Shown piece after piece: positions 1 through 64,000 of a stretch of DNA of 64,000 bases. Numbering within the stretch: the stretch's first letter is position 1; each line of letters starts with the position of its first letter. Origin of the DNA: Bacillus marasmi (lineage in GTDB: Bacteria > Bacillota > Bacilli > Bacillales > Cytobacillaceae); the NCBI RefSeq assembly GCF_902168435.1, contig NZ_LR656177.1:62001-126000 (forward strand), written 5' to 3'. The notes below the pieces were generated by a model. That model worked only from the letters and a program-made list of their open reading frames with translations, was not told the origin of the DNA and made no database searches. The position numbers and the translations under genes are program-made.

Positions 1-1
1 G

Positions 2-469
2 GTTGATAGTATTGAGGGAAAAGGTACAAAGATGACAATAAAAATCCCACTTACTTTGGCCATCATCAATGGGATGAACTTTAAAGTCGGAAATGCAAGG
101 TATACGCTTCCGACCACTTCCATTAGAGAATCATTTAAGCCAAAGCAAGAGAATGTCATAACAGATCCTGATGGAAACGAAATGATTATGATTCGTGGCT
201 GCTGTTTTCCAATACTGCGGTTGCACCGCTTCTATCAAGTGCCTACTGAGATTGAACAATTTCACGAGGGCATTATGATTATGGTCGAAAATGAAAATAA
301 TGCCATTTGTTTATTTGTCGATGAATTATTAGGAGAACAACAGGTAGTCGTAAAGGCTTTGCCAGACTATATTCAAAAAATCAAAAAAATTCCAGGCCTA
401 GCAGGTTGTACTCTGCTTGGTGATGGAAGTATTAGCCTAATTTTAGAATCAAACGGTCTAATTGCCTAG
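2..469 (+). CDS. cheA: CheA histidine kinase, C-terminal part only (runs off window start)
   Basis: The reading frame is open from the window edge, so this is the last 155 residues of a longer protein. The opening residues (VDSIEGKGTKMTIKIPLTL) match the end of a CheA ATPase domain, which normally runs into IPLTL and then the CheW-like domain. The rest is a CheW-like fold ending in a GCTLLGDGSISLILES motif, as in CheA P5 domains. The internal ATG at 32 is therefore not a real start. It differs clearly from the complete CheA at 42520-44583, so the genome carries at least two CheA proteins. It leads an accessory signalling block with a receptor, CheR and CheB. A CheA is much more likely than a free CheW because of the kinase-domain tail before the fold. 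Confidence 0.85.
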   Translation, partial: VDSIEGKGTKMTIKIPLTLAIINGMNFKVGNARYTLPTTSIRESFKPKQENVITDPDGNEMIMIRGCCFPILRLHRFYQVPTEIEQFHEGIMIMVENENNAICLFVDELLGEQQVVVKALPDYIQKIKKIPGLAGCTLLGDGSISLILESNGLIA

Positions 470-491
470 TGTGATATAAGGGGGAATAGTG

Positions 492-2204
492 ATGACTTGG
501 TTTAAAAATCTAAAAATAAGGGTGAAATTAATCACCTGTTTTTTCATCGCTGCAATCTTTACCATCATCGTTGGTTTGATCGGAATATATGAAATGAGAG
601 CCATTCACGATACCGTTGATAAAATTTATACAGATGACTATCAAGCAGATTTGCTGCTTTCTGAAATCATTTCTAATACGAAGGAAATACATATTATACA
701 TTTACAAGCTATTTATGAACAAAATCCAGAATCACTGCCAAGCAAACTAACGAAAATTGATGAACTAACCGAAACGGATAACGATAGGTTTACAGAACTT
801 GAGAAAAAGGGAGCAAGTGAGACTGAAGCCGTTTTATTTACTAAAGTTAAAGAAAGCTTAGGCGTTTATCGAGAGTTACGCAATGCTAATTTAGAGCTAA
901 TTAAATCGCAAAATTACGAGCAAGCATTAGCGGAATTACCAGAGGTTGAGAATGCAGCAGCGGAAAGTGATCAAAATATCCAAAACCTTCTTGATGAGAG
1001 TCATAAAGGCGCCGAAAAGCATATCGAAGAAAGTCAGGCTGATTTCGTTTCTAGATCGATCATTATCACCAGTGTCGGAATTATAGGGACTTTATTTGCA
1101 ATTGGAATTGGATTATACGTTGCAAGCCTTATTTCCAATCCGCTTAAGAACTTAGGAAATGTCGCCAACAGAATGGCTGATGGAGACTTAGATGTGGATA
1201 TCAGCTTCCAGTCCAAGGATGAGGTGGGGGAGCTTGCCCGTGCCTTTAAGAAAATGTCTGAAAACCTAAACGATGTTATTGCCAATATTCATTCTGCAGC
1301 TGAACAGGTTTCATCAGGCTCAAAACAAGTATCAGATTCTAGCGTGGAGCTCGCTCAAGGAGCAACCGAGCAGGCGAGTTCAATCGAACAGTTTACCGCA
1401 TCAATTGAAGAAATCTCATCACAAACAAATAACAACGCCAAAAATGCGATTGCGGCAAATGAGATTGCATCATCTGCGAAAATGGATGCCGAGCGTGGCA
1501 ATGAACGAATGATCAAAATGCTCGGTTCGATGGAGGATATTAATGAATCCTCTAGTAATATTTCAAAAATTATTAAGGTGATTGACGAAATTGCTTTTCA
1601 AACGAATATTCTTGCATTAAATGCTGCCGTCGAAGCAGCACGGGCTGGTCAACATGGAAAAGGGTTTGCGGTTGTGGCGGAGGAAGTGAGAAACCTAGCG
1701 GCAAGAAGTGCAGATGCTGCAAAAGAAACGACGGACTTAATTGAAGGCTCAATCAAAAAGGTCGAGGATGGGACAAAAATTGCTACGGAAACAGCAGATG
1801 CACTTAATAAAATTGTCGTTGGGATTACAAAGGTAGCAAGCCTTGTAGGTGATATAGCCGTTGCTTCAAATGAACAGGCATCCGGCATAGGTCAGGTGAA
1901 TCAAGGAATCATACAAGTTTCGCAAGTCATTCAAGCCAATTCAGCTACTGCCGAGGAAAGCGCTGCAGCGAGTGAGGAGCTATCAAGTCAGGCGGAGCTA
2001 TTAAATAATATGGTAAGACGCTTTAAGTTAAAGCGAGGACGTACCGCTCATGCGGGAGATGGGATTTCTCCAGCGGTATTAAAATTAATTGAAAATATGG
2101 GGGAAAAAGAGTTTAACCAAACATCCTATCACAAGGAGAAATACTCAACAGACGGTTCTATACATTCTATCGATTTGAGTGATAAAGAGTTTGGTAAATA
2201 CTAA
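492..2204 (+). CDS. Methyl-accepting chemotaxis receptor with 4-helix-bundle sensor
   Basis: Transmembrane chemoreceptor of 570 residues. There is one membrane helix near residues 10-30, an extracytoplasmic helical region to about 190 that looks like the 4HB_MCP type, a second membrane helix at about 192-212, a HAMP domain to about 265 and a methyl-accepting signalling domain. The hairpin tip carries the invariant [16 protein letters not shown] motif that contacts CheA and CheW. ATG 492 is preferred over GTG 489 because it sits 7 nt after an AAGGGGG ribosome site. The protein continues about 40 residues past the coiled coil with no NWETF-type CheR tether. It lies 22 bp after the partial cheA and just before cheR and cheB, so it is the likely receptor of this accessory set. 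The ligand is unknown. Confidence 0.93.
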
Positions 2205-2271
2205 TCGATTACAACGTTCAGAGGGAGCAAGCTCAGTTGAGATGCTCTCTCCTCGTTATGGGGTGTCTTGT

Positions 2272-3084
2272 GTGTTCATAACAGATAAGGAATTTCAGCA
2301 ATTGGCGTATTATATCGAGTATAACTATGGTATTCATTTACGAAAGGAAAAAAAGACTTTAGTTGAAGGCCGATTATATAATTATATAAAAGAAAATAAC
2401 ATGAGTAATTTCAGTGAATTTTATCAGCGGTTAATTCAGGATAAGACGAATCAAACAGCAACCAATTTGGTTAATAAAATTACAACTAACCATACTTTCT
2501 TTATGAGAGAGACCGACCATTTTGATTACTTTCGCGACATTGTTCTTCCATATTTAAGCGAAAGTGTTAAAGACAAGGATTTGCGAATTTGGAGTGCTGG
2601 TTGCTCCACCGGGGAAGAACCCTATACTTTGGCAATGATCATAAATGATTACTTCAAAAAAGAAAAGCTGTTTTGGGATACGAAAATATTAGCAACAGAT
2701 ATTTCTGATAAGGTGTTGAAAATAGCTCGAGATGGTCAATATAGCAATGGTGCATTAACGAAAGTCCCTCCCACCTGGAGGACAAATTACTTTGAGCACA
2801 TTAACAAAGATACAAGTGAGATTACCAAAAGAGTACGCGATGAAGTTATTTTTCGACGATTAAATTTAATGGATAAAGTGTTTCCGTTTAAAAAAAGGTT
2901 TCATGTGATTTTTTGCCGGAACGTTATGATTTATTTTAAAGAACAAACAAAAATGGAACTGGTCAACAAACTCTACCAATATACCGAACCAGGTGGATAT
3001 TTATTTATCGGTCATTCGGAATCATTGAATCGCGAACGGACCGCCTATCAATATATAAAGCCAGCCATATTTAGAAAAATGTAA
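2272..3084 (+). CDS. cheR: Chemotaxis protein methyltransferase CheR (copy 1)
   Basis: SAM-dependent methyltransferase that methylates glutamates on chemoreceptors. An all-helical N-terminal domain (about residues 1-75, with the substrate loop TTNHTFFMRE) is followed by a Rossmann domain with SAGCSTGEEPY at 108-118 and FCRNVMIYF near the end. The frame extends upstream to 2179, overlapping the receptor. The most fitting starts are GTG 2272 (6 nt after GGGGTG, protein 270 aa, usual for CheR) or ATG 2242. It sits directly after a receptor and 31 bp before cheB, so the adaptation pair is encoded together. A second CheR lies at 29415-30215; the two are only moderately alike, so this is not a recent duplication. 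Confidence 0.93.
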   Translation: MFITDKEFQQLAYYIEYNYGIHLRKEKKTLVEGRLYNYIKENNMSNFSEFYQRLIQDKTNQTATNLVNKITTNHTFFMRETDHFDYFRDIVLPYLSESVKDKDLRIWSAGCSTGEEPYTLAMIINDYFKKEKLFWDTKILATDISDKVLKIARDGQYSNGALTKVPPTWRTNYFEHINKDTSEITKRVRDEVIFRRLNLMDKVFPFKKRFHVIFCRNVMIYFKEQTKMELVNKLYQYTEPGGYLFIGHSESLNRERTAYQYIKPAIFRKM

Positions 3085-3115
3085 CCTATCCTAAACCCAA
3101 CTCCAATAAAAAGAG

Positions 3116-4159
3116 ATGATTACAGTGGATGTTAAGAAAATAAAGGTTTTAGTGGTGGATGATAGCCGTGTACATCGAGAAATAATCTCGCGGGGAATCT
3201 CGTCAGATCCAGCGATTGAGGTAGTCGGGGCAGCCCAGGATGCTTTTGAAGCAACCGATATGCTATTAAAATATCGACCAGACGTGCTAATTTGTGATAT
3301 TGTCATGCCGAAAATGAATGGAATTGAGTATACTCGAAAACTACTTCCACAATATCCGATACCGGTCATTGTATTAAGCTCCTTGAGCGAAGCGGCATTG
3401 GATGCCATTCACGCAGGTGCAGTGGATTTTGTTTGTAAGCCAAACGTTGGCTCGCCGCAGGAAGTGGAGAAGTTCCTTTACCATTTAATTAATAAAATAA
3501 AAATTGCCTCTCAATCAAAAATTATTATAAAACAAGCACCTGAAAAAAACGAAACCCAAATCAAATCATATACTACGAGTAAGGAAGGGAAAATTATTGC
3601 TATCGGTGCCTCAACGGGTGGAACAGAGGCGTTGCTTCGACTCTTTAAGCAATTGCCGCGTGACATACCGGGCATTGTTGTCGTACAGCATATTCCAGCG
3701 AACTTTTCAAGAATGTTTGCTGAGCGTCTTGATGCGCAAACCCATTTTGCCGTGAAAGAGGCAGAGGCTGGAGATATTGTTGAACCAGGAAAAATCTATA
3801 TTGCCCCTGGCGAACGTCATATGAGAATCATTAGAAGAGGTTTTTCAATCAAGCTAGATGTTTTTAAAGGTGAAAAAGTGAGCGGTCATTGCCCGTCAGT
3901 CGACGTATTATTTGAATCGGTCGCAAAAGAAATAGGGAAAAAAGCAATTGGGATTATTTTAACCGGAATGGGAAGCGACGGCGCGAAGGGCTTGCTTTCG
4001 ATTCGCCAGCATGGCGGTAGAACGATCGGGCAGGATGAAGCTTCATCAGTCGTTTACGGAATGCCCAAGGTTGCTTACTCAATCGGAGCAGTTGAAAAAC
4101 AAGGCTCCATCGAAAGGATTCCGACACTCCTGCTCCAAGCACTTATCAATAAAAACTAA
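3116..4159 (+). CDS. cheB: Chemotaxis glutamate methylesterase CheB (copy 1)
   Basis: Response regulator fused to a receptor methylesterase/glutamine deamidase, 347 aa. Receiver residues are D15, D16, phosphoacceptor D61, S88 and K108. The catalytic domain follows a linker and has S166 in GASTGG, H192 in QHIPANFS and D288 in GMGSDGAKG, so the triad is intact. ATG 3116 has only a weak upstream AAAGAG; GTG 3125 is an alternative that would shorten the protein by three residues. A strong terminator follows, ending the cheA-mcp-cheR-cheB accessory block. A second CheB is at 30221-31258. Confidence 0.95.
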   Translation: MITVDVKKIKVLVVDDSRVHREIISRGISSDPAIEVVGAAQDAFEATDMLLKYRPDVLICDIVMPKMNGIEYTRKLLPQYPIPVIVLSSLSEAALDAIHAGAVDFVCKPNVGSPQEVEKFLYHLINKIKIASQSKIIIKQAPEKNETQIKSYTTSKEGKIIAIGASTGGTEALLRLFKQLPRDIPGIVVVQHIPANFSRMFAERLDAQTHFAVKEAEAGDIVEPGKIYIAPGERHMRIIRRGFSIKLDVFKGEKVSGHCPSVDVLFESVAKEIGKKAIGIILTGMGSDGAKGLLSIRQHGGRTIGQDEASSVVYGMPKVAYSIGAVEKQGSIERIPTLLLQALINKN

Positions 4160-4165
4160 TCTAAT

Positions 4166-4210
4166 AAATGGTGGTGGAAACGACTCATAGTTTTCACCGC
4201 CATTTTTACT
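4166..4210 (+). terminator. Rho-independent terminator after cheB
   Basis: An inverted repeat of about 16 bp (AAATGGTGGTGGAAAC against GTTTTCACCGCCATTT, one mismatch) with an 8-nt loop is followed by TTTACTTTTT. It closes the accessory chemotaxis block. Confidence 0.85.
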
Positions 4211-4232
4211 TTTTCCAAAAAATCACACTTGT

Positions 4233-4260
4233 TAAACATCACAGACTATATGACGATAAT
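4233..4260 (+). promoter_or_regulatory. Sigma-D promoter for yviE-like gene
   Basis: TAAA, a 15-nt spacer and GACGATAAT match the Bacillus sigma-D pattern (TAAA-N15-GCCGATAT) with one main deviation in the -10. The site is about 65 nt before the ATG of the DUF6470 gene. Confidence 0.7.
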
Positions 4261-4323
4261 ATTATATAAAGGTATGTGGATGTTGCTAGCTATTATTCAG
4301 TTAGATTCAATAGGAGGTTGTTT

Positions 4324-4878
4324 ATGAAAATTCCTCAAATTCAATTGCAACAAACTTATGCTAAAATAGGAATACGCATAACGAAGCCTGTTCAGGATAT
4401 AGAGCAGCCTCCTGCGCAAATGTCCATTAAGCAAGAGCATACCAAAATGGTCATCGACCGCAAACCAGGGACGCTAGAGATAGATCAGGAACAGGCACGA
4501 AATGAAGTGAATTTAAAAAGTCCAAGCGTCCTGTCAGATGATTTTGCCCAATTTGGTAGACAGCAGCTGTTAGAAGCGATTGATGCCATCGTTCAAAGGG
4601 GAAATAGGATGGCGGCCATAAAAAATAAAGCAGATGCCATTGTTGCCATGGCAACAGAACAAACACAGAAGCCACCACCGGACTTTAATATTGGTTTTAT
4701 TCCGAGCTACGGATCAGTCAAGTTTGACTATACTCCAACAGAGCTGCAAATTGATTGGCAAATCGGAGGTACCCAGATTGAAATCTTACCGCAAAAGCCA
4801 ATCCATCACTACAAGCCCGGAAAAGCAGAGGTATTTATGAGCGAGTGGCCCGAGCTTAAAATAGATGTTTTAGGATAG
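4324..4878 (+). CDS. YviE-like DUF6470 protein
   Basis: Soluble protein of 184 aa resembling Bacillus subtilis YviE (DUF6470), a flagellar-locus protein whose molecular role is not established. It starts MKIPQIQLQQTYAKIGI, typical of the family. A charged middle is followed by a C-terminal part rich in short beta strands with repeated KPxH/KPG turns. ATG 4324 follows TAGGAGG with ideal spacing; the upstream extension to 4276 has no ribosome site. In B. subtilis yviE lies between flgL and fliW; here it precedes flgM and has its own sigma-D promoter, which places it with late filament genes. Confidence 0.75.
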   Translation: MKIPQIQLQQTYAKIGIRITKPVQDIEQPPAQMSIKQEHTKMVIDRKPGTLEIDQEQARNEVNLKSPSVLSDDFAQFGRQQLLEAIDAIVQRGNRMAAIKNKADAIVAMATEQTQKPPPDFNIGFIPSYGSVKFDYTPTELQIDWQIGGTQIEILPQKPIHHYKPGKAEVFMSEWPELKIDVLG

Positions 4879-4902
4879 TTTCAATTTTTCCTCAAAAAAT
4901 AC

Positions 4903-4929
4903 TAAACTATCGGCTAAATCTACCGATAA
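4903..4929 (+). promoter_or_regulatory. Sigma-D promoter for flgM operon
   Basis: TAAA at 4903-4906, exactly 15 nt, then ACCGATAA at 4922-4929. This is a near-perfect sigma-D promoter 28 nt before the flgM start, in line with the known autoregulated sigma-D promoter of flgM in B. subtilis. Confidence 0.85.
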
Positions 4930-4957
4930 AATAAAAAAAGACAGGAGGCGACTTGTT

Positions 4958-5233
4958 ATGAGAATTGATAATATGAAATATGGTATGTACTCATATCAAA
5001 ATCAACAGAAAAATTCTGTGACAAGCAAAGAAATAAAAAAGTCACCTTCCTCAAGCGACGTTAGCATTTCTTCAGCAGGCAGAGAAATTTCGCAAGCAAA
5101 AATGACAGAGCAAGCCCAGCATAAAGCGCGTGTTCAAGAATTGAAGCAACTGATAGCGGAAGGTAATTACAAGGTGGACTCAAGTAAAGTTGCTGAAAAG
5201 CTTATCAGCTTTTGGAGTTCTGATTCCAAATAG
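4958..5233 (+). CDS. flgM: Anti-sigma-D factor FlgM
   Basis: Small cytoplasmic inhibitor that binds sigma-D until the hook-basal body is complete. It is 91 aa, with the family pattern of a disordered, Ser/Lys-rich N half (SSSDVSISSAGREISQA) and a helical C half (KARVQELKQLIAEGNYKVDS) that wraps the sigma factor. The length fits FlgM. The start has AGGAGG 10 nt upstream. It heads flgM-flgN-flgK-flgL and is driven by a sigma-D promoter, forming a feedback loop with sigD at 28416. Confidence 0.93.
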   Translation: MRIDNMKYGMYSYQNQQKNSVTSKEIKKSPSSSDVSISSAGREISQAKMTEQAQHKARVQELKQLIAEGNYKVDSSKVAEKLISFWSSDSK

Positions 5234-5244
5234 GAGAAGTGACT

Positions 5245-5727
5245 ATGACTTTAAAAAACCTAATTGAAATATTGGTTTCAATGGTTGATGCCCATAAAAG
5301 ATTATTAGATCTGACAAAAGAGAAACGTCAAGTTTTGATTGAGGGGGATCATCAAAACCTCCTGCAAATGACTCACCGAGAAAATTCAATTGCGATAGAG
5401 ATTGAAAAACTGGAAAACCAAAGAAAACAATTTGTCGAGGAGTACCTTAAAACGAATGGTTATCGGGGTACTTCTTTTACGCTTGAGGAAATCATTAAAC
5501 TACTAAATGATGCCCACATTGAAGCCACTATGACGAAAATCGCCAAGCAACTTCGTACGTTAGTTCAGGAAATTTCCACTATAAATAAAGGAAACCAACA
5601 GCTAATCGAAACAACATTAGCTTATCTTCAATACTCAATGAATATGTTTATCCCGAAGGATACTCCTGTGGGGTATGGACCGAAATCAAAAAATAATCAA
5701 GCAAGCCTATTGGATGCTAAAGTTTAA
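5245..5727 (+). CDS. flgN: FlgN export chaperone for hook-filament junction proteins
   Basis: Helical chaperone of 160 aa that binds FlgK and FlgL before export. The sequence is almost entirely amphipathic helix, with a FlgN-like N terminus (LKNLIEILVSMVDAHKRLLDLT) and a coiled coil through the middle. ATG 5245 lies 8 nt after TAGGAG; the GTG six bases upstream is too close to the ribosome site. It sits 11 bp after flgM and 30 bp before flgK, the standard order. Sequence conservation in this family is low, so position is part of the evidence. Confidence 0.87.
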   Translation: MTLKNLIEILVSMVDAHKRLLDLTKEKRQVLIEGDHQNLLQMTHRENSIAIEIEKLENQRKQFVEEYLKTNGYRGTSFTLEEIIKLLNDAHIEATMTKIAKQLRTLVQEISTINKGNQQLIETTLAYLQYSMNMFIPKDTPVGYGPKSKNNQASLLDAKV

Positions 5728-5757
5728 TGAAAAGGTTTTTGAAACGGAGGGAATGAT

Positions 5758-7215
5758 ATGGCTTCAAGCTTTCATGGTCTTGAGGTAGGGAAACGAGCAC
5801 TATTCGCTCAGCAAACAGCGCTCTCAACGACAGGACATAATATTTCTAATGCAAACTCAGCTGGATACACAAGGCAAAGAGCGGAAATGCGAGCAAGCAG
5901 TGCAATGAGCGTTTCTGCAGGAATCTATTCCTTTCAATTAGGTACAGGGGTTGAAATAAGCAAGCTTGAACGGATGCGCGAGGATTATTTAGATGTTCAA
6001 ATCCGTTCTGAAAATAAAAATTTAGGATATTGGGAAGCCAAGAGCGACTCCCTTTCTAAGATAGAAGAAATATTAAACGAGCCATCAGATGAGGGTTTAG
6101 CCTATATCATGAATGAATTTTGGAAGGGCTGGCAGGAGTTGGCGAAAGACCCTGACAGTGCTGCTGCTCGTGCGGTTGTGCGGCAAAGAGGTGTTGCGGT
6201 AACGGAATCATTTAAGTCCATCATGGACTCACTTGACCAAATGCAAACCGACCTCAAGCATGTCGTCGATACGAAAAAAGGCGAGGTTAACTCGATCGCT
6301 ACACAAATTGCCAATTTAAATGATCAAATTGGACGACTTGTCGCAAACAATTATGACCCGAATGATTTATATGATCAGCGTGATTTACTAGTCGACCAAC
6401 TTTCAAAGATCGTTGATGTGAAGGTGACCAACTCTACCCACGGAAAGATTGATATTGCGGTTGGTGGAGGAATGCTTGTCGAAGGAAACAATGCCAATAA
6501 ACTAGAGTTTAACTATGATTCTACAACAGGCTTAATTGATCCAGAAAGCATCACAATCGCTGATGAAAAAATCAAGCTTGTTTCCGGCGAGCTTCTAGGT
6601 CGGTTCGAATCATACGGCTTTGTTGGTGGAGGTTCTGAATCTACCATTCCTTACATTAAAGGGAAAATGAATGATTTTGCGATGACGGTTGTAAAAGCCG
6701 TTAATGAAGCGCATCGCAATGGTGAAAGCTTAGACAATATAAAAAATGGAAGTACAGATAAGTTTGATTTTTTCACTGGTACTTCGGCTCAAGATTTAGC
6801 AGTGAACGATAAGATAATGGATTCACTTGACTTTATCTCAGCTGCACATAAGGATCCGAAAACCGGTATCGCATCAAGCGGAAATGGTGACAATGCGAAA
6901 GTGATTGCCGATATTTTATTAACAAAGAATCTCAGTTTTTCAGATTCAACCTCAACCGTGAACGATTTTTATCGAAATATTATTGGACAGCTTGGAATTG
7001 ATTCACAGGAAGCAGCGCGGATGCGTGCTAATTCCCAAGGAATCGTTGAACAGGTTGAAAATCGCCGTCAATCGATTTCTGGCGTTTCTTTAGACGAAGA
7101 GATGACGAATATGATTAAGTTTCAACAAGCATACAATGCTGCTGCCCGAGTTGTCTCCGTGATGGATGAGTGCTTAGATAAAGTCATTAATGGAATGGGC
7201 AGAGTAGGATTGTAA
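5758..7215 (+). CDS. flgK: Flagellar hook-associated protein 1 FlgK
   Basis: Forms the first hook-filament junction ring. It is 485 aa. The rod/hook N-terminal signature is at about residues 5-40 (GLEVGKRALFAQQTALSTTG then HNISNANSAGYTRQR), the central domain is variable, and the C-terminal helix contains SLDEEMTNMIKFQQAYNAAARVV, typical of FlgK. The start has ACGGAGGG upstream. It is exported by the flagellar type III apparatus with the help of FlgN. Co-transcribed with flgM, flgN and flgL. Confidence 0.97.
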   Translation: MASSFHGLEVGKRALFAQQTALSTTGHNISNANSAGYTRQRAEMRASSAMSVSAGIYSFQLGTGVEISKLERMREDYLDVQIRSENKNLGYWEAKSDSLSKIEEILNEPSDEGLAYIMNEFWKGWQELAKDPDSAAARAVVRQRGVAVTESFKSIMDSLDQMQTDLKHVVDTKKGEVNSIATQIANLNDQIGRLVANNYDPNDLYDQRDLLVDQLSKIVDVKVTNSTHGKIDIAVGGGMLVEGNNANKLEFNYDSTTGLIDPESITIADEKIKLVSGELLGRFESYGFVGGGSESTIPYIKGKMNDFAMTVVKAVNEAHRNGESLDNIKNGSTDKFDFFTGTSAQDLAVNDKIMDSLDFISAAHKDPKTGIASSGNGDNAKVIADILLTKNLSFSDSTSTVNDFYRNIIGQLGIDSQEAARMRANSQGIVEQVENRRQSISGVSLDEEMTNMIKFQQAYNAAARVVSVMDECLDKVINGMGRVGL

Positions 7216-7231
7216 GGGGGATTGAAGGATC

Positions 7232-8137
7232 ATGCGAGTTACGCAAAACATGCTAAACCAAAATTTGCTTGCTAACCTACAACGTAGCAATACAGCAATG
7301 GGAAAATACATGAATCAATTATCGACTGGGAAAAAAATTAATTTGCCATCTGATAATCCTGTAACGGCAGTAAGAAGTATGTATTATCGATCTTCTCTAA
7401 ATGAAGTTGATCAATTTAAACGGAATCTTGAAGATGGCCTTTCGTGGATGTCTACGACAGACGAAGCACTCGATCAGCTTACGAGTGTGATGCAACGTGC
7501 TCGCGAACTTACTGTTCAAGGACTCAGTGATACAAATGATCCAAGTGCCCGTCAAGCGATTGCTGAAGAGATTAACCAATTAAAAGAACATCTAGGTGAA
7601 ATTGCTAATTCTCAAATTGCTGGAAGATACGTGTTTGCCGGTACTGATGTAAAGACTCCGCCATTCCGTGCAGACGAAGCTGTTCCAGATTCTGCAAAGG
7701 AATTCAGAAACACCAACAATGAAAAGCTAGAGTTACAGGTCGGACAAACGAATCATATTCAAATCAATGTGTTGGGGACAACCGTATTTAATAACGATGG
7801 TGCTGGTGGGGTATTTAAGGTTTTAGAGGATATTGTTAATCATTTTAATGCGCCAGATAGCAGTGGTAGTGCTGACTTTTTAGATAAATTGGATTTTCAA
7901 ATCGATAATATCCTAAAGGAACGCTCTGAACTCGGTGCCCGAATGAATCGGCTCGAGCTAAGTGCTTCAAAAGTTGATGCGCTTGAAGTATCAACAACTA
8001 GGTTGCTATCCCTTGAAGAAGATGCTGATATATCCAAAGTTATCATCGACCTCAAAGCGCAGGAAAACGTCCACAGTGCAGCTCTCTCAGCAGGAGCGCG
8101 AATTATCCAACCAACACTGGTCGATTTCTTAAGATAA
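7232..8137 (+). CDS. flgL: Flagellar hook-associated protein 3 FlgL
   Basis: Second junction protein, 301 aa, flagellin-like at both ends. The N terminus MRVTQNMLNQNLLANLQRSN and the STGKKINLPSDNPV motif match FlgL; the C-terminal helix ends in AALSAGARIIQPTLVDFL. It has AAGGGGGA upstream and starts 16 bp after flgK. A terminator follows, so this is the last gene of the flgM operon. Confidence 0.96.
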   Translation: MRVTQNMLNQNLLANLQRSNTAMGKYMNQLSTGKKINLPSDNPVTAVRSMYYRSSLNEVDQFKRNLEDGLSWMSTTDEALDQLTSVMQRARELTVQGLSDTNDPSARQAIAEEINQLKEHLGEIANSQIAGRYVFAGTDVKTPPFRADEAVPDSAKEFRNTNNEKLELQVGQTNHIQINVLGTTVFNNDGAGGVFKVLEDIVNHFNAPDSSGSADFLDKLDFQIDNILKERSELGARMNRLELSASKVDALEVSTTRLLSLEEDADISKVIIDLKAQENVHSAALSAGARIIQPTLVDFLR

Positions 8138-8177
8138 AGCAATTGTTTAATATATTACAAAAATAAAAATCTGTTGT

Positions 8178-8222
8178 GCTGACTCTAAAAGTGGTATTAT
8201 CCTTTTGAGTTAGCCTTTTTAT
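8178..8222 (+). terminator. Terminator after flgL
   Basis: Imperfect hairpin (GCTGACTCTAAAAG paired with CCTTTTGAGTTAGC, two mismatches) followed by CTTTTTAT. Confidence 0.75.
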
Positions 8223-8311
8223 TTCATTATTACTTACATATTTTTCATGAACGTGAAATTATCTCCTAATTATTTTACGAACAAAAAAACTGATATTGAA
8301 GGTGTTTAACA

Positions 8312-8938
8312 ATGTATCCCAAGATAAATCAACAAATCCTCATCGATATTGTTCAAAAGGAGATGTCTTACAGGTCAATTATTGCTGAGTATCAAGACGA
8401 TGAAATCTTAATTGGAATCCCGATGTCTGATAGAATTGGTATTTTGCCTAACGGAACTGAAATCGAGATTTCGTATAAAGTTGGTGAAAATCTATATAAA
8501 TTCTCATCGGAAATTACCGGAAAAAAACTAGACAATATCCCGCTCTATCGAATCCTTAAACCAATTGAGAAAAAGATTTATCGCATCCAACGCCGTGAAA
8601 ACTTCCGTGTTAACCTTCATTTAAAGCTCGTGTTATTAGAAAATGAGTATACGACCGTAAACGTCAGTGCCGGGGGATTATTATTCTCAGGTCCCGGAAA
8701 ACTCGACCTTAAGGAAGGTCAGCCGCTAACTGGACAAGTGCTCGTCCCAAATGTCCAGGCTCACGATCTTGAATTCATTACCTTCCATGGAGAAATCAGA
8801 CGCGTTTATCAATCAGAAGATAAAACTCATACCTTTGTTGCGGTAGAGTTCACCGAAATCAGCCCAAAGGATCAGACCATTATAGTCCAATCCTGCTTCG
8901 AACAACAAAGAAAAATGAGACTAAGAACCAATTCATAG
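8312..8938 (+). CDS. PilZ-domain cyclic-di-GMP receptor (MotI/DgrA-like)
   Basis: Cytoplasmic protein of 208 aa with a YcgR-type N-terminal domain (about 1-90) and a C-terminal PilZ domain. The PilZ signature is complete: RRENFR (RxxxR) near residue 93 and NVSAGG ([DN]xSxxG) near residue 116, so c-di-GMP binding is expected. This layout and size match B. subtilis YpfA (MotI/DgrA), which inhibits the MotAB stator when bound to c-di-GMP. The location beside flagellar structural genes supports a motility-control role; the target is inferred. It stands alone between two terminators, with its promoter probably in the 90-nt gap upstream. Confidence 0.88.
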   Translation: MYPKINQQILIDIVQKEMSYRSIIAEYQDDEILIGIPMSDRIGILPNGTEIEISYKVGENLYKFSSEITGKKLDNIPLYRILKPIEKKIYRIQRRENFRVNLHLKLVLLENEYTTVNVSAGGLLFSGPGKLDLKEGQPLTGQVLVPNVQAHDLEFITFHGEIRRVYQSEDKTHTFVAVEFTEISPKDQTIIVQSCFEQQRKMRLRTNS

Positions 8939-8969
8939 GCTTTGATATAAAAATAATAGTTTCGTCTAA

Positions 8970-9065
8970 GTTGATTGGAGTGGAAGGCACGAAAACTCCT
9001 GCGGGAGCAAAGGGCATAGGGAGACCCCGTAGGCGCAAAGCGAAGTGCCTGGAGCGGAAATCAAC
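8970..9065 (+). repeat. Dispersed palindrome-ended repeat A, copy 1 (internally shortened)
   Basis: Begins GTTGATTGGAG and ends GCGGAAATCAAC, so the ends are inverted repeats. The inside has CTCCTGCGGGAG and GGGCATAGGGAGACCCC blocks shared with other copies, but the GCCGAGGAGGCTC arm is missing. Confidence 0.85.
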
Positions 9066-9093
9066 AGACAAGTTTAGAGTGGCAAAAATTATT

Positions 9094-9148
9094 AAACAAG
9101 CCAATCCCATCAAACCATGTATTTGATGAGAGATTTGCTTGTTTTTAT
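9094..9148 (+). terminator. Terminator after pilZ gene
   Basis: AAACAAG pairs with CTTGTTT and ATCAAA with TTTGAT in one long interrupted hairpin, followed by TTTTTATTTTG. Confidence 0.65.
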
Positions 9149-9381
9149 TTTGTTTGAACATCATTTTGATTCTGTATATTTACAGATAACAAAGAAAATT
9201 ATATAATGTTCATAAAATATTTGTTATTTTATTAATAATTGTGATATAAATCATTGCGTTGAAAATATTTATTAATTTTGTCATCGGTAATATTTTAGTC
9301 AAACAATCTGCTATTTCAATATATCGTCGCACCTTGATTGTTTTTGATGAATATCAAAAATTAATGGTCAGAAAAAACAAG

Positions 9382-9406
9382 TTGTAATCGAACAATATGA
9401 TTACAA
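9382..9406. promoter_or_regulatory. Palindrome at start of Myb-like gene, candidate operator
   Basis: A perfect 8-bp inverted repeat, TTGTAATC and GATTACAA, separated by 9 nt. It ends at the edge of the AAGGAGG ribosome site of the gene that starts at 9419. It could be an operator for a dimeric DNA-binding protein or an RNA hairpin that limits translation. The operator reading is an inference from position. The rest of 9149-9381 is AT-rich with no gene. Confidence 0.45.
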
Positions 9407-9418
9407 GGAGGAGTCATT

Positions 9419-10330
9419 GTGAGTTTGAAGACAGCTATTTTTCAAATGAAGGAAGCATTAATGAATCAAGAAATCGATGGACAGGAAGAAATGGTACGGG
9501 AGCTTGAAATAAAGCATGGCATAAATCCTGGGGGATTATCATCCTATTATCATCAACTATTGATGGTACAAAAAAATAGTGCTGACCTGGCAAATCAAAC
9601 GAATGATGAGGCCAAAAAGATTAACCGAAAATGGACAAAACAAGAAATGGAATTTATGTTTCGCTATATTCAGGCGCGCCAGGAAGAAGGGGCGTTAAAT
9701 ATTACTGAGATTTTAGAGGAAATAGCCCAGCTGTTAAATCGAGGCTATCAGTCGGTTAATTATAAATATTATACGCTCGTCAAAAATGGAGCAAAAAAGC
9801 AAGCTGAAAATCAGGCGCAAATGGAAATAAAATATGCTACGATTTCTGAAGATAGTATACCTGTAGTGGCGACGGAGTTAATCGGAAATCCGCAGGACGA
9901 TGTGCAAGTTCATTATGCTGCATCGACACAAGCTGATGATTTGCTAGATATATTATCAGGATTCATTACGAATGTTCAGCAGTTGCCGGGATTGAATCTT
10001 AATCAATTGCTGAAAAGTTTATATGAGCTAACGAATTTGGCTTTGCAAAATCAATCGGCACTTCAGCAAATCACAAATATCAAAACAGAAATGAATCAAG
10101 AAAAGCAAGTACTACAGGAAAAGTTAGCTAAGGCAGAAAGACAATTAGTACAGGAAAAACAACGCAATCAGGACTTAGCAGCAGATATGTCACGTCTAGC
10201 GAAGGAAATTGAAGTTTTCAACAGTTTAAATGATGTGGCGAAAATACAAAATTTAAAATCGTTCAATCAAAAACTGAACCAAATCATCAAAAAAGAAAAC
10301 CAAGTCGAGCCGCTTAGTCGCCTAATATAA
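9419..10330 (+). CDS. Myb/SANT-like (RsfA-type) putative DNA-binding regulator
   Basis: A 303-aa protein of unknown function. Residues 70-122 (RKWTKQEMEFMFRYI, then LNRGYQSVNYKYYTLVKNG) resemble the Myb/SANT-like domain of RsfA, a prespore-specific regulator in Bacillus: a Trp, an acidic helix, then a Gly/Asn-rich turn and a recognition helix with Tyr/Lys. A region rich in Gln and Leu and a coiled coil (about 215-280, many KQ/EK heptads) follow, suggesting dimer formation. GTG 9419 has AAGGAGG 8 nt upstream. It has its own terminator and sits between flagellar operons. A regulatory role is plausible but not shown. Confidence 0.6.
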   Translation: MSLKTAIFQMKEALMNQEIDGQEEMVRELEIKHGINPGGLSSYYHQLLMVQKNSADLANQTNDEAKKINRKWTKQEMEFMFRYIQARQEEGALNITEILEEIAQLLNRGYQSVNYKYYTLVKNGAKKQAENQAQMEIKYATISEDSIPVVATELIGNPQDDVQVHYAASTQADDLLDILSGFITNVQQLPGLNLNQLLKSLYELTNLALQNQSALQQITNIKTEMNQEKQVLQEKLAKAERQLVQEKQRNQDLAADMSRLAKEIEVFNSLNDVAKIQNLKSFNQKLNQIIKKENQVEPLSRLI

Positions 10331-10337
10331 CTCCAAT

Positions 10338-10376
10338 CAAGCTATCCCTAACCAACGGGGTAGCTTTATTTTTTTA
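10338..10376 (+). terminator. Terminator after Myb-like gene
   Basis: AAGCTATCCC pairs with GGGGTAGCTT and is followed by TATTTTTTT. Confidence 0.85.
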
Positions 10377-10411
10377 GGGGTGGCTGTTGTATTAGTGATA
10401 GTGCAAACTTA

Positions 10412-10540
10412 GTTGATTGGAGAGAAAGGCACGTAGACTCCTACGGGAGTAAAGGGCATAGGGAGACCCCGCAGGCGCAAAGGGCTGAGGAGGCTCCCTG
10501 CACCGCCCGTGGACCGCTTGTGCCTGTAGCGGAAATCAAC
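10412..10540 (+). repeat. Dispersed repeat A, copy 2 (full length)
   Basis: GTTGATTGGAG ... GCGGAAATCAAC, about 129 bp, with CTCCTACGGGAG, GGGCATAGGGAGACCCC and GAGGAGGCTCCC arms. It ends 20 bp before the fliS promoter. Confidence 0.9.
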
Positions 10541-10559
10541 ATTTGCCCCAAATTACTCC

Positions 10560-10587
10560 TAAACTTTCCGCAGCAAAGTCCGATAAT
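10560..10587 (+). promoter_or_regulatory. Sigma-D promoter for fliS-fliT
   Basis: TAAA at 10560-10563, 15-nt spacer, TCCGATAAT at 10579-10587. It lies 43 nt before the fliS ATG, between repeat A copy 2 and the gene. Confidence 0.8.
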
Positions 10588-10629
10588 AAAATTAACTTTT
10601 GGTTTTATGTGAAAGGAGAAATACTCAAC

Positions 10630-11010
10630 ATGGTGACAAAAAATCCTTATCAAACCTATCAAAAACAAGCGGTTACAACTTCCCGTCCGGAAGAACTAAC
10701 GCTTATGCTATACCAAGGCCTCGTCAAATTTATTCGTTTAGCCAAACACGATCTTGAGAATAATAATATCGAAGCAAGTCATAAGCATAATCTACGAGCG
10801 CAAGACATTATTACTGAACTAATGGTAACCTTAAAAACCGGCTACGAAATCTCTGAATCATTATTGTCATTATATGATTTTATGAAAACTCGCTTAATTG
10901 AAGCAAACTTAACGAAAAAGCTTGAGCTTTTCGACGAAGTAGAAGGATTATCATTAGAACTGCTAGATACATGGTCCGAAGCAATAAAGTTAAATAAAAC
11001 AAAGCAGTAG
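10630..11010 (+). CDS. fliS: Flagellin export chaperone FliS
   Basis: Cytoplasmic chaperone that holds flagellin unfolded for export. It is 126 aa. The start NPYQTYQKQAVTTSRPEELT and LMLYQGLVKFI are diagnostic of FliS, as is the helical remainder. ATG 10630 follows AAAGGAG at 11 nt; the frame extends into the upstream repeat without a ribosome site. It is separated from fliD (50842), unlike B. subtilis where fliD-fliS-fliT are adjacent, and it has its own sigma-D promoter. Confidence 0.95.
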   Translation: MVTKNPYQTYQKQAVTTSRPEELTLMLYQGLVKFIRLAKHDLENNNIEASHKHNLRAQDIITELMVTLKTGYEISESLLSLYDFMKTRLIEANLTKKLELFDEVEGLSLELLDTWSEAIKLNKTKQ

Positions 11011-11025
11011 GGTTGTTGATTAAAT

Positions 11026-11367
11026 ATGGATAAATTAATCGCAAAGCTTTACGATATTACATTAATGATGAAGCAGTCATTGGATGAAGAGGACTATGAG
11101 AAGCTTAATGAGCTACTTGATATACGCAACATGATTATCGCGGAAATTGAGGTAGCAAAAACGGAACATCATCAGTATTCACAGCAAGCGAAATTATTAT
11201 TGCGAGAAATGAATTTAATCGATACTCAGGTCACTCATCAATTAATCAAAGCGCATGCGGAAACGGAAAGTTTAATTAATCAACAAAAAATCAATAAACA
11301 GGTTTCTAAAAAATTTCAGCCATATAGTAAGCAAACAAGCGGCGTATTCTTAGACGAAAAGAAGTAA
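11026..11367 (+). CDS. fliT: FliT-like flagellar chaperone
   Basis: Short helical protein of 113 aa immediately after fliS, in the usual FliT place; FliT binds the FliD cap protein. The sequence is mainly charged amphipathic helices (LYDITLMMKQSLDEEDYEKLNELL; then LRIEKL-like pairs further on) with a flexible tail. FliT proteins are poorly conserved, so the name rests on size, helical pattern and the fliS neighbour. A perfect terminator follows. Confidence 0.75.
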   Translation: MDKLIAKLYDITLMMKQSLDEEDYEKLNELLDIRNMIIAEIEVAKTEHHQYSQQAKLLLREMNLIDTQVTHQLIKAHAETESLINQQKINKQVSKKFQPYSKQTSGVFLDEKK

Positions 11368-11390
11368 TTCCGATTGTTTATGCAACTCTA

Positions 11391-11419
11391 AATACTCGTG
11401 TACGACGAGTATTTTTTTT
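11391..11419 (+). terminator. Terminator after fliT
   Basis: Perfect 9-bp stem AATACTCGT/ACGAGTATT with a 5-nt loop and a run of eight T. Confidence 0.95.
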
Positions 11420-11541
11420 GTCCATAATTAGTCCTAATTCACCTAGTAAACTTTTTTAAGGGGGTTAGACACAATTTTGTAACAATTATTTTAATATAAC
11501 TATCTTTATTTCAATTATAATAAATTTTGTTAACAATCTAG

Positions 11542-11558
11542 TTGAGATTATGTCTCAA
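11542..11558. promoter_or_regulatory. Inverted repeat upstream of unknown gene
   Basis: TTGAGA and TCTCAA separated by 5 nt lie about 80 nt before the start at 11639, in a very AT-rich gap (11420-11638). This could be an operator or a small hairpin; no factor can be named. Confidence 0.3.
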
Positions 11559-11638
11559 AATCGGGTGGAAATATAAAGCTTATAAAAATTTAACTAGCTA
11601 AATTCATATTTTTATTGGACACAGAGGGGAAGAGTGTC

Positions 11639-11980
11639 GTGGATAAGCCGAAATTAGCCGGCCAAGCTAAATTTGGTCAGGTATATGATTTGAATGAGTT
11701 TAGGAAAAATAAACCTTTTTTTACAAAACCTATGAATATAACTGTTGGCGATAACATGCTAACTGAAACATATTTTCTACTAAAAAATTTCGTTTATCAA
11801 GGCAAGCAAATATTGGTTCTACGAAATGAACAGGATCCCTGCACGATTTTGCTGACAGAAGGGGAAATAGAAAACGGAAAACTCAAAAGCTTACTAAAGC
11901 TTCAGGAGGATTCGTTAAGCGAGATTAAGGCCTTATTTGAAGGTCAAAAAGCAAACACTCTTATAGTCGACAACAATTAA
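11639..11980 (+). CDS. Small hypothetical protein (DUF1292-like pattern)
   Basis: A 113-aa soluble protein not recognised with certainty. The middle (YFLLKNFVYQGKQILVLRNE, then CTILLTEGEIENGKL) has the beta-strand pattern of DUF1292 proteins, which are small acidic proteins of unknown role; this is a weak resemblance. GTG 11639 follows GAGGGGA by 8 nt and is preferred over the TTG at 11615. It stands alone between the fliT terminator and a repeat block, with an inverted repeat upstream. No membrane segment or signal peptide is visible. Confidence 0.6.
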   Translation: MDKPKLAGQAKFGQVYDLNEFRKNKPFFTKPMNITVGDNMLTETYFLLKNFVYQGKQILVLRNEQDPCTILLTEGEIENGKLKSLLKLQEDSLSEIKALFEGQKANTLIVDNN

Positions 11981-12094
11981 CCTTGTATCGGAGCGTGGAA
12001 CACGAGATGAAAATAACGTGGTACACGCCTTTTTTCATTTCTTAGGAAATTATAAATTGTAATGATGTGATTAAGTTTCACAACGTTATACACG

Positions 12095-12260
12095 CCCAGC
12101 TCCAGCGCCTAGGGGCTCGGGGTCACAAGTCAATCCCTTCCGGAAATCAGGATTTCCTGCAGGGCGGACCTTTCCAGTCGCCCCTGATCAAGGCGCTTGC
12201 GCTTTTGTTCTTTATCCCGCCTTAACGGGCAGTAATTACCCCCACTGATGGAAGTTTCAC
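12095..12260 (+). repeat. Dispersed repeats B (copy 1) and C (copy 1), adjacent
   Basis: 12095-12207 begins CCAGCTCCAGCGCCTAGGGG and ends AAGGCGCTTGCGCTTTT, the same ends as the element at 39554. From about 12211 it runs into AACGGGCAGTAATTACCCCC and CACTGATGGAAGTTTCAC, the end of a second family also seen at 62489-62635. Confidence 0.75.
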
Positions 12261-12291
12261 TTTAATGATGTGACTAGGAGGTGCTTAGAGA

Positions 12292-12981
12292 GTGATTATC
12301 GGTGACGATATGCTGACTAAAATAATGCTGACTAACACAATTACGAGAAACGATAAGCTCAGAGCGCAAATGACTGAAAATGCGGAGTTTAGTAAATTGT
12401 TTTCGAGTGTATTAAACCAGCTTCTTGACCAACAACCAACAAGCTTAATTGGGAAAGAAAGCATGAATCTGCTGCCAAATCCTTTTTCCTATACAAGTTC
12501 GCCAGAAGCACCGAGTATGACTACTTTTACTGAGCTCGCCAATCAAGCGGGGAATCTCAAAAGTGTGCTCCCGTTCGGGTCAAGTACTGCTGCTCAAATT
12601 GATCAAGCCCTTAGTGGGAAGCTAGCAGGAATGGGCTCGGTGTTTGTGGAGGCTGGAGAGAAGTATAATATTGATCCGGCATTACTGGCAGCGATTGCTC
12701 AGCACGAGACTGGGAATGGGAAATCAAGAGCGGCTCTTGAAAAGAATAATATTGCCGGGATGATGGGAAAAAATGGCTTAAAAACATATGCCACTGTTGA
12801 GGACAGCATTATGGATATGGCCAGAAATTTAAGTCAGAACTACCTCGACAAAGGCTTAACGACGATAGCAAACATTGGAGCGAAATATGCCCCAGTTGGT
12901 GCAGCGAACGACCCAACTGGCCTAAATAACTATTGGGTAAACGGCGTCACAAAATATTACAACAAGTTAAACATTGGATAG
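12292..12981 (+). CDS. FlgJ-like glucosaminidase (peptidoglycan hydrolase) without signal peptide
   Basis: A 229-aa protein whose C-terminal half (about 108-229) is a glucosaminidase domain of the FlgJ/AcmA type, which cleaves cell-wall glycan. The catalytic Glu is probably E139 in AIAQHETGNGKS, followed by KNNIAGMMG, a Tyr-containing strand and DSIMDMARNLSQNY, in family order. The N-terminal 100 residues are low-complexity and lack a signal peptide. This suggests export through the flagellar apparatus, as for FlgJ, or release by lysis. GTG 12292 has AGGAGGTG 8 nt upstream. Its position just before flgB supports a role in rod passage through the wall. The substrate bond is inferred from the family. 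Confidence 0.8.
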   Translation: MIIGDDMLTKIMLTNTITRNDKLRAQMTENAEFSKLFSSVLNQLLDQQPTSLIGKESMNLLPNPFSYTSSPEAPSMTTFTELANQAGNLKSVLPFGSSTAAQIDQALSGKLAGMGSVFVEAGEKYNIDPALLAAIAQHETGNGKSRAALEKNNIAGMMGKNGLKTYATVEDSIMDMARNLSQNYLDKGLTTIANIGAKYAPVGAANDPTGLNNYWVNGVTKYYNKLNIG

Positions 12982-13039
12982 AGCTTTGGTCATTCATCTT
13001 CAATAGGCTCTGTTAATGCAGATTGTTGATTATTGGTAA

Positions 13040-13075
13040 GTTGATTGGAACGCAGTGTCTGGAGCGGAAATCAAC
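13040..13075 (+). repeat. Dispersed repeat A, copy 3 (36-bp short form)
   Basis: GTTGATTGGAACGCAGTG then CTGGAGCGGAAATCAAC with only a few bases between: both ends of repeat A with the middle removed. It has the same structure as the copy at 45034. The rest of 12982-13289 is AT-rich with no gene; the flgB promoter must lie here but is not clear. Confidence 0.85.
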
Positions 13076-13289
13076 ATCCAAATTTAACACAGCCATTCAA
13101 TAAAACAAGATTTTGATAGCTATTGGTAAATTTTGATTGAGGTACCAGTAAAAATATCAAGTTCAACTTCGATTGCTATAAATGTCACAGTACACATGTA
13201 TTTTTTTATAGTATATTTGATAATGATGTGATTTTTATTTTATCAAAATAACTAAAAAACTGACAAAAACAAAAAGGGTGGAGATAATT

Positions 13290-13682
13290 TTGGATAATAT
13301 TAGCCTCCTAAAGTCAGCGTTAGATGCCTCGAGTATGCGGCAACAGGTTATTTCACAAAACATTGCGAATGCCGAGACACCAGGCTATAAGGCGAAACAG
13401 GTAGCATTTGAGAATATATTGAAAAAACATTTATCAGATCAAACCAGCTTTGTAGGCACAAAAACAGATTCTCGCCATGTAACGATTGGCCGAGGTAGCG
13501 CTATTCCTGCGCCGCAAATGGTTGAAAATACGGAAGCGTTTATTAATAACAATGGAAACAGTGTGGATATGGACTACGAAATGACAGAAATGGGTAAAAA
13601 CTCCTTGTGGTATTACATGCTGACAGAGCGAGTATCAGGTCATTTTAATAATTTATCTTATGCGATTAAGGGAAGGGGCTAG
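13290..13682 (+). CDS. flgB: Flagellar proximal rod protein FlgB
   Basis: Rod subunit of 130 aa. It has the rod-protein N-terminal motif QQVISQNIANAETPGYKAKQ and a C-terminal SVDMDYEMTEMGKNSLWYYM typical of FlgB. TTG 13290 lies 7 nt after AAAGGGTGGAG; the GTG at 13278 is inside that ribosome site, so the TTG start is preferred. It opens the large basal-body operon that runs to sigD. Confidence 0.94.
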   Translation: MDNISLLKSALDASSMRQQVISQNIANAETPGYKAKQVAFENILKKHLSDQTSFVGTKTDSRHVTIGRGSAIPAPQMVENTEAFINNNGNSVDMDYEMTEMGKNSLWYYMLTERVSGHFNNLSYAIKGRG

Positions 13683-13687
13683 TCTAA

Positions 13688-14140
13688 ATGTTTGAACAGT
13701 TAAATATTAGTGGCTCTGCCCTAACGGCTCAACGTTTACGGATGGACATCACCTCATCAAACATTGCCAATGCCCAAACAACGCGAGGGAAATTTGTCAA
13801 TGGTGTATGGGAACCATATCGCCGCAAAATGGTGGTAATGGAGTCGCGCGAAAAGAATTTTGAACAGGTTTTACGCGGTGAAATGGATAAGAAATCACAG
13901 AGCACAAAGCTTCAAGGTGTTCGTGTAACAAGAATTGTCGAAGATCAAACTCCGTTTAATCCGGTTTATGACCCGACTCACCCAGATGCGAATGCTGAAG
14001 GGTATGTGATGACACCAAACGTTGATTTATCAAAGGAAATGGTCGATTTGCTTTCGGCTTCTCGTGCCTATGAAGCGAACATTACTGCCTTTAATACTGG
14101 TAAATCATTAATGATGAAAGCGATGGAAATCGGACGCTAG
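13688..14140 (+). CDS. flgC: Flagellar proximal rod protein FlgC
   Basis: Rod subunit, 150 aa, normal length. N-terminal LTAQRLRMDITSSNIANAQT and C-terminal SKEMVDLLSASRAYEANITA are family hallmarks. Starts 5 bp after flgB. Confidence 0.97.
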   Translation: MFEQLNISGSALTAQRLRMDITSSNIANAQTTRGKFVNGVWEPYRRKMVVMESREKNFEQVLRGEMDKKSQSTKLQGVRVTRIVEDQTPFNPVYDPTHPDANAEGYVMTPNVDLSKEMVDLLSASRAYEANITAFNTGKSLMMKAMEIGR

Positions 14141-14151
14141 GAGTGGAATAA

Positions 14152-14451
14152 ATGGATATTAAAACGATTGGTGCAGGACTTTCGAAAATCAATCAGAATC
14201 CAGCACCAAAGGTCAATACAGAGGCACCTAATACGTCGTTTGCAAACGTCTTCAAAAGCTATATGGAAAACGTGAATTCAACGATTAATAAATCTACTGA
14301 GCTAACAAAGCAAGTAGCTGCGGGAAAAGTTGATAATGTACACGATGTAATGATTGCATCACAACAATCAAAAATCGCGTTAGAACTAACCGTAACCATA
14401 AGAGATAAAGCTGTGGAAGCATATCAAGAAACGATGAGAATGCAATTTTAA
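14152..14451 (+). CDS. fliE: Hook-basal body protein FliE
   Basis: Adaptor between the MS ring and the rod, 99 aa. The C-terminal half VDNVHDVMIASQQSKIALEL followed by TVTIRDKAVEAYQETMRMQF is the conserved FliE region. Starts 11 bp after flgC. Confidence 0.96.
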   Translation: MDIKTIGAGLSKINQNPAPKVNTEAPNTSFANVFKSYMENVNSTINKSTELTKQVAAGKVDNVHDVMIASQQSKIALELTVTIRDKAVEAYQETMRMQF

Positions 14452-14481
14452 AGAATGATAGAAAGCTGAGCTGGGTGAGTT

Positions 14482-16092
14482 ATGAATCGATCATGGATAG
14501 ATCAAATCAAACAATCAAAGGAGCACTTCACTAATTATTGGGGTGCGCGGAGCTCGAAGCAAAAGGGTCTTATTATTGGTACCTTTTTGTTTCTAATTGT
14601 TGCCCTTTCTGCCACAATCTTTTTTGCATCTCGACCACAATATGTCCCTTTATATGAAGGACAACTAACACAGCGGGAAGTTGGGGACATAAAGGCTGAA
14701 TTGGATAAGCAAGGCTTTACAAATTATCAGCTTTCCGATTCTGGGACAATGATTCAGGTACCAAAAAAAGATGCTCCAGAATTACTCGTGAGTCTCGCCT
14801 CTTCAGGATACCCGAAGAAAAATGATATAAATTATGACGTTTTTAGCGAGAATTTAACCTTTGGTGCAACTGATCGCCAAGTTGACATCTTAGAACGTGA
14901 AGCGATGCAAAACAAAGTGGCTGACGTACTTAAATATGTAGACGGTATAAAAAATGCAGAAGTGATACTGACATTACCTGAGGATTCGGTATTTATTCGT
15001 CAGGATCAGCAGGAGAACTCAACTGCCTCGGTCATGGTTGAAGTCGAACCGGGAGTTAAGCTTGATTCGAAACAAATTCAAGCGTTATACACTCTTGTTT
15101 CTCGCGGTGTTCCAAAGCTGCCGCTTGAAAACATCACCATCATGAACCAATACAGTGAGACGCTTGCGCTTGAAGGTGGCGATGAAGATGATCAGTCACT
15201 TGATAAATATGATAAGCAACGAAAAATCCAAAAAGATGTTGAGCAGGATATTCAAAGAGGTTTACAAAGCTTGCTTGGAACCATACTTGGAACAAATAAG
15301 GTATACGTTCATACATTCGTGAAAATGAATTTTGACAAAGTGAAAACAGAAGAAAACTTAGTTCAGCCTTCAAATGAAAACAATGAAGGAATCCCGATTA
15401 GCTCTGAACGAAACTCTGTGTCCTCAACAGGTGGCACTAAGGCTAATGGCGGTGTTGTCGGCACTGGAGAAACCGATATTCCTGGTTATGTAGCTTCTGA
15501 AGATGGAGCTGGTGATGGTAGTTCGTATGAGGAGCTTCAGGAAAAGGTGAACTATGAGGTTAATCGGATTAACAATCAAATTACAAAAAGCCCATATGTA
15601 ATCGATGATATTACCATCAATGTCGGGGTTGAATCAAATGCGTCTGAACCAAATAAGCTACCTCAAGAGACCCTTGATAATATCCGGAATGTTGTCTCCA
15701 ACACAGTCCGTACTGCATTAGGGCACCCAGAATTATCGGATGACGAGGTTGAACAGCGAATTACGATTTTCCCGCACAAGTTTGAAGAAAGTGAGTCTAA
15801 AAAGGCAGAAGAAGCGCTTATTTGGCCATGGATTGCTGGTGGAGCTGCGGCAGCTGTTCTATTGGTAGGAGGAATTGTCCTTTGGATGATGCGCCGCAAG
15901 CGAAAAGCAGCCCAAGATGAGATTCCATTTAATGACCTGCCATTACAACAACAGCCTCAGACAGTGGATGAACTGGAGTATTTTGTTGAGCAGGAAATGG
16001 GTGTCGAAACCCAATTGAAGAAATTACTTGAACAAAGGCCTGAAGATTTCTCAAAAATGCTTCGTACATGGCTGAATGAGGAGGAGGCTTAA
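14482..16092 (+). CDS. fliF: Flagellar MS-ring protein FliF
   Basis: Membrane ring subunit, 536 aa. There are membrane helices near residues 29-48 and 447-468. The large region between them has ring-building motifs (YVPLYEGQLTQREVGDI; YSENLTFG-like segment; ARVILTLP-type strand as AEVILTLPEDSVF). The cytoplasmic C-terminal tail that binds FliG is present (ETQLKKLLEQRPEDFSKMLR). Ribosome site is weak (GGGTGAG). It ends 4 bp before the fliG start. Confidence 0.97.
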   Translation: MNRSWIDQIKQSKEHFTNYWGARSSKQKGLIIGTFLFLIVALSATIFFASRPQYVPLYEGQLTQREVGDIKAELDKQGFTNYQLSDSGTMIQVPKKDAPELLVSLASSGYPKKNDINYDVFSENLTFGATDRQVDILEREAMQNKVADVLKYVDGIKNAEVILTLPEDSVFIRQDQQENSTASVMVEVEPGVKLDSKQIQALYTLVSRGVPKLPLENITIMNQYSETLALEGGDEDDQSLDKYDKQRKIQKDVEQDIQRGLQSLLGTILGTNKVYVHTFVKMNFDKVKTEENLVQPSNENNEGIPISSERNSVSSTGGTKANGGVVGTGETDIPGYVASEDGAGDGSSYEELQEKVNYEVNRINNQITKSPYVIDDITINVGVESNASEPNKLPQETLDNIRNVVSNTVRTALGHPELSDDEVEQRITIFPHKFEESESKKAEEALIWPWIAGGAAAAVLLVGGIVLWMMRRKRKAAQDEIPFNDLPLQQQPQTVDELEYFVEQEMGVETQLKKLLEQRPEDFSKMLRTWLNEEEA

Positions 16093-16096
16093 CACC

Positions 16097-17098
16097 TTGG
16101 CAAAACTAACTGGAAAGCAAAAAGCAGCAATTCTCCTTATTTCATTGGGACAGGAAGCATCTTCTAAGGTGTATCAGCATTTGCCAGATGAAGAAATCGA
16201 GCAATTAACTCTTGCAATCTCAAACATTTCTAAAGTAGGCAGCGAAGATAAAAAAGAAGTTTTAAGAGAATTTCACGAGATGTGCATTGCCCAGGATTAC
16301 TTAGCAATGGGTGGGATTAATTACGCTCAGAATGTTCTAGAAGCAGCACTAGGCAAAGAACGAGCTGAAGAAATTATCATGAGGCTCACTTCGCAATTGC
16401 AGGTTAAACCGTTTGATTTTGCGAGAAGAATCGATCCCATGCAAATCTATCAATTTTTACAAAATGAACATCCGCAAACGATTGCGCTTGTATTGGCGCA
16501 TTTGGATCAAAAGCAGGCAGCGACCATTCTATCCTCGCTGCCACCAGAGCTCCAGTCTGATGTTGCAAGGCGGATTGCCCTATTAGAGCAAACTTCCCCA
16601 GAAGTGATTAAGGAAGTTGAACATATTTTAGAATCTAGATTAGCAGCAACTGTTCGGAATGATTTCACTGTTGTCGGTGGAATTGAATCCATCGTTAATA
16701 TTTTAAATGGTGTTGATCGCTCAACCGAAAAGCTTATTTTAGAACAATTAAGTGAACGAGACAACGACTTAGTCGATGAAATTAAAAAGAGAATGTTCGT
16801 GTTCGAGGATATTATCAATCTCGATCGCCGCGCGATTCAGCGTGTCATTCAAGAGGTTGACAATCAGGACTTACTGCTTGCATTAAAAGCTGCTAGCCCT
16901 GAGGTGAAGAAGATTATTTTGGCCAATATGTCTACGCGTATGGCTGAAAGCTTTCAAGAGGATATGGAATTCCTCGGACCGGTACGTGTTAAAGCAGTTG
17001 AGGAGGCCCAAGGGCGAATTGTTTCTGTTATCCGTCGTCTAGAGGATACCGGTGAGGTTGTTATTTCACGGGGTGGTTCTGATGATGTCCTACTCTAA
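16097..17098 (+). CDS. fliG: Flagellar motor switch protein FliG
   Basis: Rotor protein that links FliF to the switch and contacts the MotA stator, 333 aa. N-terminal LTGKQKAAILLISLG, the middle EHPQTIALVLAHLD with PPELQSDVARRIA, and the torque helix with MFVFEDIINLDRRAIQRVI are all present. TTG 16097 sits 9 nt after AGGAGG at the end of fliF and is preferred over the upstream in-frame ATG at 16076, which lies inside fliF. The last bases overlap fliH, giving translational coupling. Confidence 0.96.
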   Translation: MAKLTGKQKAAILLISLGQEASSKVYQHLPDEEIEQLTLAISNISKVGSEDKKEVLREFHEMCIAQDYLAMGGINYAQNVLEAALGKERAEEIIMRLTSQLQVKPFDFARRIDPMQIYQFLQNEHPQTIALVLAHLDQKQAATILSSLPPELQSDVARRIALLEQTSPEVIKEVEHILESRLAATVRNDFTVVGGIESIVNILNGVDRSTEKLILEQLSERDNDLVDEIKKRMFVFEDIINLDRRAIQRVIQEVDNQDLLLALKAASPEVKKIILANMSTRMAESFQEDMEFLGPVRVKAVEEAQGRIVSVIRRLEDTGEVVISRGGSDDVLL

Positions 17099-17885
17099 AA
17101 TTTTTAAAGCCTCGCAACTGTCAATGACAGATGAAGTTAAGGTCATCAGCCAACCGAAAATACTGCTCCACCCTGATCATCATGGATTAGAAGATGATGC
17201 TACTAGAAGTGCAGACTTTGCTGAGGCTCTCGAGAATGACTATCTTCATGCTGCCAATGAAGAGGCCAAAGTCATTATTGAGCAAGCCCATCAAAAGGCG
17301 CATGAACTTGAAGCTGAAGCTGAGCAAAAAATAGAGCAGTGGTGGCAGGAAAATCAACAAGAATTAGAAGTTGTGAAAATTGATGCCACTCATCAAGGTT
17401 ACGAAGAAGGATATTTAAAAGGAAAGCTAGAGGCTGAAGCAGAGGTTCGCCAAGCTTATGAGGAAAAATTTGCGAAAGCGCAGCAAATTATTGACCAAGC
17501 CTACGTGCAAAAGGAAGAAATAATCGCCGAGGCAGAGCCGTTTTTACTCGAGTTAAGCACGACGATTGCGACGCAAATCGTCAGACAGGAATTAACCAGC
17601 TATCCTGAGAAATTTGTGGAGCTCATTCAACAGCATATTCTCAGGTTTAAGGAAAAGGAATATATCACCATTTGTGTTCACCCAGATGATTTTGATTATA
17701 TTCAATCACAGCGGGCTCATCTCGTTTCCGTTGTAAATGGCGATACAGAAATCAAAATCATTCCTGACCATTCAGTTACAGCTAAAGGTGTTGTGGTTCG
17801 AACTGCATATGGCAGTATTGATGCCCGAATCGATACGCAAATCGAAGAAATCAAGAAGGCGATTCTCGAGGTTGGAAGGGAGTAA
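17082..17885 (+). CDS. fliH: Flagellar export regulator FliH
   Basis: Peripheral stalk of the export ATPase; it binds and restrains FliI. It is 267 aa. A short N-terminal region is followed by a long Glu/Ala/Lys-rich coiled coil (about 60-140), then a V-ATPase E-subunit-like C-terminal domain (IITIAHPDD-like strand here as YITICVHPDDFDYI). Start is ATG 17082 or 17085, both after GGGGTGG. Overlaps the end of fliG by 17 bp. Confidence 0.92.
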   Translation: MMSYSKIFKASQLSMTDEVKVISQPKILLHPDHHGLEDDATRSADFAEALENDYLHAANEEAKVIIEQAHQKAHELEAEAEQKIEQWWQENQQELEVVKIDATHQGYEEGYLKGKLEAEAEVRQAYEEKFAKAQQIIDQAYVQKEEIIAEAEPFLLELSTTIATQIVRQELTSYPEKFVELIQQHILRFKEKEYITICVHPDDFDYIQSQRAHLVSVVNGDTEIKIIPDHSVTAKGVVVRTAYGSIDARIDTQIEEIKKAILEVGRE

Positions 17886-17888
17886 AGC

Positions 17889-19211
17889 ATGCAACTTTCA
17901 GCTGAAAAATATATCAATGTGATTCGCGGGTTAGACCCGGTTAGAGTCAATGGGAAAATAACACAAATCATCGGTCTTACTATCGAATCGCAAGGCCCTG
18001 ATGTTCGAATTGGTGAGCTGTGCTCCATCTACCCATCCAATTCACAAACCCCAATCTCTGCAGAGGTTGTTGGAATCCGTGAAAACAAAGTGCTCTTAAT
18101 GCCGCTTGGTGAAGTACGTGCCATCGGTCCTGGATGTGATGTCGTTGCCAGCGGAAAACCGATGATGGTCAAAGCAGGCTTTCAGCTGCTCGGACGAATT
18201 TTGGATGGATTAGGGCAGCCGATTGACGGCAAACCTTTACCGTTTGGTTTAGAGGAAGTCCCAACCCATGCCAAGCCCCCAAATCCGTTAACTAGACCGC
18301 GAATCCATGAGCCATTAGGGGTCGGCGTACGCGCGATTGATGGTCTCTTGACACTCGGGAAAGGGCAAAGGATGGGTATTTTTGCTGGAAGTGGTGTTGG
18401 AAAAAGCACCTTGCTTGGGATGATGTGTCGCAACACAACTGCTGATGTGAACGTTATTGCCTTAGTCGGAGAACGGGGCCGAGAAGTGCTTGATTTTATC
18501 GAACAAAACCTTGGTGAGGAAGGCTTGAAAAAGTCGGTGCTCATTTGTGCTACTTCAGACCAGCCAGCCCTGATTCGAATTAAGGCAGCGATGACCGCGA
18601 CCTCGATTGCCGAATACTTCCGGGAACAGGGAAAAGATGTCCTCCTGGTTATGGACTCTGTCACACGATTCGCAATGGCCCAGCGTGAAGTAGGCTTAGC
18701 CATCGGTGAGCCACCTACAACAAAAGGATATACACCGTCTGTATTTGCGATGTTGCCCCAATTATTAGAGCGGACAGGCACCGGACCAAAGGGCTCGATT
18801 TCTGCGATTTATACTGTCTTGGTCGATGGGGACGACATGAATGAACCGATTGCTGACGCTGTCAGGGGAATCTTGGACGGACACATTGTGCTAAACCGAG
18901 CCATTGCCGGTAAGGGAATCTTTCCAGCGATTGATGTGTTGAAAAGCGCAAGTCGTGTCATGACGGAAATCACCTCAGAAGAACACTTAAACGCTGCCAG
19001 AAACTTTAATAAATTGCTAGCTGCATTTAATGAAGCCGAGGATTTAATCAATATTGGTGCTTATAAAAAGGGTTCAAATCGTGATATCGACCTCGCTGTC
19101 CGCTTAAAGCCGCAAATCGATCAATTTTTACGGCAAGGAATCTATGAAGTTTCTAAATTAGAGGACGGCAAAGAATATTTAATATCACAGTTTGGAGGGA
19201 ATATGCGGTGA
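17889..19211 (+). CDS. fliI: Flagellum-specific ATPase FliI
   Basis: Hexameric ATPase of the flagellar export apparatus, 440 aa. Walker A is GIFAGSGVGKSTLLG (about residues 158-172), Walker B is DVLLVMDSVTRFAMAQRE, and the family QREVGLAIGEPPTTKGYTPS segment follows. The start follows GGAAGGGAG. It sits 3 bp after fliH and overlaps fliJ by 4 bp. Confidence 0.98.
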   Translation: MQLSAEKYINVIRGLDPVRVNGKITQIIGLTIESQGPDVRIGELCSIYPSNSQTPISAEVVGIRENKVLLMPLGEVRAIGPGCDVVASGKPMMVKAGFQLLGRILDGLGQPIDGKPLPFGLEEVPTHAKPPNPLTRPRIHEPLGVGVRAIDGLLTLGKGQRMGIFAGSGVGKSTLLGMMCRNTTADVNVIALVGERGREVLDFIEQNLGEEGLKKSVLICATSDQPALIRIKAAMTATSIAEYFREQGKDVLLVMDSVTRFAMAQREVGLAIGEPPTTKGYTPSVFAMLPQLLERTGTGPKGSISAIYTVLVDGDDMNEPIADAVRGILDGHIVLNRAIAGKGIFPAIDVLKSASRVMTEITSEEHLNAARNFNKLLAAFNEAEDLINIGAYKKGSNRDIDLAVRLKPQIDQFLRQGIYEVSKLEDGKEYLISQFGGNMR

Positions 19212-19642
19212 GTTTTATTTTTTCTTTTCAAAAGGTGCTTGATGTGAAGGAAAAAGAAAAAGAACTGGCAGAGCAGCAATTTGGTTCTGTTAAAAATAAA
19301 CAATTGGAACTAGAACTAAAAATGAAAGGCCTCGAATCGGAGAAGGATAAGGCATTTCACCAATACGACCATGTCAATCGTAAGACTGTAATGGAAATCA
19401 TGGAATTTCAACAAGGAATTGACCATGTAAACCATCAGCTAAAGCAATTGGAAATTCAATCTCAGCTCATTGAACAAGAGGTTGAAAAGCAACAGCAGGT
19501 TTTGATTGAAAAATCAAAGGAAGCCAAAATGTGGAACCAATGGAAGGCTAAATCAAAGCTTGCCTTTGAGACAATGGTCAACCAGAAGGAACAAGCGATG
19601 TTGGATGAAATGGCTGTTATTCGTCATTCCAGGAGGCATTAA
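19208..19642 (+). CDS. fliJ: Flagellar export chaperone FliJ
   Basis: Coiled-coil stalk protein of the export ATPase, 144 aa, almost entirely helical with Glu/Gln/Lys heptads. The N terminus SFIFSFQKVLDVKEKEKELA is typical of the family. GTG 19208 overlaps the fliI stop region (ATGCGGTGAG), so translation is coupled. Confidence 0.94.
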   Translation: MSFIFSFQKVLDVKEKEKELAEQQFGSVKNKQLELELKMKGLESEKDKAFHQYDHVNRKTVMEIMEFQQGIDHVNHQLKQLEIQSQLIEQEVEKQQQVLIEKSKEAKMWNQWKAKSKLAFETMVNQKEQAMLDEMAVIRHSRRH

Positions 19643-19653
19643 GGAGAAATCAA

Positions 19654-20286
19654 ATGGATGATAAGCCCCGAGGGAAATTGGCGTCCCTGTTATATGTAGC
19701 GATTGTCCCGGTATTCTTTACGTCTGTTTTCTGTTTGATTTTTATTTTCGCATTAGATATTCCGGTTAAGCAGACCTTGAAGGACTGGGGAAACAACATA
19801 CCGGTTGTTCGGGACATGATTCCAGGGGAGTCAAGTTCGCAAAAGAACACGATTTTCGACCTGAAACAAGAATTAGAAGAGATGAACAATTTGATTGCTG
19901 ACCAAAAAGAAGAGCTTGATGAGCAGCAAAGTAAAATTAAGCAGCTCACGAAAAGCAATCAAAGATTAAAAGACCAATTAACAGAAAAACGCTCAGTTGA
20001 ATACGACAAGCAAGTCAAAAAGGTAGCTGAAATTTACGCTGATATACCTGCTTCAAAGGCTGCGGCGATGATAGAGACGTTGTCGATTGAGGAAGCTACT
20101 TTAACGATTTCGATGTTAAAGCAAAGCCAGCAAAGCAGCATTCTCGCTAGTATGAAGGATCCAAAGCTGGCTGCGAAAATTACGATGATTTTAAAGGAGC
20201 TTGCCTTAGTGAGCGAAAAGGATCCAACTGTACTTCAAGAAAAAATCCAGGAAATCGTCCAACAGCAACAGCAAGCTACACCATAA
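19654..20286 (+). CDS. YlxF/MotE-like membrane protein (MgtE_N-like domain), copy 1
   Basis: A 210-aa protein with one membrane helix at about residues 12-35, a coiled coil (about 65-115) and a C-terminal MgtE-N-like helical domain (KVAEIYADIPASKAAAMIE, then AKITMILKELA). This is the layout of B. subtilis YlxF, which lies between fliJ and fliK, and of MotE, a periplasmic chaperone of MotC in other bacteria; the role in Firmicutes is unclear. It follows fliJ as expected, but fliK does not follow. A paralogue sits just before fliK at 31360. Confidence 0.85.
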   Translation: MDDKPRGKLASLLYVAIVPVFFTSVFCLIFIFALDIPVKQTLKDWGNNIPVVRDMIPGESSSQKNTIFDLKQELEEMNNLIADQKEELDEQQSKIKQLTKSNQRLKDQLTEKRSVEYDKQVKKVAEIYADIPASKAAAMIETLSIEEATLTISMLKQSQQSSILASMKDPKLAAKITMILKELALVSEKDPTVLQEKIQEIVQQQQQATP

Positions 20287-20329
20287 CAACATTTTACTAG
20301 AGGAAGTAACTCCAAGGAAGGAGACCAGC

Positions 20330-20893
20330 ATGAAACGTTTTATCTTTGTATTTTTACTGCTATTTTCCCTATTTTCATATCAATCCACAAGTTTTGCCTC
20401 AGGTTCAACTTCTGACGGGGATACTTCCGTCTATGATGCTATCGAAAAGGGCGAGAAATCATCTAAAAAAGAGCCATCACAACCAACTGATAGCCCGCAA
20501 GCTTCGTTATTTTCCTCATTCATTAAATTTATCTTTTCGTTTGCTTTAGTCATTGGCTTATTATTTTTGCTCATGAACTATTTATCGAAACGAAATCGTA
20601 GTTTCCAAAGCAATGGACCGATCCTTTCACTTGGAGGTCAAACTTTAGGCAATAATCGTTCCCTGCAGGTCGTGTTGATTGGCCAAACGATTTACATTGT
20701 CGGAGTCGGCGATCAAATCTCGTTGATTCGCACGATTGAAAAAGGTGAGGAATATCAATCCTTGCTGGAGGGCTTTGAAAATCAAGCGGAAGTGATCACG
20801 CCGAAATGGCTGACACTAGATTCCAAGAAAAAGTGGTTTAACGTTTTAAAGAAAAACTTAAATAAATTTAACAAACATAATGGTGAGGAGTAA
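20330..20893 (+). CDS. fliO: Flagellar export component FliO (FliZ)
   Basis: Membrane protein needed for assembly of the FliP pore; called FliZ in B. subtilis. It is 187 aa, with a signal peptide (residues 1-24, cleavage near FAS), an acidic Ser-rich linker, a membrane helix at about 65-84, and a small FliO beta domain (GPILSLGGQTLGNNRSLQVV). ATG 20330 follows AAGGAGA. It is 6 bp before fliP. Confidence 0.92.
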   Translation: MKRFIFVFLLLFSLFSYQSTSFASGSTSDGDTSVYDAIEKGEKSSKKEPSQPTDSPQASLFSSFIKFIFSFALVIGLLFLLMNYLSKRNRSFQSNGPILSLGGQTLGNNRSLQVVLIGQTIYIVGVGDQISLIRTIEKGEEYQSLLEGFENQAEVITPKWLTLDSKKKWFNVLKKNLNKFNKHNGEE

Positions 20894-20898
20894 TAGGT

Positions 20899-21648
20899 AT
20901 GATTCGTAAATTAGCTTTTTTAGTACCGCTTCTTACCTTTAGCTTTTTCACGTTTGCATATGCCGAGGATCCGATTTCATCACTGATTCCTGGAATTGAA
21001 ATCGGAGGTAGCGAGGACCCCGAAAACGTCGGCAATACGCTAAAAATTATTTTGTTAATTACGATTTTATCCATCGCCCCGGCGATTCTCGTCTTAATGA
21101 CAAGCTTCACACGAATTATCGTTGTGTTAGGATTTGTCCGCAACGCGCTCGGAACGCAGCAAATCCCGCCTAACCAAGTATTAATTGGCTTAGCGTTATT
21201 TATGACCTTTTTTATCATGGGACCAGTTATCTCAGAAGTAAATGATGTGGCATTTAAACCATTGATGGAAGGTACGATTTCACAAACGGAGGCGTACGAA
21301 GCGGCAAGTGTCCCGTTGAAGGAGTTCATGACGAAGCACACCCGTGAGAAGGATTTAGCGCTGTTTATGGATTACGCGCAAATGGAGCGCCCTGAAAGCA
21401 TTAAGGATATTCCGATGAATGCGTTAGTTCCAGCGTTTGCGATTAGCGAATTGAAAACAGCGTTTCAAATGGGGTTTCTAGTATTTGTGCCGTTTCTAGT
21501 CATCGATATGATCGTTTCGAGTGTACTGATGTCCATGGGTATGATGATGCTACCTCCGGTAATGATCTCGTTACCGTTTAAAATATTGTTGTTCATCCTA
21601 GTCGACGGCTGGCATTTAATTGTAAAATCCTTGCTCGTGAGTTTCTAG
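20899..21648 (+). CDS. fliP: Flagellar export pore protein FliP
   Basis: Core subunit of the export gate, 249 aa. An N-terminal signal sequence is followed by the family motifs SFTRIIVVLGFVRNALGTQQ, PPNQVLIGLALFMTFF and PFLVIDMIVSSVLMSMGMMM. It is followed not directly by fliQ but by a 130-bp repeat element (21682-21813), which separates two genes that are normally adjacent. Confidence 0.97.
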   Translation: MIRKLAFLVPLLTFSFFTFAYAEDPISSLIPGIEIGGSEDPENVGNTLKIILLITILSIAPAILVLMTSFTRIIVVLGFVRNALGTQQIPPNQVLIGLALFMTFFIMGPVISEVNDVAFKPLMEGTISQTEAYEAASVPLKEFMTKHTREKDLALFMDYAQMERPESIKDIPMNALVPAFAISELKTAFQMGFLVFVPFLVIDMIVSSVLMSMGMMMLPPVMISLPFKILLFILVDGWHLIVKSLLVSF

Positions 21649-21681
21649 TATTCGTAAATAAACGAATTGATTTTACGCAGT

Positions 21682-21813
21682 GTTGATTGGAGCGGAGGGC
21701 ACGAAGACTCCTGCGGGAGCAGTGGGACAGGTGAGACCCCACAGGCGCTAAAGCGCCGAGGAGGCTCACCGCCCACCCCTAAGGTCCGCGAAGTGCCCGG
21801 AGCGGAAATCAAC
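21682..21813 (+). repeat. Dispersed repeat A, copy 4, inside the fli operon
   Basis: GTTGATTGGAG ... GCGGAAATCAAC, about 132 bp, with CTCCTGCGGGAG and GAGGAGGCTCACC arms. It lies between fliP and fliQ on the transcribed strand, with no terminator T-run. Confidence 0.9.
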
Positions 21814-21855
21814 ACTAATTTGTAAAAACAGCCTTTAGTAAAGGAAGTATGATGG

Positions 21856-22125
21856 ATGACTACTGAAATGATTTTACGGATTGCTCAGGAAGCTATATAC
21901 ACGATTTTAATCGTCATCGCACCTATTTGTGGTGTAGCGCTTGGGGTTGGTTTATTGGTCAGTATATTCCAAGCAACCACGCAAATTCAGGAACAGACGC
22001 TGGCGTTTGTTCCGAAAATTATTGCCGTTTTCCTGGCAATTTTATTCTTTGGAACATGGATGCTCGAGCGCGTTGTAAATTTCACACAAAACCTATTGGG
22101 AAATCTTTCTCAATTTGTGGGGTAG
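21856..22125 (+). CDS. fliQ: Flagellar export pore protein FliQ
   Basis: Small two-helix export-gate subunit, 89 aa, usual length. Motifs: IAPICGVALGVGLLVSIFQA and TQIQEQTLAFVPKIIAVFLA. Start ATG 21856 follows AAAGGAAG. It ends 4 bp before fliR. Confidence 0.97.
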   Translation: MTTEMILRIAQEAIYTILIVIAPICGVALGVGLLVSIFQATTQIQEQTLAFVPKIIAVFLAILFFGTWMLERVVNFTQNLLGNLSQFVG

Positions 22126-22129
22126 CAGG

Positions 22130-22912
22130 ATGATCATTGATATTGCATCATGGTGGAGCTTTTTGCTCATCTTTGTTCGAATCACAACCTTTATGGTTAC
22201 CGCCCCGATTTTTTCAGGCCGGCAAATACCGAACCAATACAAGGTAACGCTAGGAATCATACTCAGTCTGTTATCAGTAGGTTTGGTTGAGGGCCCAGCT
22301 GACATTGAAGCCTGGTCTGACTGGACGCTATCGGTCATGATTTTGAAAGAATTTTTAGTAGGGCTCGTGTTGGGAATGGTAGCAAGCATCTTCTTTTATG
22401 CCGTTCAAATGGCCGGCTCCTTGATGGATTTACTGATTGGTTTTTCAATGGCGACCCTTTATGACCCGAGCTTTGGAACTAATACTCAGTTGACAGGTCG
22501 CTTTAAAAATATCGTTGCCTTTCTAGTCTTGTTTTCAATCGATGGGCATCACCTACTTATTCGCGGAATCTTGACGAGCTTTGAGTGGGTTGCACTGGAT
22601 GCAGCTGTACCAGCCTGGCTCGATGGTCGTCTATCTACGTTTATACTAGAATGCCTCACCCAAATGTTTATGATTGGCTTTATGATGGCGGCCCCTATTG
22701 TTGGGACACTCTTTATTGTCGATGTCGCACTGGGGATTGTCTCACGAACTGTACCGCAAATGAACATGTTTACCGTGTTCCCGCCAATCAAAATTTTGGT
22801 GCATTTTTCGGTTTATATTTTTGTACTGCCAAGTTTCTTTTATTTATTAAAACTATTATTTGAAAACATGTTTGATTCGATGTTTTCCATTCTGAAATTA
22901 ATGGGGGCATAA
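22130..22912 (+). CDS. fliR: Flagellar export pore protein FliR
   Basis: Polytopic membrane subunit of the export gate, 260 aa, with about six hydrophobic helices. Recognisable segments are FVRITTFMVTAPIFSGRQIP, LKEFLVGLVLGMVASIFFYA and AAPIVGTLFIVDVALGIVSR. ATG 22130 is preferred to the in-frame upstream codon at 22115, which lies inside fliQ. 2 bp before flhB. Confidence 0.96.
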   Translation: MIIDIASWWSFLLIFVRITTFMVTAPIFSGRQIPNQYKVTLGIILSLLSVGLVEGPADIEAWSDWTLSVMILKEFLVGLVLGMVASIFFYAVQMAGSLMDLLIGFSMATLYDPSFGTNTQLTGRFKNIVAFLVLFSIDGHHLLIRGILTSFEWVALDAAVPAWLDGRLSTFILECLTQMFMIGFMMAAPIVGTLFIVDVALGIVSRTVPQMNMFTVFPPIKILVHFSVYIFVLPSFFYLLKLLFENMFDSMFSILKLMGA

Positions 22913-22914
22913 GC

Positions 22915-24006
22915 ATGCTTCGCTTAGATTTACAATTCTTTTCTGGTGAAAAAACAGAAAAAGCGACCCCCCATAAACGTCGGGAGGCAAGGAAAAAGGG
23001 CCAGGTTGCCAAGAGCATGGAGGTCTCAAGCGCCTTAACGCTGTTGCTGTGCTTTTCCTACCTCATGATTGCTGGGCAAAGCTTTATTGAAGGCTGTATG
23101 AATATATTCAAACGAAGCTTTTCGGAATATATGCTATGGGAGTTGTCAATTGACAACACGAAGCTCCTCTTTACTCAATTATTATGGGAAACCGTAAAAC
23201 TAGTCGGGCCGTTATTCGGCGTGGCGATGGTTGCTGGATTAATCGCCAATTATATGCAGGTTGGTTTCATGATTAACACTGAAGCTTTAAAGATGAAGCT
23301 TGAAAAAATCAATCCAATTAGCGGTTTTAAAAGATTATTTTCACTGCGTTCGCTTGTTGAATTAATTAAATCAATCTTAAAAATGTCAATCGTCGGTGGT
23401 ATCGCCTTTTGGGTCGTATGGCGCCAAATGGACGAGCTGCTGAAAATTGGGAATAAAAGCATTTGGGACGCAGCGCGTTTTATAGGTTCGCTGGCGATTC
23501 AAATCGGTATGGTTGTTGCAATTCTCTTAATTGTTCTTGCTGCAGCCGATTATCTTTACCAGAAATTTGACCATGAAAAAAAGCTCCGGATGTCAAAGCA
23601 AGACATCAAGGATGAATATAAAAAGATGGAAGGGGACCCATTCATTAAGGGTCAGAGACGGGCGAAGCAGCGTCAAATGGCGATGAATCGAATGATTTCA
23701 GAAGTGCCAACGGCTGATGTTGTCATCACCAACCCGACTCACTTTGCTGTCGCTATCCGTTACGATTTTGACACGATGGCAGCGCCTGAGGTTATTGCCA
23801 AAGGCCAAGACCATGTTGCTTTAAAAATTAAAGAAATTGCCAAAGAGCATAAAATTATGACGGTTGAAAACAAACCGCTTGCTCGAAGTCTATTTGCCAG
23901 CTGTGAAATTGGGGATACGATTCCTGAGGAATTATTTAATGCAGTCGGTGAAATTTTAGCTTATGTATACTTCCAAGAAGGTCGGTATAAGGAGATGAAA
24001 TCATGA
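22915..24006 (+). CDS. flhB: Flagellar export switch protein FlhB
   Basis: Membrane protein that controls substrate switching from hook to filament, 363 aa. N-terminal EKTEKATPHKRREARKKGQV, four membrane helices, and the self-cleavage site NPTHFAVAIRYD (cleavage between N and P of NPTH) near residue 275 are all present. Overlaps flhA by 4 bp. Confidence 0.97.
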   Translation: MLRLDLQFFSGEKTEKATPHKRREARKKGQVAKSMEVSSALTLLLCFSYLMIAGQSFIEGCMNIFKRSFSEYMLWELSIDNTKLLFTQLLWETVKLVGPLFGVAMVAGLIANYMQVGFMINTEALKMKLEKINPISGFKRLFSLRSLVELIKSILKMSIVGGIAFWVVWRQMDELLKIGNKSIWDAARFIGSLAIQIGMVVAILLIVLAAADYLYQKFDHEKKLRMSKQDIKDEYKKMEGDPFIKGQRRAKQRQMAMNRMISEVPTADVVITNPTHFAVAIRYDFDTMAAPEVIAKGQDHVALKIKEIAKEHKIMTVENKPLARSLFASCEIGDTIPEELFNAVGEILAYVYFQEGRYKEMKS

Positions 24007-26036
24007 AAATAAAAGATATGGCAGTGCCGATAGTTGTCATTTTAATTGTGGCCATGATGATTATCCCTTTGCCAACTTTATTATTAGATTTTCTATTAAT
24101 CTTTAACATTTCATTATCAATTATGATTTTGCTAGTTTCAATGAACACGAAGGAAGCGCTCGATTTCTCGATTTTTCCAACAGCGCTTTTGCTTGCGACA
24201 TTATTCAGACTCGCTTTAAATGTATCGACAACCCGCTCGATTTTATCAAAAGCAGATGGAGGAGCGGTTATTGAGACGTTCGGTTCCTTCGTTATTGGCG
24301 GGAACGCCGTCATTGGTTTCGTCGTGTTCTTAATTCTCGTCATCATTCAATTTATCGTTATTACCAAAGGTTCGGAACGTGTGGCTGAGGTAACAGCACG
24401 TTTTACATTAGACGCGATGCCAGGTAAGCAAATGAGTATTGATGCGGATATGAATGCCGGCTTAATCAGTGAACATGATGCGCGGGAACGCCGTAAGAAA
24501 ATTGAACAGGAAGCGGATTTCTACGGAGCGATGGATGGTGCCAGTAAATTCGTAAAAGGAGATGCCATCGCCGGGATTGTCATCCTATTAATCAATATTA
24601 TTGGTGGCTTTGCGATTGGTATGGCGATTCATGGAATGGGATTTCAGGAAGCGCTTAGCACTTTCACGCTTTTATCAGTCGGGGATGGTTTAGTCAGCCA
24701 GGTACCCGCCTTATTGATCTCGACAGCAACTGGTATTACTGTAACGAGGGCCGCATCAGACGGTGATTTAGGCACAGACATTTTACAGCAAATTTTTTCA
24801 TACCCAAAACAACTTTATATGGTAGCTGGAACGATTTTAGCTCTAGGTGTGTTTACACCAATCGGTCTTTTGTTGACGTTACCAGTGGCCGGGATTATGG
24901 CCTATGCTGCATACAAGATGCAGCAGAACATGAAGAAGGAAGAAGCACGGTTGGAACAGGCTGAAATTCAAGAGACGGAGGAGGATATTCGAAGCCCTGA
25001 GACGGTTATCAATCTCCTTCAGCTCGATACATTGGAGCTTGAAATCGGCTATGGCCTCATTCCCTTAGCGGATACGAAGCAAGGTGGAGATATCCTTGAC
25101 CGAATTGTGATGATCCGCCGCCAATTTGCGATTGAATTAGGTTTAGTCATACCGACGATCAGGATTCGCGATAATTTGCAGCTCCAGCCGAATGAATATG
25201 TGCTGAAATTCCGAGGTAGTAAAATCGCCACGGGTGAAGTGTACTTGGATCATTATTTAGCGATGAACCAAGGACCGTCAAGCGATGATATTGACGGAAT
25301 CAAGGTCATTGAACCTGCATTTGGAATCCCGGCGATTTGGGTCAATATGGAGGAAAAGCAAAAAGCCGAACTGCTTGGCTATATGATTGTCGATCCTCCG
25401 TCCGTGATTGCAACTCATTTAACCGAAGTATTAAAACGTTATGCACATCAATTGCTTCGTCGTGAAGAAACGAAGGAATTAGTCGATAATCTCAAAGAAA
25501 CGCACCCAGCTCTTGTTGAGGAGCTCGTCCCAAATTTAATGACAATTGGCGAGATTCAAAAGGTACTGCAAAACTTGCTGCGTGAACAAATTTCCATTCG
25601 CGATTTAGCAGCAATTTTTGAAACATTAGCGGATTACTCCGTTTATACAAAGGACCCACGAGTATTAACAGAGTATGTGCGCCAGTCGTTAACACGTCAA
25701 ATCACCGAGCAATATACGGAAAATGGAATCATCCAAGTTTTAACTGCAGGGGCAACCTTGGAAAAAGGAATCTCAGACAGCATCCAGCAAAGCGAAGCGG
25801 GTGGATATTACTTAGCGATGGACCCGCAGCTTTCTCGAAAAATTACGGAAGTGCTTAAAACTCATATCGAACAAATTATCAATGCCGGTGGACAGCCAAT
25901 CTTCCTAACTTCTCCGCAAATTCGGATGTATTTAAAACAGTTAGTAGATAAAATCATGCCGGTTGTGCCAGTTCTTGCCTACACCGAATTGGAGCCAGAT
26001 ACTGAGATTCAGAGTATAGGAGTGGTGAACATATGA
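24003..26036 (+). CDS. flhA: Flagellar export gate protein FlhA
   Basis: Largest export-gate subunit, 677 aa, the same length as its Bacillus counterparts. Eight hydrophobic helices occupy the first about 310 residues, with the conserved FHIPEP-type cytoplasmic loop represented by RFTLDAMPGKQMSIDADMNA. The soluble C-terminal substrate-docking domain begins near residue 330. Overlaps both flhB and flhF by 4 bp. Confidence 0.98.
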   Translation: MKIKDMAVPIVVILIVAMMIIPLPTLLLDFLLIFNISLSIMILLVSMNTKEALDFSIFPTALLLATLFRLALNVSTTRSILSKADGGAVIETFGSFVIGGNAVIGFVVFLILVIIQFIVITKGSERVAEVTARFTLDAMPGKQMSIDADMNAGLISEHDARERRKKIEQEADFYGAMDGASKFVKGDAIAGIVILLINIIGGFAIGMAIHGMGFQEALSTFTLLSVGDGLVSQVPALLISTATGITVTRAASDGDLGTDILQQIFSYPKQLYMVAGTILALGVFTPIGLLLTLPVAGIMAYAAYKMQQNMKKEEARLEQAEIQETEEDIRSPETVINLLQLDTLELEIGYGLIPLADTKQGGDILDRIVMIRRQFAIELGLVIPTIRIRDNLQLQPNEYVLKFRGSKIATGEVYLDHYLAMNQGPSSDDIDGIKVIEPAFGIPAIWVNMEEKQKAELLGYMIVDPPSVIATHLTEVLKRYAHQLLRREETKELVDNLKETHPALVEELVPNLMTIGEIQKVLQNLLREQISIRDLAAIFETLADYSVYTKDPRVLTEYVRQSLTRQITEQYTENGIIQVLTAGATLEKGISDSIQQSEAGGYYLAMDPQLSRKITEVLKTHIEQIINAGGQPIFLTSPQIRMYLKQLVDKIMPVVPVLAYTELEPDTEIQSIGVVNI

Positions 26037-27532
26037 AAACGAAAAAAATCGTAGCAGATTCTATGCCGCAAGCGTTAAAGATGGTACGTCAGGAATTAGG
26101 AGATAACGCGATTATCGTTAACACGGCTGTTGTAAAAACCGGTGGATTGTTTGGGCTGTTCGCGAAACAAAAATATGAAGTAACGGCATACTCAATTGAT
26201 GCTTACAGGGATCGCCCTGAGCCGAAGTTTTCCGTTGAATTAAAAAGCAAACCTGACAGACAAGCTCCAGCCATCAATACATTTGAACCAATGAACGGTG
26301 AGAAGGACCAACCTTCCTCCGGATTTCATAGCAAGCCGCAGAATTTATATCAATACTATTCACAGCAAGCGCCGGCAGAGCAGGTCCAACAACAAGCAGC
26401 AGCACCGACTGCTCAGGAGAAACCAAAAGCGGCACCAGTACCACCAACAGTGGAACGGAGCGAACCAGTTGCTCAACCTCAACAAGTGAATGAGGAATTC
26501 ATTCCTCTTTTTGAAAAATCAAAGCCGGAAAGCGCACCAATGGCTCAAGCGAAAAACGAAACGATTAATAAAATCAATAACAATCCCGATAGCAGGAATG
26601 AAGACTCTAGCAATAATCAGGTACTCGATGAGCTTCAGCAAATGCGCAAAATGATGATGACATACATGATGGCTGACAAAGCAAGCAGTATCATGCCAGC
26701 GCCCGTAGCAAAATGGGTAAACCAATTGAAAAAACAGGGTATCGATGATGAAATCATTCAGCATATAGTTGATCACGTGCTTCAGAAGCATGAGGACATC
26801 AATGCTGTCGATCAACATACACTCAAGCAGGAAATCGGTGAAATGATGCTGCAAATCATCATGAAACGAGTTCCAGAATCCATCGCTGTTGATGAAAAAA
26901 CACGAATGATTAACATGATTGGTCCAACCGGTGTCGGTAAAACAACATCAATTGCCAAGCTTGCAACCGAACAGGTGTTAAAGCAGAAGCGCCGCGTTGC
27001 AATGATTACCACTGATGTGTACAGGATTGCGGCTGTTGAACAGCTAAAAACGTATGCTGGAATTTTGAACGTCCCAATTGAAGTCGTTCGTTCTGCAGAG
27101 GAATTAAAGCTTGTTCTTGATAAGCTTACACATTATGACTTAATTTACATGGATACAACCGGACGCAATTACAAGGAAGATAAATACCGTGAATCTATTA
27201 ATCAATATTTAGACCATCCTTTCCAAAATGATAATTATTTGGTGCTAAGTTTGACGACAAAGTATGAAGATATGCAATTATTGCTAAATGAATTTGAGAA
27301 TAGTCCGATAAATAAATTGATTCTTACTAAATTTGATGAAACAAGCAGCTATGGTTCGATTTTGAATATCGCTTACAAGTATCCTTATCAAATTGCTTAC
27401 CTTACCAATGGCCAAAGTGTACCAGAGGATATTTTAGCGTTCGACGCTGAGCTGATTGTGAACCACATATTAGGAAGTGATAATAGCGATGGATCAAGCA
27501 CAAACCCTCAGGGAATATATGCATCGATTTAG
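26033..27532 (+). CDS. flhF: SRP-family GTPase FlhF with long linker
   Basis: GTPase that helps place and number flagella. The C-terminal NG domain has the P-loop MIGPTGVGKTTSIAKLA (about residues 298-314), ITTDVYRIAAVEQL and DTTGR. The N-terminal basic B domain (KKIVADSMPQALKMVRQELG) is normal. Between them is a Pro/Gln/Ala-rich, probably disordered linker of about 130 residues, so the protein is 499 aa compared with about 366 in B. subtilis. Overlaps flhG by 44 bp. Confidence 0.95.
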   Translation: MKTKKIVADSMPQALKMVRQELGDNAIIVNTAVVKTGGLFGLFAKQKYEVTAYSIDAYRDRPEPKFSVELKSKPDRQAPAINTFEPMNGEKDQPSSGFHSKPQNLYQYYSQQAPAEQVQQQAAAPTAQEKPKAAPVPPTVERSEPVAQPQQVNEEFIPLFEKSKPESAPMAQAKNETINKINNNPDSRNEDSSNNQVLDELQQMRKMMMTYMMADKASSIMPAPVAKWVNQLKKQGIDDEIIQHIVDHVLQKHEDINAVDQHTLKQEIGEMMLQIIMKRVPESIAVDEKTRMINMIGPTGVGKTTSIAKLATEQVLKQKRRVAMITTDVYRIAAVEQLKTYAGILNVPIEVVRSAEELKLVLDKLTHYDLIYMDTTGRNYKEDKYRESINQYLDHPFQNDNYLVLSLTTKYEDMQLLLNEFENSPINKLILTKFDETSSYGSILNIAYKYPYQIAYLTNGQSVPEDILAFDAELIVNHILGSDNSDGSSTNPQGIYASI

Positions 27533-28385
27533 TGCCGAACAAGAAGTAAACGAAACGACTAAGAAATCTTCGCATGTCATCACAATTACGAGTGGAAAAG
27601 GCGGAGTTGGCAAAACGAATTTTACGCTCAATTTTGCACTTGGTTTAAAAGCTATTGGAAAGAAAGTCATCGTATTAGATATGGACCTATCTACAGCAAA
27701 TATCAATATATTAATGGGCATTACACCAAGGTACAGCTTAGTAGATGTCCTCCATCAAAAGAAAAAAATTTGGGACATCATTGAGCATGGCATTGATGGC
27801 ATCAACTATATTTACGGCGGGCTCGATATCGAAGAGCTGATGGACCTTGATCAGCAAAAATTAACTCATTTTTGGAATCAAATTCAAGAGCTTCAAGCCT
27901 ATGCGGATTTTATTTTACTTGATACGGGAGCGGGAATTTCGAAGGAACTCATCGACTGGATATTGGCATCAGATGAAACGATTCTGGTGACAACACCTGA
28001 GCCGACCTCGATTGCCGATTGTTACTCGGTTTTAAAGACGGTACAGCATTTTTCGAAGCAGCCACCACCGATTCGCTTAGTCGTGAATCGCGTGCAAAAT
28101 TATAAAGAAGGCCTGGAAACGGCGCGCGCTTTGCAAAATGCGACGAGTAATTTTTTAAAGCTGGAAGTGAAGACGCTTGGCTTTTTAATGGAGGATACGC
28201 ATGTGCGTCAATCGGTGCGGAGCCAAACTCCTTTCTTTATTTCCTATCCAAATTGCCTCGCCACGAAAAGCATTAAGCAAATTGTGGCTGTATATGTTCC
28301 AGAAATAAACACCAATGCTACTAGTTCTCCTAAAGGAATGAAGGGGATCTTTCAGAAAGTCTTTTCTTTAGGTAAACGGACTTAG
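27489..28385 (+). CDS. flhG: MinD-like ATPase FlhG (YlxH)
   Basis: ParA/MinD-family ATPase that works with FlhF to set flagellar number and position, 298 aa. It starts MDQAQTLREYM, the DQAxxLR motif known to activate FlhF, followed by the deviant Walker A ITSGKGGVGKTNF, a VLDMDLSTANIN switch and an amphipathic C-terminal tail. ATG 27489 is chosen because it gives this N-terminal motif; the frame is open 12 bases further up. Confidence 0.96.
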   Translation: MDQAQTLREYMHRFSAEQEVNETTKKSSHVITITSGKGGVGKTNFTLNFALGLKAIGKKVIVLDMDLSTANINILMGITPRYSLVDVLHQKKKIWDIIEHGIDGINYIYGGLDIEELMDLDQQKLTHFWNQIQELQAYADFILLDTGAGISKELIDWILASDETILVTTPEPTSIADCYSVLKTVQHFSKQPPPIRLVVNRVQNYKEGLETARALQNATSNFLKLEVKTLGFLMEDTHVRQSVRSQTPFFISYPNCLATKSIKQIVAVYVPEINTNATSSPKGMKGIFQKVFSLGKRT

Positions 28386-28415
28386 TAACGAGTTTAAAGA
28401 GGGGAGGGATACGAA

Positions 28416-29219
28416 GTGAACCCGGTTAAGCAAGAGGTTATTCCAAATTATCATTTGTGGCGGACTTATAACGAAAAAGATGATTCGTCAACACAGGATA
28501 AACTGGCAAAACAATATATGCACTTAGTTGAGCAAATGGCCAGTAAAATGAGCATGAGTATCCCGCACCGAATTATTCCAAAAGAGGACCTAATCGGTCT
28601 GGGCTATATCGGACTTGTTGAGGCGATTCAAAAATTCGATTACAAAAAGGGCTATCAATTTGAGACCTATGGCTTATGGCGGATTAAGGGAGCGATGCTC
28701 GATGGCATCCGACAGATGGACTGGATACCTAGGGGCTTGAGAGATAAGGCTAAAAAGCTTAATCAAGCATACTCACAATTAGAACAAAAGCTAATGAGAA
28801 CACCGACTGAAGCAGAGCTTAGCAGCTTTTTAGATATGACAGCTGAAGAAGTCGATCAGGCGATGTCGGTTCTATCCACTTCTGCACTTCTATCGCTAGA
28901 TGCTCCGGTCAATTCAGCTAATGACGAGGGCAAACAACAAAATCACGTTGACCAGCTCGTGGATGATAAATCCGTCTCACAGGACCGCAATCTACTAATG
29001 GGTGAATTCCAAAAGATGATCGCCCAATGTATAGACATCATGCCTGAAAAAGAAAAACTAGTCATCACCCTATTTTATTATGAAGGACTATCACAAATTG
29101 AAATTGCTGAAGTGTTAAGCCTTACAAAGGGGCGGATTTCACAGCTCCATTCTAAAGCGGTGCTGCGGATGAGACAACACCTAGAAGGCAAGGGATATAC
29201 ATTAGATTCATTTTATTAA
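28416..29219 (+). CDS. sigD: Flagellar sigma factor sigma-D (FliA family)
   Basis: Alternative sigma factor for late flagellar, chemotaxis and autolysin genes, 267 aa. Region 2 (YIGLVEAIQKFDYKKGYQFE, GLWRIKGAMLDGIRQMDWIP), region 3 (MRTPTEAELSSFLDM) and region 4 (EKEKLVITLFYYEGLSQIEI) are complete. GTG 28416 follows GAGGGGAGGG. It ends the basal-body operon. Its target sites (TAAA-N15-nCCGATA) are seen at six places in the window. Its inhibitor FlgM is at 4958. No swrB follows, unlike B. subtilis. Confidence 0.97.
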   Translation: MNPVKQEVIPNYHLWRTYNEKDDSSTQDKLAKQYMHLVEQMASKMSMSIPHRIIPKEDLIGLGYIGLVEAIQKFDYKKGYQFETYGLWRIKGAMLDGIRQMDWIPRGLRDKAKKLNQAYSQLEQKLMRTPTEAELSSFLDMTAEEVDQAMSVLSTSALLSLDAPVNSANDEGKQQNHVDQLVDDKSVSQDRNLLMGEFQKMIAQCIDIMPEKEKLVITLFYYEGLSQIEIAEVLSLTKGRISQLHSKAVLRMRQHLEGKGYTLDSFY

Positions 29220-29414
29220 AATATAAATTCTAGTCATTTGACTAAGCTCTAGTTATCTAGTACTTTTAGGGTAGAGGTTCCTAAATATCCATATTTTGAT
29301 TAATACTGTAGACAGCATGAACATGTGGTTTTGAATCCGTAGAAATTATATAGATAAAATTTGAGGGCAGATGATTTGGCGCGTAAAGTCAGCCCTGTTA
29401 ATTAGGTGAGGATA

Positions 29415-30215
29415 ATGGAAGATAAAGGGCTACAAACTCTTAGCCAGCTCATAAAAGATTATTGCGGGCTGAGATATGCTGACAGACTGAGCACTTTAAA
29501 GGAAAAGATATCGGAGCATGTCTCGCGTCTGGGACTATCTTACTGGGAATATTGTCGCTATCTCGAGGAAACACCCGGCGAATGGGATGCTCTAGTTGAT
29601 TTATTAACGATCAACGAGACATATTTTTATCGTGAGGAAAACCAATTAAACCATTGTTGCTACGATATTTTACCTACTATGAAAAAATATATCCATCGTC
29701 CGCTTCGGATTTGGTGTGCGGCCTGCTCAACAGGGGAAGAGCCCTACACGATTGCGATGTTGCTCCACGAGACGGGGTTATTTCTTCCAGGTGCAGTGGA
29801 GATTATTGCTACTGATATCGACAAAAAGGTCCTCGAAAAAGCGCAAAAGGGTTGGTACAACAAAGCGGCTTTTTCGTTCCGTCGCATTCCAGCACATCTT
29901 TTAGAAAAGTATTTTTCAGATGTTGATGGTGGCTATCAAATCAATTATTCCATTAAAAGAATGGTAAAGTTTAAGCAATTAAATCTTCTTGATCAGAAAA
30001 AAGCTGCCGAAATCGGAGAAGTTGACGTAATATTCTGCCGAAATGTCCTGATTTATTTTGACCACGATACGACAACGCAGGTGATTAATAGCTTAACTCA
30101 AAACCTTATTCATGGTGGCTATTTATTCCTTGGCCATGCTGAGTCTATCACTGAAGGTAATCTCGGCATGAACAAAATCAATTCAGATAAGAGTATTTAC
30201 TATCGAAAGGACTGA
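29415..30215 (+). CDS. cheR: Chemotaxis protein methyltransferase CheR (copy 2)
   Basis: Receptor glutamate methyltransferase, 266 aa. The helical N-terminal domain with LLTINETYFYREENQ is followed by the SAM-binding CAACSTGEEPYTIAM (about 101-115) and VDVIFCRNVLIYFD. ATG 29415 is directly after AGGTGAGG; GTG 29406 would fall inside that site. Pairs with cheB copy 2, 5 bp downstream. The gap 29220-29414 after sigD shows no clear promoter. Confidence 0.94.
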   Translation: MEDKGLQTLSQLIKDYCGLRYADRLSTLKEKISEHVSRLGLSYWEYCRYLEETPGEWDALVDLLTINETYFYREENQLNHCCYDILPTMKKYIHRPLRIWCAACSTGEEPYTIAMLLHETGLFLPGAVEIIATDIDKKVLEKAQKGWYNKAAFSFRRIPAHLLEKYFSDVDGGYQINYSIKRMVKFKQLNLLDQKKAAEIGEVDVIFCRNVLIYFDHDTTTQVINSLTQNLIHGGYLFLGHAESITEGNLGMNKINSDKSIYYRKD

Positions 30216-30220
30216 AACAC

Positions 30221-31258
30221 ATGAAAAAGTACGGAATATTAGTGGTCGACGATTCCGCCTTCATGCGGCGTGGGATAAGCAAAATACTAGAAAATGACCC
30301 GCACTTTTTCGTGGTTGGTATCGCCAGAAATGGAGAGGAAGCTGTAGAAAAGGTTGAAAGACTCAAGCCAGACCTCGTCACGATGGATGTTGAAATGCCT
30401 GTTATGAACGGCTTAAAGGCATTAGAAATCATCATGAAAAACACACCTGTTCCTGTTGTCATGCTCAGCTCCCATACCGGAGAAGGGGCAGCGGAAACAT
30501 TAAAAGCACTAGAATTAGGAGCGGTAGACTTTTTTCTAAAAGAAAACCTATTAAACGTCAATGGCGATGGCACGCAAATACAGGAATTTTTACTTCGAAT
30601 TAAGTCAATCGTTGATTCGAAAATGACTTTAGGTGCTAAAAAGGTACATTTAGGCGGAAGCGCTCTCGGGAAAAGAGCGCATCCAAAACCAGAACTAATT
30701 ATTATTGGTTGTTCTACTGGAGGTCCTTCAGCATTGCAAGCAATCCTTCCCCATTTCCAAAAGGGTTTTTCGATTCCGATTGTTGTTTGTCAGCATATGC
30801 CACCAGGTTTCACGACACCTTTAGCAGAGCGATTTGATACCCTATGTCAACTTAAAGTACAGGAAGCGTTAAATGGTCAAGAATTAAAGCCAGGTTCGAT
30901 TTACATTGCGCCATCAGGCTTACAAACTCGTTTCTTGAAAACAAAAGAAGGTACTGTAATTTTCAAAGTCGATAATCATGCAGATGATTCATCCTTGTAC
31001 AAGCCGTGTATCGATATCACATTAAGTTCTGCAGCACCAGTCTTTGAAGACAAGTTACTTTCGGTTATTTTAACCGGAATGGGAACAGATGGTATGCAGG
31101 GCTGTGGGCTCGTGAAGCGTTTCAATGGCAATGTGTTTGTTGAGGCCGAGGACTCGTGTGTCATTTATGGGATGCCAAAAGCTGTCCTTGAGGCAGGTTA
31201 TGCAGACGGTCAATTTTCAGTAACACAAATGTATCATGAGATTATGAATTACATTTAA
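30221..31258 (+). CDS. cheB: Chemotaxis glutamate methylesterase CheB (copy 2)
   Basis: Receiver plus methylesterase, 345 aa. Receiver residues D10, D11, D56, T/S at 83-84 and K107; catalytic S165 in GCSTGG, H192 in QHMPPGF and D290 in GMGTDGMQG. All are present, so it should be active. It follows the sigD block where B. subtilis has cheB-cheA-cheW, but here cheA and cheW are 11 kb away. The 100-bp gap to the next gene contains a degenerate stretch (31264-31330) that loosely recalls repeat A. Confidence 0.95.
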   Translation: MKKYGILVVDDSAFMRRGISKILENDPHFFVVGIARNGEEAVEKVERLKPDLVTMDVEMPVMNGLKALEIIMKNTPVPVVMLSSHTGEGAAETLKALELGAVDFFLKENLLNVNGDGTQIQEFLLRIKSIVDSKMTLGAKKVHLGGSALGKRAHPKPELIIIGCSTGGPSALQAILPHFQKGFSIPIVVCQHMPPGFTTPLAERFDTLCQLKVQEALNGQELKPGSIYIAPSGLQTRFLKTKEGTVIFKVDNHADDSSLYKPCIDITLSSAAPVFEDKLLSVILTGMGTDGMQGCGLVKRFNGNVFVEAEDSCVIYGMPKAVLEAGYADGQFSVTQMYHEIMNYI

Positions 31259-31359
31259 ACAATTTGATTGGCAGCTAGAGCACGTATCCTTTCAAGGTAA
31301 AGCCAAAGGGGTGTTGGCGGAAAGGAATGACAGAAGCGTGGTAGAAAGGGAGCGAAAAT

Positions 31360-31941
31360 ATGGAAGCCCCAAAATTAGAAGTTGTAAAAGAGGCTATTGA
31401 GGAAAAGCCGGCGCAAGCAGGAATTTTCATAAAGTTTATTGTTTTAGTTTTGGTGCCAACACTATATGGTATTGGTTTAGTCATGTTACTTTTACACTTT
31501 GCAGGGGTTAATATTCAGACACAAGTAAAGACGGTTGGAAATGTCGCACAACCATTGATTGCTCTATTTGATGCTCCGAAAAGTACAGCACCTCCAACTG
31601 AAAAGGAAGAAACAGATACGGAATCAACAACTGAAACAAAAACAAGCAATGAGGAAGTACCATACTCTAATAAAAATGATACTGAATCAAGCAGCGGAAA
31701 CAATGATAATAATCCAACTTCATCACAAATTGAAGATAATAATCAAGATTCGAACATAGCATCATCAGTTGAAATTTACGCTAATTTAAAGCCAGAACAA
31801 ATTGCGATCATCTTCAAAGGCATCGAAGATCGTGAAGAGGTACTAAGACAATTTCGAAAGCTTGATCCAAAAACAGCCTCAAAGGTGATTGTCCTCCTCA
31901 ATCCGGACATCGCCGGCTGGATTATCACGCAAATGGACTAA
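31360..31941 (+). CDS. YlxF/MotE-like membrane protein, copy 2
   Basis: A 193-aa protein with one membrane helix at about residues 25-47, a long Thr/Ser/Asn/Glu-rich disordered stretch (about 75-135) and a C-terminal MgtE-N-like helical domain (SSVEIYANLKPEQIAIIFKG, then LNPDIAGWIITQMD). It has the same layout as the protein at 19654 but a low-complexity linker replaces the coiled coil. It lies upstream of fliK, which is the B. subtilis position of ylxF. The role is unknown; partnership with FliK or MotAB is only inferred. Confidence 0.75.
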   Translation: MEAPKLEVVKEAIEEKPAQAGIFIKFIVLVLVPTLYGIGLVMLLLHFAGVNIQTQVKTVGNVAQPLIALFDAPKSTAPPTEKEETDTESTTETKTSNEEVPYSNKNDTESSSGNNDNNPTSSQIEDNNQDSNIASSVEIYANLKPEQIAIIFKGIEDREEVLRQFRKLDPKTASKVIVLLNPDIAGWIITQMD

Positions 31942-31947
31942 ATGATA

Positions 31948-31990
31948 AGGGCTTATCCAAATAGTGGAATTTGGTAGGCTCTTTTTTTTG
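31948..31990 (+). terminator. Terminator after second ylxF-like gene
   Basis: AGGGCTTATCCAAAT pairs, with G-U and one or two mismatches, with AATTTGGTAGGCTCT, followed by eight T. Confidence 0.85.
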
Positions 31991-31991
31991 T

Positions 31992-32160
31992 ATTGGTGAC
32001 ATTTTTGGCTTGAAACCAGTTCAAATTGTCACCAATCAAGGCTATTGGTAACACTTTCGGCGTGAAACCAGTTCAAATTGTCACCAATCGGGTCTATTGG
32101 TAACACCTTCGGCTTGAAACCAGTTCAAATTGTCACCAATCAACTTCATTGGTAACTTCT
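31992..32160 (+). repeat. Tandem 52-bp hairpin repeat, three units plus remnant
   Basis: ATTGGT recurs at 31992, 32044, 32096 and 32148, an exact 52-bp period. Each unit runs from ATTGGTGAC or ATTGGTAAC to GTCACCAAT with GAAACCAGTTCAAATT inside, so each can fold into a hairpin. A decayed fourth unit continues to about 32205 (ATGTAACCAAT, TTACCAATCC). The rest of 32206-32364 is AT-rich and probably carries the fliK promoter. Confidence 0.9.
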
Positions 32161-32364
32161 CCCTCTCTAAAATCGTAATTATGTAACCAATCCCACATTT
32201 TTACCAATCCATTGCTATTTTCCGCAATAAAAAATAATCAAAAATAATCAATATGAACAATTTTGTTTTTGATAACAATCAAAAATTCCCATGACTATCG
32301 CATTGCATTAAGTTATAATTGTATAGTAATTGTGTATAAAAAAACCTATTAAAAAGGAGGGTGG

Positions 32365-35088
32365 ATGTTGGAGCCTACTCAACTAATGATCAAAGTAAAT
32401 CTCGCTGTACAATCAAACAAAGACACACAACAAAAGAACAACGTACCAGCTAATGCTGAGTCGAAATCTTTTGATCAAATCCTCTCTTTATTTAATATGG
32501 TCCAGGTACCAGATGAGAATGGCGTTAGTGAAAAAACGCCTTCCATAAACGGTACTGAAATGACAGAAGACATCTTGCAAAATCCAAACAGTCTTTCTGA
32601 AGAAGATTGGAAACAATTAGATACCATTCTTCATGAGCTTTTTGGACTTTATCAGCAGGTGCTGCCAAACATTCAACCAACAGGCCATTTTAAAGATGGG
32701 TTAATCTCGATTTCGATGAGCCAGTCTGAAGGTATGGTGGGTCAATCCATCCAACAGGTCATCGGCGAGGTTCATGCCGATTTAGGACAATGGCTACAAA
32801 AAGCTGGGGGCATTGAGCAATTATCATATTTAGAAAAGAAACAATTAATTGATAAAATTACCCAGTTTGCAAATAACTTAACAACTCTAGGAAAAATAAA
32901 TCAAAATATATCGATAGAGATTCAGGGGCAACTTGAGCAAACCGAATATCTTGATGCCCCGCAGCCTGTTGAGGAACAAGTGAATACTGCAAACAGTCAA
33001 GCGTCAGTATCAGGACCAGTTCCAAGCCAAGCTGGAATATTAAACAATCAAACTGCGGATTCGGAACCTGTTCATGAGCAAGCAGCAATACCAGATAGGC
33101 AAACTGCAAACACTGAGCAAACAGCAATACCAAATAGGCAAACCGCAAACACAGGACAAGCACATGAGCAAGAGCCGATACCAATCACTCAAACAACAGA
33201 CTCGAAGTCTGTTCCTGAGCAAGTGAATATACGAAATAATACAACAGTAGACACAAGGCCAGTCCTTGAGCAGTTGGCGATATCAAATACCCAAAGTACA
33301 GACTCGGGTCCAGTCCCTGAACAAGTGGTGGTATCAAACAGTCCAAGTACAGACTCGAGGCTAGTTCTTGAACAAGCGACTGTACCAACCAGTCGTGATG
33401 CAGACTCAAGTACAGTCCCTAAGACTGCGACTGTACCTAATAGTTCAATAACAAACACAAGTCAAATACTTGAGCAAGCGGTGGCGATACCAGTCAACCA
33501 AACCACAGACCCAAGGTTAGCTCCTGAGCACACAAACATTTTGGAACAAATCCTGCGTCTGTTTGGGATAGAAGAAAAGGACTTAAGTCCAGTTAGCAAT
33601 ACAAAACCTACAAATGAGGCTCTCTTCAATCCTCATTTTTCTAGACAAGTACCTAAGCTTTCTAGCGATGTTAATCTCGATAAGAGCTTCATGAACAACA
33701 TCGCCTTTGCGAAGCCGGATTTTCAAATGGTGCGGCCTGTAATGCTGAGGAACAACATTATCAATAATAGCAATGTAAAACCGTTACAAGAACCAACACT
33801 TGCGACTGAAATGATTGGTGGTAGCTTTGTTACCGAGGAAATCGATGGTATTCAAATTCCAAAGCAAATCAACCAACCAATCATAGATGAACTACAAGCA
33901 GTTCAAGTAACAGAGTCGGATTCTAGTAAGATCACTACTGATCCAGTTGAGCAAAATACAGCATCTAGTCAAAATAATGCAAGGAACTCGACTACACCAA
34001 CAAACTTGGATATTGAAGTTCCACCAGTTAACACTAAAACTGAGCAGAATAACACGATTCAGGTTGGAATAACACAAAATGCAAACTCAACAACACCTGA
34101 AACTTTAATTCAACAGGATAAAATAAATCATTTTACTTCACAGGAACAAGTTAGCAACGAGGTTATACAAAATCCACAAAAGCAATCAATCGACCCAATC
34201 ACAACAAGTCGAGTACAAACTTTTATGGATGCTTCATTACCACCTGAAAAAAGAAAAATAGATGGAGGTATTCTTAATACAGTACCACATCAGGAAATTC
34301 AGGCAGTTCAAGTACAACCAACAAACACTGCAAAGGCAGAAAATATAAATAACCAGCAGCATAATCAGACCTCTGCAATCGAGTCTGTTATAGCTGCACC
34401 AAAAAGCGAAGTCCAGACAAACCAACCTCCACCGTCAGAGCAAATGATTACTTCTGATGTGCAACAACAGGAGGTAACCGAAATTCAACAGCTTCAGCAA
34501 AGAGAAGCGGTACCAATTAGAAACAGCAACGCCAACACAGTAGTAACACAACAGACGGCAACGCTAACGCTTGCAAGCTTTGTGCCTGAAGTAAGCGAAT
34601 GGATGGGACGTTTTTTCAAGATTTCAAAAGACCTATCTGGACTTAGTGAAGCTAGATTTTCGTTATATCCTAAGCATTTAGGTCAACTTCAAATCAAAAT
34701 CGCTGCACAAAAAGGTCAGATTACAGCGCAAATCGTAACCGATACACAAGTCGCAAAAGAAGCATTGGAGGGTCAACTTTCCATGCTAAAGCAAGCACTG
34801 CAGCAGCAAGGTTTGCAGGTTCAAAAAATCGAAATCATTCAACACGTTCCAACTGCACAGGAGTTTAATCAAGGAAACAACAACACAACCTTCTCACAAG
34901 GCGGGGGCAATCAGCAGCAATACAATCAGCATCATGAACAGGAGCCTCATTCTGCTTCAAAAGCTGCGTCAAATACCACCGATAAGGATATTGGTCAAAA
35001 TCCAGTAGAGCGGGACAATACGATGCCGTCGTATACATACGGAGGAACGCAAGTGCGTACAGCTTCACGTATTGATTTTACGGCATAG
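32365..35088 (+). CDS. fliK: Flagellar hook-length control protein FliK, enlarged
   Basis: Secreted molecular ruler that ends hook growth and triggers the FlhB switch. The C-terminal Flg_hook domain is clear (about residues 755-835: ARFSLYPKHLGQLQIKIAAQ, then LKQALQQQGLQVQKIEI). At 907 aa it is far longer than the usual about 400-500. Residues about 208-392 are a degenerate repeat of about 19-20 residues (pattern PVxEQxxxxNxQTxDS) and the remaining middle is Gln/Asn/Thr-rich and disordered. Start ATG 32365 follows AAGGAGG. It heads fliK-flgD-flgE-fliL-fliM-fliY-cheY. Confidence 0.93.
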   Translation: MLEPTQLMIKVNLAVQSNKDTQQKNNVPANAESKSFDQILSLFNMVQVPDENGVSEKTPSINGTEMTEDILQNPNSLSEEDWKQLDTILHELFGLYQQVLPNIQPTGHFKDGLISISMSQSEGMVGQSIQQVIGEVHADLGQWLQKAGGIEQLSYLEKKQLIDKITQFANNLTTLGKINQNISIEIQGQLEQTEYLDAPQPVEEQVNTANSQASVSGPVPSQAGILNNQTADSEPVHEQAAIPDRQTANTEQTAIPNRQTANTGQAHEQEPIPITQTTDSKSVPEQVNIRNNTTVDTRPVLEQLAISNTQSTDSGPVPEQVVVSNSPSTDSRLVLEQATVPTSRDADSSTVPKTATVPNSSITNTSQILEQAVAIPVNQTTDPRLAPEHTNILEQILRLFGIEEKDLSPVSNTKPTNEALFNPHFSRQVPKLSSDVNLDKSFMNNIAFAKPDFQMVRPVMLRNNIINNSNVKPLQEPTLATEMIGGSFVTEEIDGIQIPKQINQPIIDELQAVQVTESDSSKITTDPVEQNTASSQNNARNSTTPTNLDIEVPPVNTKTEQNNTIQVGITQNANSTTPETLIQQDKINHFTSQEQVSNEVIQNPQKQSIDPITTSRVQTFMDASLPPEKRKIDGGILNTVPHQEIQAVQVQPTNTAKAENINNQQHNQTSAIESVIAAPKSEVQTNQPPPSEQMITSDVQQQEVTEIQQLQQREAVPIRNSNANTVVTQQTATLTLASFVPEVSEWMGRFFKISKDLSGLSEARFSLYPKHLGQLQIKIAAQKGQITAQIVTDTQVAKEALEGQLSMLKQALQQQGLQVQKIEIIQHVPTAQEFNQGNNNTTFSQGGGNQQQYNQHHEQEPHSASKAASNTTDKDIGQNPVERDNTMPSYTYGGTQVRTASRIDFTA

Positions 35089-35105
35089 GAAGGAGCCAAC
35101 TATTA

Positions 35106-35543
35106 ATGGCTAATTGGGTTGATGTCACAAACGTTGCGAAAAATTATTCTAAATTCAACAATGTTAAATCATATGAAGAACAAAGCAACTTGGGCAAGGA
35201 TGCCTTTTTAAGAATTTTAACAACGCAGCTTTCCAATCAGGATCCTTCAAGTCCGCTCGAGGATAAGGATTTTATTGCGCAGATGGCCACGTTTAGCTCC
35301 TTGGAGCAATTAACCAATTTAAATATGGCATTTGCGAAATTCTCTAGCAATCAAATGAGTAATTTTGCAGCAACGATTGGGAAGGAAGTCACTTGGACGC
35401 CTGAGGGAGCAATTGAACCAAAAACAGGTGAAGTATCCGGGATTTCCACACAAAACGGTAGTTATTTTTATATAGTCGGAGATAAAAAGGTTCCAGTTGA
35501 AGCAGTAACTGAGATTAAGCAGAAGACGGAAGAAACCATCTAA
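35106..35543 (+). CDS. flgD: Hook scaffolding protein FlgD
   Basis: Hook cap that directs FlgE assembly, 145 aa. The N-terminal core LGKDAFLRILTTQLSNQDPS and EDKDFIAQMATFSSLEQLTN is characteristic. It lacks the larger C-terminal beta domain of Gram-negative FlgD, as is normal in Bacillus. 17 bp after fliK. Confidence 0.96.
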   Translation: MANWVDVTNVAKNYSKFNNVKSYEEQSNLGKDAFLRILTTQLSNQDPSSPLEDKDFIAQMATFSSLEQLTNLNMAFAKFSSNQMSNFAATIGKEVTWTPEGAIEPKTGEVSGISTQNGSYFYIVGDKKVPVEAVTEIKQKTEETI

Positions 35544-35578
35544 TCAAACTAATTTCGAAACCATAGGAGGACGAATCA

Positions 35579-36481
35579 ATGTTAAAATCACTATACTCTG
35601 GCGTATCAGGTATGAAAGGTTTTCAAACAAAACTAGATGTAATTGGGAATAATATTGCCAATGTTAATACAGTAGGCTTTAAGAAAAGTCGGGTAATGTT
35701 CCAGGACATTATGAATCAAAATATTGCTGGTGCAACACCGCCACAGGATGATCGTGGAGGAAGTAACCCAATGCAAATTGGTTTAGGATCTAAGGTTGGG
35801 GCAATCGAAACACTTCACACTCCAGGAAGCCCAATGACGACTTATATCGGAACAGACTTAATGATTGATGGAGATGCATATTTTGTTGTCGGTCCTAAAA
35901 AGACTGGATTTGATACAGATACAAATTTATTAACGAAGGCTGGTAACTTTACTCGTGATTCAGAAGGATATCTAGTAACTTCCAATGGCTATTATTTGTC
36001 AGGTACAACTGGTGGTCCAGGATCATTAGATCAGTTTTCTATCAAAATTGTTGGTGATGAGGTAACTGGGAATAAATTTACCTCTTATTCAATTGATGTA
36101 GATGGCTATATTAATGTTGTTGATTCTGAGGGGGCAATCGGTAAACTTGCAAGAAATGCCGGTGGACAGTATTACCTAAGCACTGGAGCGAATCCGGAAA
36201 ATATCTCTATTACCACTGGTACAGTTTCCAATACAGCTGGTTTAACAAAAGTAGGAAACACTATGTATAAAGAGAGCGGAAACTCTGGAAAGGTTGATTT
36301 TGGACGAATTGCGGAACTTGAGGGTGGAATGATTTATGCTGGTTCACTAGAAATGTCCAACGTTGACCTTACGGAAGAATTTACGGAAATGATTGTTGCT
36401 CAGCGTGGTTTCCAAGCAAACTCCAGAATGATTACGACATCAGATTCAATCCTTGAAGAAGTCGTTAACTTAAAACGATAA
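35579..36481 (+). CDS. flgE: Flagellar hook protein FlgE (FlgE/F/G family)
   Basis: Hook subunit of 300 aa. N-terminal LDVIGNNIANVNTVGFKKSR and C-terminal MSNVDLTEEFTEMIVAQRGF with SRMITTSDSILEEVVNLKR are the family ends. The size and position after flgD match Bacillus FlgE (formerly called FlgG). AGGAGG is upstream. No swrD-like small gene follows, although B. subtilis has one between flgE and fliL; the gap here is only 60 bp. Confidence 0.93.
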   Translation: MLKSLYSGVSGMKGFQTKLDVIGNNIANVNTVGFKKSRVMFQDIMNQNIAGATPPQDDRGGSNPMQIGLGSKVGAIETLHTPGSPMTTYIGTDLMIDGDAYFVVGPKKTGFDTDTNLLTKAGNFTRDSEGYLVTSNGYYLSGTTGGPGSLDQFSIKIVGDEVTGNKFTSYSIDVDGYINVVDSEGAIGKLARNAGGQYYLSTGANPENISITTGTVSNTAGLTKVGNTMYKESGNSGKVDFGRIAELEGGMIYAGSLEMSNVDLTEEFTEMIVAQRGFQANSRMITTSDSILEEVVNLKR

Positions 36482-36541
36482 CATAGAGAGGATATCATTG
36501 GGAGTTCACTAGCCTCCCTTTGTAAAAAGGTAGGAGATTAC

Positions 36542-36967
36542 ATGAAAGCCAAATTAAAAGTCATTGTAATCATGGCCCTTTCAGCAATTGTATTGCTGGG
36601 GGTCATATGGTTTGGTTTAACGCAATTCACTAAAAAAGAAGAGACTCCAAAAGGGCTTTCGGCTGATGAAATACTGGAAACAAGCGTAGAAACGGAAATG
36701 ATTACTACGAACTTAGGTTCAGGTGGCTATATTCAATTGCGCTTCAGGATTCAGGTCAGCTCGAAGGATGCAGTTGAGGAGCTTACTCAGCGTGAATTTC
36801 AAATCCGCAATATCGTTCTGAGCCAGGCAGCCTCGATGACTGAAAAAGAGGCAAAAAGTGCAGAAGGAATGATCAAGTTTGAAGAGGAAATGAAAAATCA
36901 ACTTAATGAACTGCTCCAAAGTGGGACAGTGTTAAGAGTGTATACGACGGATAAGATCATTCAATAA
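36542..36967 (+). CDS. fliL: Flagellar basal body-associated protein FliL (copy 1)
   Basis: Single-pass membrane protein around the motor that supports stator function, 141 aa. Membrane helix at about 8-28, then an extracytoplasmic stomatin-like domain ending in a basic/hydrophobic strand (TVLRVYTTDKIIQ). The family SxE(M/P)ITTNL motif is present (VETEMITTNLGSGGYIQLRF). It is in the standard place between flgE and fliM. A paralogue lies at 48359. Confidence 0.92.
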   Translation: MKAKLKVIVIMALSAIVLLGVIWFGLTQFTKKEETPKGLSADEILETSVETEMITTNLGSGGYIQLRFRIQVSSKDAVEELTQREFQIRNIVLSQAASMTEKEAKSAEGMIKFEEEMKNQLNELLQSGTVLRVYTTDKIIQ

Positions 36968-36993
36968 CTCACGGAAGAGTTAGGGGGATACCT

Positions 36994-37968
36994 TTGTCAG
37001 ATGTATTATCGCAACAAGAAATAGATGCTTTGTTATCAGCCATTAAGAGTGGAGAAATACATGCATCGGATGTTACAGAGGAACAGGATAAAGTAAAGGT
37101 TTATGATTTCAAACGCGCGATGCGGTATTCTAAGGACCAGCTTCGCAGCATTACGCGTATTCATGAAAACTTCGCACGCTTGTTCACAACTTACCTTTCT
37201 GCTCAACTAAGAACCTACGTTCAAATTGAGATCGACTTGGTAGACCAAGTAACCTACCATGAATTCATCGCGTCCATCCCCTCGCGAACGGTTTTGAACG
37301 TGTTTGCCGTACAACCAATGGATGGAAAAATGGTCATGGAAATCAATCCACAGGTTACTTATGCGGTATTAGAAAGGTTGTTGGGCGGACAAGGTGATCC
37401 TGTGAATCGAAACGGTTCGTTGACAGAAATTGAAACAGTACTTATGAAAAGAATCTTTTCTCGTGCATTCAATTTGTATTCAGATGCTTGGGAAAATATT
37501 GAAAGGATTCGCGTCAATTGGGAAGGGATTGAATCAAATCCACAGTTTATCCAAATCGCTGCCCCAAATGACACGGTTATTATTATCGTTCTCCACACCA
37601 CAATTGGAGAGATTACAGGTCGGATGACCCTTTGTTTGCCACATTTAATATTGGAGCCAGTCCTATCAAAATTATCATCGCAGCAATGGCTATCGTCGCT
37701 AGCGAAGTCAAATTCTCCATCACAGGAAGTGATTAAGCAAAGCCTAGATAATGTCAATGTGCCTGTGATAGCTGAATTAGGTAGAGCGAAGATACCTATT
37801 TCAGATGTACTCAATTTACAGATAGGCGATGTGATCGGAATTGAAGCTGGAAAAGTCCAAGTCAAGGTTGGTCAAAGGACGAGATTTCTCGGTAATCCTG
37901 GTATCCAAAAAAATCATTACGCTATACAAATCGACCAAGTAATCGATACGGAAGGAGATAATTCATAG
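36994..37968 (+). CDS. fliM: Flagellar motor switch protein FliM
   Basis: C-ring protein that receives CheY-P, 324 aa. The N-terminal CheY-binding peptide LSQQEIDALLSAI, the CheC-like middle domain (DFKRAMRYSKDQLRSITRIH) and the C-terminal SpoA domain (VPVIAELGRAKIPISDVLNL) are present in order. TTG 36994 follows TTAGGGGG. It ends 1 bp before fliY. Confidence 0.97.
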   Translation: MSDVLSQQEIDALLSAIKSGEIHASDVTEEQDKVKVYDFKRAMRYSKDQLRSITRIHENFARLFTTYLSAQLRTYVQIEIDLVDQVTYHEFIASIPSRTVLNVFAVQPMDGKMVMEINPQVTYAVLERLLGGQGDPVNRNGSLTEIETVLMKRIFSRAFNLYSDAWENIERIRVNWEGIESNPQFIQIAAPNDTVIIIVLHTTIGEITGRMTLCLPHLILEPVLSKLSSQQWLSSLAKSNSPSQEVIKQSLDNVNVPVIAELGRAKIPISDVLNLQIGDVIGIEAGKVQVKVGQRTRFLGNPGIQKNHYAIQIDQVIDTEGDNS

Positions 37969-37969
37969 T

Positions 37970-39109
37970 ATGAATGAAGGTTCGCTATCACAGGATGAGA
38001 TTAATGCATTGTTTAATCAAGCTGCCAGTGCGAGTGCTGATGCTAAACCAGCGCTAAAGATTGAAGATTATTTATCTCCAATGGAAGTCGATGCCCTTGG
38101 GGAGATTGGAAATATATCATTAGGTAGTTCGACCACCGCTCTTTCGACTCTATTAAATCAGCGAGTGGTGATTACCACACCTGAGCTCACGGTTTTTGAG
38201 CATGATGAAATCGACAAGCTGGTCGATCAAAAACAAGTAGCTATCCATGTTGATTATACGACAGGCTTACGCGGGAAAAACCTGTTATTAATAAAGGAAA
38301 ATGATGCGAAAATTATCGCTAACTTAATGATGGGCGGGGATGGCACAAATTTAGAGCCGGAGCTAACCGACCTTCATTTAAGTGCAGTCCAGGAAGCGAT
38401 GAATCAAATGATGGGATCAGCAGCCACGTCGATGTCGACGATGATTCATCAGAAGGTGGATATTTCACCACCAGAGATTGATCTAATGGATGTTCCGCTT
38501 CATAAAATGCAAGAAATTAATGATGATATTCTCATAAAGGTTTCTTTTCAACTAAAAGTTGGGGATTTAATTGATTCTAATATGCTGCAGTTAATCCCGA
38601 TTTCTTTTGCTAAGGAAATGGTTGGAAAAATAACTGGTGGGGGACAATCGGACCCGGAACCAGTTAAACCTGCTGTGCAGACTCCACCTGTAACACAAGC
38701 AAGCGGACAAACTCAAGCACCACCGCAGTACCAGAATATGCGGCCAGAGCCACAAGTACAGGCTACAGCTCAGCCAAAAGTGAATGCTAATGTGCAAAAG
38801 GTAGAATTCACCTCATTTTCTGAGCCGGCTCGGTCACCTGAGGGCGTTCATAATCTAAATATGTTATTTGATATTCCTTTAGGTATTACGGTTGAATTAG
38901 GGCGCACCGAGCTTCCGATTAAAAAGATCCTCGAGTTAGGACCGGGAGCGGTAATTCCTTTAGATAAATTGGCTGGTGAACCAGTTGACATTCTGGCAAA
39001 CCATAAATTAATCGCGAAGGGCGAAGTTGTGGTCATCGAAGAAAATTTTGGTGTCCGGATAACAGACATAATCAGCCCAGCTGATCGTTTATCAAATATG
39101 ACAAAATAG
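37970..39109 (+). CDS. fliY: Motor switch phosphatase FliY
   Basis: C-ring protein typical of Gram-positives that also dephosphorylates CheY-P. It is 379 aa. An N-terminal FliM-like peptide (LSQDEINALFNQA) is followed by a CheC-type domain with two E-x2-N active sites (ALGEIGNISLGSS; VQEAMNQMMGSAATS), a Pro/Gln-rich linker (about 220-270) and a C-terminal FliN/SpoA domain (ITVELGRTELPIKKILELGP). Both phosphatase centres look intact. Confidence 0.96.
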   Translation: MNEGSLSQDEINALFNQAASASADAKPALKIEDYLSPMEVDALGEIGNISLGSSTTALSTLLNQRVVITTPELTVFEHDEIDKLVDQKQVAIHVDYTTGLRGKNLLLIKENDAKIIANLMMGGDGTNLEPELTDLHLSAVQEAMNQMMGSAATSMSTMIHQKVDISPPEIDLMDVPLHKMQEINDDILIKVSFQLKVGDLIDSNMLQLIPISFAKEMVGKITGGGQSDPEPVKPAVQTPPVTQASGQTQAPPQYQNMRPEPQVQATAQPKVNANVQKVEFTSFSEPARSPEGVHNLNMLFDIPLGITVELGRTELPIKKILELGPGAVIPLDKLAGEPVDILANHKLIAKGEVVVIEENFGVRITDIISPADRLSNMTK

Positions 39110-39136
39110 ATACTTACTTAATGGAGGATTATGCCG

Positions 39137-39499
39137 ATGGCAAAAGTGTTAATCGTAGATGATGCGGCTTTTATGCGTATGATGTTAAAAGATATCTTAT
39201 CGAAAAATGGAATGGAAGTAGTGGGTGAGGCAGCGAATGGTATCGAAGGTATTGAGAAATTTCGCGAGCTTCAGCCAGATCTAGTAACAATGGATATTAC
39301 GATGCCAGAAATGGATGGAATAACAGCAGTCAAAGGTATTCGTGCTGAATACCCGCAAGCAAATATCATTATGTGCTCAGCAATGGGTCAGCAGCCAATG
39401 GTAATTGAAGCGATTCAAGCGGGTGCAAAGGACTTTGTTGTTAAGCCATTTCAACCTGACAGAGTAATGGAATCTATTAATAAAGTATTAGGAAGGTAG
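39137..39499 (+). CDS. cheY: Chemotaxis response regulator CheY
   Basis: Single-domain receiver, 120 aa, that carries the CheA signal to FliM. It has DD at 8-9, phosphoacceptor Asp in VTMDITMPEMDG, the CSAMGQQPMVIEAIQ segment and KPFQ lysine. ATG 39137 is 9 nt after GGAGG; the in-frame ATG at 39131 is only 3 nt away, so the later start (MAKVLIVDD) is chosen. Last gene of the fliK operon. Confidence 0.96.
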   Translation: MAKVLIVDDAAFMRMMLKDILSKNGMEVVGEAANGIEGIEKFRELQPDLVTMDITMPEMDGITAVKGIRAEYPQANIIMCSAMGQQPMVIEAIQAGAKDFVVKPFQPDRVMESINKVLGR

Positions 39500-39553
39500 C
39501 AAACCACATAGCCTACTGAAGAAAATATAGAAAAAAGCGTTTAACTAGAACAG

Positions 39554-39706
39554 TGTCTAGCTCCAGCGCCTAGCGTCTAGTGGACTTCACCCTCCCTCCC
39601 TACGATAAGTCAACAGCGATTCGCACTATCGTGCTCACCGTGTTTCCTTTATCTCAGTCGGGATGGCTCCAGTCCATACACCGCTGAGCAAGGCGCTTAC
39701 GCTTTT
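39554..39706 (+). repeat. Dispersed repeat B, copy 2
   Basis: Begins TGTCTAGCTCCAGCGCCTAG and ends AAGGCGCTTACGCTTTT, the same ends as 12095-12207 with a different middle. It fills the gap between cheY and yvyF. Confidence 0.8.
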
Positions 39707-39724
39707 CAAGAAGGGGAGAGTAGC

Positions 39725-40120
39725 TTGGTTTCGAAGCTGGGGAATTGCCCAAAATGTGGGAAGCTATTTTTAAAAGTAAGAAAAGTTTGCGATGATTGCT
39801 ATGAAAAGCAGGAAGAAGATTTCCGTAAAGTTTCAGGATACTTGTGGGACCATCCTGGCTGCAATATAAAAGAACTAAGTGAGGGCGCAGAGGTTTCAAT
39901 TGCCCAAATCCGCCAATTTATCATGGAGAACAGGATTATCATTGGTCAATTTTCTAATTTGTCCTATCCATGCGACCAATGCGGCAAACAAATTCGGCAA
40001 GGCAAAACCTGTCCAAGCTGTTTAAAAAATGTAACAGAATTGGCTCAAAAGGTAGAGTTCGAAAAAAATCAAAAAAAGGACGACAATCGCCCAAGCAGCT
40101 ACAAAATCTATCGTGATTAA
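39725..40120 (+). CDS. YvyF-like flagellar operon protein with zinc ribbons
   Basis: A 131-aa protein of the TIGR03826/YvyF family, found beside flgM in B. subtilis and probably regulatory. It has an N-terminal CPKCGKLF plus CDDCYEK zinc-ribbon pair, a winged-helix-like middle (HPGCNIKELSEGAEVSIAQI) and a C-terminal CDQCGKQIRQGKTCPSC pair, so two metal sites. TTG 39725 follows AAGGGGAG. It is placed alone after cheY rather than next to flgM, another sign of rearrangement. Confidence 0.87.
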   Translation: MVSKLGNCPKCGKLFLKVRKVCDDCYEKQEEDFRKVSGYLWDHPGCNIKELSEGAEVSIAQIRQFIMENRIIIGQFSNLSYPCDQCGKQIRQGKTCPSCLKNVTELAQKVEFEKNQKKDDNRPSSYKIYRD

Positions 40121-40145
40121 TCATTACAATATGAAGGGAGGGTAC

Positions 40146-40560
40146 TTATATTCGTTATAAGTGCCCTATTTTCATTGCTAGGAGAAAAAGAGGTCTGTTA
40201 AAGGCGATATAAGTTACCTATTTTCAGTTTCGTTCGAAAAGGAGGTCACTTAAACTATATAAGTGCCCTAATTTCATTTTTGGGTGTAAAAGAGGTTAGT
40301 TAAAGGCGATATAAGTTACCTATTTTCAATTTCGAAAAAGAGGTCGCTTACAGGGTATAAGTGCCCTAATTTCATTTTTGGGTGTAAAAGAGGTCAGTTA
40401 AAGAAGATATAAGTTACCTATTTTCAGTGTCACGCGAAAAAGAGGTCACTTAAAGGCGATATAAGTTACCTATTTCCAGTGTCATTCAAAAAAGAGGTAA
40501 CTTAAACGCGATATAAGTGCCCCTATTTTAGAATTTCACCAAAAAATAGTTCACTTAAAA
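40146..40560 (+). repeat. Tandem array of about eight hairpin units, about 50 bp each
   Basis: Units alternate between a TATAAGTTACCTATTTTC type and a TATAAGTGCCCTAATTTC type, each ending in AAAGAGGTNACTTAAA or similar. The start of each unit is the inverse of its end (TAAGTTACCT / AGGTAACTTA), so each unit folds on itself. This explains the 490-bp gene-free gap between yvyF and motB. Confidence 0.85.
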
Positions 40561-40607
40561 GGCAGCATCCCTCCTCCTAAAATCCCACCCACCTACCCAA
40601 CCAACCA

Positions 40608-40638
40608 AAAAAAACCGCCAATGCAGTGAGCATTGGCG
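40608..40638 (-). terminator. Terminator of the motAB operon
   Basis: On the minus strand CGCCAATG pairs with CATTGGCG around a 7-nt loop and is followed by eight T. It begins 7 nt after the motB stop. Confidence 0.95.
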
Positions 40639-40644
40639 ATTTTG

Positions 40645-41451
40645 CTATTTCCGAAGCACAATGATATTGACTCTTCGGTTTAATTCTCTGTTTTGTGGTG
40701 TGTCATTTCCGGCAATTGGCTTAAATTCGCCATATCCGGTGAAACGCAAGCGATTTGGATCAATTCCGTTATTTTGGAAATAGTGCAGCACCGCTGCTGC
40801 CCGTGCTCCTGACAGCTCCCAGTTCGAGGTGAACCGTGAATTGTGGATTGGTCGATTATCGGTATGTCCTTCAATAATAATTGGATTATCCAGCTTCGCT
40901 ATTATCCGCGTTATCTCATCCAAACTTGGAATGAAATTGACTTGAATATGGTCGCTACCTGAGTCAAACACTATTTTATCCCTAAGAGTGATTTGAATTC
41001 CTGATGAAATATCAGTTAATGACATTTCTGCATTAAGATTGTTTGCTTCAATGTGTTCTTGAAGATCAGTCATTAGGTCTTGCAGCTGTTGCTCATTTTT
41101 ATCATTGACAGAAAACCCTTTCTGAGGCTTCTTTTCATCATCCTGATCGGTTTTTTCATCCTCAGATCCGGTTGGCTGTTTTTCTGTTCCTTCATCTCCT
41201 GTCACCGGTTGTTTGTTAGGTTCCCCAGGAGTTTGTTCCCCACCTGAACCCTCGAAAATCATAAACGTATTTAGCGCTTCATTGAGGGAATCAAATAATA
41301 AATTGGTTCTGTCAACATCCTCAGAACGCATTGAAAAGAGGACGATAAACAGGGCGAGAAGCAGAGTGAGCAAATCAGAATAAGGAATCAGCCACGTCTC
41401 ATCAATATGATCATCTTCATGATTTTCCTTTAATTTCTTCTTTCTGGCCAC
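40645..41451 (-). CDS. motB: Flagellar motor stator protein MotB
   Basis: Stator subunit that anchors to peptidoglycan, 268 aa. The single membrane helix contains the proton-carrying Asp (D26 in LIPYSDLLTLLLALF). A Gly/Pro/Asp/Lys-rich linker of about 60 residues follows, then an OmpA-like domain (IIEGHTDNRPIHNSRFTSNW, LSGARAAAVLHYF). Asp with the Leu-rich helix suggests a proton motor, but ion choice cannot be read with certainty. 16 bp after motA. Confidence 0.96.
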   Translation of the reverse strand: MARKKKLKENHEDDHIDETWLIPYSDLLTLLLALFIVLFSMRSEDVDRTNLLFDSLNEALNTFMIFEGSGGEQTPGEPNKQPVTGDEGTEKQPTGSEDEKTDQDDEKKPQKGFSVNDKNEQQLQDLMTDLQEHIEANNLNAEMSLTDISSGIQITLRDKIVFDSGSDHIQVNFIPSLDEITRIIAKLDNPIIIEGHTDNRPIHNSRFTSNWELSGARAAAVLHYFQNNGIDPNRLRFTGYGEFKPIAGNDTPQNRELNRRVNIIVLRK

Positions 41452-41467
41452 TGGAAACCCTCCAAAA

Positions 41468-42259
41468 TTACGATGCAGAACCTAGGTTTTTCTTCTCTAA
41501 TTCGACTGGATCTAAGTAAACGTTTAGCTTGTGCTCCAATTGTCTTGAAGTGATGCCTTCCTGAAGAGATAGAAGTCCTTCGACCATTATCTGTCGGATT
41601 TCAATCTCTTGCTTGGAGATTAACTTCAATTTATTACTCATTGGATGCCATAACACATATCCGGTGAAAATCCCTAATAATGTGGCGATGAATGCTGCGG
41701 CAATTGAGTGTCCAAGTGCTTCAACATCTGCTAAATTGCCTAATGCGGCGATAAGACCTACTACCGCTCCTAAAACCCCAAGAGTTGGGGCATACATACC
41801 TGCCTGAGAAAAAATTAAAGCACCTTTACGATGGCGCTCTTGCATAGCACTTATCTTCTCCAATAACACATCTCTAGCAAAATCGGAATCAGTCGTATCA
41901 ACGATAATTTCAAGTCCCTGCTTTAAAAACAAATCTTCAACGTTTTGGATTTCACTTTCAAGTCCGAGAAGGCCTTCTTTTCTAGCGATTGATGCCCATT
42001 TAGTGAATGTATCAATGAGTTCAATTTTTGAAGGAAGTGGCTTGCCTCCTCCAAAAATGATCTTAAATAACACTGGCAGCTTTTTTATTTCAACTAAGGG
42101 AAAACTGACAAATAAAGACGCTGCTGTACCACCAATAATAATTAAATATGCTGCGGGGTTATTCACGAGAGAAACTAGATTGGCGCCTTTCATCACCATT
42201 CCGACCCCAATAGCAACAAGCGCCAAAATAATCCCTATGAGTGTTGATGGATCTTTCAA
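41468..42259 (-). CDS. motA: Flagellar motor stator protein MotA
   Basis: Four-helix stator subunit, 263 aa. It has the motifs NPAAYLIIIGGTAASLFVSF, the cytoplasmic loop with conserved charges (RKEGLLGLESE), and the helices AGMYAPTLGVLGAVVGLI and AAAFIATLLGIFTGYVLW. TTG at 42259 follows AAGGGGGTG on the minus strand; the frame is open to 42325 but has no ribosome site there. No sigma-D site was recognised upstream in 42260-42519, which is AT-rich and shared with the divergent cheA. Confidence 0.95.
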   Translation of the reverse strand: MKDPSTLIGIILALVAIGVGMVMKGANLVSLVNNPAAYLIIIGGTAASLFVSFPLVEIKKLPVLFKIIFGGGKPLPSKIELIDTFTKWASIARKEGLLGLESEIQNVEDLFLKQGLEIIVDTTDSDFARDVLLEKISAMQERHRKGALIFSQAGMYAPTLGVLGAVVGLIAALGNLADVEALGHSIAAAFIATLLGIFTGYVLWHPMSNKLKLISKQEIEIRQIMVEGLLSLQEGITSRQLEHKLNVYLDPVELEKKNLGSAS

Positions 42260-42519
42260 TTTGGCACCCCCTTTATGAAAAAATGATATCAATATTATTT
42301 TATTGGATATTTTTTGATAACACAACTATTTGTTTGATAGTTGAAGTTGTAATCATTTCCATGCCTTTATAACAGTGTAATTTTAACAAAAACTATCAAA
42401 ATAAACACTCAATCGTATCAAAAAATATGCTAATATAAAGTGTATATTTATCAACATTTTTATAAAATTCCATTATCCGGGGAATTACATTTGATGAAGG
42501 TCTGCGAAGGGAGTTTAAA

Positions 42520-44583
42520 ATGGACTTTAACGAATACTTAGAAATATTTTTAGAAGAGTCAAAAGAGCATTTACAATCTATCAATGATGAATTGCTAAAG
42601 CTGGAGTCTGAACCAGAAAATACCGACATAGTTAATGAAATCTTTCGTTCGGCCCACACACTAAAAGGCATGGCCGGATCAATGGGCTTTGAAGATTTAG
42701 CCTCACTGACACATCAAATGGAAAATGTCTTGGACCTTCTCCGGAATGGGAAAATCAGCATTAATACAGATCTAATGGACATCATTTTCAAATGCGTTGA
42801 TTTAATCGAAAAAATGGTAGTCAGCATCGAAAATGGTGGGGACGGCAAGGAAAATGTTACCGAAGTAGTAAATGAGCTAGCAAAAATAAAGGATGGCACT
42901 CAAGCGAAGCCTGCTGACCCAGTGTCTGCAGTCGAAGAATCTATGGAGCAAGAACCGAAGCTTGAGTTAGATGAATTTGTTATATCGCTTATTAAAGAAG
43001 CGCAAAAGATGGGCAATTTTACTCATCAAATTAAAGTCAGCTTTGAAGAAAATTGTTTGATGAAAAATGTCCGGGCCTATATGGTCATCCAAGTCGCTGA
43101 GGAGATGGGTGAAATCATCCAAACAAGTCCTCCGGCAGAGCAAATTGAAACGGAGGATTTCGGAAACTCTTTCATAATGATATTGATTTCTCCGCTACAG
43201 GCAGAAGAGGTTAAAGCTCAATTGGCTAATGTCATGGAGGTAAAAGAAGTCAGTGTAATTGACAGAAGTGATGATGAGCATCATATCTGCGAAACTGCTG
43301 TTACAGTTGAACTTGAATCTCCAGATACATCTGAGACAGCTGAAGTATCAAAAACGATTCAAACAGATTCGGAAAAATCGAATCAGCCTCCCGCGAAAGC
43401 AGAAACTGAACATAAGCAAAAGAAAGCTAAAACAAAATCAATCAGGGTCGATATTGAGAAGCTTGACCAATTGATGAATTTATTCAGCGAGCTTATCATC
43501 GACCGCGGCAGATTAGAGCAAATTTCGAGAAGAGCGGAAATTTCAGACCTAACTGAAACCGTTGAACATATGGCGCGAATTTCGACTGACCTTCAAGGAC
43601 TAATCTTAAATATGAGAATGGTGCCGGTTGATCAAGTATTTAACCGTTTCCCACGCATGGTCCGCGACCTTGCTAAAGATCTCAACAAGAAGGTTCAATT
43701 AATCGTTGAAGGCGCTGAAACGGAGCTCGACCGGACGGTAATCGATGAAATCGGTGACCCATTGGTGCATCTGTTGCGAAACGCCTTAGATCACGGGCTC
43801 GAGACCACTGAAGAACGAATTGCCAACAATAAACCTGAAGAAGGAACAATCCTACTCAAGGCATATCACGGCGGCAACCATGTCTTTATCGAGGTTAGTG
43901 ATGATGGACATGGTATTAATCGTGAAAAAGTGCTGCAGAAGGCGATTTCACAAGGTGTAGTAACTGCCGAAGAAGGAAAAGCACTCACTGACCAGCAGGT
44001 ATATTACCTACTTTTCGCCTCTGGCTTTAGTACGGCTGAAAAGGTGTCTGATATTTCTGGTCGTGGGGTCGGTCTAGATGTTGTAAAAACAAAAATTGAG
44101 TCGCTAGGTGGCGTGATTACGGTGGATTCAACACCAGGCCAAGGCTCAACCTTCCGCGTCCAGCTTCCATTAACACTATCGATTATTTATTCGATGCTCG
44201 TGAAGGTAGAGGACGAAACGTATGCGATTCCATTTAGCTCAATCGTGGAAATTACCACTTTAACACCAGAACAAGTTGCGACTCTTCATGGAAAACGAGT
44301 TTTCCAATTCCGTGGACAGGTTTTACCACTCATATACTTAAATGAAGTTTTTCACGTTCCGCCGCTCGAAGAGGAAATCGAACAAGAACAAATTTTCATC
44401 GTCATTGTTCGAAAAGGGACGCAAACAGTTGGACTCGTTGTTGATTCAGTATTAGGTCAGCAGGAGGTCGTATTAAAATCCCTAGGCGGATTTTTAACGA
44501 ATTTATACGCCATCTCCGGTGCGACAATCCTCGGAAACGGCGAAGTGGCCTTAATCATCGACTCCAACCAGTTTTTTAATTAG
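42520..44583 (+). CDS. cheA: Chemotaxis histidine kinase CheA (complete)
   Basis: Main chemotaxis kinase, 687 aa. P1 has phospho-His H46 in RSAHTLKGMAGSMGF, P2 at about 155-250 is a CheY/CheB docking domain, P3 dimer helices are in VDIEKLDQLMNLFSELIIDR, P4 has the N box HLLRNALDHGLE, G1 VSDDGHGIN and G2 SGRGVGLDVV, and the P5 CheW-like domain ends in GATILGNGEVALIIDSNQFF. It is divergent from motAB. Followed by two cheW genes and a receptor, making a compact signalling unit away from the export genes. Confidence 0.98.
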   Translation: MDFNEYLEIFLEESKEHLQSINDELLKLESEPENTDIVNEIFRSAHTLKGMAGSMGFEDLASLTHQMENVLDLLRNGKISINTDLMDIIFKCVDLIEKMVVSIENGGDGKENVTEVVNELAKIKDGTQAKPADPVSAVEESMEQEPKLELDEFVISLIKEAQKMGNFTHQIKVSFEENCLMKNVRAYMVIQVAEEMGEIIQTSPPAEQIETEDFGNSFIMILISPLQAEEVKAQLANVMEVKEVSVIDRSDDEHHICETAVTVELESPDTSETAEVSKTIQTDSEKSNQPPAKAETEHKQKKAKTKSIRVDIEKLDQLMNLFSELIIDRGRLEQISRRAEISDLTETVEHMARISTDLQGLILNMRMVPVDQVFNRFPRMVRDLAKDLNKKVQLIVEGAETELDRTVIDEIGDPLVHLLRNALDHGLETTEERIANNKPEEGTILLKAYHGGNHVFIEVSDDGHGINREKVLQKAISQGVVTAEEGKALTDQQVYYLLFASGFSTAEKVSDISGRGVGLDVVKTKIESLGGVITVDSTPGQGSTFRVQLPLTLSIIYSMLVKVEDETYAIPFSSIVEITTLTPEQVATLHGKRVFQFRGQVLPLIYLNEVFHVPPLEEEIEQEQIFIVIVRKGTQTVGLVVDSVLGQQEVVLKSLGGFLTNLYAISGATILGNGEVALIIDSNQFFN

Positions 44584-44604
44584 AAGGGGTGAATCTTACA
44601 GCAC

Positions 44605-45030
44605 ATGGAAATTTCAAAAATAGTCGCATTTAAATTAGGAAAAGAAGAGTATGGTCTCGATATATTTCACGTTCAATCGATTGAACGGATTAATCATACA
44701 ACAAGAGTTCCAAATGCCTCGGTTTTTGTAAAAGGGGTCATTAATCTGCGCGGAAATGTCACGCCGATTATTGAACTAAAGAATATGCTCGGCATGGGAC
44801 ACACTCAATACACGGAAAATTCTAGAGTCATCATCATCAATTACGGTGACAGCCAGCTCGGCTTAATCGTTGATGAAACAAGCGACGTCTTAAACGTAAG
44901 CCCAGATTGTATTGATCAAGCAGCCAACAGCGGCTTTGACTCCGAATACTTCCAAGGCATAGCTAAAATCAACGGCCGCCTAATCATCTTACTGAATTTG
45001 GATGAATTGCTTAAAGAACTTTACAACTAA
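44605..45030 (+). CDS. cheW: Chemotaxis coupling protein CheW (copy 1)
   Basis: Adaptor linking receptors to CheA, 141 aa. CheW features: KIVAFKLGKEEYGLDIFHVQ, VKGVINLRGNVTPIIELKNM (with the conserved NLRG) and IIINYGDSQLGLIVDETSDV. It lies 21 bp after cheA. Confidence 0.95.
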   Translation: MEISKIVAFKLGKEEYGLDIFHVQSIERINHTTRVPNASVFVKGVINLRGNVTPIIELKNMLGMGHTQYTENSRVIIINYGDSQLGLIVDETSDVLNVSPDCIDQAANSGFDSEYFQGIAKINGRLIILLNLDELLKELYN

Positions 45031-45033
45031 TTT

Positions 45034-45069
45034 GTTGATTGGAGCGCAGTGCCTGGAGCGGAAATCAAC
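45034..45069 (+). repeat. Dispersed repeat A, copy 5 (36-bp short form)
   Basis: GTTGATTGGAGCGCAGTG followed by CCTGGAGCGGAAATCAAC. It is nearly identical to the copy at 13040-13075 (three differences at most), including the deletion junction. Confidence 0.88.
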
Positions 45070-45115
45070 AATTAGCAAACCGAAAGAATAAAAATATTTG
45101 AAAAAGAGGACAAAT

Positions 45116-45595
45116 ATGGATATTCAAACTACCTACCAAGACGCAAAATCACTTATCTTTAAAGTCGGACAAGAAGACTACGGAATCAACATCAACCAAG
45201 TAGTCTCAATCGAGCGGATGCAAAGCATCACCTCCTACCCGAACCGTCCACCATACGTATTAGGTGTCACGAATGTCCGCGAAGAAGTGATACCTGTTGT
45301 AGACTTACGGGCTGCTTTAACAGGAAAGGCCTTTGCCGAATGTGAGTCATCCAGAATCATCATCGTCCAAGTCAAAAATCACTCAATTGGTCTACTAGTG
45401 GATGCAGCAACAGAAGTCCTAGACATTCCTGCTACTAGCATCCAGCAGCCACATTTACTTGAAACGAGAGAAGTATCCTATCTAATAGGAATTGCCAAAC
45501 TTGAAGAACGACTATTAATTCTCCTAGATATTGAACAGCTACTAGAAGATACAACCAACCTGGATGAACTAAAACTGATTAAAGATATGCTGTAA
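45116..45595 (+). CDS. CheW-like coupling protein (copy 2)
   Basis: A 159-aa CheW-fold protein: SLIFKVGQEDYGININQVVS, VLGVTNVREEVIPVVDLRAA and NHSIGLLVDAATEVLDIPAT. The usual NLRG appears as NVRE, a departure at the receptor/CheA interface. It is not a CheV because no receiver follows. ATG 45116 follows AAGAGGA; the TTG at 45098 is less likely. Placed between cheW and a large receptor, it may couple that receptor specifically. Confidence 0.88.
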   Translation: MDIQTTYQDAKSLIFKVGQEDYGININQVVSIERMQSITSYPNRPPYVLGVTNVREEVIPVVDLRAALTGKAFAECESSRIIIVQVKNHSIGLLVDAATEVLDIPATSIQQPHLLETREVSYLIGIAKLEERLLILLDIEQLLEDTTNLDELKLIKDML

Positions 45596-45643
45596 AGTCA
45601 AAAGAGGGCCGTGTCAATGCGGCTACAACAGGGAGTGAGAGAA

Positions 45644-47809
45644 ATGTTTAACAAAATTTTTCATAAAACATCGATGAGTTTTAAACAATGGGGCAGTTAC
45701 TTAGTTATCATCGCTTTCTTTGCTGTACTAAATTTTGTTGCATACTTAAGCATTAGTGATTTACAGGAACAAGTCGATTACTTAGGTAATACACAAACGG
45801 CAAAAGTTGAACTTGTCGGTAACATTAAAGAGGATTTTACTCGGGTCCGCTTGTACGTAACAAAGCATGCCTATGAGCACGAACTAGCAGACAAAAACAC
45901 AATGAAAACCTTTATAGATGAAGATATTGAGGATGTACGAAACACAATCAAGGAAATGAAAGAGCTTGATTTAACGGATGAAAATAGTAAGCGTTTAAAC
46001 GACTTTAGCGATGATTTTGAAGCATATACCGCTAGTTTCCCAGATTATTTTGATGGTTCATTAAGCAATGACTATGAAGCTGTTCATGAATTAATGGGCG
46101 AAATGGCTCCATTAGGTGAACACGCAGTCGCAGCATTACACGCGCTTTCTGAGGATGTTAATAAAGATACGGATAACTTTATCAAAGATTCCGAAGATTT
46201 TGCGATGAAAGCAGTCATTGAAAATATTGCAGTTTCCGTCGGTGCTGGAATTTTCTCAATCATTATTTCATTTATCATGACAAGATTAATTCGTCGTTCC
46301 GTAAATGCAGTAGTGAAAAATGTAGAAATCACAACCAACTCCGTCAACGAAATCAAGAAGTCAATCGATCAATCAGCGGTTGCGGCGCATACGCTTGATG
46401 ATTCAATGGATAAGACAAGTGATTCATTAAATGAACTTGTTTCATCGATTCAGGAGGTTGCCGGAAATACAACCACAACAACTTCTGGCGTCAACGAAAT
46501 CTCAGCAGCCATCGAAGAAATGAGCAGCACAATCAGCTTAGTGGCAACAAGTGCCGACCACCTGTCAGATGCAGCAGATAAGAGTTCCAACGCTATTCAA
46601 GAAATGATGGCTTCTATCGAACAAGTAGCTGGTAATGCTGGAAATGTTGGTGCGGGCGTTGAACAAATTTCTGCCTCAATCGAAGAAATGAGTAAATCAA
46701 TCGATGTTGTTTCTGATAGTGCTGTAAGTCTATTAAAAACCGCAGATGAAACATCAATATCAGTTCAAGAAATGATTACCTCAGTACAACAGGTTGCATC
46801 AAGCACTCATAAAATGAACGAGCTTAGCCAATCTGTTAAAACGGATGCAGTTGAAGGTGCTGGGACCGTTAATGAAACATTAAATGCAATGAAGGAAATT
46901 TCTAAAGAAATCAACCAAGCTAGCAATGTGATGATTAACCTCGGCAAGAGTTCTGAGGAAATCGGCAGCATTATCGAAACGATTGATGATATTGCTGGTC
47001 AAACAAACTTGCTGGCACTTAACGCAGCAATCGAAGCGGCCCGTGCTGGCGAACACGGAAAAGGCTTCGCCGTTGTGGCTGATGAAGTAAGAAAGCTTGC
47101 GGAACGAAGCGCCCAAGCGACGAAGGAAATCGCTAACTTAATTAAAGGTATTCAAAATGAAACCGTAGTGGCAGTCAACTCGATTAAGAGCGGTGCCGAT
47201 AAGGTTGAGGTTGGAAACCAGCTTGCTGATAAAACGAATGAAGCCATTAAGAAAATCACGCAAGGCATCACTATTATGAGTGAAGAAATGAATCAAATCG
47301 TTGAAGTAACCGAAACACAATCAAAGAACACTGCACTCATTACGAAATCGGTTGAAAACGTAGCCCATAAAGCATCAGAAATGACGCAATCAACAAAAGA
47401 ACAATCGTTAACTGCCCAAGAAGTAGTTAAAGGTATTATGGATATCAAAAACCAAGTTCAACAAATTACTTCTGCTACTGCTGAGCAAGCTAGAGGCGGC
47501 CGTGAAATTGTTACTTCAGTTGAAGACGTATCTAGTCAATCAAACTCAGTTACGGCGGCAACTCGCGAGCAAGCATTGGCAGCTGAGGAAATCGTTCGCA
47601 ACCTTAATGCAATTAAAAACATGGTCAAAGAAATCACCGTCGTGACAAACGACCAAGCTCGCTTTGGACAAGAAATTTCATCAGAAATCTCTAAAGTCCG
47701 TAAGCAAACTAACGAGCTAAATGCCAGCATTGAAACGCAAACGAAAGAAGCAGAAGGAGTTGCCGAAGCAATTCACGATGTTGAAGTTCAGGTTGAGAAG
47801 TTGAAATAG
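45644..47809 (+). CDS. Methyl-accepting chemotaxis receptor with long signalling domain, no clear HAMP
   Basis: Receptor of 721 aa. Membrane helices are at about 16-36 and 200-222, with a helical extracytoplasmic domain between. After the second helix no standard HAMP motif (P followed by DE) is seen; the chain passes straight into a very long coiled coil with repeats of SIxEMxxSIxxVA. The tip [20 protein letters not shown] is intact. ATG 45644 follows GGGAGTGAG and is preferred over upstream GTG 45611. Co-located with cheA and cheW, so it is a likely main receptor. Confidence 0.93.
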
Positions 47810-47825
47810 TTATTACTACAATTCT

Positions 47826-47866
47826 ATGGAACGCTTTCGCTTAATTGCGGAGGCGCTTCCGCTTTT
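47826..47866 (+). repeat. Remnant of repeat B
   Basis: Only the tail of the element remains: ACGCTTTCGCTT, then GCGGAGGCGCTTCCGCTTTT, which is almost self-complementary and may act as a weak terminator after the receptor. Confidence 0.5.
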
Positions 47867-47883
47867 CTAAAGGAGGTGGACTA

Positions 47884-48327
47884 ATGAAAATTCAAGAACC
47901 TGTTCGGGTAAATGTTAGTGACCCGCAGCTGACACCATCTGATCGGTCTACCACCAGCAATACTTCTTTTCAAAAAATCATCGGCAGCTACTCAAAGGAA
48001 TTAACCCAGGACCGGCTTCAGCAGCTACTGCAAAACATTGAGCAGCAAGGTCAAACCTTAAGCGAGAAGCGCACCTTTCATGAATTGCGCAAATACAAGG
48101 ATTTGGTCAAGCAATACATGAATGAGGTATCCAAGCACGGTGTTAAGCTACACCAATCCGAAACATGGGACCCATATGCCGGAAGCAAAACACTGAAAAC
48201 CATCAAAACAATTGATACAAAATTAATGGAATTAACGAAGCATGTGTTAGACGAACAAACAACGAGTCTCTCAATTCTAGAGCGAATTGGCGAAATCAAA
48301 GGCTTATTAATCAATCTTTACACTTAA
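47884..48327 (+). CDS. YaaR-family (DUF327) protein
   Basis: A 147-aa helical protein like B. subtilis YaaR, of unknown function. Family traits: SFQKIIGSYSKELTQDRLQQ, then LRKYKDLVKQYMNEVSKHGV and a C-terminal ERIGEIKGLLINLY. ATG 47884 follows AAAGGAGGTGG. YaaR is not usually in flagellar loci; here it leads a cluster with fliL copy 2, flhO and flhP, and the N terminus resembles other secreted flagellar proteins in being low-complexity. Confidence 0.85.
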   Translation: MKIQEPVRVNVSDPQLTPSDRSTTSNTSFQKIIGSYSKELTQDRLQQLLQNIEQQGQTLSEKRTFHELRKYKDLVKQYMNEVSKHGVKLHQSETWDPYAGSKTLKTIKTIDTKLMELTKHVLDEQTTSLSILERIGEIKGLLINLYT

Positions 48328-48358
48328 ACTTTCTATTACAGGATAAGGGGCAGTGCCC

Positions 48359-48790
48359 ATGAATTTGTTGAAAAAATCGCTACTGATTATTGGCAGTATT
48401 ACCTTTATTGGCGTCGGAGCATTTTTTGTTTGGTTTGCGTTAAATGCCCCAAGCGAAACGAAAAATCAAGATGAAGTTTCGATAGAAGAGCTATTAGAAA
48501 TCTCATTAGATACTAAACCAATCACCACCAATTTAGCAGACGGTAACTTTATGCAGGCGAAATTCAAAATCGTTACCAAATCACAAAAAACAGCAGAAGA
48601 AATTAGCAAATTAAACTTTCGCATCGAAAATACGATTATTAAAAATATAAATAGCTTGAAAAAAAATGAAGTCATCGGCATAAAAGGGTTCAAATCGCTA
48701 GAAGAAAGTATCGAAAACGATTTGAATAAGGAATTTGATTCCAAGGATTATATAACCCGCGTCTATATTGTTGATTTTTTAGTTCAATAA
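48359..48790 (+). CDS. FliL-family protein (copy 2)
   Basis: A 143-aa single-pass membrane protein: helix at about residues 7-28, then LEISLDTKPITTNLADGNFM and a C-terminal YITRVYIVDFLVQ, which match the FliL copy at 36542 in pattern. ATG 48359 follows ATAAGGGG. It is clearly diverged, so it is an old paralogue. It sits before the rod genes flhO/flhP instead of fliM. It may support a second stator function, but this is inference. Confidence 0.8.
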   Translation: MNLLKKSLLIIGSITFIGVGAFFVWFALNAPSETKNQDEVSIEELLEISLDTKPITTNLADGNFMQAKFKIVTKSQKTAEEISKLNFRIENTIIKNINSLKKNEVIGIKGFKSLEESIENDLNKEFDSKDYITRVYIVDFLVQ

Positions 48791-48835
48791 AAATCGTTAT
48801 TAATAAATGCAAGTAATGAGAGAGGAGTGAAGCAT

Positions 48836-49717
48836 TTGTTAAGAGGCTTGAATACCGCAGCGTCTGGAATGTTTTCACTGGAGCGAAAGCAAGAGGCATT
48901 AACGAATAATCTCGCCAATGCCCAAACACCCGGTTTTAAAAAGGATGATCCAATCCTACGCGCATTTCCGAATCATTTGTTAGAGCGAATTCGCGACTTT
49001 AATCAAAACGGAACAACAGGAACTGGACAAGTATCAGGACAATATCCACCTAATAACGAAATCGCAAGCGGAGTCTATACACAAGAACGAATCGCAAACT
49101 TTAGCCAAGGAACTTTCGTCCAAACATCAGGCGCTTTGGACCTAGCGATAGAAGACTCAAGCATTCCCTATCAAACTATCAATGGTAGACTCGTAAAGCC
49201 AGCCGGATTTTTCGCGGTGCAAATGGCAGATGGAACAGTGGGTTACACCCGTAATGGTAAATTTGATTTGGACTCCAATGGAAATCTTGTTACGCCCGAA
49301 GGCTATCGCGTTCTCGGCACCAATCATCAGCCGATTCGTATTACCGATAGTATTGCCAAGGAAGATTTGCAAATTGACACTCAAGGAAATATTTTAGCTT
49401 ACGCAAATGATCCAGCCCGGACGAGAAACATTGGGCAAATCGGAATGGTTGTTGTCCAAAATCCGCATAACCTAATTCGTCGTGGAGAGAACCTTTACGG
49501 ATCAGATAACGCAATCCCGTTTGTTACCGACCCTGGAAGCACTAATCCTGGTATGCTCCTTCATCAGGGATTTATTGAGCAATCCAATGTTGATGCTGGT
49601 CAAACAATGGCCGACATGATGGTAACCATCCGTGGCTACGAGGCCAACCAAAAGGTCATCAACGCATACGATCAATCACTACAGCAATTGTATTCAGTTG
49701 GAAAAGTCAATGGCTAA
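48836..49717 (+). CDS. flhO: Flagellar rod protein FlhO (FlgG family)
   Basis: Distal rod subunit, 293 aa. N terminus MLRGLNTAASGMFSLERKQE with LTNNLANAQTPGFKKDD; central FFAVQMADGTVGYTRNGKFD; C-terminal QSNVDAGQTMADMMVTIRGY. TTG 48836, 8 nt after GAGAGGAGTG, restores the family start; the GTG at 48827 lies inside the ribosome site. Followed 26 bp later by flhP as in B. subtilis. Confidence 0.93.
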   Translation: MLRGLNTAASGMFSLERKQEALTNNLANAQTPGFKKDDPILRAFPNHLLERIRDFNQNGTTGTGQVSGQYPPNNEIASGVYTQERIANFSQGTFVQTSGALDLAIEDSSIPYQTINGRLVKPAGFFAVQMADGTVGYTRNGKFDLDSNGNLVTPEGYRVLGTNHQPIRITDSIAKEDLQIDTQGNILAYANDPARTRNIGQIGMVVVQNPHNLIRRGENLYGSDNAIPFVTDPGSTNPGMLLHQGFIEQSNVDAGQTMADMMVTIRGYEANQKVINAYDQSLQQLYSVGKVNG

Positions 49718-49743
49718 TAGAATCAAGAAAGAGGTAAGCGAAA

Positions 49744-50604
49744 TTGAATACTTCACTTAATATCTCGGCAGGCTCTTTGCGCGCATACCAGCAAAAGCTT
49801 GATACTATATCAAATAATGTTGCCAATGTGAATACACCGGGCTTCAAACGCACCCGACAAAGCTTTACTGAAATTCTGGCGAACCAAATCAATAACCAAG
49901 CTGGAGCTGGCCAAGAGGTCGGTCGCCTAACACCAAACGGAATCCGCGTTGGCTACGGCACCCGCACTGGCTTAACACAAATGGATACGACTCAAGGTGC
50001 ACCAATGCAAACCGATAACCCATTTGCGATGATGATTAATGGCAGCGGTTATTTCCAAATCGGGTATCCATCACAAACCGGTGGTGGAGCACTCGAAACA
50101 AGATACACTCGTGACGGAAACTTCCAGATAAGTCCAAACAGTGATACCCCGGGTACCTATAATCTAGTTCATCCAAATGGCGGCTATCTGTTAGACCAAA
50201 ACGGAAATCCAATCGTCTTGAACGACCAACACGAAGTGCAAATTCAAAGCAATGGCCAAATCTTTTTGAAAAATAAAAACACTGTCAGCGGTGACTTTAT
50301 CTCCGCGCAACGAGTCGGCATCGTCGACATTCAAAATCCGAACTTGCTAAAAAATCTAGGCGGCAATCAATATTCGTTCGATCCAGCCGCATTACCGAAT
50401 GGAACAAACCAAGCCAACTTTGTCAGAGCAATGGGCGTCAATGAAATTTCAGTAACATCAGGCTATCTAGAGGCCTCAAACGTCGACCTAGCAACCGAAA
50501 TGACCGAACTATTACTAACGCAACGTGGCTTCCAACTAAACGCCCGAGCCATGACCTACGCCGACCAAATGCTAGGAATTGCGAATGGGATTATAAAATC
50601 TTAG
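49744..50604 (+). CDS. flhP: Flagellar rod protein FlhP (FlgG family)
   Basis: Second rod/hook-basal body protein of the FlgF/FlgG type, 286 aa. LDTISNNVANVNTPGFKRTR near the N terminus, YFQIGYPSQTGGGALETRYT in the middle and ASNVDLATEMTELLLTQRGF at the C terminus. TTG 49744 follows GAGGTAAG. Followed by repeat A copy 6. Confidence 0.93.
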   Translation: MNTSLNISAGSLRAYQQKLDTISNNVANVNTPGFKRTRQSFTEILANQINNQAGAGQEVGRLTPNGIRVGYGTRTGLTQMDTTQGAPMQTDNPFAMMINGSGYFQIGYPSQTGGGALETRYTRDGNFQISPNSDTPGTYNLVHPNGGYLLDQNGNPIVLNDQHEVQIQSNGQIFLKNKNTVSGDFISAQRVGIVDIQNPNLLKNLGGNQYSFDPAALPNGTNQANFVRAMGVNEISVTSGYLEASNVDLATEMTELLLTQRGFQLNARAMTYADQMLGIANGIIKS

Positions 50605-50665
50605 TGATGTTTGAAGGGTGCTTAGAAGTAGTATAGGTTTTTCCAAAAAGTTCATTTTGTGAGAA

Positions 50666-50795
50666 GTTGATTGGAGCGGAAGGCACGAAGACTCCTGCGG
50701 GAGCAAAGGGCATAGGGAGACCCCGCAGGCGCAAAGCGCCGAGGAGGCTCTCTGCACCGCCCGCGGAAAGCGAAGTGCCTGGAGCGGAAATCAAC
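50666..50795 (+). repeat. Dispersed repeat A, copy 6 (full length)
   Basis: GTTGATTGGAGCGGAAGGCA ... GAGCGGAAATCAAC, 130 bp, the best-preserved copy, with CTCCTGCGGGAG, GGGCATAGGGAGACCCCGC and GCGCCGAGGAGGCTC arms. It lies between flhP and fliD. Confidence 0.92.
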
Positions 50796-50841
50796 ATTCT
50801 ATTTCGATAGCAAACAATTAATAAGGAAAGGAGTGCTACTT

Positions 50842-52341
50842 GTGTCAGCAATAAATAATGATCCATTAAGAGTGACAGGTCTCGCCTCCGGAATGAATAC
50901 CGAAGAAATCGTTGATAAACTAGTCGCAGCCCAAAGTGCCCGCCTAAACAAAATGATCGCAAACAAAACAACTGCCACCTGGAAAAGCGACGCCTATCGC
51001 GACGTCAACCGCAAGCTTGATGAATTCCGCAAAGCAATGGAAGGCTTGCGTCTGCAATCAACCTTTAATAAGCAAAAGGTAACAGCCAGTGATTCAAGAA
51101 TAGAAGTCTCAACTGCAGGGACAAGTTCTAGGAAAGATTTTGTCATTACGGAAGCTGCCCCGTCGACAACAGCTAAACCAGCAATGGTAAGCTATGATAT
51201 CAATTGGACAAAGGTTGATGCGGATACTACCATTACACTCAATGAAGTTCCGATTACACTAAAAAAAGACATGACGCTCGACGAGGTTGTCTCTGAAATC
51301 AATAAGCGTACGGAAATAGCAGAACCAGAAATTTCAACAAAAGTAAAAGCAGCAAATGTTGGTGGTTCATTGGTCCTCACATCAACAGATACAGGTGAAG
51401 CAGCTAATGTAAATTTATCAGTTGGGACGAACAATCTTGGCTTATCTAACAAAAGTGGAATAGGAAAGAAAGCTGAGACAGGCTATATTATCATAGATGG
51501 TAACAGAATTAACGTTTCTTCTAATAAATTCACTTATGATGGTATTGCCTTTAACATCAAAGAGCCAATTACAGCAGACAAAAGTGTATCAGTGCAAATT
51601 ACTAGTGACACCTCAGGAATCTTTGATAACATCAAAACCTTTGTCGATAAGTACAACGAATTGATTGCTGATTTAAATGGTCGCCTTACTCAAAAGAAAT
51701 ATCGTGACTTTCCACCATTAACAGATGAACAGAAAAAGGATATGAAGGAAAACGATATTAAGCTGTGGGAAGAAAAAGCGAGAAGCGGCTTACTCCAAAA
51801 TGATTCAACCATAAAAAGTGTCCTGAATGAAATGCGAAACAGCCTTTCAACTATGGTGAAAAGTTCAGGAGTATCCACAAATTTTGATTCATTAAAGGAA
51901 ATTGGACTAGATTTCTCCAAAGAATATATCGACAAAGGAAAAATCATCCTTGACGAAACCAAATTTAAGGGCGTCTTGGAAACCAATTTAGAAGATGTAA
52001 AGAAAATGTTTACAGCTATTGGCTCGGAAGCAAGTGGTGTAAATTCAACTACTAAGGATAGGACTGTACATGATCAAAGTGGTTTTGGTTGGAGAATATA
52101 TGAACGTTTAAATGTTGCCATTTCCCAGCTTGGGGAACTAGCTGGATCACCAAATTCCAAGGTCGATACGCAAAGCTTTATGGCGAAACAACTAAAATCG
52201 ATTGAAGCTAACATCACAAGAGAACAAAGACGAGTTACCGATTACGAAGCTAGACTTTGGAAAAAATTCACCGCTATGGAAAGTGCGCTATCAAAAATGA
52301 ACTCACAAAGTTCATGGCTTTCGCAGCAAATAGGAATGTGA
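50842..52341 (+). CDS. fliD: Filament cap protein FliD
   Basis: Caps the filament tip and promotes flagellin polymerisation, 499 aa. N-terminal LRVTGLASGMNTEEIVDKLV and the C-terminal FKGVLETNLEDVKKMFTAIG with a final MESALSKMNSQSSWLSQQIG are characteristic. GTG 50842 is 9 nt after AAGGAAAGGAG. It is separated from fliS/fliT and has no recognised sigma-D site; a repeat occupies the upstream gap. Confidence 0.96.
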   Translation: MSAINNDPLRVTGLASGMNTEEIVDKLVAAQSARLNKMIANKTTATWKSDAYRDVNRKLDEFRKAMEGLRLQSTFNKQKVTASDSRIEVSTAGTSSRKDFVITEAAPSTTAKPAMVSYDINWTKVDADTTITLNEVPITLKKDMTLDEVVSEINKRTEIAEPEISTKVKAANVGGSLVLTSTDTGEAANVNLSVGTNNLGLSNKSGIGKKAETGYIIIDGNRINVSSNKFTYDGIAFNIKEPITADKSVSVQITSDTSGIFDNIKTFVDKYNELIADLNGRLTQKKYRDFPPLTDEQKKDMKENDIKLWEEKARSGLLQNDSTIKSVLNEMRNSLSTMVKSSGVSTNFDSLKEIGLDFSKEYIDKGKIILDETKFKGVLETNLEDVKKMFTAIGSEASGVNSTTKDRTVHDQSGFGWRIYERLNVAISQLGELAGSPNSKVDTQSFMAKQLKSIEANITREQRRVTDYEARLWKKFTAMESALSKMNSQSSWLSQQIGM

Positions 52342-52356
52342 AAATTATAAATCAAC

Positions 52357-52390
52357 TAGTCATTCCAATCGGGATGGCTATTTTTTTGCT
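52357..52390 (+). terminator. Terminator after fliD
   Basis: TAGTCATTCC pairs with GGATGGCTA around a short loop, followed by seven T. Confidence 0.85.
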
Positions 52391-52475
52391 TTTTTATTAA
52401 ACCTTTTAAAAATGTTACCGATAAAAATAATACAAAATTATTTGATTGATTTTGGAAAATAGTATCAAAATGAAC

Positions 52476-52502
52476 TAAACATTTCTTTTAATGCTCCGAT
52501 AA
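52476..52502 (+). promoter_or_regulatory. Sigma-D promoter for csrA-hag
   Basis: TAAA at 52476-52479, 15 nt, then TCCGATAA at 52495-52502, 38 nt before csrA. As no other promoter or terminator is seen before hag, it probably drives both genes. Confidence 0.82.
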
Positions 52503-52540
52503 AAGAACTATACAGCAAGTGAATCTCAGGAGGGGATAGG

Positions 52541-52888
52541 ATGCTGATTGTAGGCAGAGAAATTGGACAATCCGTCATCATTGGTGAAGAGATCAAAGTG
52601 ACTGTTCTACAAGCTGGTTCCAAACCTCGGATTGCGATTGAAGCACCAAGACATTTGAGAATCAAAAAGTTGAAACACCAACACCGAAAAACATATGTTG
52701 TCAAAAAACAAGTAAGGAAAATTATCGAGACGATTCTTATTGGGGATGCAATCAAAGTAACCATTCTCCAAACCGTATCTGGTTTACTCAGGTTTGCAAT
52801 TGAGGCGCCAAAGGAAATCAGTATTTTCCGTGAAGAGCTTTGCAAAATCAATTTCCTTACTGAGCCTGAAAAGGTGTTTATCATCTAA
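52541..52888 (+). CDS. csrA: Tandem-fused CsrA (two CsrA domains in one chain)
   Basis: CsrA is an RNA-binding translational repressor; beside hag in Bacillus it represses flagellin synthesis. This one is 115 aa instead of about 74 and holds two CsrA units. Unit 1 (1-41) is MLIVGREIGQSVIIGEEIKV then RIAIEAPRHLRI. Unit 2 (about 54-104) is RKIIETILIGDAIKVTILQT then FAIEAPKEISIFREELCKIN. Unit 1 keeps the strand-1 arginine (R6) but lacks the REE helix; unit 2 has a degenerate strand 1 but keeps FREEL. CsrA is normally a homodimer, so this looks like a covalent pseudo-dimer. ATG 52541 follows AGGAGG. No fliW is seen in the window. Confidence 0.88.
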   Translation: MLIVGREIGQSVIIGEEIKVTVLQAGSKPRIAIEAPRHLRIKKLKHQHRKTYVVKKQVRKIIETILIGDAIKVTILQTVSGLLRFAIEAPKEISIFREELCKINFLTEPEKVFII

Positions 52889-52902
52889 TTAATAGACCCA
52901 CT

Positions 52903-52970
52903 GGGTTTGTTATATAAGGGGATTTCCCCTCAAAAATAATACTTAATATCCAAATAAGGAGGATTTTACA
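52903..52970 (+). promoter_or_regulatory. hag leader with hairpin and candidate CsrA sites
   Basis: Upstream of hag is a stem AGGGG-ATTT-CCCCT at 52917-52930 with GGGGA at the loop edge, and the ribosome site AAGGAGGA at 52956-52963. CsrA binds GGA motifs, one of them overlapping the ribosome site, in the known B. subtilis hag leader, so these are likely targets of the neighbouring CsrA. Confidence 0.5.
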
Positions 52971-54146
52971 ATGCGTATTAACCACAATATTGCAGCACTC
53001 AACACGCACCGTCAGTTGACTAGTGCATCGACAAATCAATCTAAATCAATGGAAAAATTAGCTTCTGGTCTTCGCATTAACAAAGCTGGAGACGATGCAG
53101 CTGGACTAGCAATCTCAGAAAAAATGCGTGGCCAAATTCGAGGATTAGATCAAGCTTCGAAGAATGCACAGGATTCAATATCGTTGATAGCCACTGCGGA
53201 AGGGGCTTTAAATGAAACACACGATATTCTTCAACGTATGCGAGAATTAGCTGTACAAGGTGGGAATGACACTAATACTACTGACGATCGTGGTGAGATT
53301 CAAAAAGAGCTAAATCAGTTACTATCTGAAATTGATCGGATTTCTACTGATTCTCAATTTAATACACAACCATTGTTGGGTGGATCACTTAATATTACTT
53401 TACAAGTTGGTGCTAATAGTGGACAGGTTATTAATTTTAGTATCGGAACAATGAGCTCTTCCGCATTGACATTGGATGGAATTTCTGTTTCTACCAATGC
53501 TGCTGCAAGTACTGCTATCGCATCAATTGATGCTGCAATTAAGGCAGTTTCAGGAGAACGCTCAAAAATGGGCGCATTCCAAAATCGTTTAGAGCATACT
53601 ATTAATAATTTAAATACTTCGTCAGAGAACTTAACTGCTGCGGAATCTCGTATCCGTGACGTAGATTATGCTTTAGCTGCTTAGGCAGTGACAAGCACAG
53701 TCGTCCTAGCTGGTAACGGCTAGAGATCATTATCGGGTGAATTGCTGGAAAACCCTAAGAGCTTTTCTTACCACAACGTAGTTGGAAACGACAAGCGTGA
53801 TGGTTTGAAAAAAGGAAAGATATGGGCAATCAGCAGCCAAGCTCCTGTCTCGAAAGAGTGGAGAAGGTTCAACGACTAGGATAGACCATCTAAGGCTCTT
53901 TAGGCTATGATGATGAAATCCGTAGGTGAAACAATGTACATCAGCATTGTGAATCCGAAGTGCCCGACCCCTACTAGACTACTAGAGGGTGAAGATATAG
54001 TCTGGTCATTTGTGAAAGCAAATGTTCGCACGATGGCGAAAGAAATGATGACTCAAACAAAGAATTCTATACTTTCTCAAGCTGCTCAAGCAATGCTAGC
54101 GCAAGCAAATCAGCAGCCTCAAGGAGTATTACAATTACTTCGTTAA
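52971..54146 (+). CDS. hag: Flagellin Hag, interrupted by a group I intron
   Basis: Main filament subunit, 269 aa after splicing (exon 1 from 52971 to about 53672, exon 2 from about 54039 to 54146). Exon 1 holds the D0/D1 N-terminal region (MRINHNIAALNTHRQL, LASGLRINKAGDDAAGLAIS), a very short central domain, and most of the C-terminal D1 (NLTAAESRIRDVD). Exon 2 holds the last helix (AKEMMTQTKNSILSQAAQAM, ending VLQLLR). Unspliced, translation would stop at 53682 and give 237 aa without the export/assembly helix. Joining gives SRIRDVD, Tyr or Met, then AKEMM, a normal flagellin. AAGGAGG lies 8 nt before the ATG. Confidence 0.94.
53673..54038 (+). ncRNA. Group I self-splicing intron in hag (366 nt, no endonuclease ORF)
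   Basis: The conserved core is readable: P AATTGCTGG (53740), Q AATCAGCAGCCAAG (53828), R GTTCAACGACTAGG (53867) and S AAGATATAGTC (53992). P4 pairs TGCTG with CAGCA, P7 pairs GACTA (53874) with TAGTC (53998), and a P9 hairpin pairs CATTTG with CAAATG (54007-54024). The chosen ends give a P1 of TGCT with GGCA, a 5' exon ending in U and a final intron G. Registers 53667-54032 and 53670-54035 also keep frame and end in G; the first would restore Met instead of Tyr. The core resembles subgroup IA introns. Flagellin introns of this class are known in thermophilic bacilli. Confidence 0.9.
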
Positions 54147-54150
54147 TTTT

Positions 54151-54190
54151 AAAAAAAGATATCGTACTTTTGTTGCGATATCTTTTTATT
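54151..54190 (+). terminator. Terminator after hag
   Basis: Perfect stem AAAAAGATATCG/CGATATCTTTTT with an 11-nt loop, T-rich tail. Confidence 0.93.
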
Positions 54191-54212
54191 ATTACTAAAG
54201 GAATGAGATGCT

Positions 54213-57104
54213 ATGCAACCTTTTATATCACTTTGTATGATCGTAAAGAATGAAGAAAAGGTTTTGGAAAGATGTTTGGATTCTGTTTTTGGTATAGTTG
54301 ATGAAATAATAATTGTTGATACAGGTTCAACTGATTGCACTAAAGAAATTGCTTCAAAATATACTGATAAAATTTATGATTTTAATTGGGATGGTAGTTT
54401 CTCTAACGCGCGTAACTTTGCTCAAAAGTTTGCTAGAGGAGTTTGGATTTTAGCTCTAGATGCTGATGAATACGTTGATAGAGAAAATTTATGTACTACT
54501 ATTGATAGCTTAAAAGAGATTATTGACTCAAAGTCAAGAATTGATGCTCTTTCTGTTAAAATAATTAACTTCACTGGATCTTATGGTGAAAATATTATTC
54601 AACATCATCATTCTAGAATATATATAAATGATGGAACGGTTAAATATTATAGGGACATTCATGAGCAACTAGAAAAAACTGATGATACTTTAATAAGAGA
54701 TAAGGATTCCAGTCTTGTTGTTTATCATTCTGGTTATTTAAATTATGTGGTTAAGAATAAAGAAAAGAATAAAAGGAATACCATGTTAATTGAGTCAGAA
54801 ATGAAGAAGTCTGGAGAATCTGGTTTTGATTATTTTAATATGGGAAATGAGTTGCAGTCTTTGGGGAAGATTGAGGAAGCATTAGATGCATATAAAAAAG
54901 CATTCATAAAAAAACCTGATATAGGATATTCTTGGGTCCCTTATACAATAATTCAAATCATTAATTGTTTAATTAGGTTAACTAGATATAATGAGGCACT
55001 AGATGTGATTGCTGATGCTCAACAAATGTATTCTAATTCCCCTGATTTTCAATGTTTAAAGAGTAATATTTATATTTCACAGTTTAGATTTGAAGACGCT
55101 AAAGATGTATTAATAGAGATTATTAACAATAAGGATAATTACGATAAATGTATTTTGAGTGAAGATTATTTAGAATTAATTCCTCATAAATTTTTAGGAA
55201 TGATATATGAACGTGAAGAAAACTATGAAAAGGCTATTGAGCAATATTCTCATGCTTTATCATATAATACAACTAACTTAGAAATTATCACACGGATTCT
55301 ATTCATCTTATCGAAATATAATTGCAACAAAGAACTAAAGAACTTTATTGACAAACAGAAATGGACAGCTAGGCAAGAAATAACTAAGGCAATTATAAAA
55401 GTACTACTGAATAATAATAATATTGATTTAGCAAAAAGTTTATGTGAGTTTATTAATACCAAAAAAGATATTGTAGGAATAAATATGAAATCCGAATTGG
55501 TTAATGGTAATTTCAATGATGCTTATAATAGAATAAAAAATAGATCTATACATGATTTGAACGATTTATTAAGTCAAAATTGGATTGATTTTTTTGATTT
55601 ACTTATCCTTGCTTTAAACTGTAAGGAAACCAATTTGTTGAAGTTATTTGGTAATTTGATTACAAATAGTGACGAAAAATTATTTGTATCATTTTTACTA
55701 GAAGGGTCAATTGATACAAAGATGAATAATCCAGTTTATCTAGTTTCTCTTATGGAAAAAGCAGTACTCCTTCAACAGTTCGAACTATTCGAATCGCTTA
55801 TACCGCTAAAGAAGTTCTATGATGAATCTATTAATCTGTTAATTGGCCATATGTTATATAAGCTTCATTTTGAAGAGATTGCAATCTCTTTTTATCAAGA
55901 AATAGATAGTTTAGAAAAACTTGATGATGAAGCTATGGTGAATACTATTAAGGAGTTTATAAAGAGAGAAGAAATTAATGATGCTATTGAGTTCTCATTA
56001 CTAGCTATAAACCAAAATAGAAATGATTTTCGTATTTTTAAATATGGGATTGAATTAACTGAAAAGGTAAAAATGTATGAATTAAGAGATGAGTTTTTAA
56101 AACTAGCCTTACAAATTTATCCTGATAGCAAGTGGCTACAAGGTTTTAACGTTAAATGTAAAAAAATAGATTTTGCAAAAAAAACTAGAGTTAAGGAATA
56201 TGAATTATCATCAGATAGAATTCTACTTTCAATTATCATTCCGGCTTATAATGCAGGAAAATACATTAGGGAAACAATTGAGTCTGCGTTAACACAGACT
56301 ATAGATAAAAAAGAAGTTATTATCGTAAATGATGGGTCTTCAGATAATACATTAGCAATTATAAATAAATTTTCACATTTAGAAAATGTAAAGGTTTTTG
56401 ATAATGTAATTAATAGAGGGGCTAACTATACCTATAATTATGGTTTGTTACAAGCAAAAGGTGAATATGTAACTTTTCTTGATGCAGATGATGTATACCT
56501 TCCTGAATATTGCGAAAAGGTAATTAATGAAATTGAAATGGATCAAGCAGATTTGGGCTTTGCAAATTTATTTGTTATAGATGGTACAAGTAAATTAACA
56601 ACCACACTTTACGGTCAACCACGAGATCCAAGATTTAACCATTTCTTTGAAGGGCCCAATCATCAGTTCCCAGATGGTGAAATGTTACGAAAACTTATTT
56701 TAAAGGGTGCTCATGTGAGTCCAAGATCGGTTTATAAACGAGAATTATTCCATCTTTTTGGTCTTGAAGATTATCGTTTGAGAATTGCACACGATTGGTT
56801 GAGACATATTAGATTTATCCTGAATGGAGCAAAATGTGTTTTTGTAGAAGAGCCACTTGGTTACTACAGAATACATCCTGAAGGAAATTCGCAGAAGAAT
56901 CCACAGGAAAATAATGTGGAAAATTTAAAGGTAATGGAGATCGTTGAGAAAGAACTTTTTCATGTTTTAAGTGAAGAAGAGCGTTTTATTATGACTATGA
57001 TTAAAAAAAATATACGGGTATCACTTTTCAGTAGTTTAGCAGACTCTAACTTACCAACATCGGAAATAATCAAATATCTAGTAAATAGGAAATTTGATAT
57101 TTAG
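54213..57104 (+). CDS. Double GT2 glycosyltransferase with TPR repeats (putative flagellin glycosyltransferase)
   Basis: A 963-aa protein with three parts. Residues 1-100 are a GT-A family 2 domain (ISLCMIVKNEEKVLERCLDS, IVDTGS, LDADEY). Residues about 205-380 carry TPR-like helices (YFNMGNELQSLGKIEEALDA; YEREENYEKAIEQYSHAL). Residues about 669-900 are a second GT2 domain (LSIIIPAYNAGKYIRETIES, VNDGSSDNT, FLDADDVYLPEY). The TPR may bind the protein acceptor and each GT domain could add one sugar. It is directly downstream of hag and between two flagellins, the usual place for flagellin glycosylation genes, but the acceptor is inferred. Base content is much more AT-rich than in the export genes, suggesting transfer. 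Confidence 0.85.
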   Translation: MQPFISLCMIVKNEEKVLERCLDSVFGIVDEIIIVDTGSTDCTKEIASKYTDKIYDFNWDGSFSNARNFAQKFARGVWILALDADEYVDRENLCTTIDSLKEIIDSKSRIDALSVKIINFTGSYGENIIQHHHSRIYINDGTVKYYRDIHEQLEKTDDTLIRDKDSSLVVYHSGYLNYVVKNKEKNKRNTMLIESEMKKSGESGFDYFNMGNELQSLGKIEEALDAYKKAFIKKPDIGYSWVPYTIIQIINCLIRLTRYNEALDVIADAQQMYSNSPDFQCLKSNIYISQFRFEDAKDVLIEIINNKDNYDKCILSEDYLELIPHKFLGMIYEREENYEKAIEQYSHALSYNTTNLEIITRILFILSKYNCNKELKNFIDKQKWTARQEITKAIIKVLLNNNNIDLAKSLCEFINTKKDIVGINMKSELVNGNFNDAYNRIKNRSIHDLNDLLSQNWIDFFDLLILALNCKETNLLKLFGNLITNSDEKLFVSFLLEGSIDTKMNNPVYLVSLMEKAVLLQQFELFESLIPLKKFYDESINLLIGHMLYKLHFEEIAISFYQEIDSLEKLDDEAMVNTIKEFIKREEINDAIEFSLLAINQNRNDFRIFKYGIELTEKVKMYELRDEFLKLALQIYPDSKWLQGFNVKCKKIDFAKKTRVKEYELSSDRILLSIIIPAYNAGKYIRETIESALTQTIDKKEVIIVNDGSSDNTLAIINKFSHLENVKVFDNVINRGANYTYNYGLLQAKGEYVTFLDADDVYLPEYCEKVINEIEMDQADLGFANLFVIDGTSKLTTTLYGQPRDPRFNHFFEGPNHQFPDGEMLRKLILKGAHVSPRSVYKRELFHLFGLEDYRLRIAHDWLRHIRFILNGAKCVFVEEPLGYYRIHPEGNSQKNPQENNVENLKVMEIVEKELFHVLSEEERFIMTMIKKNIRVSLFSSLADSNLPTSEIIKYLVNRKFDI

Positions 57105-57130
57105 ATTTTAATAAAGGATTTGATAAGCAG

Positions 57131-57811
57131 ATGGACTACAATGAATTATTAAACATAATTTATAAAGCTAATCATCTATTTCATGAAAATGATGCTAGAA
57201 ATATAGAACGTGAATTACAAAGAAAAGCATTAAAAGAAACAGCAAGTTTTGTTGAAGAGAGAATGAATAATGTGAGATCTTTTGCTACTAAAGAAGAGCT
57301 ATTAGAATATGCAATTGATTTGGTGGTCCTAAAAGGCTTATTTATTGAATTTGGGGTGTATAAAGGTGAAACGATTAATTTTATTTCATCTAAAGTAGAA
57401 GAGACCGTTTATGGATTTGACTCATTTGAGGGTTTACCAGAAGATTGGAGAGATGGTTTTCCTAAAGGAGTATTTCAGTTGGGAACACTTCCAAGTGTAA
57501 ATTATAACGTTGAATTAATTAATGGATGGTTTGAGGAATCTTTACCAAAGTTTACTGAAAATCATAAAAACAATTGTGCATTTATCCACATTGATTGTGA
57601 TTTGTATACATCAACTAAAACAATATTTAAATTTCTAAAAGGCAAAATACAATCTGGGACAGTAATTGTATTTGATGAGTACTTTAATTATCCAAATTGG
57701 AAAAATGGAGAATATAAGGCTTTTGAAGAGTTTATTGCTGAGAGCAAAAGTAAATTTGAATATATAGGGTATAATCGTTACCATGAGCAAGTAGGAGTAA
57801 GAATACTATAA
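57131..57811 (+). CDS. TylF-type SAM-dependent O-methyltransferase
   Basis: A 226-aa methyltransferase like macrocin O-methyltransferase TylF, which methylates sugar hydroxyls. SAM-site strand FIEFGVYKGETINFI (about 76-90), YGFDSFEGLPEDWRDGF, and the acidic metal-site motif FIHIDCDLYTST with FDEYFNYPNW are present. The start has only a weak ribosome site. It lies between a glycosyltransferase and a sugar mutase, so it probably methylates the glycan added to flagellin. AT-rich like its neighbours. Confidence 0.85.
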   Translation: MDYNELLNIIYKANHLFHENDARNIERELQRKALKETASFVEERMNNVRSFATKEELLEYAIDLVVLKGLFIEFGVYKGETINFISSKVEETVYGFDSFEGLPEDWRDGFPKGVFQLGTLPSVNYNVELINGWFEESLPKFTENHKNNCAFIHIDCDLYTSTKTIFKFLKGKIQSGTVIVFDEYFNYPNWKNGEYKAFEEFIAESKSKFEYIGYNRYHEQVGVRIL

Positions 57812-57840
57812 ATTGAAATTAAAATTATAGGAGCATTATA

Positions 57841-58941
57841 ATGTATGACTATTTAATAGTTGGCGCTGGTTTATTTGGTGCTGTGTTTGCTTATGAGGCT
57901 ACACAAAGAGGAAAGACTTGTTTAGTAATTGATAAAAGGGATCATATTGGTGGTAATTTATATACTGAGAAAATAGAAGATATTAATGTTCATAAGTATG
58001 GAGCTCATATTTTTCATACTAATAATAAAAAGGTTTGGGATTATATCAATCAATTTGGCGAGTTTAACAGATATACTAATGCACCTATAGCAAATTTTAA
58101 TGGAGAAATATACAATCTACCATTTAATATGAATACTTTTAATAAATTATGGGGTGTTTCAACACCAAATGAAGCAAGGAAGGTTATTGAAGAACAAAGA
58201 AAAAGGGCTGGGGTTATTACTCCTAAAAATCTTGAAGAACAAGCAATTTCTTTAGTTGGAACAGATATTTATAAAAAGTTAATTAAAGGTTATACAGAAA
58301 AGCAATGGGGAAGGCCTGCTAAAGAATTACCTGCAGCTATTATCAGAAGAATTCCAGTACGCTTTACTTATGATAATAATTATTTTAATGACAAATATCA
58401 AGGAATACCAATTGGTGGATACACCGCAATTATTGAAAAGATGCTTATGAATAGTGAAAAGAGATTAAGTGTTGATTTCTTTCAAAATAGATATGAACTC
58501 TCAAAACTCGCTCATAAAATTGTTTTTACTGGGATGATTGATCAATATTACGAATTTAATTATGGAGTGCTTGAATATAGAAGTCTTAAATTTGAAACAA
58601 AGGTTTTACATGAAATCAACAATTACCAAGGAAATGCAGTAGTTAATTATACTGATAACGTAACCCCTTATACTCGAATAATAGAGCATAAACATTTTGA
58701 ATTTGGCACCCAAGAAAAGACAATTATTACAAAAGAATATCCTCTAGATTGGGAATCTGGTAAAGAGCCATATTATCCAATTAATGATGAAAAAAATAAT
58801 AATTTATATATAAAATATGAAGAGCTAGCAAAACAAGAGAAGAATGTGATTTTTGGGGGGAGATTAGGATTATATAAATATTTTGATATGCATCAAGTGA
58901 TTGTTTCTGCGCTAGAGTCTGTTAAAAAAGAATTTAGTTAG
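57841..58941 (+). CDS. glf: UDP-galactopyranose mutase
   Basis: Flavoenzyme that converts UDP-galactopyranose to UDP-galactofuranose, 366 aa, the usual length. The dinucleotide-binding start YLIVGAGLFGAVFAYEA with IDKRDHIGGNLYTE, the substrate motif KYGAHIFHTNNKKVWDYI, TEKQWGRPAKELPAAIIRRI and the C-terminal FGGRLGLYKYFDMHQVI are all intact. In this setting it suggests galactofuranose in the flagellin glycan. It ends the AT-rich island. Confidence 0.93.
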   Translation: MYDYLIVGAGLFGAVFAYEATQRGKTCLVIDKRDHIGGNLYTEKIEDINVHKYGAHIFHTNNKKVWDYINQFGEFNRYTNAPIANFNGEIYNLPFNMNTFNKLWGVSTPNEARKVIEEQRKRAGVITPKNLEEQAISLVGTDIYKKLIKGYTEKQWGRPAKELPAAIIRRIPVRFTYDNNYFNDKYQGIPIGGYTAIIEKMLMNSEKRLSVDFFQNRYELSKLAHKIVFTGMIDQYYEFNYGVLEYRSLKFETKVLHEINNYQGNAVVNYTDNVTPYTRIIEHKHFEFGTQEKTIITKEYPLDWESGKEPYYPINDEKNNNLYIKYEELAKQEKNVIFGGRLGLYKYFDMHQVIVSALESVKKEFS

Positions 58942-59461
58942 TAATAAAAGAGCAAAAAGGTAGAAAGGGTTAAAAAAATAGAAAATGACATGGTTGATGA
59001 TTAAAACGTCATAGAAAGCTTTCTAGCATGCATCATCTATTGGGGCTCTGCTGTTAAAAACTATAGTATTATACTTTAGTTTATTCGGGGGTGATCATCA
59101 AGATTGAGATGACATGGACCTCGTAAAACTTTTACTGTGTTAACAAGGTAGAAGTTCAAGGTGTTTGAAAAAAGAATTTTATTAGCACAAATCTAGATTT
59201 GATTCTCATTATGGGGGATAGTATACTCGCTATCCTCCCAAACTGTCCTAAGTAGGTAAATAGTTGTTCCATTATTATCATTGTTGTTGTAATGAATTGA
59301 AATGAATCTCCTCTTCATAAATATACACATGGATAAAGTAGAACCAATTTAATGAAATGACATATGAACCTCATTGCGCTATTGACTCGAAATTTGCTCC
59401 TAAACTTTAAATTAGACTCTCAAAATTGGATTATTCTATATGATAAACCGCAAATTCACTT
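58942..59461. other. Gene-free AT-rich gap with palindromes
   Basis: 520 bp with no convincing gene on either strand. It has a 14-bp perfect palindrome TAGAAAGCTTTCTA (59012-59025), a hairpin GGGGGATAG/CTATCCTCCC (59213-59239) and AAATCTAGATTT. None has the T-run of a terminator. It may be decayed mobile DNA, given the truncated endonuclease next to it, but no family can be named. Confidence 0.5.
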
Positions 59462-59767
59462 TCAATTGTTATAACACACCTGCTCAAGGAATGTTATAAA
59501 CTGGTCGGTCTGAGATTGCACTTGGTAGCACTCGGTGTAGCCCTTTTCAGTTCTACTATCCATTACTTTCTTATAAAAGGGACGTGCTAGTGGAAGAGTA
59601 GAGGTTAATTTTTCAAAACAGAAAAAACACCATTCACTATCATTTTTAGAATGAATAAATTGAAATCGAGGTTTTCTTCCTCTTTGTTTTGTAATGCAGC
59701 CATCCCCTAACAACTTTCCGGTAATCATATGTTTAATTTCTTCAGGTATAGAACTTAAAGAAAACAT
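59462..59767 (-). CDS. LAGLIDADG homing endonuclease-like protein, short (probably truncated)
   Basis: A 101-aa protein. The motif ITGKLLGDGCI, followed by RKPRFQFIHSKNDSEWCFFC, is the first LAGLIDADG helix and following strand of the LAGLIDADG_2 type; the Asp of GDG would bind the metal. The second LAGLIDADG-type helix is absent, and the 120 bp beyond the stop do not encode it in any frame, so this is probably a remnant or a half-enzyme acting as a homodimer. AGGTGA precedes the ATG and a -10 TATAAT lies upstream, so expression signals remain. It is 5.4 kb from an endonuclease-less intron in hag and next to a second flagellin. Confidence 0.7.
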   Translation of the reverse strand: MFSLSSIPEEIKHMITGKLLGDGCITKQRGRKPRFQFIHSKNDSEWCFFCFEKLTSTLPLARPFYKKVMDSRTEKGYTECYQVQSQTDQFITFLEQVCYNN

Positions 59768-59781
59768 AATATCACCTACAT

Positions 59782-59801
59782 AGAATGTTTGTTCTATTAT
59801 A
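59782..59801 (-). promoter_or_regulatory. -10 box and LexA-like site before the endonuclease-like gene
   Basis: On the minus strand TATAAT (59801-59796) is followed at once by AGAACAAACATTCT (59795-59782). This resembles the Bacillus LexA box GAAC-N4-GTTC with one mismatch. It would allow DNA-damage induction; this is an inference. Confidence 0.35.
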
Positions 59802-59884
59802 ACATTTCATACTACTTACGAATAATATTTTGACGAGAATATGAAAAAATTTGTTTTATTACTAATAAATCCCATAGAATTTGC

Positions 59885-59911
59885 TAAATTTTTCCTAGAT
59901 ATTACCGATAC
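59885..59911 (+). promoter_or_regulatory. Sigma-D promoter for VWA flagellin
   Basis: TAAA at 59885-59888, 15 nt, then ACCGATAC at 59904-59911. It lies 41 nt before the TTG start, so this flagellin should be made with the late class of genes. Confidence 0.8.
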
Positions 59912-59951
59912 CAAAATATAGGTAAAAAGTCTTTTTATTGAAGGTGATATC

Positions 59952-61424
59952 TTGATCATTAATCATAATTTAGCAGCATTAAATACAATAAATAAATTAA
60001 CAAAAAACAACAAAAGCAATACAAATGCAATCGAAAAGTTAGCATCTGGCTTACGTATAAATAAAGCTGCTGATGACGCAGCAGGTTTGGCTATTTCGGA
60101 AAAAATGAGAGCACAAATCCGAGGAACTGAACAAGCGAATAAAAACATTCAGGATGGCATATCTCTTATTCAGAGTGCAGACGCAGCTCTTGGACAAATT
60201 CAAAATCCCAATTTACAAAGAATAAGGGAATTAGCAATACAAGCAGCTAATGATACACTTACCGCAGAAGATAGGGGAGCAATACAAACAGAAATTGACC
60301 AAATAAAATTAGGAATAGATGATATTGCAAATAATACTGAATTTAATAGTATTAAAATCCTTAGACCACCAATTATTGAAACTCCACCAGTTACTGTTCC
60401 AGGTAAATCAGATATTATTTTTATTATTGATAATACGGGGAGCATGGGATCACCAATCGCAAATGTAAAAAATAACATTGAAAGCTTTGTTAATAAAATG
60501 AAAGATGAGGGAGTAGATGTTAGGTTAGGTTTAGTTACATATGGCGATATATCACCATCTGAAAATGGTGAGTGGGTTGAGAAAAAAGACTTTGTTACGG
60601 ACGTAGAAGTTTTCAAAACATATATTGGAAGTGTTCCAGCAATTGGCGGAGGCGATACGGAGGAATCTGGACTAGAAGGTATTGCTGACCCAACCAATGG
60701 TGCATTAAGCTTTTCCTTCCGGGAGGATGCGACTAAACAATTTATTTTAGTTACAGATGCACCTGTCCATGACAACGCAACTGATGGTGACGGTGGGGAT
60801 GGGCAATCGAGCTATGATATAGATGACGTTGCCAATTTGTTAAAAACAAATAATATTAAATTACATGTAGTTTCATCAACTGCTTCAGGGATTGCCACGC
60901 AATTAGATCGGCTAACCACCCCAACCGGTGGTACATATATGGATATTTATGGTGACTTTTCGTCTCAATTAAGCTCGCTAGCTTCTAGTATTATTGTTGA
61001 TTCTGGCAATAAAGAAGAATTGGAAAATATGCCACCAATCACTCTACAAGTTGGAGCAAATTCTGGTGACTCTTTTTTGATTGAGTTATTTGATGCTCGT
61101 ACAGATAAATTAAAAATAGCTACACTATCTATTAATCCAGCTGATAAAGCTCAAGAAGCAATCACATTAATAGATGAAGCAATCAAGATGATTTCTTCTC
61201 AACGAGGTAAATTGGGAGCCTATCAAAATGCATTAGAGCACATCCAGAATAATATTTCAAATTATGGTATTAATATAACCGCAGCAGAATCAGGTATTCG
61301 TGATTCAGACATGGCAAAAGAAGTAATGGCGCAAGCCAAAAATTCAATTCTATCTCAGTCTGCTCAAGCAATGCTGATACAAGCAAATCAGCAACCTCAA
61401 GCCGTTTTACAGCTTCTTCGATAA
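59952..61424 (+). CDS. Flagellin with a von Willebrand factor A domain in the variable region
   Basis: A 490-aa flagellin. Residues 1-136 are D0/D1 (INHNLAALNTINKLT, LASGLRINKAADDAAGLAIS); 361-490 are the C-terminal D1/D0 (ITLQVGANSGDS, AAESGIRDSDMAKEVMAQ, QPQAVLQLLR). Between them, after a Pro-rich linker, residues about 152-350 form a VWA domain: IIFIIDNTGSMG (D160, T162, S164), IGGGDTEESGLEGI (T236) and FILVTDAPVHD (D269), a complete metal-ion-dependent adhesion site. TTG 59952 follows AAGGTGAT. It should co-polymerise into the filament and display the VWA domain outside. No intron is present at the position that is interrupted in hag. Confidence 0.94.
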   Translation: MIINHNLAALNTINKLTKNNKSNTNAIEKLASGLRINKAADDAAGLAISEKMRAQIRGTEQANKNIQDGISLIQSADAALGQIQNPNLQRIRELAIQAANDTLTAEDRGAIQTEIDQIKLGIDDIANNTEFNSIKILRPPIIETPPVTVPGKSDIIFIIDNTGSMGSPIANVKNNIESFVNKMKDEGVDVRLGLVTYGDISPSENGEWVEKKDFVTDVEVFKTYIGSVPAIGGGDTEESGLEGIADPTNGALSFSFREDATKQFILVTDAPVHDNATDGDGGDGQSSYDIDDVANLLKTNNIKLHVVSSTASGIATQLDRLTTPTGGTYMDIYGDFSSQLSSLASSIIVDSGNKEELENMPPITLQVGANSGDSFLIELFDARTDKLKIATLSINPADKAQEAITLIDEAIKMISSQRGKLGAYQNALEHIQNNISNYGINITAAESGIRDSDMAKEVMAQAKNSILSQSAQAMLIQANQQPQAVLQLLR

Positions 61425-61474
61425 ATAATTTTTTACGTTCCAATTCTCATAGTAAAATATAAGGATGTGCTTAT

Positions 61475-61675
61475 ATGGATATTGCAAAAATGTCGATTGC
61501 ACTAAGCCAAGGACAAGTACAACAACAAGCTTCCATGTCTGTTATGAAAATGGCAATGGGGAATGTTGAACAGCAAGGAGACGCACTTCAAAAGTTATTA
61601 GGCGTTAGTAATGTTTCAAACATTCAACGGATTGACCAACCGAATCTAGGTACAAATATTGATGTATTAATCTGA
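61475..61675 (+). CDS. YjfB-family putative motility protein
   Basis: A 66-aa protein of the YjfB family, found near flagellar genes in bacilli, with no known role. The whole sequence is typical (MDIAKMSIALSQGQVQQQAS, MSVMKMAMGNVEQQG). AAGGATGTG is upstream. It lies between the second flagellin and flaG. Confidence 0.85.
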   Translation: MDIAKMSIALSQGQVQQQASMSVMKMAMGNVEQQGDALQKLLGVSNVSNIQRIDQPNLGTNIDVLI

Positions 61676-61780
61676 ACGGTGCTTGAATGTAATTTTCGTT
61701 GATTGTATTTAGTGCTTCAGGTTATTATTTGCAGGGTATGCTTGAAATAATTTATCTCATAAATTGTTCATTATATATCA

Positions 61781-61807
61781 TAAACTTTCCCCCACCCCAA
61801 CCGATAA
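61781..61807 (+). promoter_or_regulatory. Sigma-D promoter for flaG
   Basis: TAAA at 61781-61784, 15 nt, then ACCGATAA at 61800-61807, 41 nt before the flaG start. Confidence 0.82.
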
Positions 61808-61848
61808 TTTTAAATAGAGTGATTGTGCATAGGAGGTGGAGATGAGCG

Positions 61849-62235
61849 ATGTCAGATAGGTTGTCTATTTCTGGTACGAATAATAATCATGTGGCAGGAA
61901 TGCCTGGTAATGTCCCAAGTGGATATCAGGCGAAGCCGGTTGATAAGGTCGAACGAATCGTTAAGACTAAGGAAATGTCCAAAGATAAAGAGGAATCGAG
62001 CCAGCAGAATTCAAAGGAACAAACCGAAAAAGTGATTAATGGCTTAAATGAATTTTTGAAGGCCTCAAATTCCCATTTGAAGTTCGAATTTCATGATGGG
62101 GCAAAGGAATATTATGTTTCAATCGTTGATGACCAGACCAATGAAGTCATTAAAGAAATTCCTTCGAAAAAACTATTAGACATGTACGCTGCCATGACCG
62201 ATTATCTCGGATTACTCGTGGACCGGAAGGCATAA
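61849..62235 (+). CDS. flaG: FlaG-family protein (YvyC)
   Basis: A 128-aa protein of the FlaG/YvyC family, which influences filament length or is secreted with filament proteins. A variable, charged N-terminal half is followed by the conserved NGLNEFLKASNSHLKFEFHD, YVSIVDDQTNEVIKEIPSKK and LLDMYAAMTDYLGLLVDRKA. ATG 61849 follows AGGAGGTGG. In B. subtilis yvyC precedes fliD; here it closes the filament locus with its own sigma-D promoter and terminator. Confidence 0.92.
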   Translation: MSDRLSISGTNNNHVAGMPGNVPSGYQAKPVDKVERIVKTKEMSKDKEESSQQNSKEQTEKVINGLNEFLKASNSHLKFEFHDGAKEYYVSIVDDQTNEVIKEIPSKKLLDMYAAMTDYLGLLVDRKA

Positions 62236-62251
62236 TGTAATAATTTTTACA

Positions 62252-62384
62252 AATTGATAACGGAGCGGAAGGCACGAAGACTCCTGCGGGAGCAAAGGGC
62301 ATAGGGAGACACCGCAGGAGCGAAGCGACGAGGAGGCTTCCTGCACCGCCCGCGGAAAGCGAAGTGCCTGGAGCGGAGATTAAC
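62252..62384 (+). repeat. Dispersed repeat A, copy 7
   Basis: ATTGATAACGGAGCGGAAGG ... CCTGGAGCGGAGATTAAC, about 133 bp. The inside is well conserved but both terminal inverted repeats have drifted (TTGATAA / AGATTAAC). It lies between flaG and its terminator. Confidence 0.88.
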
Positions 62385-62397
62385 ATTATATTAAATT

Positions 62398-62430
62398 AAA
62401 CAAGGCCAAGGCGGTCTTGTTTTTTTGTCT
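62398..62430 (+). terminator. Terminator after flaG
   Basis: AACAAGGCC and GGTCTTGTT (one bulge) around a short loop, then seven T. Confidence 0.8.
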
Positions 62431-62488
62431 AAATTTTTAAATATCCCACCATTATTTTACATAACAAAGTTTTATCGATATAATAAAT

Positions 62489-62635
62489 TTATCCCACATC
62501 AACGGGCAGTAAATCCCCCACTTCAAGGATTATATTAAATATAGAAAATTATGGCAGATAAACTGCCCGTAAATGTCCGATTAAGTTCAGCTAACCATAA
62601 GTGGGTATAATGCCACCCACTGATGGAAGTTTCAC
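62489..62635 (+). repeat. Dispersed repeat C, copy 2
   Basis: AACGGGCAGTAAATCCCCCA, later AACTGCCCGTAAATGTCCGA, and the end CCCACTGATGGAAGTTTCAC. The first and second blocks are inverted repeats (GGGCAGT / ACTGCCC). The end is shared with 12211-12260. Together with repeat A copy 7 it accounts for most of the gap 62236-62816; 62636-62816 shows nothing clear. Confidence 0.75.
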
Positions 62636-62816
62636 TATATAATTGTTTGATTTTACCCAATCTATAAAAATATTTATTTTTGCACCCAAAGAATTCTTCA
62701 AACTCACAAAACACTATAACCCTCCACCAGAAAAACACACATCCCACCACACCAGAACTTGAACCTTATCCAAACCGTTTTCAATGAAGCAAACTGAATA
62801 AAAGGAGGTCTAGCAA

Positions 62817-63308
62817 ATGAGCGAAGCAATGGATCCCGAATTATTGGAAGTGGAAGGTGATACGCTGAAGAACAGGTTTCTCATTTTTGTGCTTGGGAAT
62901 GAAACGTACGGAATTGAAATTGAGTATGTCACGGAAATTATTGGCTTACAGCCGGTGACTGAGGTACCTGAGTTACCCGAGTATATTCGGGGAATTATTA
63001 ATTTGCGTGGAAAAATTATTCCTGTTATGGATGTAAGACTCCGTTTTAGGAAGCCATTTAAAGAATACAATGATCGGACCTGCGTGGTGGTAATCGAAAA
63101 TGAGGATATCACGATTGGACTCATTGTTGATAGTGTTTCAGAGGTCCTATCGATACCAGAAACGGAAGTGGTGCCTCCACCAGACGTGAACAAAACAGGC
63201 TATAAATACATAAAGGGAATCGGAAAGACCGGCAATGATGTGAAGCTATTGCTCGACTGTAATAAACTCCTCAACGAAGATGATGCAGAAAATCTGTTAA
63301 AGGTCTAG
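62817..63308 (+). CDS. cheW: Chemotaxis coupling protein CheW (copy 3)
   Basis: A 163-aa CheW: NRFLIFVLGNETYGIEIEYV, EYIRGIINLRGKIIPVMDVR (NLRG intact) and ITIGLIVDSVSEVLSIPETE. ATG 62817 follows AAAAGGAGG. It is followed 16 bp later by a receptor, so the pair belongs to another signalling unit, perhaps linked to the accessory CheA type at the start of the window. Confidence 0.94.
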   Translation: MSEAMDPELLEVEGDTLKNRFLIFVLGNETYGIEIEYVTEIIGLQPVTEVPELPEYIRGIINLRGKIIPVMDVRLRFRKPFKEYNDRTCVVVIENEDITIGLIVDSVSEVLSIPETEVVPPPDVNKTGYKYIKGIGKTGNDVKLLLDCNKLLNEDDAENLLKV

Positions 63309-63324
63309 TAGGGAGGCAAGGGGA

Positions 63325-64000
63325 ATGGAAAGCTCTATTAATATGAAGCTAAGCGGTAAGATATTTGCTGGATTTTTCATTATGATTTTTGTCGCTGGAA
63401 TTGTCGGCTATTATGGTGGATTGGACACCCCGTTATTATTAACTTTAATTGGCGTACTTTTAATAGTAGGAATTGTCTTAAGTAGTGTGATTAGCAGTTC
63501 AATTCGCAATCCGTTTCGTAGGGTGGTCCATGCGGCAGAAAAGATTACTAAAGGCGATGTGAATGTAAATTTTGAAGATATTAACGATGCTGAATTGAGT
63601 CCATTGATATTGTCGCTTGATAAGATTGCTGGCAATATCAGAACTCAGTCGGAAGTCGCTGATAAAATTGCAAAAGGTGATTTCGATGTTGAGGTTAAGG
63701 TCCAATCTGAACATGATCTGCTTTCAAAAAGCGTGAAGACTGTTATGGAAACGATGCGTTCGTTTATTCAGGAAACAGAGCATATGGCTAAGGCATATCG
63801 TGAGGGTGAAATTGATGAACTTATACCAACAGAAAAATTTCAGGGGTCGTATAAAACGCTATCAATAGGCATAAATAATTTATCAATTGATATTAAAACG
63901 GAAATGCAAATATTAATGAAGGTAATTGAAGCGTTTTCTAAAGGGGACTTCGATAAAGAACTTCAGCAATTTCCAGGAAAGAAAGCCTTTGTTAATGACG
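63325..64000 (+). CDS. Chemoreceptor with stacked HAMP domains, N-terminal part (runs off window end)
   Basis: Open to the window edge, 225 residues visible. Two close membrane helices (about 12-32 and 37-56) have almost no extracytoplasmic loop. A HAMP follows (NPFRRVVHAAEKITKGDVNV), then at least two more HAMP-like units recognised by the KGD/EGE turns (IAKGDFDVEVKV, YREGEIDELIP, FSKGDFDKELQQF). Such poly-HAMP receptors usually sense internal signals. ATG 63325 follows GGGAGGCAAGGGG. The signalling domain is beyond the window. Confidence 0.8.
   Translation, partial: MESSINMKLSGKIFAGFFIMIFVAGIVGYYGGLDTPLLLTLIGVLLIVGIVLSSVISSSIRNPFRRVVHAAEKITKGDVNVNFEDINDAELSPLILSLDKIAGNIRTQSEVADKIAKGDFDVEVKVQSEHDLLSKSVKTVMETMRSFIQETEHMAKAYREGEIDELIPTEKFQGSYKTLSIGINNLSIDIKTEMQILMKVIEAFSKGDFDKELQQFPGKKAFVND

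Follow-up and report, generated by a model that had tools for sequence, protein, structure and literature searches.

A flagellin of Bacillus marasmi with an inserted von Willebrand factor A domain and a predicted integrin-beta-type metal site

The window, a 64,000-nucleotide stretch of Bacillus marasmi DNA within a 148.8-kb contig of a 4.6-Mb genome, encodes a flagellin that carries a von Willebrand factor A (VWA) domain between its two flagellin ends (Table 1). The observation, first made in an initial annotation, is confirmed: this is a real and interesting protein. In our judgement there is somewhat better than an even chance that it is a minor subunit with an integrin-beta-type metal site (MIDAS), that it serves metal-dependent adhesion, and that its VWA module is interchangeable with that of FlgK. 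The computed evidence comprises the domain order, the fold, the conserved metal residues, a single lineage of flagellin ends and a VWA subtype in common with FlgK.

Table 1. Features of the window around the two flagellin genes (positions are those of the window).
Feature	Position	Strand	Details and basis
Ordinary flagellin, first exon	52971..53684	+	Frame continues into intron
Group I intron within ordinary flagellin gene	53680..54024	+	Rfam match span; RF00028, 90.4 bits
Ordinary flagellin, 3' exon	54033..54146	+	Start inferred; 78% DNA identity to 61311-61424
SigD-like promoter 5' of VWA flagellin	59885..59910	+	TAAA-N16-CCGATA; pattern match
Likely Shine-Dalgarno stretch ahead of TTG start	59940..59948	+	gaaggtgat; fair RBS; read from sequence
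VWA flagellin	59952..61424	+	490 aa, 490 codons, TTG start
Flagellin_N (PF00669), residues 3-137	59958..60362	+	Pfam, E 1.5e-38
VWA domain (PF00092), residues 154-337	60411..60962	+	Pfam, E 1.4e-12
MIDAS motif 1, D160-N-T162-G-S164	60429..60443	+	Residues read; alignment of flagellar VWA domains
E238, probably the third MIDAS ligand (Glu of the integrin-beta type)	60663..60665	+	Conservation and integrin beta-8 alignment
D269, MIDAS Asp	60756..60758	+	Asp in 9/13 aligned flagellar VWA domains
Flagellin_C (PF00700), residues 404-489	61161..61418	+	Pfam, E 1.5e-22
YjfB-type putative motility protein, adjoining VWA flagellin 3'	61475..61672	+	PF14070, 6.5e-14

The three Pfam domains score far above their cut-offs (Flagellin_N 132.5 bits against 26.6, VWA 48.6 against 23.8 and Flagellin_C 80.1 against 23), and their occurrence in one TTG-started frame of 490 residues far excludes a chance match. 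The initial annotation had the frame, residues and coordinates right, and the fold check that it had suggested gave a Rossmann-like VWA fold for the insert; the predicted structure of the whole protein has low confidence at the ends. In an alignment with the ordinary flagellin, the insert extends from beyond the N-terminal helices to the ITLQVGAN strand, a site at which the ordinary protein carries just a short stretch. The position of the insert indicates that the VWA domain substitutes for the exposed outer domains, as we judge from known flagellin structure. The sigma-D promoter that had been proposed for the gene was recovered, and the SigD-like pattern has nine matches across the window where 1.03 are expected (spacers of 12-17 allowed), in agreement with the window being a flagellar cluster. 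Flagellin_N matches three proteins in the genome, namely FlgL (from 7232), the ordinary flagellin (from 52971) and the VWA flagellin.

The third ligand of a MIDAS is a Thr or, in the integrin-beta type, a Glu. The initial annotation read the site as intact with T236 in this role. D160, T162, S164 and D269 are present as described, and so is T236, but the T236 column is variable across ten aligned VWA flagellins (T, W, M, G, Y or a gap), whereas E238 is invariant in all 16 rows of one alignment, is Glu in 13 of the 13 aligned flagellar VWA domains, and pairs in a profile alignment with the Glu of NIDTPE in integrin beta-8. T236 was dropped for E238 on the basis of this conservation and the integrin beta-8 match, and E238 is the probable third ligand, so that the window protein has both a third ligand and, in D269, the Asp. 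The initial annotation had also staked its reading on retention of the MIDAS in homologues, and most residues are indeed kept: the D-x-S/T-x-S motif occurs in all 13 aligned flagellar VWA domains, and the exceptions are the D269 column, with Asp in nine and Asn in four (all four of the other subtype described below), and, outside this set, the Synergistaceae copy L051, in which no clear Glu is visible by eye. On these residues the VWA domain has a plausible metal site that probably binds a divalent metal. The integrin beta profile PF00362 gives 19.0 bits for the whole protein and 22.2 for the domain alone, below the cut-off of 24.8, and the window protein is therefore not classed as an integrin; a homologue (L028) scores 26.3 bits.

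Surveys of the phylum, classes, order and families (1,864 genomes counted, with genomes shared between surveys) gave ten VWA flagellins, spread over nine families, together with one relic and three FlgK proteins with a VWA domain. By BLAST, the domain matched in two of 101 near genomes (that of the window and G089, the latter in FlgK) and in 11 of 398 genomes across the phylum, where the axial proteins were the window protein, a flagellin in G150 (L016) and a FlgK in G420 (L014); a wider profile matched in 10 of 398, giving these three axial proteins again plus seven other proteins. At the level of the order, a profile search of 397 genomes gave 11 matches: seven of flagellin type (the window, G614, G584, G625, G572, G705 and, as a broken relic, G697), two FlgK (G089 and G643) and two other surface proteins. 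Only G150 itself matched among the 82 genomes of its class. Surveys of the families of G643, G584 and G705, with the starting genomes counted, matched in 2/44, 1/9 and 1/24 genomes; the one new match was a VWA flagellin in G908, a congener of G643, in which the VWA domain is in FlgK. The class survey (14 of 398 genomes) recovered the window and the FlgK of G089 and added VWA flagellins in G963 and G1026, the latter a frame without its first residues; the other ten were VWA proteins with no flagellin or FlgK parts in a profile screen. No flagellin and no FlgK was found by the screen in the 19 longest frames of VWA matches from the genome surveys, and eight class-survey loci among these have an LPxTG motif. 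Plasmid records match the domain in 17 of 72,556 cases, the best being a large VWA protein of Paenibacillus urinalis.

A search for the order PF00669, VWA, PF00700, also suggested by the initial annotation, confirmed it by Pfam in five more VWA flagellins (L016, L022, L027, L028 and L049). In FlgK the order is FlgK_D1, VWA, Flg_bbr_C (L005) or FlgK_D1, VWA_4, Flg_bbr_C (L014). A scan of contigs from named genomes gave at least 590 stretches and at least 60 VWA loci; among the 60 listed, the flagellin N profile matched in two (L049 and L051), the flagellin C profile in one (L049) and the FlgK profile in none. L049 is a VWA flagellin of Bacillus sp. RAR_GA_16 and coincides with G625, being from the same contig. 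L051, from a Synergistaceae bacterium, shows that VWA flagellins reach beyond the phylum. Its flagellin C part is encoded in a separate frame (5897-6685) that overlaps the one with flagellin N and VWA (4320-6122), with a long stretch between flagellin N and VWA and further sequence before the C part. Read by eye, its VWA domain has D-V-S-G-S and VTD, with a clear Glu absent at the place of E238. L051 lies outside all trees and the 13-row MIDAS count, and is perhaps an independent insertion. The relic in G697 (L125, 7674-8381) is a broken VWA flagellin that over 219 residues is 89% identical to the intact copy in its congener G625.

In the tree of flagellin ends, the ten VWA flagellins form one group against 17 ordinary flagellins (95/98 support), and by this clustering of sequences their ends are a single lineage. 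A first tree with seven VWA flagellins gave 42/47 for all and 98/97 for five of them. The ordinary flagellins came from 11 genomes, including seven of the ten hosts of VWA flagellins (G908, G963 and G1026 were left out), and the flagellin-like L106 and L108, G150 C48:5421 and the FlgL rows were left out of the trees. An origin of each VWA flagellin from the flagellin of its own host is unsupported by the ends trees; since the VWA flagellins group apart, they are apparently not derived in this way in the seven hosts.

The VWA domains themselves fall into two subtypes. The window, G614, G572, G705, G908 and G1026 belong to the first, together with a long-branched Paenibacillus surface protein (83/92), and the flagellins of G584, G625, G150 and G963 to the second, where the domains of all three FlgK proteins also fall (100/100). 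The final ends and domain trees omit the G697 relic, which the first VWA-domain tree contained; 13 surface proteins were in the first domain tree and eight in the final one. Grouping every flagellin VWA domain in a single clade is rejected (p-AU 4.4e-4, or 2.7e-7 with the relic included), and so, when tested on the VWA domains, is the clade of five rows from the first ends tree (p-AU 4e-136). One clade of all the flagellin and FlgK domains together is compatible with the data (p-AU 0.126). The reverse test is weaker: the two-group VWA split imposed on the flagellin ends is rejected only at the borderline (p-AU 0.052 and 0.068), and a swap of the VWA domain is thus inferred short of proof. The trees are most simply read as at least one exchange of the module, either between FlgK and a VWA flagellin or out of a source common to both.

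Genes for FlgK with a VWA domain lie immediately 5' of flgL in all three genomes, which is the normal place of flgK. The VWA flagellin gene is distant from the other flagellin-type genes, or on a different contig, in G614, G584, G625, G572, G705 and G150, the genomes being mostly drafts. Ordinary flagellins are also present in 11 of the 11 genomes examined (G908, G963 and G1026 are outside this set). The initial annotation had the filament displaying many copies of the domain. It is more likely that the VWA flagellin is a minor subunit, given the ordinary flagellin in the genome, the TTG start and the separate position of the gene in the six other loci. In seven loci and the end of the window, no partner gene is common to different genera, apart from weak matches to general families (23-31% identity). 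Within one genus, G625 and G697 have in common a permease gene (98.6% over 276 residues) as well as repeat proteins of the cell surface. The strict SigD pattern occurs near the VWA flagellin in one of seven loci, that of the window, and the G614 locus has a -10-like CCGATAT alone.

We predict that the VWA flagellin is exported via the flagellar type III apparatus and incorporated into the filament alongside the ordinary flagellin, as a minor subunit. The VWA domain of about 200 residues would take the place of the variable outer part and face outward, and its integrin-beta-type MIDAS (D160-x-T162-x-S164, E238 and D269) could bind an acidic group of a ligand via a divalent metal. This may let flagella adhere to a surface, a matrix or another cell. 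The gene appears to spread on its own, in these surveys mostly within Bacillota, and the module to be interchangeable, one subtype being found also in FlgK at the hook-filament junction. These relatives in FlgK suggest that some flagella have an exchangeable gripping module. Flagella stick, and an integrin-beta-like metal site on flagellin would be a concrete and testable mechanism for adhesion, with residues that can be mutated. The use of the module in FlgK suggests that the flagellar outer surface is a display platform with exchangeable parts. More tentatively, and a little short of an even chance, some Bacillota may possess an exchangeable integrin-like adhesion cassette, swapped between VWA flagellin and FlgK and between subtypes; the propeller would then be a metal-dependent gripping organelle, with the position of the grip (filament or hook-filament junction) set by the carrier protein.

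The VWA domain might instead be a structural outer domain that stiffens or bundles filaments via domain-domain contacts, with no outside ligand. The outer domains of other flagellins form dimers, with an effect on motility under viscous conditions, according to the accessible part of PMC8931119. VWA domains can mediate protein-protein contacts, and TFIIH chains are also among the matches listed. However, a minor subunit would be poorly suited to self-pairing along the filament, and D160, S/T162, S164 and E238 are retained even though the compared VWA domains are 25-66% identical to the window domain. The module also occurs in FlgK, which is present in few copies at the junction, and we regard a purely structural role as unlikely. 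It is more doubtful still that the gene is cryptic, or a decaying mobile gene with little cellular effect. The very patchy occurrence in the three families surveyed would fit such decay, as would the relic in G697, the shortened frame of G1026, the L051 copy split over two frames and the lack of a neighbour common to different genera, but nine of the ten related copies (window counted) are full-length open frames, six measured copies are 40-58% identical to the window protein with most metal residues retained, and the window copy has a SigD-like promoter. Flagellin outer regions generally vary under phage and immune pressure, and two interchangeable VWA subtypes on a single flagellin lineage could reflect a target or decoy surface that alters the filament so as to counter phages that use flagella, or immune recognition, with binding secondary. 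Conserved metal residues would be superfluous for mere variation, and none of 50,697 phage records matches the window VWA domain at 1e-8, making this explanation very improbable.

The initial annotation is partly supported as a whole; its statement that no VWA flagellin had been described proved wrong. The bare combination of flagellin and VWA was counted by Eckhard 2017, in whose Table 1 vWFA ranks eighth among the domains of flagellin hypervariable regions, with 21 of 26,587 flagellins (PMC5595980). These proteins resemble that of the window in having VWA in the hypervariable region; the accessible text gives a table count, without species, alignment, metal site or function. Among the papers listed for flagellin with von Willebrand factor, VWA, vWFA or MIDAS there was no dedicated study besides this count, and the words Willebrand, VWA and vWFA are absent from PMC7018530 (flagellin diversity), PMC8306008 (a filament review) and PMC7643111 (flagellinolysin). 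No FlgK with VWA is described in the accessible parts of PMC12826043 and PMC12008871, from the literature on FlgK with von Willebrand, and none was found in a search on hook-associated proteins. Within these searches, no earlier account was found of the integrin-beta-type site, of a single lineage for the flagellin ends or of a module common to VWA flagellin and FlgK.

Among known systems, flagellinolysins (NF033876) likewise carry a functional domain within the flagellin variable region, and the available text of PMC5595980 gives them a scattered distribution with presumed horizontal spread. Their insert is a zinc protease, unlike the VWA of the window protein, which scores 55.8 bits on NF033876 against a cut-off of 205 and lacks any HE pair, and thus HExxH. 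Compared with integrin beta I-like domains, the window VWA is bacterial and has 15-21% identity among the matches listed; no integrin partner was seen for the protein. In Mfa5-like VWA adhesins the carrier is a pilus tip protein rather than a flagellin. The closest functional hint is CmoA of Paenibacillus sp. NAIST15-1, also an extracellular vWFA protein and possibly of the flagellar regulon, which is required for hard-agar motility; as far as the accessible text goes, it is secreted, has 1,064 residues and IPT/TIG repeats, and is no flagellin (PMC5072692).

The likeness between the C-terminal codons of the VWA flagellin and the 3' exon of the ordinary flagellin (Table 1) is possibly due to local gene conversion. 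The intron of the ordinary gene lies near its 3' end, apparently between the codons for IRDVD and MAKEMM, and the VWA flagellin of the window has no intron at that position. The ordinary flagellin of G614 has an intron at the matching place, with a second intron match just 3'. Flagellin introns are known from thermophilic Bacillus (PMC3984707, as far as its available text shows). Between the UDP-galactopyranose mutase gene and the VWA flagellin is a fragment of a LAGLIDADG_2 homing endonuclease (59462-59767, minus strand; PF03161, 1.4e-7, half of the profile), perhaps what is left of a mobile intron, or a trace of how the VWA flagellin arrived. The region between the two flagellins (54213-58941) encodes a glycosyltransferase-like protein, a TylF-like methyltransferase and the UDP-galactopyranose mutase, and is perhaps a flagellin glycosylation island. 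A repeat of about 85-131 bases is scattered in the flagellar cluster (8955-9107, 10397-10549, 21667-21751, 50651-50803 and 62240-62392), and tandem-like repeats occur at 31991-32156 (spacing 52 bases) and 40138-40559 (spacing 52-102).
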